From NCBI GenBank assembly GCA_012719345.1, contig JAAYAN010000015.1, positions 1 to 34,911 on the forward strand: a DNA stretch of 34,911 nt. The letters run 5' to 3'. The translations under genes and the position numbers were made by a program. Below are positions 1-34,911 of this stretch, one piece after another (position 1 is the stretch's first letter; the number at the start of each line of letters is the position of its first letter). This DNA comes from Ignavibacteria bacterium. GTDB lineage: Bacteria > Bacteroidota > Ignavibacteria > Ignavibacteriales > Melioribacteraceae. The notes under the pieces were generated by a model. The model did not search any database. It was not told the origin of the DNA and saw only the letters and a list, made by a program, of their open reading frames with translations.

Positions 1-2
1 AA

Positions 3-467
3 AGACCGGGTTTTAATGCTCGCCCGTTTATTTTATATAAGCTTAGAACAATGAACAACAGTTTGTATTTATATGGCGAACAGTTACCCGATGCAGAAAG
101 ACTTACAAAAGTCGGCAGCATTATCCGTAAACTTTCACTGGATGAACTGCCACAGTTATTTAATGTAATTAAAGGTGATATGAGTCTTGTAGGACCGCGA
201 CCTTTACTAATGGAATACCTGCCTTTGTATAATGAAGAGCAAAAAAGAAGGCACGATGTTAAGCCGGGTATAACCGGTTGGGCGCAGGTAAACGGCAGGA
301 ACGCCATAAGCTGGGAAGAAAAATTTAATCTTGATGTTTGGTATGTTGACAATATAAGCTTTATGCTGGATATGAAAATTTTGTTTTTAACAGTTCTAAA
401 AGTGTTTAGAAGAGAAGGTATAAGCGCCCAAGGGCAGGCAACAATGGAGAAGTTTAAAGGGAATTGA
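3..467 (+). CDS. pglC: PglC-like phosphoglycosyl transferase, 5' end cut by window edge
   Basis: Membrane-associated bacterial sugar transferase that moves a sugar-1-phosphate from a UDP-sugar to undecaprenyl phosphate, the first membrane step of glycan assembly. The frame is open to the left edge and reads through the internal Met at 51 (the residues before it give LYKLRTM, a family hallmark), so the N-terminal membrane helix lies outside the window. Visible motifs are SLDELPQ (the Asp-Glu is the catalytic dyad of this superfamily), [10 protein letters not shown], and [18 protein letters not shown]. The tail ending [11 protein letters not shown] closely resembles the Campylobacter PglC tail as I remember it, which is why I prefer PglC to a generic WcaJ/EpsL type. 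Downstream lie a repeat and then the acyl module; PglD-, PglE- and PglF-like genes follow in the same orientation, supporting a di-N-acyl-bacillosamine-type donor. Confidence 0.88.
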
Positions 468-476
468 AACTCTGAA

Positions 477-550
477 CTCACCCTAACCCTCTCTTAAAAA
501 GAGAGGGGATATGCCCTCCTCTCCCTTGGGGAGAGGAATGAGGTGAGGGC
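477..550. repeat. REP-like composite palindrome (two hairpins inside an outer stem)
   Basis: Three nested inverted repeats are visible. The outer stem CTCACC (477-482) pairs with GGTGAG (542-547). Inside it, CCCTCTCTT (487-495) pairs with AAGAGAGGG (499-507), and CCTCTCCC (518-525) pairs with GGGAGAGG (529-536), each with a 3-base loop. The fold is a three-way junction. It lies 10 bp after the pglC-like stop and 87 bp before the acyl carrier protein gene. It resembles REP elements with CCCTCACCCTAACCCTCTCCC cores found in many genomes; it could also attenuate transcription between the two genes. Confidence 0.75.
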
Positions 551-636
551 TTTAAAACAATACTCAATTCAAACTCCCAATTCAACGGGAGAAAAAGAGC
601 GAATTTATCAAATAGTAAAATTATTAGGAGGATTAA

Positions 637-861
637 ATGGAATCAAGAGTTATTGATGCATTAAAATATGCTTTAGAAAATGAAGAAATGGATGTGAAAT
701 TAGTAGATGAATTCCGCGAATATGCAGAATGGGATTCATTAGTTCTGTTAACATTAATTGCAAAACTGGATGAAGAATTTCAGGTTGCAATAGAAATGGT
801 AGAATTTAAAAACATACGGACAGTAGAAGATTTAATTAAAGCTGTTGAATCAAAAATATAG
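637..861 (+). CDS. Acyl carrier protein, dedicated (locus-specific)
   Basis: A 74-residue acidic, helical acyl carrier protein. The phosphopantetheine attachment site is WDSL with Ser34, followed by the usual helix II region (LIAKLDEEFQV). It would carry a thioester-linked acyl chain in the cytoplasm after modification by a phosphopantetheinyl transferase encoded elsewhere. A strong AGGAGG at 626-631, five bases before the ATG, fixes the start. It is followed 26 bp later by a ketoacyl synthase III and then a ketoreductase, so it probably serves this cassette rather than general fatty-acid synthesis, where acpP normally sits with fabD/G/F. The flanking sugar genes suggest the acyl chain ends on an amino sugar. 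Confidence 0.88.
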   Translation: MESRVIDALKYALENEEMDVKLVDEFREYAEWDSLVLLTLIAKLDEEFQVAIEMVEFKNIRTVEDLIKAVESKI

Positions 862-887
862 CTTAAAATAAAATTAAAGAGGAAAAA

Positions 888-1946
888 ATGGCTTATCAGG
901 TATTTAATAAAACAGGAATAAAGGGGTTAGCAGCTGCTGTACCTAAAAATATTATCAACAATTATGAATATACAGAACACTTTCCTAAAGAATCCGTTAT
1001 TGAAGTTGTTGATAAAGTAGGAATAAAGGAAAGACGTTTTACGGATAATAAAACTTGTTCCTCCGATCTGTGTTTTGCAGCAGCAGAAAAACTGTTGGCT
1101 GATATGAATATTGATAAAAGTGAAATTGATTTACTTGTATTTGTTTCGCAAACACCTGATTACAGAATGCCTGCAACAGCAATTACATTACAGCACAGGT
1201 TAGGTTTGCCAAATTCAACAATAGCTTTTGATGTAAATATGGGCTGTTCTGGTTTTTTATATGGAATGTCTATTACCTATTCTATAATTCAGCAGCCTGG
1301 TTTTCGTAAAGCATTGTTACTTGATGGTGAGACAAGATCAAAAGTCTATTCCCCAAAGGATAGAATGACCGCGTTTCTTTTTGGTGATGCAGGTGTTGCA
1401 GCAATAATAGAGAAAGGTGAAAAATATGGAAAAACTTATTTTTCTCTGAATTCGGATGGCTCACGTTCATCACTGATTCAAATAAATGCTGGCGGTTATC
1501 GCAATCCAAGCAGCGTGGAAACCGTAACTGAAAAAGTTGTTGATGAACATGGTAATATACGCAGCGAAGAACATGGTTATATGAATGGTCCTGATGTCTT
1601 TAATTTTTTAATAAGAGAAGTACCAAAAGATATTTCCGGAATAATAAATTATTCAGGTATACCAATAGAAACAATTGATTATTTCTTATTTCATCAGGCA
1701 AATTTATATATGAACAGTTATCTTGTAAAAAAATTAAAATTAGATACTGATAAAGTCCCAATGTCCATAGAAAAGTTTGGAAATACATCATCGGTTTCAA
1801 TACCTCTAACAATAGTAACCCAACTGCAGCATAAGTTAAACGGAAGAAAAAAGATGCTCTTCAGCGGTTTTGGTGTTGGGTTAAGTTGGGCATCAGCAAT
1901 TACAGATTTATCTGATTGCCATATAAGCGATTTAGTGGAAATTTAA
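888..1946 (+). CDS. 3-oxoacyl-ACP synthase III (FabH-like) of the sugar locus
   Basis: A 352-residue thiolase-fold condensing enzyme. All three catalytic residues are present: Cys120 in the MGCSGFLYG context, His269 in FHQAN and Asn299 in FGNTSSVS, with the 30-residue His-Asn spacing of FabH. Family members condense a short acyl-CoA, usually acetyl-CoA, with malonyl-ACP to give a 3-oxoacyl-ACP. It is somewhat longer than housekeeping FabH (about 320 residues), with an extended C-terminus. An AGAGGA-type ribosome site precedes the ATG. It lies between the dedicated ACP and an SDR reductase that starts 3 bp after its stop, so the three form a minimal acyl-building unit. Enzymes of this family in polysaccharide clusters can also act as acyltransferases; the intact triad favours condensation. 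Confidence 0.88.
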   Translation: MAYQVFNKTGIKGLAAAVPKNIINNYEYTEHFPKESVIEVVDKVGIKERRFTDNKTCSSDLCFAAAEKLLADMNIDKSEIDLLVFVSQTPDYRMPATAITLQHRLGLPNSTIAFDVNMGCSGFLYGMSITYSIIQQPGFRKALLLDGETRSKVYSPKDRMTAFLFGDAGVAAIIEKGEKYGKTYFSLNSDGSRSSLIQINAGGYRNPSSVETVTEKVVDEHGNIRSEEHGYMNGPDVFNFLIREVPKDISGIINYSGIPIETIDYFLFHQANLYMNSYLVKKLKLDTDKVPMSIEKFGNTSSVSIPLTIVTQLQHKLNGRKKMLFSGFGVGLSWASAITDLSDCHISDLVEI

Positions 1947-1949
1947 CCA

Positions 1950-2717
1950 ATGATAAATAACAAATTTAGCTTGGAAGATAAAACAATACTGATAACTGGT
2001 GCATCATCCGGTATTGGCAGGCAATGTGCAATATCTTGCTCCGAAATGGGGGCAAAAGTTATTTTATTGGGTAGAGATGAAATAAGGCTAAAAGAAACAT
2101 TATCAAATCTATCAGTTGATAAAGCACATAAATATTATCCTGTTGAACTTACAGATTTTAATAAAGTTGATGAACTTGTTAAAGAAATTATTGATCAACA
2201 AGGAATGATTAATGGATTGATAAATTCGGCAGGCAGTTCAACAACTCTGCCATTAAAAATGGTAAAACCGCAACAACTTAATGATTTTTACTCAATAAAT
2301 GTTATTGCCGCAATAAATCTTGCACGCCTGTTTGCTGACCAGAAAAATATTGTAAATAAAGGAGGCAGTATAGTTTTCCTTTCCTCTGTAATGGGTATTG
2401 TTGGCGAGGCTGGAAAAGTAAATTATGGTCTTACAAAAGGTGCGTTAATCTCAGGTACAAAATCGCTAGCAATTGAACTTTCTTCAAAAAAAATTAGAGT
2501 TAATTGCATTTCACCAGGTGTTGTAGAAACACCAATGTCTCAAAAATCAGTTTATAGCCAAGATAGTGATATGTATGAAAGGATAAAAAAATTGCATCCC
2601 TTTGGAATAGGTAATGTTGAAGATATAGCTAATGGTTGTATCTTCCTTCTTTCAGATGCTTCACGTTGGATTACAGGTTCAAATTTAGTAATTGATGGCG
2701 GTTATACAGCGAGATAA
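1950..2717 (+). CDS. SDR-family 3-oxoacyl-ACP reductase (FabG-like)
   Basis: A 255-residue classical short-chain dehydrogenase/reductase. The N-terminal Rossmann motif is TGASSGIG (from residue 16), NSAG lies in the mid domain, and the catalytic set is Ser146, Tyr159 and Lys163 in the order expected for FabG. The C-terminal WITGSNLVIDGGY is typical of the FabG branch. Its likely reaction is NAD(P)H reduction of the 3-oxoacyl-ACP made by the neighbouring synthase to 3-hydroxyacyl-ACP. It begins 3 bp after the synthase stop and ends 2 bp before the PglD-like gene, so the four genes are almost certainly co-transcribed. A sugar-ketone substrate is possible, since SDR sequences alone do not settle substrate; the ACP/KAS context makes the acyl substrate more likely. 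Confidence 0.85.
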   Translation: MINNKFSLEDKTILITGASSGIGRQCAISCSEMGAKVILLGRDEIRLKETLSNLSVDKAHKYYPVELTDFNKVDELVKEIIDQQGMINGLINSAGSSTTLPLKMVKPQQLNDFYSINVIAAINLARLFADQKNIVNKGGSIVFLSSVMGIVGEAGKVNYGLTKGALISGTKSLAIELSSKKIRVNCISPGVVETPMSQKSVYSQDSDMYERIKKLHPFGIGNVEDIANGCIFLLSDASRWITGSNLVIDGGYTAR

Positions 2718-2719
2718 AT

Positions 2720-3376
2720 ATGATAAAAGAAGTTATAATAATAGGCGCTGGCGGGCATGGCGCAGAAATTAATGATTATATTAACTATAATAATTCAGTT
2801 TCTAATGAAGACAAAATTCAAATCACTGGTTTTTTAGATGATAACCCTGAAAGTTATTCACGTTATAAATATTCAGCCCCGTTGCTTGGTGGAATAAAAG
2901 ATCATAAAATTTGTAAAAATTGTTCATATATCTTAGGGATTGCTAATCTAACTTACAGGAAAAAATTTGCAGATCAGTTTATTAATGATGGGGCAAAATT
3001 CATTTCTGTAATACATAAATCAGCATATATATCCCCTTCAGCATTATTAGGTTCAGGTATTGTTATTGGTCCTATGGCAAATATTGGTCCGAATGTAAAT
3101 ATTGGGGATTTTACATTGATAAATTCACGTTGCAGTTTAGGTCACGACACAATAGTTGGTAAATATAATTTTATATGTCCAAATGTTTCATTTTCCGGTT
3201 TTACAACCGTTGGTGATGAAAATCTATTTGGGATAAATAGTGCAACAATTCCAAATGTAAAAATCGGTTGCCGTAATAAAATTATGGCAGGAATGATAAT
3301 ATCCAATGATGTCGGTGATGATGAAACTGTGTTTTATAGGTTTAAAGAAAAAGTGTTTGCAAAGCCAAAAGAATAA
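2720..3376 (+). CDS. pglD: PglD/NeuD-like sugar N-acyltransferase
   Basis: A 218-residue enzyme with the two-part PglD layout: a Rossmann-like N-terminal domain starting IIIGAGGHGAEI, which binds the UDP-amino sugar in known relatives, and a C-terminal left-handed beta-helix with hexapeptide repeats (GSGIVIGPMANIGPNVNIGD and following). The general-base His is His142 in the SLGHD motif. Known PglD transfers acetyl from acetyl-CoA to the 4-amino group of UDP-2-acetamido-4-amino-2,4,6-trideoxyglucose. Here it directly follows the ACP, condensing enzyme and ketoreductase genes with a 2-bp gap, so it may use a hydroxyacyl thioester instead; that is inference. NeuD-type O-acetylation of a sialic acid is less likely because no neuA/B/C genes are visible. 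Confidence 0.85.
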   Translation: MIKEVIIIGAGGHGAEINDYINYNNSVSNEDKIQITGFLDDNPESYSRYKYSAPLLGGIKDHKICKNCSYILGIANLTYRKKFADQFINDGAKFISVIHKSAYISPSALLGSGIVIGPMANIGPNVNIGDFTLINSRCSLGHDTIVGKYNFICPNVSFSGFTTVGDENLFGINSATIPNVKIGCRNKIMAGMIISNDVGDDETVFYRFKEKVFAKPKE

Positions 3377-3456
3377 AATTTAAAAAGTAAATTCCAACTG
3401 AAAAAATATTGATCTGATTGCTTGTGGTATAGAAATTCTCTTAAATCTTATTAAGT

Positions 3457-3481
3457 ACCTTAACCTTTTCCTTAACCTTAA
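3457..3481. repeat. CCTTAACC tract, upstream orientation
   Basis: Degenerate tandem CCTTAACC units end 7 bp before the first VanZ-like gene. This is the first member of a family of such tracts that continues to about 11.4 kb. The preceding 80 bp (3377-3456) shows nothing recognisable. Confidence 0.6.
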
Positions 3482-3487
3482 AAAAAT

Positions 3488-3925
3488 ATGATAAACAAAT
3501 TTAAAAAAACCGGTTTTGCCAAAGTACTTAACAAATACAGGGTAGGCATGCTGCTATCTGTTGTAATTGTTTTGCTGGTTATATCGTTAGTACTGAACCT
3601 TTTACCTTACGAGCGGTTACCAAAGATTGAAGTAAACGAATTACTGCTGCATTTTATTAACTATTCGGTATTCACGTTTTTTTTAACATTATATTTCCAT
3701 TTTCAAGAGCGTTTCAGCTCGTTGAACAAAAACTGCTACTTTTATTCGCTTGTCGTTGTTGGTTTAGTTTCCACACTTATAGAAATTGCACAATTATATG
3801 TACCTCACAGGAGCTTCCAACTATCCGATATAAGCGCGAATTTTACAGGCATTATGGTAGGAATTATTTTAGCGCGGGCTTTTTCGCTGGTAGTAAGGTA
3901 TAAAAGCAGGAAGGAAATTTTGTGA
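3488..3925 (+). CDS. VanZ-like membrane protein, copy 1
   Basis: A 145-residue integral membrane protein with about four hydrophobic segments (near residues 20-40, 52-70, 82-98 and 114-132). The VanZ-family signature is visible in the last third: a Glu-containing segment (STLIEIAQLYVP), then HRSFQLSDISANFTG with the conserved Arg, Asp and Asn-x-x-Gly. VanZ itself gives low-level teicoplanin resistance; the molecular role of most family members is unknown, so no function is assigned. The protein is about three quarters identical by eye to the product of 9606-10049, and both end in the same RKEIL tail. It stands alone between repeat-rich spacers. Confidence 0.8.
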   Translation: MINKFKKTGFAKVLNKYRVGMLLSVVIVLLVISLVLNLLPYERLPKIEVNELLLHFINYSVFTFFLTLYFHFQERFSSLNKNCYFYSLVVVGLVSTLIEIAQLYVPHRSFQLSDISANFTGIMVGIILARAFSLVVRYKSRKEIL

Positions 3926-4100
3926 AGCAATGTAGAATTTATAATTTATAATTGAGTAACAAAAAAACAATTAAAAATTAAGAATTAAGAATTCAAAATT
4001 AAGCAGGCATCATTCCCTGAATAAAACCGGGACAGGAAGAAAAAAAATAAAATTTAAAGTTGAAAAAATGATAATTAAATCCTGATAATGTATATTATAA
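3926..4100. repeat. Mosaic spacer: AATTAAGA repeats and a CCGGGACAGG element
   Basis: The spacer after the first VanZ-like gene contains AATTTATAATTTATAATT, tandem AATTAAGAATTAAGAATT units, and at about 3989-4036 a roughly 48-bp element (ATTCAAAATTAAGCAGGCAT, then CATTCCCTGAATAAAACCGG, then GACAGGA). A nearly identical element lies at about 33499-33548, some 29.5 kb away. No gene is seen before the ATG at 4104. Confidence 0.65.
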
Positions 4101-4103
4101 AGT

Positions 4104-4157
4104 ATGAAAAAAGAAAACCTTATAAAATATTGGATAGATGCATCGGATGGCTGTTAG
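4104..4157 (+). pseudogene. Remnant of a HEPN-domain gene (first 15 codons only)
   Basis: An ATG-started reading frame encodes MKKENLIKYWIDASDGC and then stops. The first 15 residues look like the N-terminus of HEPN proteins that pair with MNT nucleotidyltransferases (Lys-rich start, then a Y-W-x-x-A-S-D helix). The rest of the HEPN domain is absent: the frame runs directly into the start of the MNT gene, whose ATG at 4147 lies inside it. The simplest reading is a deletion that removed the HEPN body and joined its start to the partner gene. The similarity is from memory of the family and short, so confidence is moderate. Confidence 0.5.
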
Positions 4158-4470
4158 AACAACTGAACAAATAAAAGAAACTGTTAATAAATACTCTTTA
4201 CTGTTAAATAAAGCGGGAATACCCGTACAAAGAATTATACTTTTCGGTTCATATTCAAATAACAGGCAAACGGAAGACAGTGATATTGATTTAGCCGTTG
4301 TATTAAAAAGCTATTTCGAAGACAGGTTTACAACACGCTTGAAATTAATGAAGTATTGCAGGAATTTTGAAGAAGTAATTGAACCTCATCCTTTTCTAGA
4401 TGATGAATTTAATATGACCGACCCATTTGCCGCTGAGATACTAAAAACCGGAATCGTATTATATTCCTGA
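4147..4470 (+). CDS. MNT-type minimal nucleotidyltransferase, orphan antitoxin-like
   Basis: A 107-residue protein of the DNA polymerase beta superfamily. The nucleotidyltransferase signature GSYSNNRQTEDSDIDLAV matches G-S-x(10-12)-D-x-D, the two Asp being metal ligands. Proteins like this are antitoxins that AMPylate a HEPN ribonuclease toxin encoded next door. Here the expected HEPN gene is reduced to a 15-codon stub just upstream, so this is probably a solitary survivor. I chose ATG 4147 because family members begin close to the RTTEQIKE helix; an in-frame ATG at 4138 lies within the stub and would add only three residues. No clear ribosome site precedes either start, and translation may be coupled to the stub. 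Confidence 0.8.
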   Translation: MAVRTTEQIKETVNKYSLLLNKAGIPVQRIILFGSYSNNRQTEDSDIDLAVVLKSYFEDRFTTRLKLMKYCRNFEEVIEPHPFLDDEFNMTDPFAAEILKTGIVLYS

Positions 4471-4872
4471 ACAATGAACAGTGAACAATTAAGCATTAAG
4501 AATTAAAAATTAATAATTAAGAATTAAAAGTTCATCCTGTTCATCCTGTCCATCTATGTAAAAAAGCATTTTTATCAACAAGGATATTCAGGATTGTCAG
4601 GATAAAACAACAAATGTCGGGAAAAGCAAAAACAATGGCACGCTGATGACGCAGATGAAACAGATTTTCACAGAGGGGTTTTAACTTTTTCTCACTCTCG
4701 AATCTTAATCTTACTCTATAATTAAATGACCAGAAGGCAATTTATAATTAAGTGACAATGTAACAAAACTAGCTGTTATTATGTCACTCTGTTACTTTGT
4801 TACTTTCTTTTCAACCTTAACCTTTTTTAGTCTTTTTCCTTAACCTCAGCCTTAACCTTAATCTTAAAATAA
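4471..4872. repeat. 402-bp spacer made of several intergenic repeat families
   Basis: No gene is seen. In order: ACAATGAACAGTGAACAATT; AATTAAGAATTAAAA units (about 4490-4530); TTCATCCTGTTCATCCTGTC (4531-4550); a distal partner AGGATATTCAGGATTGTCAG (4581-4600), roughly its inverted counterpart; an element with ACGCTGATGACGCAGATGAA then ACAGATTTTCACAGAGG (about 4639-4677), a type seen between genes in many environmental genomes; CAATTTATAATTAAGTGACA; and a CCTTAACC tract (4813-4864) ending just before the aminotransferase ATG. Confidence 0.65.
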
Positions 4873-6006
4873 ATGAAAAAAGTATACTTATCGCCTCCGC
4901 ATATGGGCGGTGAAGAAATTGAATATGTAAAAGAAGTTTTTGCATCTAATTGGATTGCTCCTCTTGGTCCTTGTGTGGACGGGTTTGAGCAGGATTTGGC
5001 AACTTACACTGGCAAAAACTATGCTGCAGCGCTTTCAGCGGGTACAGCAGCTATTCATCTTGCTCTCATTATACTGGGAATAAAACAAGGCGATGAAGTA
5101 ATCTGCTCAAGTTTCACATTTTCGGGTACAGTTAATCCGGTTGTATATCAAGGCGCCGTACCTGTGTTTATTGATAGCGAGCCAGAAACCTGGAATATGG
5201 ATCCTGTGAAATTAGAAGAGGCAATTAAAGCCGGAATTAAAAAAGGCAAAATGCCAAAAGCAATACTATTAGTTCATCTTTATGGTATGCCCGCTAAGCT
5301 GAATGAAATAACAGAAATTGCTGAAAAATATAATATCCCGATTATTGAAGACGCTGCAGAAGCTCTTGGTTCAAAATATAATGGCAAACCTTTAGGCAGC
5401 TTTGGAATAATGAGTATTCTTTCTTTTAACGGGAACAAAATAATTACTACTTCCGGCGGCGGCGCTCTTCTTTCGGATAATGAAGAATTTATTAAAAAGG
5501 CAAGATTCTTAGCTACTCAGGCACGCGATAATGCGCCGCACTACCAGCATTCGCAAATTGGGTACAATTACAGAATGAGCAATGTTGTAGCTGCAATTGG
5601 CAGGGGACAAATGAAAGTGTTAAACAAGCGGGTAGAACGGAAAAGAGAAATTAACGCTTATTATTATAGTAAAATCGGCAATCTTCCCGGTATTAGTTTC
5701 CTTGAAGAACCATCAGGCGCTTATTCAAACCACTGGCTAACCTGCATTACGGTTAATCCGGAATTATCAAATGGTGTTACAAGAGAAAAAATAAGATTAG
5801 CATTAGAAGAACAGAATATTGAATCGCGCCCGTTATGGAAACCGATGCACTTGCAGCCGGTATTTGAAAAATATCCGTATTTTGGAAACGGTGTGGCAGA
5901 AAAGCTTTTTGAAAACGGGCTTTGTCTTCCTTCGGGAACCGCAATGAACAACGAAGATATTGACAGGATAATTGAAATTATAAAAGGCGTATATAATAAC
6001 AATTAG
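4873..6006 (+). CDS. pglE: PglE-like UDP-4-keto-sugar aminotransferase (DegT/DnrJ/EryC1/StrS)
   Basis: A 377-residue PLP-dependent aminotransferase of the sugar family. It begins VYLSPPHMGGEEIEYVKE, as PglE/PseC-type enzymes do. The PLP site shows SAGTAAIHLAL near residue 55, EDAAEALGS with the pyridine-nitrogen Asp, and the Schiff-base Lys189 in FNGNKIITTSGGG. The expected reaction transfers an amino group from glutamate to UDP-2-acetamido-4-keto-2,4,6-trideoxyglucose, the product of the PglF-like dehydratase encoded at 11529, giving the substrate of the PglD-like enzyme. Length and ends fit the family. It is flanked by CCTTAACC repeats upstream and the inverse GGTTAAGG repeats downstream, and is not in an operon with immediate neighbours. 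Confidence 0.9.
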   Translation: MKKVYLSPPHMGGEEIEYVKEVFASNWIAPLGPCVDGFEQDLATYTGKNYAAALSAGTAAIHLALIILGIKQGDEVICSSFTFSGTVNPVVYQGAVPVFIDSEPETWNMDPVKLEEAIKAGIKKGKMPKAILLVHLYGMPAKLNEITEIAEKYNIPIIEDAAEALGSKYNGKPLGSFGIMSILSFNGNKIITTSGGGALLSDNEEFIKKARFLATQARDNAPHYQHSQIGYNYRMSNVVAAIGRGQMKVLNKRVERKREINAYYYSKIGNLPGISFLEEPSGAYSNHWLTCITVNPELSNGVTREKIRLALEEQNIESRPLWKPMHLQPVFEKYPYFGNGVAEKLFENGLCLPSGTAMNNEDIDRIIEIIKGVYNNN

Positions 6007-6251
6007 CAATTATCAATAAACAATGAGTAACAAGGTTGAGGTTAAGGCTAAGGTTAAGCAAAAGCAATTAAGAATTCCCGGAAAAAAACTCGGGACAGGA
6101 AGAGGAAGAACAATTATCAATGAACAATGACCAGTAACCAATAAAACACGGAAACCGGAAGAAAGAAAGGTTGAGGTTAAGAAAAATTATTTCATTTAAC
6201 ATTCAATTTAATATTTGTTATATTAAACCAGGAAAATTGATAATTTAGCGT
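6007..6251. repeat. Mosaic spacer with inverse GGTTAAGG tract
   Basis: After the aminotransferase stop come AATTATCAATAAACAATGAG, then a GGTTGAGGTTAAGGCTAAGG tract (6034-6053), AATTAAGAATT, a palindromic CCCGGA-rich/CTCGGGACAGG element (6077-6100), ACAATTATCAATGAACAATG, and a second short GGTTGAGGTTAAG (about 6169-6181). The last 60 bp are AT-rich and probably hold the hicB promoter. Confidence 0.6.
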
Positions 6252-6263
6252 TTGGAGCAGTTA

Positions 6264-6509
6264 ATGAGCAAAGTACAGCATATAAATAACACAAAACAGT
6301 TTACAGCTATTATTGAAAGAGAAGATGACCAATATGTTGCTTTATGTCCCGAACTTGATATTGCCAGTCAGGGAAATACTGTTGAAGAAGCGCGCAATAA
6401 TCTAAAAGAAGCTTTGGAATTGTTTTTTGAAAATGCATCAGAAAAGGAAATTAAGGAAAGACTGCATACAGAAATATTTATAACCAATTTACAGATTGCA
6501 GTTGGGTAA
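6264..6509 (+). CDS. hicB: HicB-like antitoxin
   Basis: An 81-residue protein with the HicB partial RNase-H-like fold: FTAIIEREDDQYVALCPELD, then the GNTVEEARNNLKEALELF motif typical of the family. HicB binds and neutralises the HicA ribonuclease and usually represses its own operon. No separate DNA-binding domain is visible at the C-terminus, so this is the short form. I chose ATG 6264 over an upstream in-frame TTG at 6252 because GGAG at 6254-6257 sits six bases before it. A degenerate hicA overlaps its 3' end, in the less common hicB-hicA order. Confidence 0.82.
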   Translation: MSKVQHINNTKQFTAIIEREDDQYVALCPELDIASQGNTVEEARNNLKEALELFFENASEKEIKERLHTEIFITNLQIAVG

Positions 6510-6726
6510 ACTAAAGGTCTTATCCGGAAATGACATTTGCAAAATACTGTTTCGATACAAGTTTGTAAATGTTCGCCAAAGTTGAAGCCATATAATTATG
6601 CAGTTGAAGACCAACGATTCCACAATTACTGTCCCGGTACCAAACCATAAAGAAATAAAAACAGGAACCCTAAAATCCATTATCCGCCAATCTGGAATAC
6701 CTGCTTCTGAATTTGAAGTAAAATAA
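6502..6726 (+). pseudogene. hicA: hicA toxin gene broken by an in-frame TGA
   Basis: Reading from TTG 6502, overlapping the hicB stop, gives a full 74-codon HicA: GKLKVLSGNDICKIL, then NVRQS, a TGA at codon 28 (6583-6585), then SHIIM, ITVPVPNHKEIKTGTLKSII and RQSGIPASEFEV. The catalytic His of the RNA-binding motif follows the stop. In HicA proteins this stretch reads R-Q-x-G-S-H, so the TGA replaces the conserved Gly; GGA to TGA is one base change. Everything after the stop is well conserved, so the lesion looks recent. The TGA codons ending other genes here argue against recoding. A sequencing error cannot be excluded. Confidence 0.82.
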
Positions 6727-7120
6727 AGCGGAAGCAGGGCAACAATTATCAATTATCAGTGAGCAATGAGAAGGCAATTTATAATGTATAATTTATAATG
6801 ATTGAAAGGATACTCCCACGCTTGCGACGGGTAAACAAAAACCATTAAAAATTCCCCCCCCCAAAAAAAACTCGGGACAGGCAAAAAAAACAATTAAGAA
6901 TTAAGAATTTATAGTTCATCCTATTCATCTTGTAAAAAGCATTTTATTAACAAGAAAAAGAACAATTATCAATAAACAATGAGCCCGTCAAAGCCGGGCA
7001 AGCAGAATGAACAAAGGAAAAATAGTTATAAGTTTTTACTAAATACTAATTACTATGTACTAAAAACTGTTTTTATTCGTTTAACCTTAACCTTTGCCTT
7101 TGCCTTGTAGTTTTTCTATT
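6727..7120. repeat. Gene-free mosaic spacer of intergenic repeat words
   Basis: No gene is seen between hicA and the next toxin-antitoxin pair. It contains ACAATTATCAATTATCAGTG, GGCAATTTATAATGTATAAT (6772-6791, also near 33410), a C-run followed by an A-run and CTCGGGACAGGC (about 6854-6882), AATTAAGAATT, a shortened TTCATCC element (6915-6930), AACAATTATCAATAAACAAT, a GCCCGTCAAAGCCGGGC hairpin (6981-6997) and a CCTTAACCTTTGCC tract (7083-7110). Confidence 0.6.
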
Positions 7121-7127
7121 AAACATT

Positions 7128-7170
7128 TATATTTGTCACGAGATAAATAAACCATAGTTGCGAGATAAAT
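7128..7170 (+). promoter_or_regulatory. Candidate promoter and direct-repeat operator of the RelE/ParE-type module
   Basis: TATATTTG at 7128-7135 fits the Bacteroidota -7 pattern TAnnTTTG. Immediately downstream, CGAGATAAAT occurs twice (7139-7148 and 7161-7170), 22 bp apart or about two helical turns, the second copy touching the antitoxin ATG. Such spacing suits a dimeric repressor. Autoregulation by the antitoxin is inferred from how such modules usually work; the second repeat also replaces any strong ribosome site. Confidence 0.4.
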
Positions 7171-7404
7171 ATGTCAATAAATGAATTAAAAAGTATCATT
7201 CATAAAATGGTTGATAATTCACAAAATGAATTCCTTTTGGAAGCAGTATATAATATATTTTATTCGATTACAGATGAATCCGTTTGGCAAAACCTTACTG
7301 ATAAACAGAAAGAATTGATACTAAAAGCATTTGAGGAAAGTGAAAGAGAATCGAATCTAATAGATCATTCTACCGTAATGATGCAAATTCAAAATGAATT
7401 ATAA
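7171..7404 (+). CDS. Antitoxin of a RelE/ParE-type module
   Basis: A 77-residue, helix-rich, acidic protein. It resembles small Bacteroidota antitoxins in having an N-terminal helical segment (INELKSIIHKMVDN) and a C-terminal toxin-binding stretch (ESERESNLIDHSTVMMQI). The strongest evidence is position: its stop lies 11 bp inside the start of a RelE/ParE-family toxin gene, the usual coupled arrangement. No classic ribbon-helix-helix or helix-turn-helix motif is obvious, so DNA binding is not certain even though a direct repeat lies at the promoter. Confidence 0.7.
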   Translation: MSINELKSIIHKMVDNSQNEFLLEAVYNIFYSITDESVWQNLTDKQKELILKAFEESERESNLIDHSTVMMQIQNEL

Positions 7405-7720
7405 AATTAAATGGACTTCAACCGCATATTCTGATTTCTCCTGTATAATTCTAAACATAAAAGAGATGTGGGGAAAAAATTCAGCGCAACAATTCATCAA
7501 TCAAATAAAAACAACTGTTGACTTATTATCGATGTTTCCGCAATCTGGTAAAGTAATTTTTGAGGAAAAACAAATACGGGCATTCGTTATTTCAAAACAA
7601 ACAACTATTATTTACAGAATAAAGCAGGATATAGTAACTATACTAAATCTGTTTGATAACAGACAAAATCCTGATAATTTGAAGGTTAACGATAAACAAG
7701 AAGTTTATAAAATAGACTGA
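7394..7720 (+). CDS. RelE/ParE-family toxin
   Basis: A 108-residue protein with the RelE/ParE fold pattern: a first strand (YKIKWTSTAYSDF), two helices (CIILNIKEMWGKNSAQQFIN), L-S-M-F-P-Q-S-G-K, then strands ending with TTIIYRIKQDIVTILNLFDNRQNP. The F-P-Q-S-G turn and the late Y-R-I strand are typical of the family. Members either cut mRNA on the ribosome (RelE) or poison gyrase (ParE); this sequence does not let me choose. The ATG overlaps the antitoxin gene by 11 bp, implying translational coupling. The frame looks intact and of normal length, though the tail after FDNRQNPDNL is slightly extended. Confidence 0.8.
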   Translation: MNYKIKWTSTAYSDFSCIILNIKEMWGKNSAQQFINQIKTTVDLLSMFPQSGKVIFEEKQIRAFVISKQTTIIYRIKQDIVTILNLFDNRQNPDNLKVNDKQEVYKID

Positions 7721-7861
7721 CATTTTCACAATGACGAATTAAGCATTAAAAACTTCCCGAATAAAACTCGGGGCAGGCAAAAAAACAATTAAGAATTAAA
7801 AATTAAGAATTAAAAATTGATAGCTTTTCCTTAACCTCAGCCTTAACCTTAACCTAACTAT
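7721..7861. repeat. Mosaic spacer with CTCGGG-type element and CCTTAACC tract
   Basis: It contains AATTAAGCATTAAAAACTTC, a CCCGAATAAAACTCGGGGCAG element (7756-7776), tandem AATTAAGAATTAAAAATT units and a CCTTAACCTCAGCCTTAACC tract (7830-7858) that ends next to the ATG of the Wzi-like gene, like the tract before the aminotransferase. Confidence 0.6.
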
Positions 7862-9490
7862 ATGAAAAAAATCTTACTCATACTCCTACTTCTTACTCCT
7901 GTCTTTTCTCAGGTCAACTTTGAGCCGGTAACAAGCTCGGTATATAACTATCTTGAAAGATTAAGCATTACAGGAGCAATTGATATTAATGAAGAAATTA
8001 TGCCGTTCAGCAGGATATATATTGCCGGTAAACTTATAGAGATTGACGGAAAAAGAGAAAGCCTTAGCAGCATTGAAAAGGACGAGCTGGATTTTTATAT
8101 ACGGGAGTTTTCGAGCGAGCTTAAACGTTTGGGCTTTGATCTGGCAAAGTACGAAGCGGAAGGGAATAAAATTATTGATTTAGGCTCTGATACATTCGGG
8201 TTTGATAAATATAACAGGTTCAGGCTTGTTAGTTACGAGGATAACCTGTTCGGGTTATTTGTCGATCCGGTTGCAGGTTACAGTCTGGAAATGACAGAAG
8301 GGGAGAAATCAACACTTTGGACGAATGGTTTAAGAATGTACGGGCATATCGGCGAGTCATTTGGTTATGAATTACAGTTTAACGATAATCATTACGGCGG
8401 TGATTATTTTGATAATACAAGAGCATTTTCGCCGCTTACCGGGTACGAATTTAATGTGAGGAAGGATTTTGACAGGGCAACTGCAAGCATTACATTCAAC
8501 TGGGATTGGGGTCATATTTCACTCGGGAAGGATTTTAATTATTACGGAAGCGGTGAAAACGGTAAACTGATTTTATCGGATAAAGCGCCGTCATTCCCGA
8601 ATATTAAGCTGGAAATAAATCCGGTAGAATGGCTAAGGTTTTCCTATATCCACGGGTACCTCAATTCACACATTTCCGATTCGTCCACTTTCCGGGGCGG
8701 GCTATTAAGAGATCATATTTCGAATGTAGAAAAATATTTTGTCGCGCATCTTATTTCTGTTAATCCGGTTAAATCATTGAATATATCAATCGGCGAAAGC
8801 GTGGTTTACAGCGACAGGTTTGAACCGGTTTATCTTATACCTGTTATGTTTTTCCGCATCGCGGATCATTATTTAACCGATCCTGATGAAAATGCCGGAA
8901 ATGCCCAATTATTCGGGTCATTTTGGTATAAAAACAGCGCAATTAAAACAAAATTCTATGGTTCGCTGTTTGTTGATGAATTGTCACTTAGTAATTCTGA
9001 ATATCCCGCTGCCCTTGGTTATAATGCCGGAATAAAAACTGTAAATCCGCTTATACCCGAAAGTGAAATTACTGTTGAATATACAAAGATACAGCCTTTT
9101 GTTTATTTCCACGCTGATGAAGCCCAAACTTACGAAAACTATGGTTACCAGATGGGGCACTGGATAGGAAGTAACGCAGATCAGATTTATGCTGCATTTA
9201 ATAAAAAGATTATTCGCGGGTTAAATGCAGGGTTAAGTTACAGTTACATCCGTAAAGGACAGGAAGAATCTTTTGAGGAAAAACGCTACCAGACAAAGCA
9301 TACTTTTCTTTGGGGATTAAAAAATTACTACACTGAGTATGGTTTGAATATTGAGTACGAAGTAATACACAGTTTATATGCCGGGGCTGAATACAGATAC
9401 ATAAAGCATAAAAAAGAAATAACAAACGGCAGTTTTGTTACGGAAAATAAAAGCTTTTTCTCATTCGGCTTAAAATACGGGATAAACTAA
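7862..9490 (+). CDS. Wzi-like outer-membrane beta-barrel protein
   Basis: A 542-residue exported protein. Residues 1-16 are a signal peptide (KKILLILLLLTPVFSQ). The mature part begins with a helical region (VYNYLERLSITGAIDINEE), then alternating aromatic beta-strand segments to the C-terminus, including FGLFVDPVAGYSLEM and KDFNYYGSGENGKLILSDKA, ending in a strand with aromatic residues as outer-membrane barrels do. The layout and the G-x-L-I-L-S-D-K-A-P-S-F-P motif fit the capsule-assembly Wzi family, whose members help hold surface polysaccharide on the outer membrane. This suits a neighbourhood of glycan genes. Family placement rests on memory of related proteins, so a generic barrel is the alternative. 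Confidence 0.65.
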   Translation: MKKILLILLLLTPVFSQVNFEPVTSSVYNYLERLSITGAIDINEEIMPFSRIYIAGKLIEIDGKRESLSSIEKDELDFYIREFSSELKRLGFDLAKYEAEGNKIIDLGSDTFGFDKYNRFRLVSYEDNLFGLFVDPVAGYSLEMTEGEKSTLWTNGLRMYGHIGESFGYELQFNDNHYGGDYFDNTRAFSPLTGYEFNVRKDFDRATASITFNWDWGHISLGKDFNYYGSGENGKLILSDKAPSFPNIKLEINPVEWLRFSYIHGYLNSHISDSSTFRGGLLRDHISNVEKYFVAHLISVNPVKSLNISIGESVVYSDRFEPVYLIPVMFFRIADHYLTDPDENAGNAQLFGSFWYKNSAIKTKFYGSLFVDELSLSNSEYPAALGYNAGIKTVNPLIPESEITVEYTKIQPFVYFHADEAQTYENYGYQMGHWIGSNADQIYAAFNKKIIRGLNAGLSYSYIRKGQEESFEEKRYQTKHTFLWGLKNYYTEYGLNIEYEVIHSLYAGAEYRYIKHKKEITNGSFVTENKSFFSFGLKYGIN

Positions 9491-9605
9491 GGTTAAGGCT
9501 AAGGTTAAGTAAAAACCTAAAGTTGTCTTTCTACTTAACCTGCTTTTCCCTCTTAACCTAAACCTGAACCTACTCTTTCACTTCACCTAAACTTTAGAAA
9601 TAGTT
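9488..9605. repeat. GGTTAAGG tract then CCTTAACC-type tract (inverted pair in one spacer)
   Basis: Starting at the stop of the Wzi-like gene is a GGTTAAGGCTAAGGTTAAG tract (9491-9509). From about 9531 to 9590 the strand changes to ACTTAACC, TCTTAACCTAAACC and TGAACC units leading up to the second VanZ-like gene. The spacer is therefore an inverted-repeat pair between two genes. Confidence 0.6.
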
Positions 9606-10049
9606 ATGCGCATACTAAACAAATTTAAAAATACCGGTTTGGCAAAGATGCTGAACAAATACAGGGAAGGCGTACTGATTATAATACTTGTAATTATTCT
9701 TTTAGTATCGTTAGTGTTTAACCTTTTACCTTATGAATATTTACCCAAAATGGAAATAAATGAAGTGCTGCTGCATTTTTCTAACTATGCAGTTTTCACA
9801 TTCTTTTTAACTCTATATCTTCATTTCCAGGAGAGGTTTAATTCATTAAATAAGAGCTGTTATTTTTATTCACTTTTAATAATGATTTTAGTTTCTACAC
9901 TTATAGAAGCCGGTCAATTATATGTGCCGCACAGGAGTTTCCAGCTTTCAGATATAAGCGCGAATATTACAGGAATAATAATAGGGATTATTTTAGCACG
10001 CACTTTTTCGTTGGTAGTAAGAAATAAAAGCAGGAAGGAAATACTTTAA
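9606..10049 (+). CDS. VanZ-like membrane protein, copy 2
   Basis: A 147-residue membrane protein, paralogue of the one at 3488-3925. Both share NLLPYE, FTFFLTLY, HFQERF, STLIE, QLYVPHRSFQLSDISAN and the terminal RKEIL; changes concentrate in the first two membrane segments. The VanZ-type Arg, Asp and Asn-x-x-Gly residues are kept, suggesting selection on function rather than a decaying copy. The Glu in STLIEAGQ is retained but the next residues differ from copy 1. Function is not known. Both copies lie between CCTTAACC-type tracts and AATTAAGA spacers, so duplication may have involved the flanking repeats. Confidence 0.8.
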   Translation: MRILNKFKNTGLAKMLNKYREGVLIIILVIILLVSLVFNLLPYEYLPKMEINEVLLHFSNYAVFTFFLTLYLHFQERFNSLNKSCYFYSLLIMILVSTLIEAGQLYVPHRSFQLSDISANITGIIIGIILARTFSLVVRNKSRKEIL

Positions 10050-10260
10050 AGGCAATTAAGAATTAAGAATTAAAAATTAAGAATTAAGAATTGATAGCTT
10101 TTCCTTAACCTAAGCCTTAACTTTAATCTTTTTCGTAACCTGTTTTTAGTCGTTTAACCTTAATCTTAACCTGTTGTAAAGGAAATTAAGTGTAATTTTG
10201 TTTTTCGTTTTTTATATTTATAACAGTTATTTTATTTAAAGCGTACCTTAATTTTGTAAA
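10050..10260. repeat. AATTAAGA units, CCTTAACC tract and AT-rich promoter region
   Basis: Tandem AATTAAGAATTAAAAATT units (about 10053-10094), then a long degenerate CCTTAACC/CTTAATC tract (10101-10173). The next 60 bp are AT-rich and contain two TAATTTTG strings (10193-10200 and near 10250), each fitting the Bacteroidota -7 pattern TAnnTTTG; either could drive the AbiEii-like pair. Confidence 0.5.
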
Positions 10261-10266
10261 GTGATT

Positions 10267-10638
10267 ATGTCGATTGATGAAAAGTACATTACAATAAAGA
10301 AAATATTTTGGGATTATAATACTGATCTTCTTCCTATCGCTGAAGTAATAAGCAGAGATTTGAAATCTATTGACAGTTATGAATTTAAACTAATGCTGAA
10401 CAGAATGCTGGAAAGATTAAATTGGTACGAACTTTTAGATATTTTAGGCGCTGACCTGCTAAAACAACTTTTAACTCCGGAGACTATAAATAGGTTAAGA
10501 GATAAGGGACTAAGAGGAAGATATGAATCAATTAGAAGAATATTATTCGGCGAACCTTTATCCGTTTCAGGATGGGATACTGAATATCGTGAAAGAATTA
10601 AACATACCCTTTTATCTAACAGGTGGTACCGCACTTAG
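10267..10638 (+). CDS. Unrecognised small protein, partner of the AbiEii-like gene
   Basis: A 123-residue helical, mostly soluble protein that I cannot assign to a family with confidence. Visible features are an N-terminal segment KIFWDYNTDLL, a leucine-rich middle (MLNRMLERLNWYELLDILG) and LTPETINRLRDKGLRGRYE. Small proteins of similar size, starting with an F-W-D-x-D segment, often precede AbiEii-type nucleotidyltransferases in this group, so an antitoxin or partner role is plausible. It overlaps the downstream gene by 116 bp in another frame, which is unusually long. I chose ATG 10267 rather than GTG 10261. The C-terminal third, inside the overlap, may be poorly constrained. Confidence 0.55.
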   Translation: MSIDEKYITIKKIFWDYNTDLLPIAEVISRDLKSIDSYEFKLMLNRMLERLNWYELLDILGADLLKQLLTPETINRLRDKGLRGRYESIRRILFGEPLSVSGWDTEYRERIKHTLLSNRWYRT

Positions 10639-11224
10639 CCGGCATTATTTTCAACACCGCTATTCCGATGATCTCGATTTATTTGTAAACAACGATAGTA
10701 ATTTTGAAAAATATGTTGAAACCTTTTATAAATCTCTTGGCGAAAATGGCAATAAATATCATTTTGAAATCGATTTTCAAAGGATAAGAAGAACTGAATT
10801 TTATGCACAATTTTTTCTAATAAAAAATAATATCGAACTTAAAATTGACTTGATAAATGATGTTGCTGATCACTATGGCGATTTTCAGGTAAATAAGATA
10901 CTAGGCAAGGTTGATAGTTTAAGGAATATTTTATCAAATAAATTAACCGCTTTATTCCGTTACGAAGTAAAAGATATTGCCGATATAAGAGTAATTTGCA
11001 AAAATTATAAATGTAATTTCCGTGAAATTGTTGAAGAAGCAAAAACCAAAGAAGCGGGTGTTGACCCGATTGCCATTTATGAAATTCTTAGCTCTTTCCC
11101 TGCTGATAAAATAAATTTAATTAAATGGGTAAAAGAACCGGAAGCCAAAATATTCGAAACAGAAATTAAACAGATAGCGGAAGATGTTTTATACGGAAGG
11201 GAAAATTCACTGTTCGTTAAATGA
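10523..11224 (+). CDS. AbiEii/AbiGii-like nucleotidyltransferase toxin
   Basis: A 233-residue member of the AbiEii nucleotidyltransferase family. The active-site pattern is YLTGGTALSRHY, then HRYSDDLDLFV, giving G-G-T-A-L followed by the D-D-L-D metal-binding run, and later strand residues IELKIDLIND. AbiEii-type toxins add nucleotides to tRNA or other targets and take part in abortive phage defence with an AbiEi-type antitoxin; relatives with other partners exist. GAGGAAG just before the ATG at 10523 and the standard N-terminus confirm this start, even though it lies 116 bp inside the upstream frame. The gene looks intact. No AbiEi-type winged-helix protein is present, so the upstream small protein is the likely partner. 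Confidence 0.82.
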   Translation: MNQLEEYYSANLYPFQDGILNIVKELNIPFYLTGGTALSRHYFQHRYSDDLDLFVNNDSNFEKYVETFYKSLGENGNKYHFEIDFQRIRRTEFYAQFFLIKNNIELKIDLINDVADHYGDFQVNKILGKVDSLRNILSNKLTALFRYEVKDIADIRVICKNYKCNFREIVEEAKTKEAGVDPIAIYEILSSFPADKINLIKWVKEPEAKIFETEIKQIAEDVLYGRENSLFVK

Positions 11225-11528
11225 GCCCCTAACAATTATCAATGAACCCGGCAGTGGCACGTCAGTGACCGGGTAAACCGGGCAAGCTGGGTACACGGAA
11301 AAACAGTTATAAGTTTTCAGTCGTAAGTCTTTACTAAAAACTAATTACTATGTACTAAAAACTGTTTTTAGTTACCTTTTAACCTTAGCCTAACCTTTTC
11401 CTTAACCTTAACCTTTAGTTGCTTCAAATCACAAAACAAAAAAATTTAAGTAAATTCTTCTAAAACTTTCCGAATCCATACAAATTCCAAATATATAACT
11501 AATTATTTAACCATTTGGCGGGTAGCAT
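11225..11528. repeat. 304-bp spacer with GC-rich palindrome and CCTTAACC tract
   Basis: No gene is seen. It starts with ACAATTATCAATGAACCCGG, then a GC-rich segment with CCCGGCAGTGGCACGTCAGT and GACCGGGTAAACCGGGCAAG (about 11247-11286) able to form hairpins, then ACTAAAAACTAATTACTATG (about 11333-11352, also near 7040), and a CCTTAACC tract (11380-11413). The last 110 bp before the dehydratase gene are AT-rich and probably contain its promoter. Confidence 0.6.
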
Positions 11529-13460
11529 ATGTTATTAAATTATGTATATAATCAAACACAAAAGTTAAGAAACCGGCACTTATTATATTTCGATATATTT
11601 TTTGCAATTTTTTCACCTTTGTTTGCTTTGTTTTTACGGCTCGACGGGAAATTGAATTTTGCTGTTTACGGCGATGCATTAATACTATATTTAATATCTT
11701 TTTTTGTAATAAAAATATTAATGCTTTACAATTTCCGGGTTTACAGTCTGCTGTGGAGTAAAGCAGGTTTCGATGAAGCGCAAAGGCTTGGGCTTGCATC
11801 ATTATTAAATCTTGTTATCCAGGTATTTCTATTTAACCTTTTTGATAAACTGGATTTGTATCCTTTTAATGGCCTTCCTGCTTCGCTGCCTTATATTGAC
11901 GGAATAATTTTTATGTTATTATGTTATTCATCAAGAATAAGCATCCGGATTTTCGAACAAATCCATTCGCGCCGTATTGAAGATGTAAATTCCGATAAAA
12001 AAGTGCTTATTCTAGGTGCAGGAGATGCCGGAATAAATATAGTTCAATCGATGCAGAGGCACCCGAAATCAGGTTACAAACCTATTGCATTTCTTGATGA
12101 TGATTCCAAAAAGCAAAAACTGATATTACGCGGAATTCCGATAATTGGAAAATTAGAAAAATTGGATGAGGTTGTTAAAAAAAAAGAAATTGATTACATC
12201 GTAATAGCTATGCCTCGTGTTTCAGGAAAAATTGTAAGACAGGTAGCCGAAATATGCAACAAGAATAAGATAAAATTATTAACTGTTCCATCGGTAACCG
12301 AAATTTTAGACGGTAATATTACAATTGGTACAATGCGCGAAATTCAAATTGAAGACTTGTTAAGACGCGATCCGGTTTTAACAGATATTCATTCGGTAAG
12401 CAATTTATTAAAAGGGAAAAGAGTTCTTGTTACAGGTGCTGGCGGTTCGATAGGCAGTGAATTATGCAGGCAGCTTATTCAGTTTGAGCCATCCGATCTT
12501 ATACTTTTAGGTCATGGTGAAAATTCTGTTTTTGAAATAGAGCAAGAATTGTTAGCTGTAGTAAAGCTCTCGCAATTCAGTAAAGTAAAATTATCTTCGT
12601 TTATTGCCGACCTGCGAATGAAAGAAAGGTTAAACGCAGCGTTTGATAAGTATCGCCCGCAAGTTGTATTTCACGCAGCAGCTCATAAACACGTTCCATT
12701 AATGGAAGCCCACCCTCAGGAGGCAATTTCAAACAATGTTATAGGAACAAAAAATCTTGTGGATACATGTATTGAATATAACATTGAACGTTTTGTGGGC
12801 ATATCAACAGATAAAGCCGTAAATCCTACAAGTATTATGGGTGCAACAAAAAGAATAGGCGAAATGATAATATTGGATGCCGCCAGAAAGAGCGGATCAT
12901 ATTATTCGGCTGTACGGTTTGGAAATGTGCTTGGCAGCAGGGGCAGCGTTGTAAGGACGTTTAAAAAGCAAATTAAAAAAGGCGGACCGATAACAGTAAC
13001 CGATCCGGAAATGACGCGTTATTTTATGACAATACCGGAAGCTGTTCAGCTTGTTTTACAAGCTTCGGCGCTTGGTGTTGGCGGTGATGTTTTTGTTCTT
13101 GATATGGGCGAACCGGTTAAAATAATGGATCTTGCCAAAGATATGATTAAGCTTTCGGGTTTGCAAGAAGGTGTTGATGTTGATATTAAAATAACGGGTT
13201 TGCGTCCCGGTGAAAAACTTTATGAAGAACTTCAGCTTGAAAGTGAAGAATTTGAAAGGACTGAACATCAGAAAATTATGACATCAAAAAATGCTTCGTG
13301 TTTTGTAAGCGAAAAATTGTACGAAGCGATTGAGTATGTTTCGAATAGAAAAACACAAATGCCTAAAAATGAAATAATAGATATTATCAGTGATTTGGTT
13401 CCAGAATTTAACCACGAACAAATGGCTGCTTCAAAAGTAAAACTTAAATGGGATGCTTGA
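11529..13460 (+). CDS. pglF: PglF/CapD-type membrane UDP-HexNAc 4,6-dehydratase
   Basis: A 643-residue membrane enzyme. Residues 1-150 hold about four membrane helices (for example LLYFDIFFAIFSPLFALFL). A CoA-binding-like Rossmann domain follows (LGAGDAGINIVQSM), then the catalytic SDR domain from about residue 297 (VTGAGGSIGSELCRQ). The catalytic region STDKAVNPTSIMGATKR has Met437 in place of the usual Tyr and Lys441, the SMK pattern of retaining 4,6-dehydratases such as PglF. Expected product is UDP-2-acetamido-2,6-dideoxy-4-ketoglucose, the substrate of the PglE-like aminotransferase at 4873. Length fits PglF-type enzymes (about 590-650). It stands alone and ends opposite cydB. Confidence 0.88.
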   Translation: MLLNYVYNQTQKLRNRHLLYFDIFFAIFSPLFALFLRLDGKLNFAVYGDALILYLISFFVIKILMLYNFRVYSLLWSKAGFDEAQRLGLASLLNLVIQVFLFNLFDKLDLYPFNGLPASLPYIDGIIFMLLCYSSRISIRIFEQIHSRRIEDVNSDKKVLILGAGDAGINIVQSMQRHPKSGYKPIAFLDDDSKKQKLILRGIPIIGKLEKLDEVVKKKEIDYIVIAMPRVSGKIVRQVAEICNKNKIKLLTVPSVTEILDGNITIGTMREIQIEDLLRRDPVLTDIHSVSNLLKGKRVLVTGAGGSIGSELCRQLIQFEPSDLILLGHGENSVFEIEQELLAVVKLSQFSKVKLSSFIADLRMKERLNAAFDKYRPQVVFHAAAHKHVPLMEAHPQEAISNNVIGTKNLVDTCIEYNIERFVGISTDKAVNPTSIMGATKRIGEMIILDAARKSGSYYSAVRFGNVLGSRGSVVRTFKKQIKKGGPITVTDPEMTRYFMTIPEAVQLVLQASALGVGGDVFVLDMGEPVKIMDLAKDMIKLSGLQEGVDVDIKITGLRPGEKLYEELQLESEEFERTEHQKIMTSKNASCFVSEKLYEAIEYVSNRKTQMPKNEIIDIISDLVPEFNHEQMAASKVKLKWDA

Positions 13461-13539
13461 AAAAATTAGTATTTAATTTGTTAAAGAGCAACCTGACTGC
13501 AAAACTAAAATAATATTTATTAAACTTCATCACTCATAA

Positions 13540-13573
13540 AATGCGGTTTAAAATTTCCTGTTAAAACCGCATT
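13540..13573. terminator. Hairpin between convergent genes, possible bidirectional terminator
   Basis: AATGCGGTTT (13540-13549) pairs perfectly with AAACCGCATT (13564-13573) across a 14-base loop, in the 247-bp space between the convergent pglF-like and cydB genes. No long T-run follows on either strand, so the terminator role rests on position. The rest of 13461-13707 shows no gene, including no CydX-like ORF after cydB. Confidence 0.45.
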
Positions 13574-13707
13574 ACCTCAAAAAACTGCCTGCCTTTAGCC
13601 GTATTCCGGTAAATAAGAATAATCTGTATAAAAAAATTTAAGCTCAAACAAGATATAGCGTTAATACTAATCTGTTATTATTTTCTTTTCTAATAGCGTA
13701 TATGTAC

Positions 13708-14724
13708 TTAATAGCTGTCCTTTGTTATAATTACTTTTCCTTTAAAAACTTTGTAAATAAAAATTGTGTAAAGAATTACAAGCGGCATCCCTATTAAAGC
13801 AATTATAAGCATTGTTTGCAGAGTAGTTTGCGATGAAGAAGCATTATAAATAGTAAGATTAAATTCTTTGCTTATGCTCGAAGGAATAAAAGAAGGAAAT
13901 AAAGATACGGACATCGAGCTGATCATAGATAATATAATAAGAGAAGAAGCTATAAATGCAGCTTTAAACTTGCCCGATTTAATTCCTACAGGAATATAAA
14001 TAACAGATAACAGCAAAAGTGCGGAAAAGAAATAGAATAACGGATTTCTTAAAACATTATCAAACAAGTAACGGGCTTCGAATATTGTATATAATAACAG
14101 AACAAAGAAAAGAATTACAAAAATTATCCACAAACCGTTAAGCTTGCCCGCAATATTTTCTTTATGTACGCCTTCGGTTTTCTGCATAAGGAATATGCCG
14201 CCGTGCAAGCTGAATAAAACAACAGCAATTAAACCGGTAAGCAGGGAATAAGGATTTAATAATCCGATAAAATTTCCTTCAAACATCAGTTCGGAATTTA
14301 TAGGTATTCCCCGTAAAATATTTCCTGCAGTTACGCCGAAAAGCAATGCGGATAAAAGACTTCCCGAAGCAAACCCGAAATCCCAAATTTTTCTCCAGCG
14401 GGGCGAATCAACTTTTCCGCGAAATTCCATAGAAACCGCTCTGAAAATAAGCGCTGTAAGAAGAAGCATAAAAGCAATATAAAATCCGCTGAATACAGTT
14501 GCATAAACTATTGGGAAAGCTGCAAAAAGCGCTCCGCCGGCAGTAATCAGCCACACCTCGTTACCGTCCCAAACAGGGGCAATTGCATTAATATTAATCC
14601 TTCTTTCATCATCGCTTTTTGAAAAAAAATGAAGAATGCCAACGCCCAAATCAAATCCGTCCAAAATAGCGTAGCCGATTATCAGGAACATAAGCAAAAT
14701 AAACCAGATAAAATTTAAGTCCAT
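13708..14724 (-). CDS. cydB: Cytochrome bd oxidase subunit II
   Basis: A 338-residue polytopic membrane protein. It starts with LNFIWFILLMFLIIGYAILDGFDLGVG, the first helix and the highly conserved G-F-D-L-G-V-G of CydB, and later shows WDGNEVWLITAGGALFAAFP, another family hallmark. About eight to nine membrane helices follow. With CydA it forms the quinol:O2 oxidoreductase that reduces oxygen at low concentration with high affinity. The ATG overlaps the cydA stop by one base (TAATG), so the two are translationally coupled. Length is slightly shorter than the E. coli protein. No cydX or cydDC gene is adjacent. Confidence 0.95.
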   Translation of the reverse strand: MDLNFIWFILLMFLIIGYAILDGFDLGVGILHFFSKSDDERRININAIAPVWDGNEVWLITAGGALFAAFPIVYATVFSGFYIAFMLLLTALIFRAVSMEFRGKVDSPRWRKIWDFGFASGSLLSALLFGVTAGNILRGIPINSELMFEGNFIGLLNPYSLLTGLIAVVLFSLHGGIFLMQKTEGVHKENIAGKLNGLWIIFVILFFVLLLYTIFEARYLFDNVLRNPLFYFFSALLLLSVIYIPVGIKSGKFKAAFIASSLIILSMISSMSVSLFPSFIPSSISKEFNLTIYNASSSQTTLQTMLIIALIGMPLVILYTIFIYKVFKGKVIITKDSY

Positions 14725-16055
14725 TATACAGCCTCCGTTGTATGAACCGGCTCGGGTCCGGCATTTATTTTTTTAGAAAGCAAATAAACATATAATCCGC
14801 CAAGAATTAAATAAACAACAGAAAAAAGAATAATAGAAAATAAGATATATTCTGCCGGCACAGTTACCGAAACGGCATCTTTGGTTTTAAGCATTCCCTG
14901 AACAATCCAGGGCTGGCGTCCTACCTCGGTTGCAGCCCAGCCAAGCTGGCAGGCAATAACAGGAAGAGGAGTTGACCAAAGAAGTAATTTCAATATAAAT
15001 TTATTTTTGTGAAGTTTCTTTTTATAAAGCAGCAATGAAGAAACTGCCATAATAAAAATGAAATAAGAACCTAGGGCAACCATAGTATGAAAGGACAAAA
15101 AAGTAATAAACAGAGGCGGATGTTCGTCCTTTGGAAATTCATTGAGCCCTTTAACTTCGGCAGAAACATCACCGTAAAGCATATAGCTTAGCAGCCCGGG
15201 CAGTTTTACCTCGTATTTTAACTCAAGAGGATCTTCCGATGGGATCCCGAAAACAACAAGACCGGCTTCTTTTTGGGTTTCGTAAATTCCTTCCTGAGCG
15301 GCAAATTTAGCAGGCTGCGTATTTGCCACCTGAATTGCGTGTTCGTGCCCGAACGGAAAAAGTTCAAGCAAAGATGCAATCAATCCGAAAATAACAGCAA
15401 TTTTAAGGGTATGAAAAGCCATTTCTTTTTGTTTATCCTTAATAATAAGATATGCGGAAATTCCGGCAACAAAAAATGCTCCGGTTATTAAAGCAGCGTC
15501 AAATGTGTGTAAAAATCTTATAATAGTGGAAGGATTAAAAACAGCTTCCCAAAAATCGGTAAGTTCCGCGCGTCCGTTTCTTAAAATAAACCCTGCCGGT
15601 GTTTGCTGCCAGCTGTTTGCTACCAAAATCCAGAAAGCGGAAATTGTTGAACCTGCGGCTACCATAAAAATAGCAAACCAGTGAACACCTTTCGAAACCC
15701 TGTCCCTGCCGAAAAGATAAAGCCCTAAAAAGCCGGATTCCAAAAAGAAAGCAAAAATTCCTTCGGCGGCAAGCGGAGCTCCGAAAATATCGCCTACAAA
15801 TTTAGAATATTCAGCCCAGTTTGTTCCGAACTGAAATTCCATAACTATGCCGGTTGCAACGCCAATTGCAAAAGTTATTGCCAGAAGTTTCCCGAAAAAT
15901 TTTCCCATATTCTGGTAAATTATATTGTTCTTTTTCCAGCCCAATCCTTCGAATATTACAAGCAGCCAGGCTAAACCGATTGATATGGGGGGGAAAATGA
16001 AATGAAAACCTATTGTAAGCGCAAACTGAAGTCTTGCAAGCAAAACTGCATCCAT
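14724..16055 (-). CDS. cydA: Cytochrome bd oxidase subunit I
   Basis: A 443-residue inner-membrane protein that binds the three haems and the quinol. His18 in ALTIGFHFIFPP corresponds to the haem b595/d-side ligand His19 of E. coli, a second ligand lies in RFLHTFDAALITG, and the quinol-oxidation region contains GRQPWIVQG. At 443 residues it lacks the long insertion in the Q-loop of E. coli CydA (522 residues), so it is the short-Q-loop form common in many phyla. An AGGTGA site precedes the ATG. It is the first gene of a cydAB operon transcribed away from the repeat-rich 16056-16310 region. Confidence 0.95.
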   Translation of the reverse strand: MDAVLLARLQFALTIGFHFIFPPISIGLAWLLVIFEGLGWKKNNIIYQNMGKFFGKLLAITFAIGVATGIVMEFQFGTNWAEYSKFVGDIFGAPLAAEGIFAFFLESGFLGLYLFGRDRVSKGVHWFAIFMVAAGSTISAFWILVANSWQQTPAGFILRNGRAELTDFWEAVFNPSTIIRFLHTFDAALITGAFFVAGISAYLIIKDKQKEMAFHTLKIAVIFGLIASLLELFPFGHEHAIQVANTQPAKFAAQEGIYETQKEAGLVVFGIPSEDPLELKYEVKLPGLLSYMLYGDVSAEVKGLNEFPKDEHPPLFITFLSFHTMVALGSYFIFIMAVSSLLLYKKKLHKNKFILKLLLWSTPLPVIACQLGWAATEVGRQPWIVQGMLKTKDAVSVTVPAEYILFSIILFSVVYLILGGLYVYLLSKKINAGPEPVHTTEAV

Positions 16056-16224
16056 AAGTCACCTATGTAAAATTTTTTACTTTTCAACATATTTTAATAA
16101 ATGATAAAAATCAATCATAAAATAGGCTTGATAGAGAAATGATATAAAGTCCAATAGACAATGAACAATGAAATATATTGCCTCCAATAAAAACGAGACA
16201 AATAGGAAAGGGAGATAATTGGAA

Positions 16225-16263
16225 TATCAGGGGTAACCAAGCGTAGCGAAGTTACCCCTGATA
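16225..16263. repeat. Perfect 13-bp inverted repeat, REP-like
   Basis: TATCAGGGGTAAC (16225-16237) is matched exactly by GTTACCCCTGATA (16251-16263) with the loop CAAGCGTAGCGAA. The loop itself has CGTAGCG symmetry. It lies between divergent cydA and the kinase pseudogene. Upstream (16056-16224) is AT-rich, includes an AATAGACAATGAACAATGAA repeat word, and should hold the cydA promoter; no gene is seen. Confidence 0.7.
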
Positions 16264-16322
16264 ATGCGAAAAAATTAAGCGGCATTTTTATATCTTTGAA
16301 TACTAAAATAATGGAGAAAAAA

Positions 16323-17185
16323 ATGCCAAACAAAAAACCCCGTTCTGCAGAAGAAAAGCTTTCAATTGTATTTTCGGTTATCCTACACTTAAAATTAAGA
16401 ACAAAGTCTATACTGAAGCGGAATAAGATACTTGAAAATAAAGATAGCGAAAGGACGAAGGATCTGGATAAAACAATAAAGGAACTAAATCAGGAAATAG
16501 CCAGCAAAGATAATTATTTTTCAATAATTGCTCACGATTTACGAAGTCCTTTTTTAGCATTATTAGGGTGTTCAAAATATCTGGTTGATGAAGTAAATGA
16601 CATTTCGAAAGAAGACCTTAAAGTGGTTGCCGAAAACATTCTAAAATCAGCTAAATTGACTTTTGGGTTACTTGAAAATCTATTATATTGAGCGCGTATT
16701 AAAACAGGCAGAATCGAATTTGAGCCAAATAAGATAAGTATTAGTAGCATCTTAGATGAAATGATGAAGGTAATGCCGTAAATAAAGGAATTCTGTTAAA
16801 GGCAACTTATGACACAAAAATATTTGCGTTTGCCGATCCCAATATGGTAAAGACAATTTTCCGTAATTTAATGTCAAATGCAATTAAATTTACAGATAGA
16901 GGTGGAAAAATAGATATAAAAGTAGAATTAAATGATGAAAATATTCTTATTAAAGTTAAAGATACTGGTGTTGGAATGGAACAAGGGAAAATTAATAAAC
17001 TATTCCAGATTGACCAAAATGTTTCTTCTGCCGGCACCCAAAATGAGGAAGGTTCCGGACTTGGACTAATTTTATGTAAGGAATTTATTCACCTCAATAA
17101 AGGAGAAATATCTGTGAAATCCCAGCAAGGTAAAGGAACGGAATTTTCCTTTACACTTCCCAAATATCAAGAAAAAATCAATTAG
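16323..17185 (+). pseudogene. Histidine kinase gene inactivated by nonsense and frameshift lesions
   Basis: The three segments read together make one kinase lacking a recognisable sensor domain: a charged coiled segment, an H-box with His in SIIAHDLRSPF, then the DHp second helix ending LLENLLY. A TGA at 16689-16691 follows where relatives have Trp (L-L-N-W-A-R), and the same frame continues ARIKTGRIEFEP to about 16772. A small deletion then shifts the frame; the ATPase half resumes from about 16775 with NLMSNAIKFTD (N-box), KDTGVGME (G1) and GSGLGLILCKE (G2). Two independent lesions indicate decay. GGAG at 16313-16316 supports ATG 16323. The 3' end overlaps convergent ribBA by 8 bp. No response regulator is adjacent. 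Confidence 0.85.
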
Positions 17186-18383
17186 GTTTTTGAAGAATTA
17201 TATGTCCCAGTTTATCACGTTTTGTTTTAAGATATCTAATGTTATATTCATTCGGCTCAATTTCCAAAGGTACTCGTTCAGTTATTTCCAGTCCGTAACC
17301 TTGAAGACCGGTTACTTTTTTATTGTTATTAGTCAGCAATTTTATTTTCTTTAATCCAAGTTCCAAAAGTATTTGGGCGCCTATTCCGTAATCTCGCAGA
17401 TCTGCTTTAAATCCAAGTTCTTCATTAGCTTCAACAGTATCGAAACCTTTATCCTGAAGATCGTAAGCCTTAATCTTATTAACCAGCCCTATGCCTCTGC
17501 CTTCCTGCCGCATATACAGCAAGACTCCTTTACCAGCATTCTCAATAATTTTAAGAGAAGTAATTAACTGATCGTGGCAGTCGCATCGCAGAGAATGAAA
17601 AACATCGCCGGTCATACATTCCGAGTGAAGTCTGACAAGTGTAGGTTCTTCAGGATTGATATCACCTTTAACTAGCGCAATGTGTTCTTTTTTATCGATA
17701 ATGCTTACGAAAAGATTTAATTCAAATTTTCCTAATTGAGTTGGCAGAGGTATCGATGTAATTTTCTCAATCAGTTTATCTTTTTGAACCCGGTATTTGA
17801 ATATTTGTTCAACACTGATTATTTTTAATTTATGTTCCTCTGAGACCTTTCTTAAATCGTTTATTCTTGCCATAGAGCCGTTATCATTTAGAATTTCGCA
17901 TAATACTCCGGTTCCGCTTAACCCGGCTAATTTACACAGATCAACAACAGCCTCTGTATGTCCGGGGCGCCCTAATACACCTTCTTCAGTGGCAATAAGA
18001 GGGAAAATGTGTCCGGGTTTCCCGAAATCTTCACGTTTTGAATTCAGTGAAGCAATTTTTTTAATTGTAACTGCTCTGTCTTCAGCAGATATTCCTGTGG
18101 TCGTTCCTTCAATTGCATCTACCGAAACAGAAAAACGGGTTCCGTGAAGAGCGCTGTTGTTGCTGATCATCATTGGCAGTTCAAGTTCGCAGGCTCGTTT
18201 TTCTGTTATAGGTACGCATATCAATCCGCGTCCGAACTTTGCCATAAAATTAACTTTCTCTGCAGTTACAAATTCTGCTGCGCATACAAAATCGCCTTCG
18301 TTTTCACGATTTTCATCGTCAACAATAATGATAATATTTCCTTGTTTAATTTCTTTTATTGCTTCTTCAACGGAACAAAACAT
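17178..18383 (-). CDS. ribBA: Bifunctional DHBP synthase / GTP cyclohydrolase II
   Basis: A 401-residue fusion supplying both precursors of riboflavin. The N-terminal half (to about residue 200) is 3,4-dihydroxy-2-butanone-4-phosphate synthase, with the acidic metal site DDENRENEGD near residue 22 and GRPGHTEAVVDLCKLAG. The C-terminal half is GTP cyclohydrolase II, with zinc ligands in SECMTGDVFHSLRCDCHDQL and RQEGRGIGL. Both catalytic parts look complete. It is the last gene of tgt-yajC-ribBA, starting 17 bp after yajC; that gap is too short for an FMN riboswitch, so control must lie elsewhere or upstream of tgt. Its 3' end overlaps the tail of the kinase pseudogene on the opposite strand. 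Confidence 0.95.
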   Translation of the reverse strand: MFCSVEEAIKEIKQGNIIIIVDDENRENEGDFVCAAEFVTAEKVNFMAKFGRGLICVPITEKRACELELPMMISNNSALHGTRFSVSVDAIEGTTTGISAEDRAVTIKKIASLNSKREDFGKPGHIFPLIATEEGVLGRPGHTEAVVDLCKLAGLSGTGVLCEILNDNGSMARINDLRKVSEEHKLKIISVEQIFKYRVQKDKLIEKITSIPLPTQLGKFELNLFVSIIDKKEHIALVKGDINPEEPTLVRLHSECMTGDVFHSLRCDCHDQLITSLKIIENAGKGVLLYMRQEGRGIGLVNKIKAYDLQDKGFDTVEANEELGFKADLRDYGIGAQILLELGLKKIKLLTNNNKKVTGLQGYGLEITERVPLEIEPNEYNIRYLKTKRDKLGHIILQKPN

Positions 18384-18400
18384 TGCTTTCCCTATAAATA

Positions 18401-18703
18401 TTATTTAATTACTGTAGCAATAGCCGATCTTTCGAATTTAAGTTTTACATTATTTCCGCAATCAACTAATACTGTTTTATCTTCTAATCCAGCAACTGTG
18501 CCATGAATTCCGCTGCTGGTTACTATTTTATCGCCTTTCTGAATGGCATTTATCATTGCGTCCCTTTCTTTCTGGCGTTTCTGCTGCGGTCTGATAATCA
18601 TAAAATAAAAAATAGCGAAAATTGCTCCGAACATTATTAATGTTCCAACTAATCCGCCTCCGCCTTCGCCGCCCTGAGGTGCCATTGCTAAAATAAGATT
18701 CAT
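18401..18703 (-). CDS. yajC: Preprotein translocase accessory subunit YajC
   Basis: A 100-residue single-pass protein. After a short glycine-rich N-terminus come one membrane helix (TLIMFGAIFAIFYFMIIRPQ) and the diagnostic R-P-Q-Q-K-R-x-K-E segment, then the cytoplasmic part with GDKIVTSSGIHGTVAG. YajC associates with SecDF and the SecYEG channel. The ATG follows the tgt stop by one base and its GGAGG ribosome site overlaps the end of tgt, so the two are coupled. The tgt-yajC order is conserved in many bacteria; secD, which often follows, is replaced here by ribBA. Confidence 0.92.
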   Translation of the reverse strand: MNLILAMAPQGGEGGGGLVGTLIMFGAIFAIFYFMIIRPQQKRQKERDAMINAIQKGDKIVTSSGIHGTVAGLEDKTVLVDCGNNVKLKFERSAIATVIK

Positions 18704-18704
18704 A

Positions 18705-20042
<1,338 letters not shown>

Positions 20043-21359
20043 TTGAAGCTTCTTAAAATGATATTTATGTTATTTATTTTTTGCAGCACTATTGTTCCGC
20101 AAAACGGTAAGATTATTATTGCAAAAATTGACGGGGAAATTGATCTCGGTCTTGCTCCTCATATAAAGCGGGTTGTTGAAGAAGCTGAAAAGATTTCGGC
20201 TGATGCAATAATATTCGAAATAAATACTTTTGGAGGAAGAGTTGACGCTGCTACACAAATTAAGGATGCAATATTGAACTGTAAAGTTAAAACAATTGCA
20301 TTTATAGATAAACGTGCAATTTCTGCAGGAGCACTTATCTCATTATCCTGCGAGAAGATTGTTATGGTCCCTGGAGCCTCGATTGGCGCATCTACAGTTG
20401 TTGATCAATCTGGTGAAAAACAAGCGGAAAAATATCAATCGTATATGCGCTCCGAAATGAGGTCGACTGCAGAAAAAAATAAGCGCCCTACAAAAATTGC
20501 AGAAGGAATGGTTGATGAAAGAATTGTTGTTGAAGGATTGGTTGACAGCACACAACTAATAACCCTAACTTCCGAAGAAGCGGTAAAATACGGGATAGCC
20601 GATACAATTTTAACTTCCATAGCTCAGGTAAAAGAATCTTTTAATCTTGAAGAAGCTGAGATTGTTAAGTTTGAGACAAACTGGGCTGAAGATCTTGTGC
20701 GATTTATTAATAATCCGGTTATATCTTCTTTACTTATTATGATAGGACTTGTAGGATTATTTACAGAAATTAAGACCCCGGGCTGGGGATTGCCAGGAAC
20801 AGCTGCTGTTGTTGCATTAGCTTTGTTTTTTGGAACAAATTATATTTTGGAACTTGCAACCGGTTTGGAAATAACGATTTTTGTAATCGGCGTAATCCTG
20901 CTTATAATAGAAATATTTGTAACTCCAGGTTTTGGCGTGATTGGTATTGTAGGTATTATTTGTATAGTTGGTTCATTATTTTTAGGCTTAATATCTGATT
21001 TTCCGGCAGTTGATGCTGATATGTTGTATTATGCGGCTGTACAATTAGGACTGGCATTTGTATTTTCAACTGTTGCAATAATTGTATTATCAAGATTTTT
21101 GCCTAAAACAAAAATGTGGTCGAATCTTATCCTCGAAAAAAATATCGACTCTTCTTCCGGGTATGTTTCGTATGAACCGGAAATATCCGATTTATCGGGC
21201 GAAAAAGGGAAGGCAATTACAGATTTGCGTCCTTCAGGAACAGCTTCGTTCGGCGGTAAAAAATATGATGTAGTAACTTCGGGGGAGTATATTACAAAAG
21301 GGACAGATATAATTATTGTAAAAGTTGAAGGCTCGAAGATTGTAGTTGAGTCTGTTTAA
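20043..21359 (+). CDS. NfeD-family membrane serine protease (long form)
   Basis: A 438-residue membrane protein of the long NfeD type. A signal segment (residues 1-20) leads into a ClpP-like domain: KIDGEIDLG, EINTFGGRVDAA for the oxyanion-side glycines, and Ser94 in AISAGALIS as nucleophile, with a Lys-rich helix (EMRSTAEKNKRP) expected to provide the Ser-Lys dyad. The middle, about residues 225-345, has four to five membrane helices; the last 65 residues form an NfeD OB-fold (GKAITDLRPSGTASFGGKKY). Family members cleave stomatin-type partners and affect membrane quality control. No stomatin gene is adjacent. Start is TTG with a good GGAGG. The 3' end overlaps the PAS kinase gene by 4 bp, tail to tail. 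Confidence 0.9.
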   Translation: MKLLKMIFMLFIFCSTIVPQNGKIIIAKIDGEIDLGLAPHIKRVVEEAEKISADAIIFEINTFGGRVDAATQIKDAILNCKVKTIAFIDKRAISAGALISLSCEKIVMVPGASIGASTVVDQSGEKQAEKYQSYMRSEMRSTAEKNKRPTKIAEGMVDERIVVEGLVDSTQLITLTSEEAVKYGIADTILTSIAQVKESFNLEEAEIVKFETNWAEDLVRFINNPVISSLLIMIGLVGLFTEIKTPGWGLPGTAAVVALALFFGTNYILELATGLEITIFVIGVILLIIEIFVTPGFGVIGIVGIICIVGSLFLGLISDFPAVDADMLYYAAVQLGLAFVFSTVAIIVLSRFLPKTKMWSNLILEKNIDSSSGYVSYEPEISDLSGEKGKAITDLRPSGTASFGGKKYDVVTSGEYITKGTDIIIVKVEGSKIVVESV

Positions 21360-23596
21360 ATAAATGTTACTTTAAATGTTGAACCGATTCCTTTTTGACT
21401 TTTAACATTTATCAAAGCTTTATTCAGGCGGCAGTATTCTTTTACAAGAGCAAGTCCGAGACCATTACCTTCAAATTTACGGGTATATCCCTGGTCTTCC
21501 TGAGTGAAAGCATCAAAAATATGCGGAAGATATTCTTCCTTTATTCCGATTCCTGTATCTGTAACTTCAACAAAAATATTGTTTTCGTTATCTCTTCCGA
21601 GCAGTATTCTTATACTGCCTTTATCGGTATATTTAATTGCGTTATCAATTAAATTGACAAATATTTGATAGACTGTGTATTCGTCAGCAAAGATGTTGTA
21701 TTTTTCTTCTTTCTGGCAATCAAGATAAAGCTGCAGATTTTTTTCCGCAGCAATTTTTTTGTATTCAAGATAAAGATTATCAAGGACTCTGCCGTAAATA
21801 TCAAATTTTGTAGGGATGTATTCGAATGTTCCTGTATGAAGCTGCGACATATTTAAAATTAAATCGATTGTTCTGATAATTCTTTTACCAGCCCGGTTCA
21901 TAATAGAAAAGCTTTGAGCAAGTTCAATAGGAATGTTTTCTTCAAGTTCTTCTTTTATAAGTCCGGCATAACTTAAAATAGAGTTTACAGGTGTTCGGAT
22001 TTCGTGGGAAATCTGCGCCAGAAATTCGGATTTTAATTTATTTGATTTTTCGGCTTCTTCCTTAGCAGCCATAACTGCCATTTCAATTTTTTTCCTTTCA
22101 GTTACATCAATCAGCGATCCTACAACGGCAGGTTCCTCATTAAAAAAAGTCCTAGATCCATAAATCTCTACGTGTATTATCTGCTTGTTCTGTTTAATAC
22201 ATCGAAAATCAGAGTTTATGGAATCGGAAGCGCATAAAGAACTATTGTTAAAACTATTTGACACAAATTCAAAATCATCGGGATGAATTATATCTTGAAG
22301 TTTAAGCATGTCATTATCATCATTCCTTTCGAAACCTAAAATTTGAATGAGTTTCTGATTCATATATTTAAAAACGTCGTCTTGAATAAGAAAAATCCCG
22401 ATTATTGATTTTTCAGCAAAATCACGAAATTTGTTTTCCGATTCGATAAGACTTTTTTCATATTTTTTTCTTTCGGATACATCCCGGATAATGGCTTGCA
22501 GATAATTATCTTCGCCAACGATAATATTATTCAGACTTACTTCTGTTTCGAAGAGTGTTCCGTCTTTTTTTCTATTAATCCATTCAAAAAATTGCGTCTC
22601 TCCATTTAAGGCATTATTGATTTTAATGATTGTGTTGCTTACCGAATTCATTTCATTTTCGGAATTTACACTGAAAAATTCGAAAGGGGAATGTGATATA
22701 ATTTCGTGATGAGAGCATTTTAGCAGTTCCAAAGCTTTTATATTGCAGTCTACAATAACCAAATCTTTAATTATTATAATAGCATCGTTTGCTGTTTCAA
22801 AAAGCGTACGGTATTTTAACTCATTATCTTTTATATATTTTTCGGAGTTCTTCCTTTGCGAAATATCTCTTATTATAGCAATTACACGTTTTATATTATT
22901 TGTTCGGTAGAATTTCGTACTAATTTCAATCCACATTTTTTTATTATTCTTATCTCTTGCTGCCATTTCCGAAAATTGAAGTCCCGCATATTCGGTACTT
23001 TTTATTAATCCCGAAAAGGAAATGCAATTATTTTCGCTGCCTCTTATTAAATCATCGGGATTTATGTTGAAAATATCGAGATAGGAATAACCGAATAAGT
23101 CTAATGCTGCACTATTCACATCAAGAATATTGCCATTTTCGGGGTCGCAGATAAATATTGCTTCACTGGCGGCGTTAAATGTTACGCGGTAATTTTTAAG
23201 GCTGAACTGCATTAAATCGGAAGTATCATTCTTATTGCTTTTTGAAAAGACGCCTAATAAAATATCATCCTCACTGTTTAATAATACAGCACTGAAATCT
23301 ACTAAAGTTTCTTTTCCGCAATCGGGTTTAAAAAATAATTGAACAGAAATTGAATTTTGTAATGCTGCCTCTTTAATAATTTCCGAAAAGGATTTTCGTT
23401 TTCCGTTATGGAACATATTGAAAATAATATCGAGGTTTTTTGCGGTTAGAGAAATATTATCAGGATTATTTCCCATGAAATCAAAAAGAAAATTATCGTT
23501 AACAAACAAGATTTTGCTTTTTGAATTTATCAAAATTCTGGCACCGAGTTTATTATCGGCCAGCATTCCGTATTTTTCAAAAATCTTGTTTCCCAA
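21356..23596 (-). CDS. Cytoplasmic multi-PAS sensor histidine kinase
   Basis: A 746-residue kinase with no membrane segment. The N-terminal 125 residues look like a degenerate PAS region; three clearer PAS domains follow (about 130-250, FNAASEAIFICDPENGNILD; 260-385, FETANDAIIIIKDLVIVDCN; 388-505, IIGIFLIQDDVFKYMNQ). The HisKA H-box is ISHEIRTPVNSILSY near residue 530, and the ATPase has NLIDNAIKYTD, TDTGIGIKEEYLPHIF and GNGLGLALVKEY. All core kinase boxes are intact, unlike the pseudogene at 16323. It is the last gene of the psd operon, 8 bp after the Nudix gene. It starts at TTG; a Met at residue 11 is an alternative. No response regulator is adjacent, so the target is unknown. Confidence 0.9.
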   Translation of the reverse strand: MGNKIFEKYGMLADNKLGARILINSKSKILFVNDNFLFDFMGNNPDNISLTAKNLDIIFNMFHNGKRKSFSEIIKEAALQNSISVQLFFKPDCGKETLVDFSAVLLNSEDDILLGVFSKSNKNDTSDLMQFSLKNYRVTFNAASEAIFICDPENGNILDVNSAALDLFGYSYLDIFNINPDDLIRGSENNCISFSGLIKSTEYAGLQFSEMAARDKNNKKMWIEISTKFYRTNNIKRVIAIIRDISQRKNSEKYIKDNELKYRTLFETANDAIIIIKDLVIVDCNIKALELLKCSHHEIISHSPFEFFSVNSENEMNSVSNTIIKINNALNGETQFFEWINRKKDGTLFETEVSLNNIIVGEDNYLQAIIRDVSERKKYEKSLIESENKFRDFAEKSIIGIFLIQDDVFKYMNQKLIQILGFERNDDNDMLKLQDIIHPDDFEFVSNSFNNSSLCASDSINSDFRCIKQNKQIIHVEIYGSRTFFNEEPAVVGSLIDVTERKKIEMAVMAAKEEAEKSNKLKSEFLAQISHEIRTPVNSILSYAGLIKEELEENIPIELAQSFSIMNRAGKRIIRTIDLILNMSQLHTGTFEYIPTKFDIYGRVLDNLYLEYKKIAAEKNLQLYLDCQKEEKYNIFADEYTVYQIFVNLIDNAIKYTDKGSIRILLGRDNENNIFVEVTDTGIGIKEEYLPHIFDAFTQEDQGYTRKFEGNGLGLALVKEYCRLNKALINVKSQKGIGSTFKVTFI

Positions 23597-23604
23597 ATTT
23601 GTCT

Positions 23605-24153
23605 CTATAGGTAATTATCCAAAATTATTTTCTGAGAAAAAGACCAGGCTGCAAGAGTCAGCCCGTCCCATATAATTCGTTGTGCAATCATACTTCTAAT
23701 TTCATCGAAAGAAAAGCGGTATAATTCAAAATCTTCAGTAATATCTGCAGGCAAAGGGTTTTCTGTTAATTCCAAGGCAATAAAAACTGTGCATAATTCG
23801 TCGCTGGCGCCTGTATAGGGTGCAAAAAAACCCGTTTTAATAATCTTTGCTGCCGAAAAACCGGTTTCTTCTCTCAGCTCTTTTTGAGCATTTTCTTCAA
23901 ATGAAAGTCCATCTTCAACAGAACCGCAGGGGAATTCGAGACTTTCCATCTGGTTAAGGTATCTGTATTGATTAACCATCAGAATCTTTCCGTCAGAAGT
24001 AATGGGGATGACCATTGTAGAGCCGTTGGTATGGACGTAATGGTATTCAAGCTGGTTACCGCCGTTAATGTTGAATTTATCAATTTTATACGACCAGTGC
24101 GCATTTTGTTTAAAAGTGCTTTCGCTTATTTTATTCCATTTTTTTAATGGCAT
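23605..24153 (-). CDS. Nudix hydrolase, ADP-ribose pyrophosphatase-like
   Basis: A 182-residue Nudix protein. The family box is present as G-x(13)-K-E-L-R-E-E-T-G-F near residues 78-100: the metal-binding Glu residues are kept, but the first conserved Glu is Leu and the usual Arg before Glu is Lys, so the match is slightly relaxed. VNQYRYLNQMESLEFPCGS upstream of the box is the pattern of ADP-ribose pyrophosphatases, which cut ADP-ribose to AMP and ribose phosphate. The ATG shares one base with the ndk stop, so the gene is coupled to ndk and both may act in nucleotide housekeeping. Substrate cannot be fixed from sequence alone. Confidence 0.85.
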   Translation of the reverse strand: MPLKKWNKISESTFKQNAHWSYKIDKFNINGGNQLEYHYVHTNGSTMVIPITSDGKILMVNQYRYLNQMESLEFPCGSVEDGLSFEENAQKELREETGFSAAKIIKTGFFAPYTGASDELCTVFIALELTENPLPADITEDFELYRFSFDEIRSMIAQRIIWDGLTLAAWSFSQKIILDNYL

Positions 24154-24584
24154 TATAATCCGTAATTTTCCAGTAATTCTTTTCTCGAAAAAAAATGCGA
24201 TATTTCAATTGCGGCATTTTCATCAGAGTCGGAACCATGAATAATATTTTGAGTGATACTATCGGCAAACAATTTGCGGATAGTGCCATCGGCAGCTTTA
24301 GCCGGATCGGTAGCGCCAATTAAAGTTCTGAAATCGTTTACGGCATTTTCCTTTTCGAGCACAACCGGAATGCAAGGTCCTGAAGTCATATAATCAAGTA
24401 ATGAGCCGAAAAAAGGTTTATCGCGATGAATTTCGTAAAATCCGCCGGCAGAATCTTTATTAAGGCGCACCATTTTAATTGCCTTAATTGTAAATCCGGC
24501 TGATGTAATTTTAGTTAATACTTCTCCAATAAGATTTTTTCTTACGCAATCCGGTTTAAGAATTGCTAAAGTTCTGTTATTCAA
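24153..24584 (-). CDS. ndk: Nucleoside diphosphate kinase
   Basis: A 143-residue kinase that balances nucleoside triphosphates by ping-pong phosphate transfer. It begins [19 protein letters not shown], and the catalytic His is in [12 protein letters not shown]. Length matches the family (about 140-150). I chose the TTG at 24584, which has GGAG six bases upstream and gives the normal short N-terminus; a TTG at 24596 would overlap that ribosome site. It is within the psd operon, 40 bp after sucD and sharing one base with the Nudix gene. ndk next to sucD is common in Bacteroidota and relatives. Confidence 0.95.
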
Positions 24585-24624
24585 TTTAATCTCCAAAAAT
24601 TAAGCGTGTAATTAAACTATAAAT

Positions 24625-25491
24625 TTATAATAAATTTTTTAATGTAATTCCGATATCGGCAGGGGAATCGGCAACGGCAATTCCTGCTTTTTTTAAAGTG
24701 TCAATTTTATCAGCTGCCGTTCCTTTGCCTCCGCTGATTATTGCTCCAGCGTGTCCCATTCTTCTTCCGGGCGGAGCAGTTCTTCCTGCAATAAAGGCTG
24801 CAACAGGTTTTTTAACGTTATCTTTTATGTATAATGCGGCATCCTCTTCGGCAGTGCCTCCGATTTCACCGATCATAATTATACCTTCGGTTTCAGGGTC
24901 TTCATTAAAAAGTCGGATTATTTCCTTGAACTGAGTTCCTATTACAGGATCGCCTCCTATTCCAACACAAGTTGACTGACCCAGACCGAGATCTGTTAAT
25001 TGTTTCACAGTTTCGTAAGTTAAAGTTCCGCTTCGCGAAACAACGCCAATATTTCCTGGCTTATGAATGAATCCCGGCATTATCCCGATTTTTGTTTTTC
25101 CCGGTGAAATTATTCCGGGGCAATTTGGCCCTATAAGATGAATTTCTTTCCCTTTGATATAATCATAAACATTTATCATATCGTTAACGGGAATTCCTTC
25201 GGTAATGCAGATAATAAGTTTGATATTACAGTAGGCTGCTTCAAGAATTGCATCTGCTGCAAAAGCTGCAGGTACAAAAATAACAGAAGCATCAATCTTA
25301 AAGTTATTAACAGAATCAGCAACTGTATTAAAAACGGGAATATCCGATATTTTTGTCCCAGCCTTATTCGGAGTAACACCGGCAACAATTTTAGTACCGT
25401 ATTCAAGCATCTGGGCAGTGTGAAAAGAGCCTTCACTTCCGGTAATTCCCTGAACAATTACATTTGTATTTTGATCTGCAAGTATGCTCAT
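24625..25491 (-). CDS. sucD: Succinyl-CoA synthetase alpha subunit
   Basis: A 288-residue subunit of succinate-CoA ligase, which couples succinyl-CoA cleavage to ATP or GTP formation in the TCA cycle. The N-terminal CoA-binding domain shows [20 protein letters not shown], and the phosphorylated active His is in [30 protein letters not shown] is the conserved loop before it. Length is normal. It starts 3 bp after gatA. The beta subunit gene sucC is not in the window; separation of the two is seen in several phyla. Confidence 0.95.
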
Positions 25492-25494
25492 TAT

Positions 25495-26928
25495 TTACTT
25501 GCCGTTTTTGAAATTATTTTCAATAAAACGGCTGATATTTATCAGTTTATTTTCTTGAAAATGATTTGCCATAAACTGAATCCCGATAGGCAAATTTTGT
25601 TTGTTTACGCCTGCAGGAATACTTATTCCAGGAATTCCGGCAAGATTTGCAGATGTTGTATAAATATCACCAAGATACATCTGAAGCGGATCATTCGATT
25701 TTTCACCTAGTTTGTATGCTGAGGTCGGAGCTGTGGGAGTGATAAGCAAGTCAACTTGTTTAAAAGCATTTTCAAAATCGTTTTTAAATAACCTTCGTAC
25801 CTGCTGAGCTTTTCTGTAGTATGCATCGTAGTAACCTGCAGAAAGTACATAAGTTCCCAGCATTATTCTGCGCTTAACCTCCTCGCCGAAACCTTCCGAG
25901 CGGGAATGAGTGTACATATCGGCAAGAGAACCTTCATAATCCGAGCGAAAACCGTATCTGGCACCATCGAACCGTGAAAGGTTTGATGATGCTTCGGCAG
26001 TTGTTAAAATGTAATAAGTTGCTATAGAATATTGAGTATATGGCAGATTTATATTAACAAACTCGAATCCTGAGTTTTTAAGAAAGGAAATATATTCTTC
26101 AATTCTCAGCTTTATTTCAGTATCAAGACCTTCGGCAAAGTATTCCTTTGGAACGCCTATTTTATATTTTGAAGTTTGTTCATAATCTTTCCCTGATAAA
26201 GCAGGTTCTATATTCATCGAAGTAGAGTCTTTTGGATCGAAGCCGGAAATCACTGAAAGTATAAGTTCGGCATCATCAACATTTCCGGTCATAGGACCGA
26301 TACAATCGAAAGAAGAAGCGTAAGCTGTCAAGCCATACCGCGAAACTCTTCCGTAAGTGGGCTTAAGTCCGTAAATACCGCAAAATGCTGCCGGCTGTCT
26401 TATCGATCCACCTGTGTCGGTACCAAGCGCGGCATCGCAAAGTCCTGCAGCAACAACAGCAGCAGACCCTCCGCTTGAACCTCCGGGTACACGGGTAAGA
26501 TCGCAGGGATTAAGGCAATTCCCGAAGAAAGAATTTTCATTAGACGAACCCATTGCAAATTGATCGCAATTGGTTTTACCTATAATTATTGCATCTTCAT
26601 CAATTATTTTTTGAACAGCAGTCCCTGTATAAAGTGAAATAAAATTCTTCAATATTCCTGAAGAGCAGGTAAGCTGCTTGTCTTTAAGTGCAAGAACATC
26701 TTTAATGGCTATTACCATACCTGCTAATCTGCCGGCATTACCTTGAATAATTTTCTTTTGAATATCCAAAGCGCTTTTTAAAGCATCTTCCTTAAAAACA
26801 AAGTTAAAACCGTTTATATCTTTTTTTTCTTCTGCACGGTCAAGAAAATATTTAACATTTTCTAACAGCGACAATTTCCCGCTTTTTATTAAATTTAATT
26901 TTTCTTGATGGTTTTTGTAAGGTAACAA
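25495..26928 (-). CDS. gatA: Asp/Glu-tRNA amidotransferase subunit A
   Basis: A 477-residue amidase-signature enzyme. The Ser-cisSer-Lys triad is present: Lys in VIAIKDVLAL, the cis-Ser in GGSSGGSAAVVAAG and the nucleophile Ser in GTDTGGSIRQPAAF. With GatB and GatC it converts Glu-tRNA(Gln), and often Asp-tRNA(Asn), to the amidated form, releasing ammonia from glutamine. gatB and gatC are not in the window. It starts at TTG; no Met occurs before VIAIKD, so a later start would lose a conserved helix. The gene lies between tatA (25-bp gap) and sucD (3-bp gap) in the operon. Confidence 0.95.
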   Translation of the reverse strand: MLPYKNHQEKLNLIKSGKLSLLENVKYFLDRAEEKKDINGFNFVFKEDALKSALDIQKKIIQGNAGRLAGMVIAIKDVLALKDKQLTCSSGILKNFISLYTGTAVQKIIDEDAIIIGKTNCDQFAMGSSNENSFFGNCLNPCDLTRVPGGSSGGSAAVVAAGLCDAALGTDTGGSIRQPAAFCGIYGLKPTYGRVSRYGLTAYASSFDCIGPMTGNVDDAELILSVISGFDPKDSTSMNIEPALSGKDYEQTSKYKIGVPKEYFAEGLDTEIKLRIEEYISFLKNSGFEFVNINLPYTQYSIATYYILTTAEASSNLSRFDGARYGFRSDYEGSLADMYTHSRSEGFGEEVKRRIMLGTYVLSAGYYDAYYRKAQQVRRLFKNDFENAFKQVDLLITPTAPTSAYKLGEKSNDPLQMYLGDIYTTSANLAGIPGISIPAGVNKQNLPIGIQFMANHFQENKLINISRFIENNFKNGK

Positions 26929-26953
26929 TTTAGAATTCCGGATTTAATTAAAT

Positions 26954-27154
26954 TTATTTTTTATCTTCTTTTTTTTCGTCGTCTGTATTTTTGATTTCGT
27001 CTTCTACGTCGTTCAACGCTTTCTTAAAATCTTTCATCCCTTTGCCAAGTCCCCTGGCAAGTTCGGGAATTTTTTTCGCTCCAAAAAGCAAAAGAATAAT
27101 AAGAAGAATTATCAGGATTTCACCTGTCCCGAGATTTCCTATAAATGCAAACAT
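26954..27154 (-). CDS. tatA: Twin-arginine translocase TatA/TatE subunit
   Basis: A 66-residue protein with a short periplasmic start, one membrane helix ([16 protein letters not shown]), the signature [16 protein letters not shown], then an amphipathic helix ([14 protein letters not shown]) and a charged tail. It forms the pore-like oligomer that moves folded proteins across the inner membrane. A GGAG site lies before the ATG. It sits 12 bp after pssA; tatC is not seen here. TatA and TatE cannot be told apart by sequence of this length. Confidence 0.93.
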
Positions 27155-27166
27155 ATATTCTCCTTT

Positions 27167-27913
27167 TTAAATTTCCTTTTTTAGTTCAACCGGTTTATCC
27201 GCAGGTTTGAACATTCTGTTAAATATTTGCCGTAAAATACTTAAAAATAATACAGTAATCAGTATAAAAAACAAGAAAGAACCTTTAGATATTACTAATA
27301 CAATAAGAGCTGCAACTGAAAAAATATGTGAAGCAGGTTTTTTCTTCATATCGGATAAAGTAAATTTTGGAAGTGTATCGAAAGTAACTTTACTTACCAT
27401 AAGCAACGCTAATGCTATCGATAATATTATTACTGTTACTTCAATATTATATCGTAAAAAATCGTGCAAGGGATAATTCAATGTTAAAGCCGCAATTGTA
27501 AGCGCGGCAAAAGGAATGGGTACACCGGTGAAGTATGATTTATCGAAACCGGTTAGCTGGACGTTGAATCTTGCAAGTCTCAAAGCTCCGAAAACAAGCT
27601 GCAGCGAACTGATAATTATTCCGATAATTCCATATCCCGAAAGAAATGCTGAATAAATAAGAAACGATGGGGCTGCCCCGAAACTTACTACATCTGCCAG
27701 CGAATCTAGTTCAACTCCGAATTTACTTGTAGATTTTGTAAGCCTTGCTACAAGTCCGTCGAGCGCATCAAAAATAGCAGCAAAAGCAATTGCAAGGCAC
27801 GAATAAAGAATTTCGCCCTGACTGGCAAAAACGATTGAACAAAAACCGCTGAAAACATTCAGGCAGGTGAAAGTGTTAGGGAATACTGACCGGGAAACTT
27901 TAGGCTTTTTCAT
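27167..27913 (-). CDS. pssA: CDP-diacylglycerol-serine O-phosphatidyltransferase
   Basis: A 248-residue membrane enzyme that makes phosphatidylserine from CDP-diacylglycerol and serine. The CDP-alcohol phosphotransferase motif is complete: DALDGLVARLTKS, then GVELDSLADVVSFG, giving D-G-x2-A-R-x8-G-x3-D-x3-D. About seven to eight hydrophobic segments follow. I chose ATG 27913, which forms TGATG with the psd stop; an in-frame TTG one codon earlier is also possible. Its product is the substrate of the Psd enzyme encoded directly upstream, so the pair makes phosphatidylethanolamine. Confidence 0.94.
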   Translation of the reverse strand: MKKPKVSRSVFPNTFTCLNVFSGFCSIVFASQGEILYSCLAIAFAAIFDALDGLVARLTKSTSKFGVELDSLADVVSFGAAPSFLIYSAFLSGYGIIGIIISSLQLVFGALRLARFNVQLTGFDKSYFTGVPIPFAALTIAALTLNYPLHDFLRYNIEVTVIILSIALALLMVSKVTFDTLPKFTLSDMKKKPASHIFSVAALIVLVISKGSFLFFILITVLFLSILRQIFNRMFKPADKPVELKKEI

Positions 27914-28560
27914 CAAGGCAGCTCAAATAAAATCGTTTCGCCTGCTGTTACTTTATCGCCTTCTTTTACTTTTTCAACCCATTTCTCCGGTACAATTACG
28001 TCAACCCTGCTTCCGAATTTAATCATACCGAATCTTTTTCCGGCAAAAACATTTTGTCCGGTTTTCAATTCATATATAATTCTGCGGGCAACAAATCCTG
28101 CAACCTGAGTAAATAAAACTTTACCTTTATCCGAAGTAATTCCAATTAAGCTTCGTTCGTTTCTTTTATCAGCTTTTTCGTGACTGGCAATAAGATATTC
28201 TCCCTCATAATATTTTAAAAAGTCAACTTTTCCTGAAATCGGGATCCGGTTAACGTGTACGTTTAAAGGGGACATAAAAATTGAAATTTGTTTACAAGGT
28301 TCGTTGATAAAAACATCGGGCTGAACATCCTTTATGACAAGAACGGTACCGTCAGCAGGCGATAAAATGATATTATCTCCTTTAGGAATATTCCTTTCGG
28401 GATCGCGGAAAAAATTCAGCGTAAAAGCTAAAAGCAGTATCGAGAACACAATTAAAGTATATTTAATAAACGGATTGTTTAGGAAAAAAGATGCTGAAAT
28501 AAGAATAAAGAAAATTACAGCAACAGTTCCAACCGTAAAATAGCCATATTTTGTAATCAT
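27913..28560 (-). CDS. psd: Phosphatidylserine decarboxylase proenzyme (short form)
   Basis: A 215-residue enzyme of the short Psd type. Two membrane segments occupy residues 8-50, then LSPADGTVLVI, FMSPLNVHVNRIPISG with conserved His, and KFGSRVDVIVP, where cleavage at Gly-Ser leaves the pyruvoyl group on the small C-terminal chain. It makes phosphatidylethanolamine from the product of PssA, whose start overlaps its stop. It is the first gene of the operon psd-pssA-tatA-gatA-sucD-ndk-nudix-kinase. The 158-bp divergent space before ybaB (28561-28718) is AT-rich and should hold both promoters; I see no clear operator. Confidence 0.94.
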   Translation of the reverse strand: MITKYGYFTVGTVAVIFFILISASFFLNNPFIKYTLIVFSILLLAFTLNFFRDPERNIPKGDNIILSPADGTVLVIKDVQPDVFINEPCKQISIFMSPLNVHVNRIPISGKVDFLKYYEGEYLIASHEKADKRNERSLIGITSDKGKVLFTQVAGFVARRIIYELKTGQNVFAGKRFGMIKFGSRVDVIVPEKWVEKVKEGDKVTAGETILFELP

Positions 28561-28718
28561 TTTGCTCTTAAAATTAGTGTTTATAATAACTATAATACAA
28601 ATTTAATATTTTTTTTAATAATTTCGTTGTGAATAATTTTTTTGTTAAATTTAGCTCAAAAAAATATAGTAAATATCGCAAAAATACCCTAAAAAATAAA
28701 CTGAGATTTGGAGGAATA

Positions 28719-29045
28719 ATGAAAGGCGGAATGCAGGGAATGCTTAAGCAAATACAGAAAATGCAGGCAGAAATGGAGAAAGTGCAAAACGGTTTAGGAA
28801 ATAAAACTGTTACGCAGGAAAGCGGTGGCGGGATGGTAAAAGTTACAGCCAACGGGAAAAAAGAAATCATATCAATAAATATTGATCCCGAAGTTATTAA
28901 AGAAGGCGATAAAGAGATGATTGAAGACCTTGTTGTTGCTGCTGTAAACAAAGCTTTGGAAGCTGCAAATAAAATGGCTGAGGAAGAATTAGGAAACGTT
29001 ACCCGCGGAATGATTCCTCCGGGTTTGAATATTCCGGGATTTTAA
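28719..29045 (+). CDS. ybaB: YbaB/EbfC nucleoid-associated protein
   Basis: A 108-residue small DNA-binding protein. The N-terminus is the typical methionine- and glycine-rich start followed by a helix (MLKQIQKMQAEMEKVQ); the middle has SGGGMVKVTANGKKEI and IDPEVIKEGDKEMIEDL, strongly conserved in the family, and the end is PPGLNIPGF. The dimer binds DNA like a pair of tweezers. The start is ATG 28719, with a GGAGGA site before it; the frame is open 90 bp further upstream, but that extension does not fit the family. It lies 1 bp before recR, as in many bacteria, but dnaX, often first in this group, is not upstream. Confidence 0.93.
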   Translation: MKGGMQGMLKQIQKMQAEMEKVQNGLGNKTVTQESGGGMVKVTANGKKEIISINIDPEVIKEGDKEMIEDLVVAAVNKALEAANKMAEEELGNVTRGMIPPGLNIPGF

Positions 29046-29046
29046 T

Positions 29047-29643
29047 TTGTTAATTGCAGAGCCTCTACAAAAAGTAATTGACGAACTTAGCAAACTTCCT
29101 TCGATAGGGAAGAAAACCGCGCAAAGATTAGCCCTTCATTTGTTAAAAACCGATGTAAATGATGTGCAGAAACTTGCCGAAGCTCTTATAGAACTGAAGC
29201 ACAAGCTTCAGTTCTGCAAAGTATGTTTTAACATTTCGGTTGAAGAAAAATGCGCAATATGCAGCAACGAAAAAAGAGAACGCAGCATAATATGCGTGGT
29301 AGAAGATGCTGGAGATATTCTGGCAATTGAAAAGACGAATGAGTACAGAGGTTTGTATCATGTTTTGGGGGGAGCGCTTTCACCTCTTAGCGGAATAGGA
29401 AGTGAAAATCTTAAGATAAAAGAACTTATAAGCAGATTTTCTTCCGAAAAAATATCGGAAGTAATTATTGCACTTAATCCTGATACAGAAGGCGAAACAA
29501 CAGCACATTATCTCGCAGGATTAATCAAACCTTTCGGAATAAAAGTTACGCGTATTGCCCGGGGATTACCGATAGGCAGCGATATTGAGTTTGCAGACGA
29601 AGCAACAATAGGCCGGGCGGTTACCGGAAGAATAGATATTTAA
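29047..29643 (+). CDS. recR: Recombination mediator RecR
   Basis: A 198-residue protein that with RecO and RecF helps RecA load at gaps. Parts in order: helix-hairpin-helix LSKLPSIGKKTAQRLALHLL; zinc finger C-x2-C-x8-C-x2-C (CKVCFNI and CAIC); Toprim domain (ICVVEDAGDILAIE to about residue 170); and the C-terminal Walker-like wrap. Length is normal. The start is TTG one base after ybaB, since no Met or GTG is in register for the conserved N-terminus; translation probably depends on coupling to ybaB because no ribosome site is clear. Confidence 0.94.
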   Translation: MLIAEPLQKVIDELSKLPSIGKKTAQRLALHLLKTDVNDVQKLAEALIELKHKLQFCKVCFNISVEEKCAICSNEKRERSIICVVEDAGDILAIEKTNEYRGLYHVLGGALSPLSGIGSENLKIKELISRFSSEKISEVIIALNPDTEGETTAHYLAGLIKPFGIKVTRIARGLPIGSDIEFADEATIGRAVTGRIDI

Positions 29644-29644
29644 A

Positions 29645-30379
29645 ATGGACAAATGGTTTATTGAGTGGTTTACATCGGATGAATATTCCGATGTTTATGC
29701 ACATCGCGATGAAAAAGACGCATTAAATTTAGTAAAACTGATAGCTGAAAACATACATACACCCAAAAATTCCTGGCTGCTTGATGCCGCTTGCGGTTCG
29801 GGAAGATACTTAAACGAATTTTCAAAGTTAGGCTTTCAATCAATAGGATTCGATTTGAGTATGCCTCTTCTTAAAAAAGCTAGAGAAACAAGCAGTAAAA
29901 CCGGTAATAATTTTTCCCTGATAAATGCAGATATGCGAAATGTATGTATTAACAAAAAATTTGACCTTATTTTAAATGTTTTTACGAGTTTCGGCTATTT
30001 TTACCGGGATGAAGAAAATTTCAAATTCATAAATAATTCTTCGCTGATGATAAAGAACAGCGGTTTTTTTATTTTTGATTATCTGAACAAAAATTATGTT
30101 ATCAACAATCTTATTAAATATTCGCAGAAAATAGTCAATAACAAAAAAATTGAAGAATTTAGGGAAATAAGTGATGGCAGAGTAATTAAAAAAATGACTA
30201 TAGGTACAGAAAGCGGAATAAAAGAATATTTTGAATCGGTTAAGTTATACAGTCCCGAAGAAATAATTGAAGGATTCAAATCAGCAGGGTACAGACTTGT
30301 GAAAAAATTCGGTAATTATTCGGGTGACAAATTTGATGAGGAATTATCTGAAAGATTTATTGTATTTTTCGGAAGATGA
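29645..30379 (+). CDS. Class I SAM-dependent methyltransferase
   Basis: A 244-residue methyltransferase of the Rossmann type. Motif I is LLDAACGSGRYLNEF near residue 44, followed by a second acidic strand end (SIGFDLS) that binds the ribose, and NADMRNV (motif III area). The C-terminal part carries YFESVKLYSPEEIIEGF, a pattern of small-molecule methyltransferases such as the ubiquinone/menaquinone group. The acceptor is unknown. It begins one base after recR and overlaps the first lipoprotein gene by four bases (ATGA), so it belongs to the ybaB-recR operon. Confidence 0.85.
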   Translation: MDKWFIEWFTSDEYSDVYAHRDEKDALNLVKLIAENIHTPKNSWLLDAACGSGRYLNEFSKLGFQSIGFDLSMPLLKKARETSSKTGNNFSLINADMRNVCINKKFDLILNVFTSFGYFYRDEENFKFINNSSLMIKNSGFFIFDYLNKNYVINNLIKYSQKIVNNKKIEEFREISDGRVIKKMTIGTESGIKEYFESVKLYSPEEIIEGFKSAGYRLVKKFGNYSGDKFDEELSERFIVFFGR

Positions 30380-30948
30380 AATATTTAATATACATATCAT
30401 TAATATTAGTCTTTGTTTCCTGCGATCTTTTTACTTCCAGGGATTCGGAAGACCCTGCAGGATTGCGCAGCAATTTTAATTCTCCCACAACGCCCGAAAT
30501 ACTTTTCGAAAATCTTGCAAGCTCTTTTAACGACAAAGTAATAGAAAATTACACGGCAAACTTTACCGATTCGATGTACCTTGCAAAAAATTTCCGTTTT
30601 ATTCCCGCTGCGGATGCGGCAGGTGAATTCCCTCAGCTTGCCGATTGGAGCTTGCCCGATGAAAAACAGTATTTTACGCAGCTTGTTTCAAAAGTTGCAG
30701 CTAACCAAAAATTAGGACTCAAACTTTTTTTTAACGAAAAAACCGTTTATGTTGACAGCGCGGTTTATATTTACCGTTACGAAATATCCACAAATTCCGA
30801 TGATGAAAATATTCCGTCTTTTTGTTCAGGCACTTCGCAGTTTACAATTAATGTGGACAGAAGAAATTTCTGGGTTATTTCTAAATGGCAGGATATTTCG
30901 GATAACAAAAACAGATCGTGGAGTTATTTGAAAGGAAAACTTTATTAA
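30376..30948 (+). CDS. Predicted lipoprotein of unknown function, paralogue 1
   Basis: A 190-residue protein with a lipoprotein signal: a hydrophobic segment (residues 3-15) ending VFVSC with Cys16 for lipidation. The mature part has ILFENLASSFNDKVIENYTANFTDSMY, then FINPV-like strands, ending FWVISKWQDISD. The helix-then-strand pattern and W-x-I-x-x-W-x-D end resemble NTF2/SnoaL-like domains, which is inference. The following gene encodes a similar lipoprotein, and both precede ftsX. It overlaps the methyltransferase stop by four bases. I do not recognise a functional assignment. Confidence 0.75.
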   Translation: MKYLIYISLILVFVSCDLFTSRDSEDPAGLRSNFNSPTTPEILFENLASSFNDKVIENYTANFTDSMYLAKNFRFIPAADAAGEFPQLADWSLPDEKQYFTQLVSKVAANQKLGLKLFFNEKTVYVDSAVYIYRYEISTNSDDENIPSFCSGTSQFTINVDRRNFWVISKWQDISDNKNRSWSYLKGKLY

Positions 30949-31441
30949 CAGTTTAATTAAAATATTCATACTTTTATTAACATTTATAGTTTACTCCTGC
31001 GTTAATCCCTTTGCCCCTAAGCTGGATGAAAAGGACGAAAACATTTTTGCACTGGGCGATACAAAAACAATCGGCGGGCTTTTCGAAAACTTTCAATATG
31101 CTTATACTTTTAAAGATACAACAATTTACGGCTCAATAATTCACAAGGATTTTGAATTTACATTTACCGATTACGAGCAGGGCGTAGTTAAATCGTGGGA
31201 AAGAAACGAGGAGATGAAAGCTACGCATGGTTTGTTTATTAATGCGCAAAGACTTGATTTAATATGGAATGAAATCATATCTTTAAGTCCCGATTCTACA
31301 GTTGTTATACGTTCTTTTGAACTTACTGTTACATATAACCCTACAAATGTGGATGGCGCCAGCGGAAAAGTTAATATGCGTCTTAAAAAAAACAATTCCG
31401 GAAACTGGCAGATAATTAAATGGATTGATGAATCAAATTAA
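30944..31441 (+). CDS. Predicted lipoprotein paralogue 2, apparent ATT start
   Basis: A 165-residue protein with a good lipoprotein signal: from the start, N-S-L-I-K then a hydrophobic run ending IVYSC, with Cys19. No ATG, GTG or TTG lies between the upstream in-frame TGA (30929-30931) and this signal; the best start is ATT at 30944, with AGGA at about 30932-30935. The body has GLFENFQYAYTFKDTTIYG and ends WQIIKWIDESN, closely paralleling the preceding lipoprotein, so the frame is clearly coding. A Met 90 codons in (31214) would drop the signal and the conserved first half. It overlaps the upstream stop by five bases and leads to ftsX. Confidence 0.72.
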   Translation: MNSLIKIFILLLTFIVYSCVNPFAPKLDEKDENIFALGDTKTIGGLFENFQYAYTFKDTTIYGSIIHKDFEFTFTDYEQGVVKSWERNEEMKATHGLFINAQRLDLIWNEIISLSPDSTVVIRSFELTVTYNPTNVDGASGKVNMRLKKNNSGNWQIIKWIDESN

Positions 31442-31453
31442 AAGAAGAGAAAA

Positions 31454-32332
31454 ATGTACCTATTTTATTTAACCGAATCGCTTAATTCTTTCTGGAAAGC
31501 AAAAGTTGCTTCCTTTGCATCTATTGTTACAATTGCAGTTGCAGTTTTCACTCTTGCCGGTTCTGCTCTGCTTATTTTTATTTCCGATAAAATTGCAAAC
31601 CATATTAAAAGCCGTATTGAAGTGGATATTTTTCTAGAAGAAAATCAGGATGAAACTTCAGTCTATAATCTTTTGGATGCTTTGGAAGGCGAAAAGGAAA
31701 TTTCGCAGACAATTTTTACTTCGAAAGAAGAAGCTCTTAAAAAGATGGAAGCTAGGCTTGGAAAAGGATTTTTAAGCAAGGTGCTGGAGGTAAATCCTCT
31801 TCCTGCTTCAATTAATATAAGGTTTAACCCTAATTATATTTCGGAAAGCGTAATAAACAAGGTGATGGATAAATATAAAAACCATGCGGGTGTTGCAGAT
31901 ATATATTTCAACGATAATTTCACGTTAAAAGTTTTATCGTATATCGAGCCTTCCAACCATTTTGTTTACTGGCTTGCAGGAATCTTTGGAGTAATGGGTA
32001 TGCTGCTTGTTTATCTTACATCAAAAATAATTATAAACCACAAAATGTATCAGTTCGAAACTATGAAACTTGTGGGCGCAAAAATTTCGAGCATAAAAAT
32101 CCCCATTATTCTTAACGGAATTATCACCGGATTTATTGCAGGCGTAATTACAATTGTAATTTACTACTGGCTTTTCTTCTTTTTTCAGAAATATTACGGT
32201 TCGTTCAGTCTGTTTTCACTTCAGGGAATTTTCTTCATCGGTCTTTTAATTCTTGGAACTGTTTTTGGATTTTGCGGCAGTTATCTTTCAACATTTAAAA
32301 TTAAAAATGTTATAAAAATTTTTGAAAAATAA
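31454..32332 (+). CDS. ftsX: Cell-division protein FtsX
   Basis: A 292-residue permease-like protein. It has a first membrane helix at about residues 20-42 (ATIA... region VTIAVAVFTLAGSALLIF), then a large periplasmic domain with a conserved ILEVNPLPASINIRF-type segment (KVLEVNPLPASINIRF), and three further helices in the last 120 residues, including the FtsX turn ETMKLVGA. With the ATPase FtsE it controls peptidoglycan hydrolases at the septum. No ftsE is next to it here, which is common in Bacteroidota-related groups. It starts 12 bp after the second lipoprotein gene. Confidence 0.92.
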   Translation: MYLFYLTESLNSFWKAKVASFASIVTIAVAVFTLAGSALLIFISDKIANHIKSRIEVDIFLEENQDETSVYNLLDALEGEKEISQTIFTSKEEALKKMEARLGKGFLSKVLEVNPLPASINIRFNPNYISESVINKVMDKYKNHAGVADIYFNDNFTLKVLSYIEPSNHFVYWLAGIFGVMGMLLVYLTSKIIINHKMYQFETMKLVGAKISSIKIPIILNGIITGFIAGVITIVIYYWLFFFFQKYYGSFSLFSLQGIFFIGLLILGTVFGFCGSYLSTFKIKNVIKIFEK

Positions 32333-32346
32333 ACTGAGAGTTTGCA

Positions 32347-33285
32347 ATGTTTGATAAAACGGCTGTTGTAACCGGAGGTTCTGGTTTTCTCGGTTCGCAT
32401 TTATGCGACAGACTTTTGGAGGAAGGCATAAAAGTAATATGCATAGATAACCTTTTAACCGGAAATATTAAAAACACAGAGCATCTGTTCGGAAATGAAA
32501 ATTTCAGTTTCATCAAACACGATGTTACAAATTACATCCACGTTCCCGGAAAAGTTGATTACATACTTCATTTTGCCTCGCCGGCAAGTCCAATCGATTA
32601 TCTTAAACTTCCTATCCAGACACTTAAAGTCGGTTCTCTCGGAACACACAAAGTTTTAGGGCTTGCAAAAGATAAAGGCGCACGCGTGCTGATTGCATCA
32701 ACATCCGAGGTTTACGGCGATCCTGCAATTCATCCGCAAAAGGAAGATTACTGGGGAAATGTTAACCCTATAGGTCCGCGCGGAGTTTACGATGAGGCAA
32801 AAAGGTTTCAAGAAGCTATAACAATGGCTTATCATAGGTATCACGGACTTGAAACACGAATTGTGAGAATTTTTAATACTTACGGACCGAGAATGCGGCT
32901 TAACGACGGGCGAGCGCTTCCGGCATTTGTTTCGCAGGCACTTAACGGGCAGGACATTACAGTATTCGGCGACGGTTCGCAAACGCGTAGTTTCTGCTAT
33001 GTTTCCGATCTTATTGACGGTATTTTCAAGCTCTTAATGTCCGGTGAAACCGATCCCGTAAACATTGGAAATCCTGCCGAAATTACTATTAAACAATTTG
33101 CCGAAGAGGTTATTAAAATAACCGGTTCAAAAAGTAAAATAGTTTATAAGGAATTGCCCGAAGACGACCCGAAAGTACGCCAGCCCGATATAACCAAAGC
33201 TAAAACTACACTCGGCTGGGAGCCTAAAGTTGACCGCAGCGAAGGACTTAGAATTACGATAGACTACTTTAAAAGGCAATTTTGA
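32347..33285 (+). CDS. UDP-glucuronate decarboxylase (UDP-xylose synthase)
   Basis: A 312-residue extended SDR enzyme. It has the NAD motif [16 protein letters not shown], then [12 protein letters not shown] and [12 protein letters not shown]-type stretches ([14 protein letters not shown]), and the active Tyr and Lys in YDEAKR. The run of [18 protein letters not shown] and [11 protein letters not shown] are specific to UDP-glucuronate decarboxylases, which make UDP-xylose, used in capsule or O-antigen. It is the last gene of the operon that begins with ybaB, 14 bp after ftsX, an unexpected place for a sugar-nucleotide enzyme; it lies at the edge of the repeat-rich right region. Confidence 0.9.
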
Positions 33286-33673
33286 ATTTTGCCTGTCCCG
33301 ATTTATCAGGAAATGCTTAGTTTTGAATGAAAAGCATAGCAAAGCGCATAGGGCAAAGCGGAGATTGGAAAAAGGGTGAATGGTGGAGGGTAAAAGGTAA
33401 AGGGGAAAGGCAATTTATAATGTATAATGATGGGAAAAAACGCGGGACAACCAGCATTCAAAATTAAGAATTTCCCGAAAAAAACTCGGGACAGGCAAAA
33501 TTCAAAATTAAGCAGGCAGCATTCCCCGAAAAAAAACTCGGGACAGGCAAAATTCAAAATTGTATAAGTGCTGTATTGCCTCCAGAAAAACATATCAAAA
33601 AATTACAAAATCCCCTTACTGAATTTAAAAAATATTATATTTACTTCTTGAATTAAATAGAAAACAAAAATCT
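33286..33673. repeat. Gene-free mosaic spacer with tandem CTCGGGACAGGC elements
   Basis: No gene is seen. GCCTGTCCCG with ATTTATCAGG (33291-33310) is an inverted copy of the CGGGACAGGC element. Then come GGCAATTTATAATGTATAAT (about 33409-33428), and two tandem units of ATTCAAAATTAAG plus a CCCGA/CTCGGG hairpin plus GACAGGCAAA (about 33454-33500 and 33500-33551), with a third partial ATTCAAAATT. The second unit matches the element at about 3989-4036. The last 120 bp are AT-rich with no recognisable element. Confidence 0.65.
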
Positions 33674-33783
33674 GGATTAACACTAAGACGCAAAGAAAAT
33701 GAATAGATAAAAGAACGTAATAAGTAAAGCGTAATACGTAATAAGGAAAAAACTCATCACGTTTCACATATTACGCTTTACGT
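33674..33783. repeat. Left direct repeat flanking the mntA/hepT module
   Basis: It reads GGATTAACACTAAGACGCAA then AGAAAATGAATAGATAAAAG, a GTAATAAG/GTAAAGCGTAA segment, and CTCATCACGTTTCACATATT ending ACGCTTTACGT. The arms GTAAAGCGTAA (33724-33734) and TTACGCTTTAC (33771-33781) are perfectly inverted. A nearly identical copy starts at 34790. The segment ACGTAATAAGTAAAGCGTAA with its following 18 bases recurs exactly at 33833-33870. Confidence 0.85.
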
Positions 33784-33947
33784 ATCACGCTTCACGAAAA
33801 TATTTTTGTGCCTTTGTGGTAAAGATAAAAGGACGTAATAAGTAAAGCGTAATACGTAATAAGGAAAAAAGCTTATCACTTATCACGCATAACGCTTAAC
33901 GGCTTTTATAAACTTATTACTTACAATTTAATACTGATAACTGAAAA
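33784..33947. repeat. Partial second repeat copy before mntA
   Basis: After the left direct repeat come CACGCTTCACGAAAATATTT, a TTTGTGCCTTTGTGGT word and an exact 38-bp copy (33833-33870) of the middle of the direct repeat, then TATCACTTATCACGCATAAC and AACGGCTTTTAT. AT-rich sequence from about 33905 to the mntA ATG probably contains the promoter; no clear ribosome site is visible. Confidence 0.7.
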
Positions 33948-34355
33948 ATGAACTTAGATATAAACAAAATAACAGAAGTATTAAAGACCTTTGAAGAGAT
34001 TGAATTCGCGTATTTATACGGTTCTTATGCCAATGGAACTGCCACCCCTTTAAGCGATGTTGATATTGCTGTTTTTCAGAAGCATAAAAATACTTTTGAA
34101 CTTAAAATGAATGAGTTCAAAATTGAAGCTGAACTTATGAAAGAAATTCCGGGAATTGAATTTGATGTAAGAAGTTTGAATAATGCTCCGATAACGGTAA
34201 CAGGCAAAATAATAAATGAAGGTAAATTTCTTTTTTGCCGGGACGAACAAAGGTTCCTGGATTATACAGTTAGTAAAAGAATGCAATATATGGATTATAT
34301 GATTGTGTATAAACCGATTTTTGATAAAAGATATGAAGAGATGCTTAATGATTGA
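33948..34355 (+). CDS. mntA: MntA-like nucleotidyltransferase antitoxin
   Basis: A 135-residue MNT-domain protein. The active site is LYGSYANGTATPLSDVDIAVF, the G-S-x(10)-D-x-D pattern, with a further acidic residue expected in IEFDVRSL. In the studied Shewanella pair, MntA neutralises HepT by adding AMP groups to a Tyr next to the HepT active site. Its stop overlaps the ATG of hepT by eight bases, so the two are coupled. It is longer than the orphan MNT at 4147 and not closely similar to it, so the two modules look independent in origin. Confidence 0.87.
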   Translation: MNLDINKITEVLKTFEEIEFAYLYGSYANGTATPLSDVDIAVFQKHKNTFELKMNEFKIEAELMKEIPGIEFDVRSLNNAPITVTGKIINEGKFLFCRDEQRFLDYTVSKRMQYMDYMIVYKPIFDKRYEEMLND

Positions 34356-34776
34356 CAGGCAGAAAGCTGAATCTCTTATTGAAAGGATAGAAAAATATTA
34401 TTCGATTCTTGCTGAGTTCAAAAAACTTACACTCGAAGAATATTTGAAAGACATAAAAACTGTTTACAGCAGCCGTTATTTGATTCAGGTTTGTGTGGAA
34501 TCCTGCATAAATTTATCAAATCATATTATTGCTTCGGACAAAATGGGTGTTCCCTCTGAATATGCAGATACATTCCGTATTTTATGTAAAAACAATTTAA
34601 TTGACGAAAAATTAACTGCACAATTAATAAATATGACAAGATTCAGGAACAGGCTAGTCCATCTTTACTGGGATATTGATGATGAATTTGTCTTTGAAAT
34701 TATCAATAATAATCTTGAAGATATCAATGCTTTTGTAAAATCAATTAAACAATATTTGAAATTATTAAAACTATAA
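34348..34776 (+). CDS. hepT: HepT-like HEPN ribonuclease toxin
   Basis: A 142-residue all-helical HEPN protein. The catalytic motif is in TRFRNRLVHLYWDID: R-x4-H-x-Y, with the Tyr two residues after His, the site that MntA AMPylates in characterised pairs. HEPN toxins cut RNA (tRNA or mRNA) when released. The start chosen is ATG 34348, overlapping the mntA stop by eight bases; an upstream Met at 34303 would add 15 residues inside mntA that do not fit the family. The frame is intact, so this pair looks functional. Confidence 0.87.
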   Translation: MIDRQKAESLIERIEKYYSILAEFKKLTLEEYLKDIKTVYSSRYLIQVCVESCINLSNHIIASDKMGVPSEYADTFRILCKNNLIDEKLTAQLINMTRFRNRLVHLYWDIDDEFVFEIINNNLEDINAFVKSIKQYLKLLKL

Positions 34777-34789
34777 GTAATTAAAAACA

Positions 34790-34911
34790 GGATTAACACT
34801 AAGACACCAAGACACGAAGAAAATGAATAGATAAAAGAACGTAATAAGTAAAGCGTTAAACGTAATAAGGAAAATAAAAACTCATCACGTTTCACATATT
34901 ACGCTTTACGT
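34790..34911. repeat. Right direct repeat flanking mntA/hepT (runs off window)
   Basis: It starts GGATTAACACTAAGACACCA and continues through AGAAAATGAATAGATAAAAG, GTAATAAGTAAAGCG, and CTCATCACGTTTCACATATT to ACGCTTTACGT at the window end. Compared with the copy at 33674-33783, it has a GACAC-type expansion near the start, a small change in the middle (GTTAAACG for GTAATACG) and four extra bases before CTCATCACG. The last 25 bases match exactly. Confidence 0.85.

Follow-up and report, generated by a model that had tools for sequence, protein, structure and literature searches.

ORF2, a conserved lipoprotein gene, is predicted with high confidence to begin its translation at an AUU codon. It is very probable, from the comparison of orthologous loci, that fMet initiation at this codon is directed by a Shine-Dalgarno sequence and probably coupled to termination of the preceding gene, ORF1. 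Conserved AUU starts themselves were already known; what is new in ORF2 is the overlap with a stop codon and the order-wide retention of the start. The stretch of DNA analysed (the window, 34,911 nucleotides) is one contig (C222) of a 4.02-Mb assembly of 323 contigs, and the features of interest are the following:

30376..30948, + strand: ORF1, the upstream lipoprotein gene, with an ATG start, 190 aa and the stop TAA at 30946-30948 (alignment A2).
30932..30936, + strand: Shine-Dalgarno core AAGGA, 7 nt before the ATT and within the coding sequence of ORF1.
30944..30946, + strand: predicted ATT start codon of ORF2, presumably read as fMet.
30944..30948, + strand: start/stop overlap ATTAA of 5 nt, a geometry impossible for an NTG start.
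30944..31441, + strand: ORF2, predicted lipoprotein with an NTF2-like predicted fold, 165 aa from the ATT, stop TAA at 31439-31441.
30998..31000, + strand: lipobox Cys codon TGC of ORF2 (C19, invariant in the 34 sequences of alignment A1).
31454..32332, + strand: ftsX homologue, with Pfam FtsX_ECD and FtsX over the cut-off.

The ORF2 frame of the window opens after a TGA at 30929-30931 and reads AAG GAA AAC TTT ATT AAC AGT TTA ATT AAA. ORF1 ends TAT TAA, and the third base of the ORF2 ATT is the first base of this TAA. The initial annotation had stated that no ATG, GTG or TTG (NTG in the following) is available after the TGA, and indeed none was present between 30932 and the lipobox (Tyr-Ser-Cys), whose Cys codon begins at 30998. 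The first in-frame canonical start is the ATG at 31214. It would give a product of 75 aa and cost ORF2 its residues 1-90, including 11 of the 26 columns that are invariant in the family. An ATT preceded by AGGA, as had been put forward from this one locus, is the best-supported reading of the start, and the comparative evidence for it far exceeds what a single window offers.

Alignment A1, whose 34 sequences were chosen from loci without NTG, contains these 26 invariant columns and, as read from the alignment, shows a hydrophobic leader followed by the invariant lipobox C19, as in a lipoprotein. The structure model of ORF2 (pLDDT 86) matched 3blz_A with an E-value of 1.4e-6 and TM-scores of 0.58 by query and 0.75 by target, which points to an NTF2-like fold; this match assigns ORF2 a predicted fold and not a function. 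The score for DUF4440 (Pfam PF14534) was below the curated cut-off (17.4 vs 25.2 bits). ORF1 and ORF2 had been described as strong paralogues. They are related according to profile comparison (probability 94.7, E = 6e-8), but "strong" was an overstatement, the pairwise BLASTP match being weak (29% over 63 aa, E = 0.002). An ftsX gene was found in 40 of 47 loci (L001-L047, some genomes being represented twice) and immediately followed ORF2 in 37 of these; from this gene position, a role of ORF2 near FtsX may be guessed.

Homologues of ORF2 were detected in 54 of 58 relatives and in 148 of the 164 genomes of the order. We read 147 loci of the order, the window included, and excluded genome G018, in which the gene is split over two contig ends (L033/L048). 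The start codons of orthologues, a check proposed in the initial annotation, were compared over the span that opens at the in-frame stop and ends 12 codons ahead of the lipobox Cys. Within this span, 87 of the 147 loci, the window among them, lacked any NTG, and in all 87 an isoleucine codon follows a Shine-Dalgarno core no shorter than 4 nt, the first such codon being ATT in 86 loci and ATC in one. The remaining 60 loci had an NTG either with (32) or without (28) a core of at least 4 nt. ORF1 served as a control in the same loci: 126 of its 131 leaders contained an NTG at 12-30 codons upstream of the Cys and five did not, and the chance level for an isoleucine codon with a core of at least 4 nt was 19 of 131 ORF1 leaders.

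The final calls for the 147 ORF2 loci were isoleucine in 105, nearly always ATT, and NTG in 36, while six loci received no call (L006, L010, L018, L059, L140 and L154). L126 and L130, where the ATT is overlapped but an ATG lies two codons away, were counted as NTG. An NTG is found in the open frame of 18 of the 105 loci called isoleucine, upstream of the isoleucine codon in 17 and just downstream of it in L156, so that the call in these 18 rests on position; in 11 of them the NTG is a GTG within the Trp-Ser-Glu codons of ORF1. An in-frame stop immediately precedes the ATT in L019, L030 and L055. Among the eight single-contig genomes carrying ORF2, six show an isoleucine start (G007, G035, G046, G060, G092 and G150), the exceptions being G048 (TTG) and G049 (GTG). 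Since 36 loci have a canonical start, AUU is not required. Genus g48 (L063, L142-L145) has no AAGG Shine-Dalgarno before the isoleucine codon, which is still at or near its old position, and has an in-frame TTG upstream. In L006, ORF1 ends TAC TGA, which leaves ACT at the usual start place, and the closest NTG on the upstream side stands 32 codons ahead of the lipobox Cys.

ORF1 was traced in 136 of the 147 loci, and the other 11 were left out of the overlap counts. Its stop codon overlapped an in-frame ATT in 103 of the 136 loci, as ATTAA in 96 (TAA) and as ATTAG in seven (TAG). In L028, for instance, ORF1 ends GAT TTG AAA GGG AGG ATT TAT TAA, and the same bases in the ORF2 frame read as the Shine-Dalgarno AAGGGAGG followed by ATT AAG. 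The stop of ORF1 lies elsewhere in 33 loci; of these, 14 have a TGA with a T before it, which creates an in-frame TTG (TTGA overlap), and five retain an isoleucine codon without overlap (ATT in L062 and L153, ATC in L110 and L066, ATA in L095). Loci without NTG made up 81 of the 103 with overlap vs four of the 33 others. The final calls, isoleucine to NTG, were 98 to 2 in overlapping loci vs 5 to 26 in the others (Fisher p 3e-20), a comparison that is partly circular because the overlap helped to make some of the calls; it and the preceding comparison are both inflated by relatedness. The best Shine-Dalgarno core was at least 4 nt long in 97 of the 98 overlapping isoleucine loci (mean 4.67), with 7 and 4 as the commonest spacings between core and isoleucine codon. 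Cores of this length preceded 22 of 34 NTG-type ORF2 starts (mean 3.38) and 19 of 126 starts of ORF1 itself (mean 1.9).

Within an overlap of 5 nt the start codon can only end in T, from which it follows that ATG, GTG and TTG are impossible there and that a change from ATT to ATG would destroy the stop codon of ORF1. Canonical starts were observed mainly where the ORF1 stop has moved or has become TGA, which gives the ordinary TTGA overlap. The initial annotation had regarded orthologues with an ATG elsewhere as a potential refutation of the ATT. Orthologues with a canonical start do exist (the 36 NTG loci), but as the ORF1 stop has moved or is TGA in 26 of the 28 canonical-start loci with ORF1, they support the site, together with the 14 TTGA loci, and do not refute it. 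On balance, AUU has probably been kept because the start of ORF2 and the stop of ORF1 lock each other; we are surer of the AUU start than of this explanation. An independent-pairs test of this lock on supported branches had little power, as it comprised only six pairs, with 2.6 in the same direction and none in the opposite one (p 0.25).

It might also be that the ATT serves IF3 control of ORF2, providing adaptive low or IF3-responsive expression as in infC, and has nothing to do with the overlap; we regard this as conceivable, though rather unlikely. infC is the textbook example of a gene with an isoleucine start and is autoregulated by its own product. We found it in 37 of 38 relatives and read 30 loci (L167-L196, the genome of the window being L190). 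As a positive control, 29 of the 30 had an isoleucine start with a Shine-Dalgarno (23 ATC and 6 ATT), and 26, all among these 29, had no NTG at all. In the bodies of infC, ATC is a minority isoleucine codon (56 of 405). With such starts in 29 of 30 loci, discrimination by IF3 is presumably active in the order, which speaks for IF3 control of ORF2, as do the ATC start of glyS in 22 of 30 loci (see below) and the persistence of isoleucine starts in the five loci without lock. However, the lack of NTG tracks the overlap closely (81/103 vs 4/33), and canonical starts have returned about 11 times on the gene tree, both of which are expected if AUU is tolerated and not required.

The tree was a quick FastTree of mature proteins of about 145 residues rooted on L042/L043, and many of its branches are weak, so that the number of changes is rough: parsimony required 16, namely one gain, 11 losses and four regains of the isoleucine start. 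The gain was placed at the base of 151 tips, consisting of the 147 loci of the order and four of the neighbouring family f13. On this gene tree, the isoleucine start would thus predate the split of the order from f13. Among the 26 loci read outside the order, all four from f13 (4 of 5 matching genomes read) were of the isoleucine type, L229 with NTGs upstream; 21 had an NTG near the site, and the ambiguous L237 was entered as NTG in the tree.

A scan of 800 kb of the relative G007 for further isoleucine starts, in which 687 ORFs were kept, yielded glyS as the sole convincing new case. Since infC in the scanned stretch, with its first NTG 7 codons after the ATC, went unreported, the scan misses genes of this kind. 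The name glyS (glycyl-tRNA synthetase) is given on the basis of its sequence motifs. In G007 (L284:14997 region) an ATC stands behind GAGGTG, and the open frame has no NTG among its first 37 codons. From the 36 relatives with a match, 30 loci (L287-L316) were sampled. ATC with a Shine-Dalgarno was present in 22, of which 12 had no NTG (including L290) and 10 had an NTG further upstream, and an ATG or GTG was at or near the site in seven (L298, L301, L302, L309, L311, L313 and L314). L303 carries ATT/ATA, and in L310 there is an additional ATG two codons on. In most of the loci read, glyS thus appears, as judged from sequence, to start with ATC. A different initiator tRNA was also sought in the 800 kb of G007, about a quarter of the genome; the tRNA genes listed there included two tRNA-Met (CAT) and none with an isoleucine anticodon. 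We speculate, with little confidence, that infC, glyS and ORF2 might form a small, conserved start-codon regulon whose members all follow the level of free IF3 up and down, in which case the charging of glycine and an envelope lipoprotein linked to FtsX would be tied to the state of translation initiation.

In a separate observation, a microcompartment-vertex-like gene with the motif GKVIGTVWST had CTG at the start place in G007 (L317) and G011 (L319) and TTG at the same place in nine of the 11 loci beyond that of G007, while L323 gave no motif match. This gene possibly starts with CTG in two genera.

A prfB-like programmed +1 frameshift at UAU UAA that makes an ORF1-ORF2 fusion is a serious rival, because relative to ORF1 the frame of ORF2 is +1 in 102 of the 103 isoleucine loci where ORF1 was found, and a stretch resembling a Shine-Dalgarno is located a few nt before the ORF1 stop. 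We nevertheless consider it improbable. The frame differs in 19 of the 28 NTG loci with ORF1 (frame 2 in 17, frame 0 in two), and in L062, L153 and L110 the ORF1 stop lies 1-3 codons further on with the isoleucine codon still at the old place. In addition, 14 loci have the TTGA overlap at the old place and in the ORF2 frame, and a fusion would bury the signal peptide and lipobox that ORF2 possesses itself. Neither the frame relation nor the spacing between stop and Shine-Dalgarno is fixed, and the locus was rejected as a member of the prfB-type +1 frameshifts. It is still less likely that ORF2 starts in all species from a GTG or TTG located upstream among the codons of ORF1, such as the Trp-Ser-Glu GTG: this codon shares an open frame with ORF2 in 11 of the 105 isoleucine loci (e.g. 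L011, L024 and L077), but none of the 11 is preceded by a 4-nt Shine-Dalgarno core, and in 87 of the 147 loci an in-frame stop cuts any such codon off from ORF2. Finally, a base error near 30940-30950, for which the initial annotation had advised a check, or a pseudogene might be feared in a window that is one contig of 323, but this is refuted by the orthologues and has next to no probability, because the lack of NTG is common to 87 of the 147 loci, the same overlap occurs in 103 of 136, including six single-contig genomes, and the frame is open with 26 invariant columns over 34 aligned sequences, all from NTG-less loci.

For the favoured reading, initiation of ORF2 at AUU, the following course of events is proposed. 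As stop and start share bases, the two genes are probably coupled, and initiation of ORF2 is likely to depend on termination of ORF1. Ribosomes finishing ORF1 at UAA would be held by the Shine-Dalgarno AAGGA(GG) in its last codons and would then begin ORF2, with fMet-tRNA, at the AUU whose last base opens the UAA. By analogy with published reporters of other genes, the output of ORF2 might be low, about one tenth of that from AUG, and its start may be sensitive to IF3.

The initial annotation had called ATT starts rare outside infC. This is right, yet they are not unique, and ORF2 appears, as judged from its sequence, to work like the published genes with non-canonical starts. ORF2 and infC have in common a long-conserved isoleucine-type start with a Shine-Dalgarno; ORF2 differs in being an envelope lipoprotein gene whose start overlaps the stop of another gene. 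AUU, AUC and AUA are described as non-canonical starts discriminated against by IF3 (PMC4611024), and overproduction of IF3 is reported to lower reinitiation almost threefold in an E. coli reporter (PMC2268962). PMC9410913 gives infC and pcnB as the only two genes with AUU in E. coli. Like ORF2, pcnB is unrelated to initiation, but the part of that source consulted speaks of no overlap with an upstream stop and of no conservation across an order for pcnB. The staphylococcal genes cvfC1 (AUU) and ccpN (AUA) are described with conserved isoleucine starts behind a Shine-Dalgarno that yield, in poor medium, about 10% of the output from AUG; their initiation was mapped by profiling (PMC13009471). 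According to the same source, cvfC1 leads its operon and carries an extended Shine-Dalgarno, while the start of ORF2 lies inside a gene cluster, has a core of mostly 4-5 nt and is fused to a stop. Streptomyces sigR, like ORF2, has a conserved non-canonical start in a coupled gene pair, but this is GTC instead of ATT, the partner gene lies downstream, and repression by IF3 has been demonstrated (PMC5472188). The 4-bp overlaps of start and stop described in PMC2784483 (ATGA, GTGA, TTGA) share bases in the same way, in contrast to the 5-nt ATTAA of ORF2, which is closed to NTG starts. In the literature searched, with subscription papers mostly outside, there was no report of the start of the ORF2 lipoprotein or of an AUC start of bacterial glyS.

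As far as that literature shows, few genes with a conserved AUU start are in print. Start callers that admit only ATG, GTG and TTG cannot place the start of ORF2 in 87 of 147 loci or that of infC in 26 of 30. ORF2 has kept AUU over most of an order, and its natural escapes show how a 5-nt overlap is undone. It therefore offers a clean test case for whether odd start codons last because IF3 control is selected for or because they are locked with the stop codon of a neighbouring gene.
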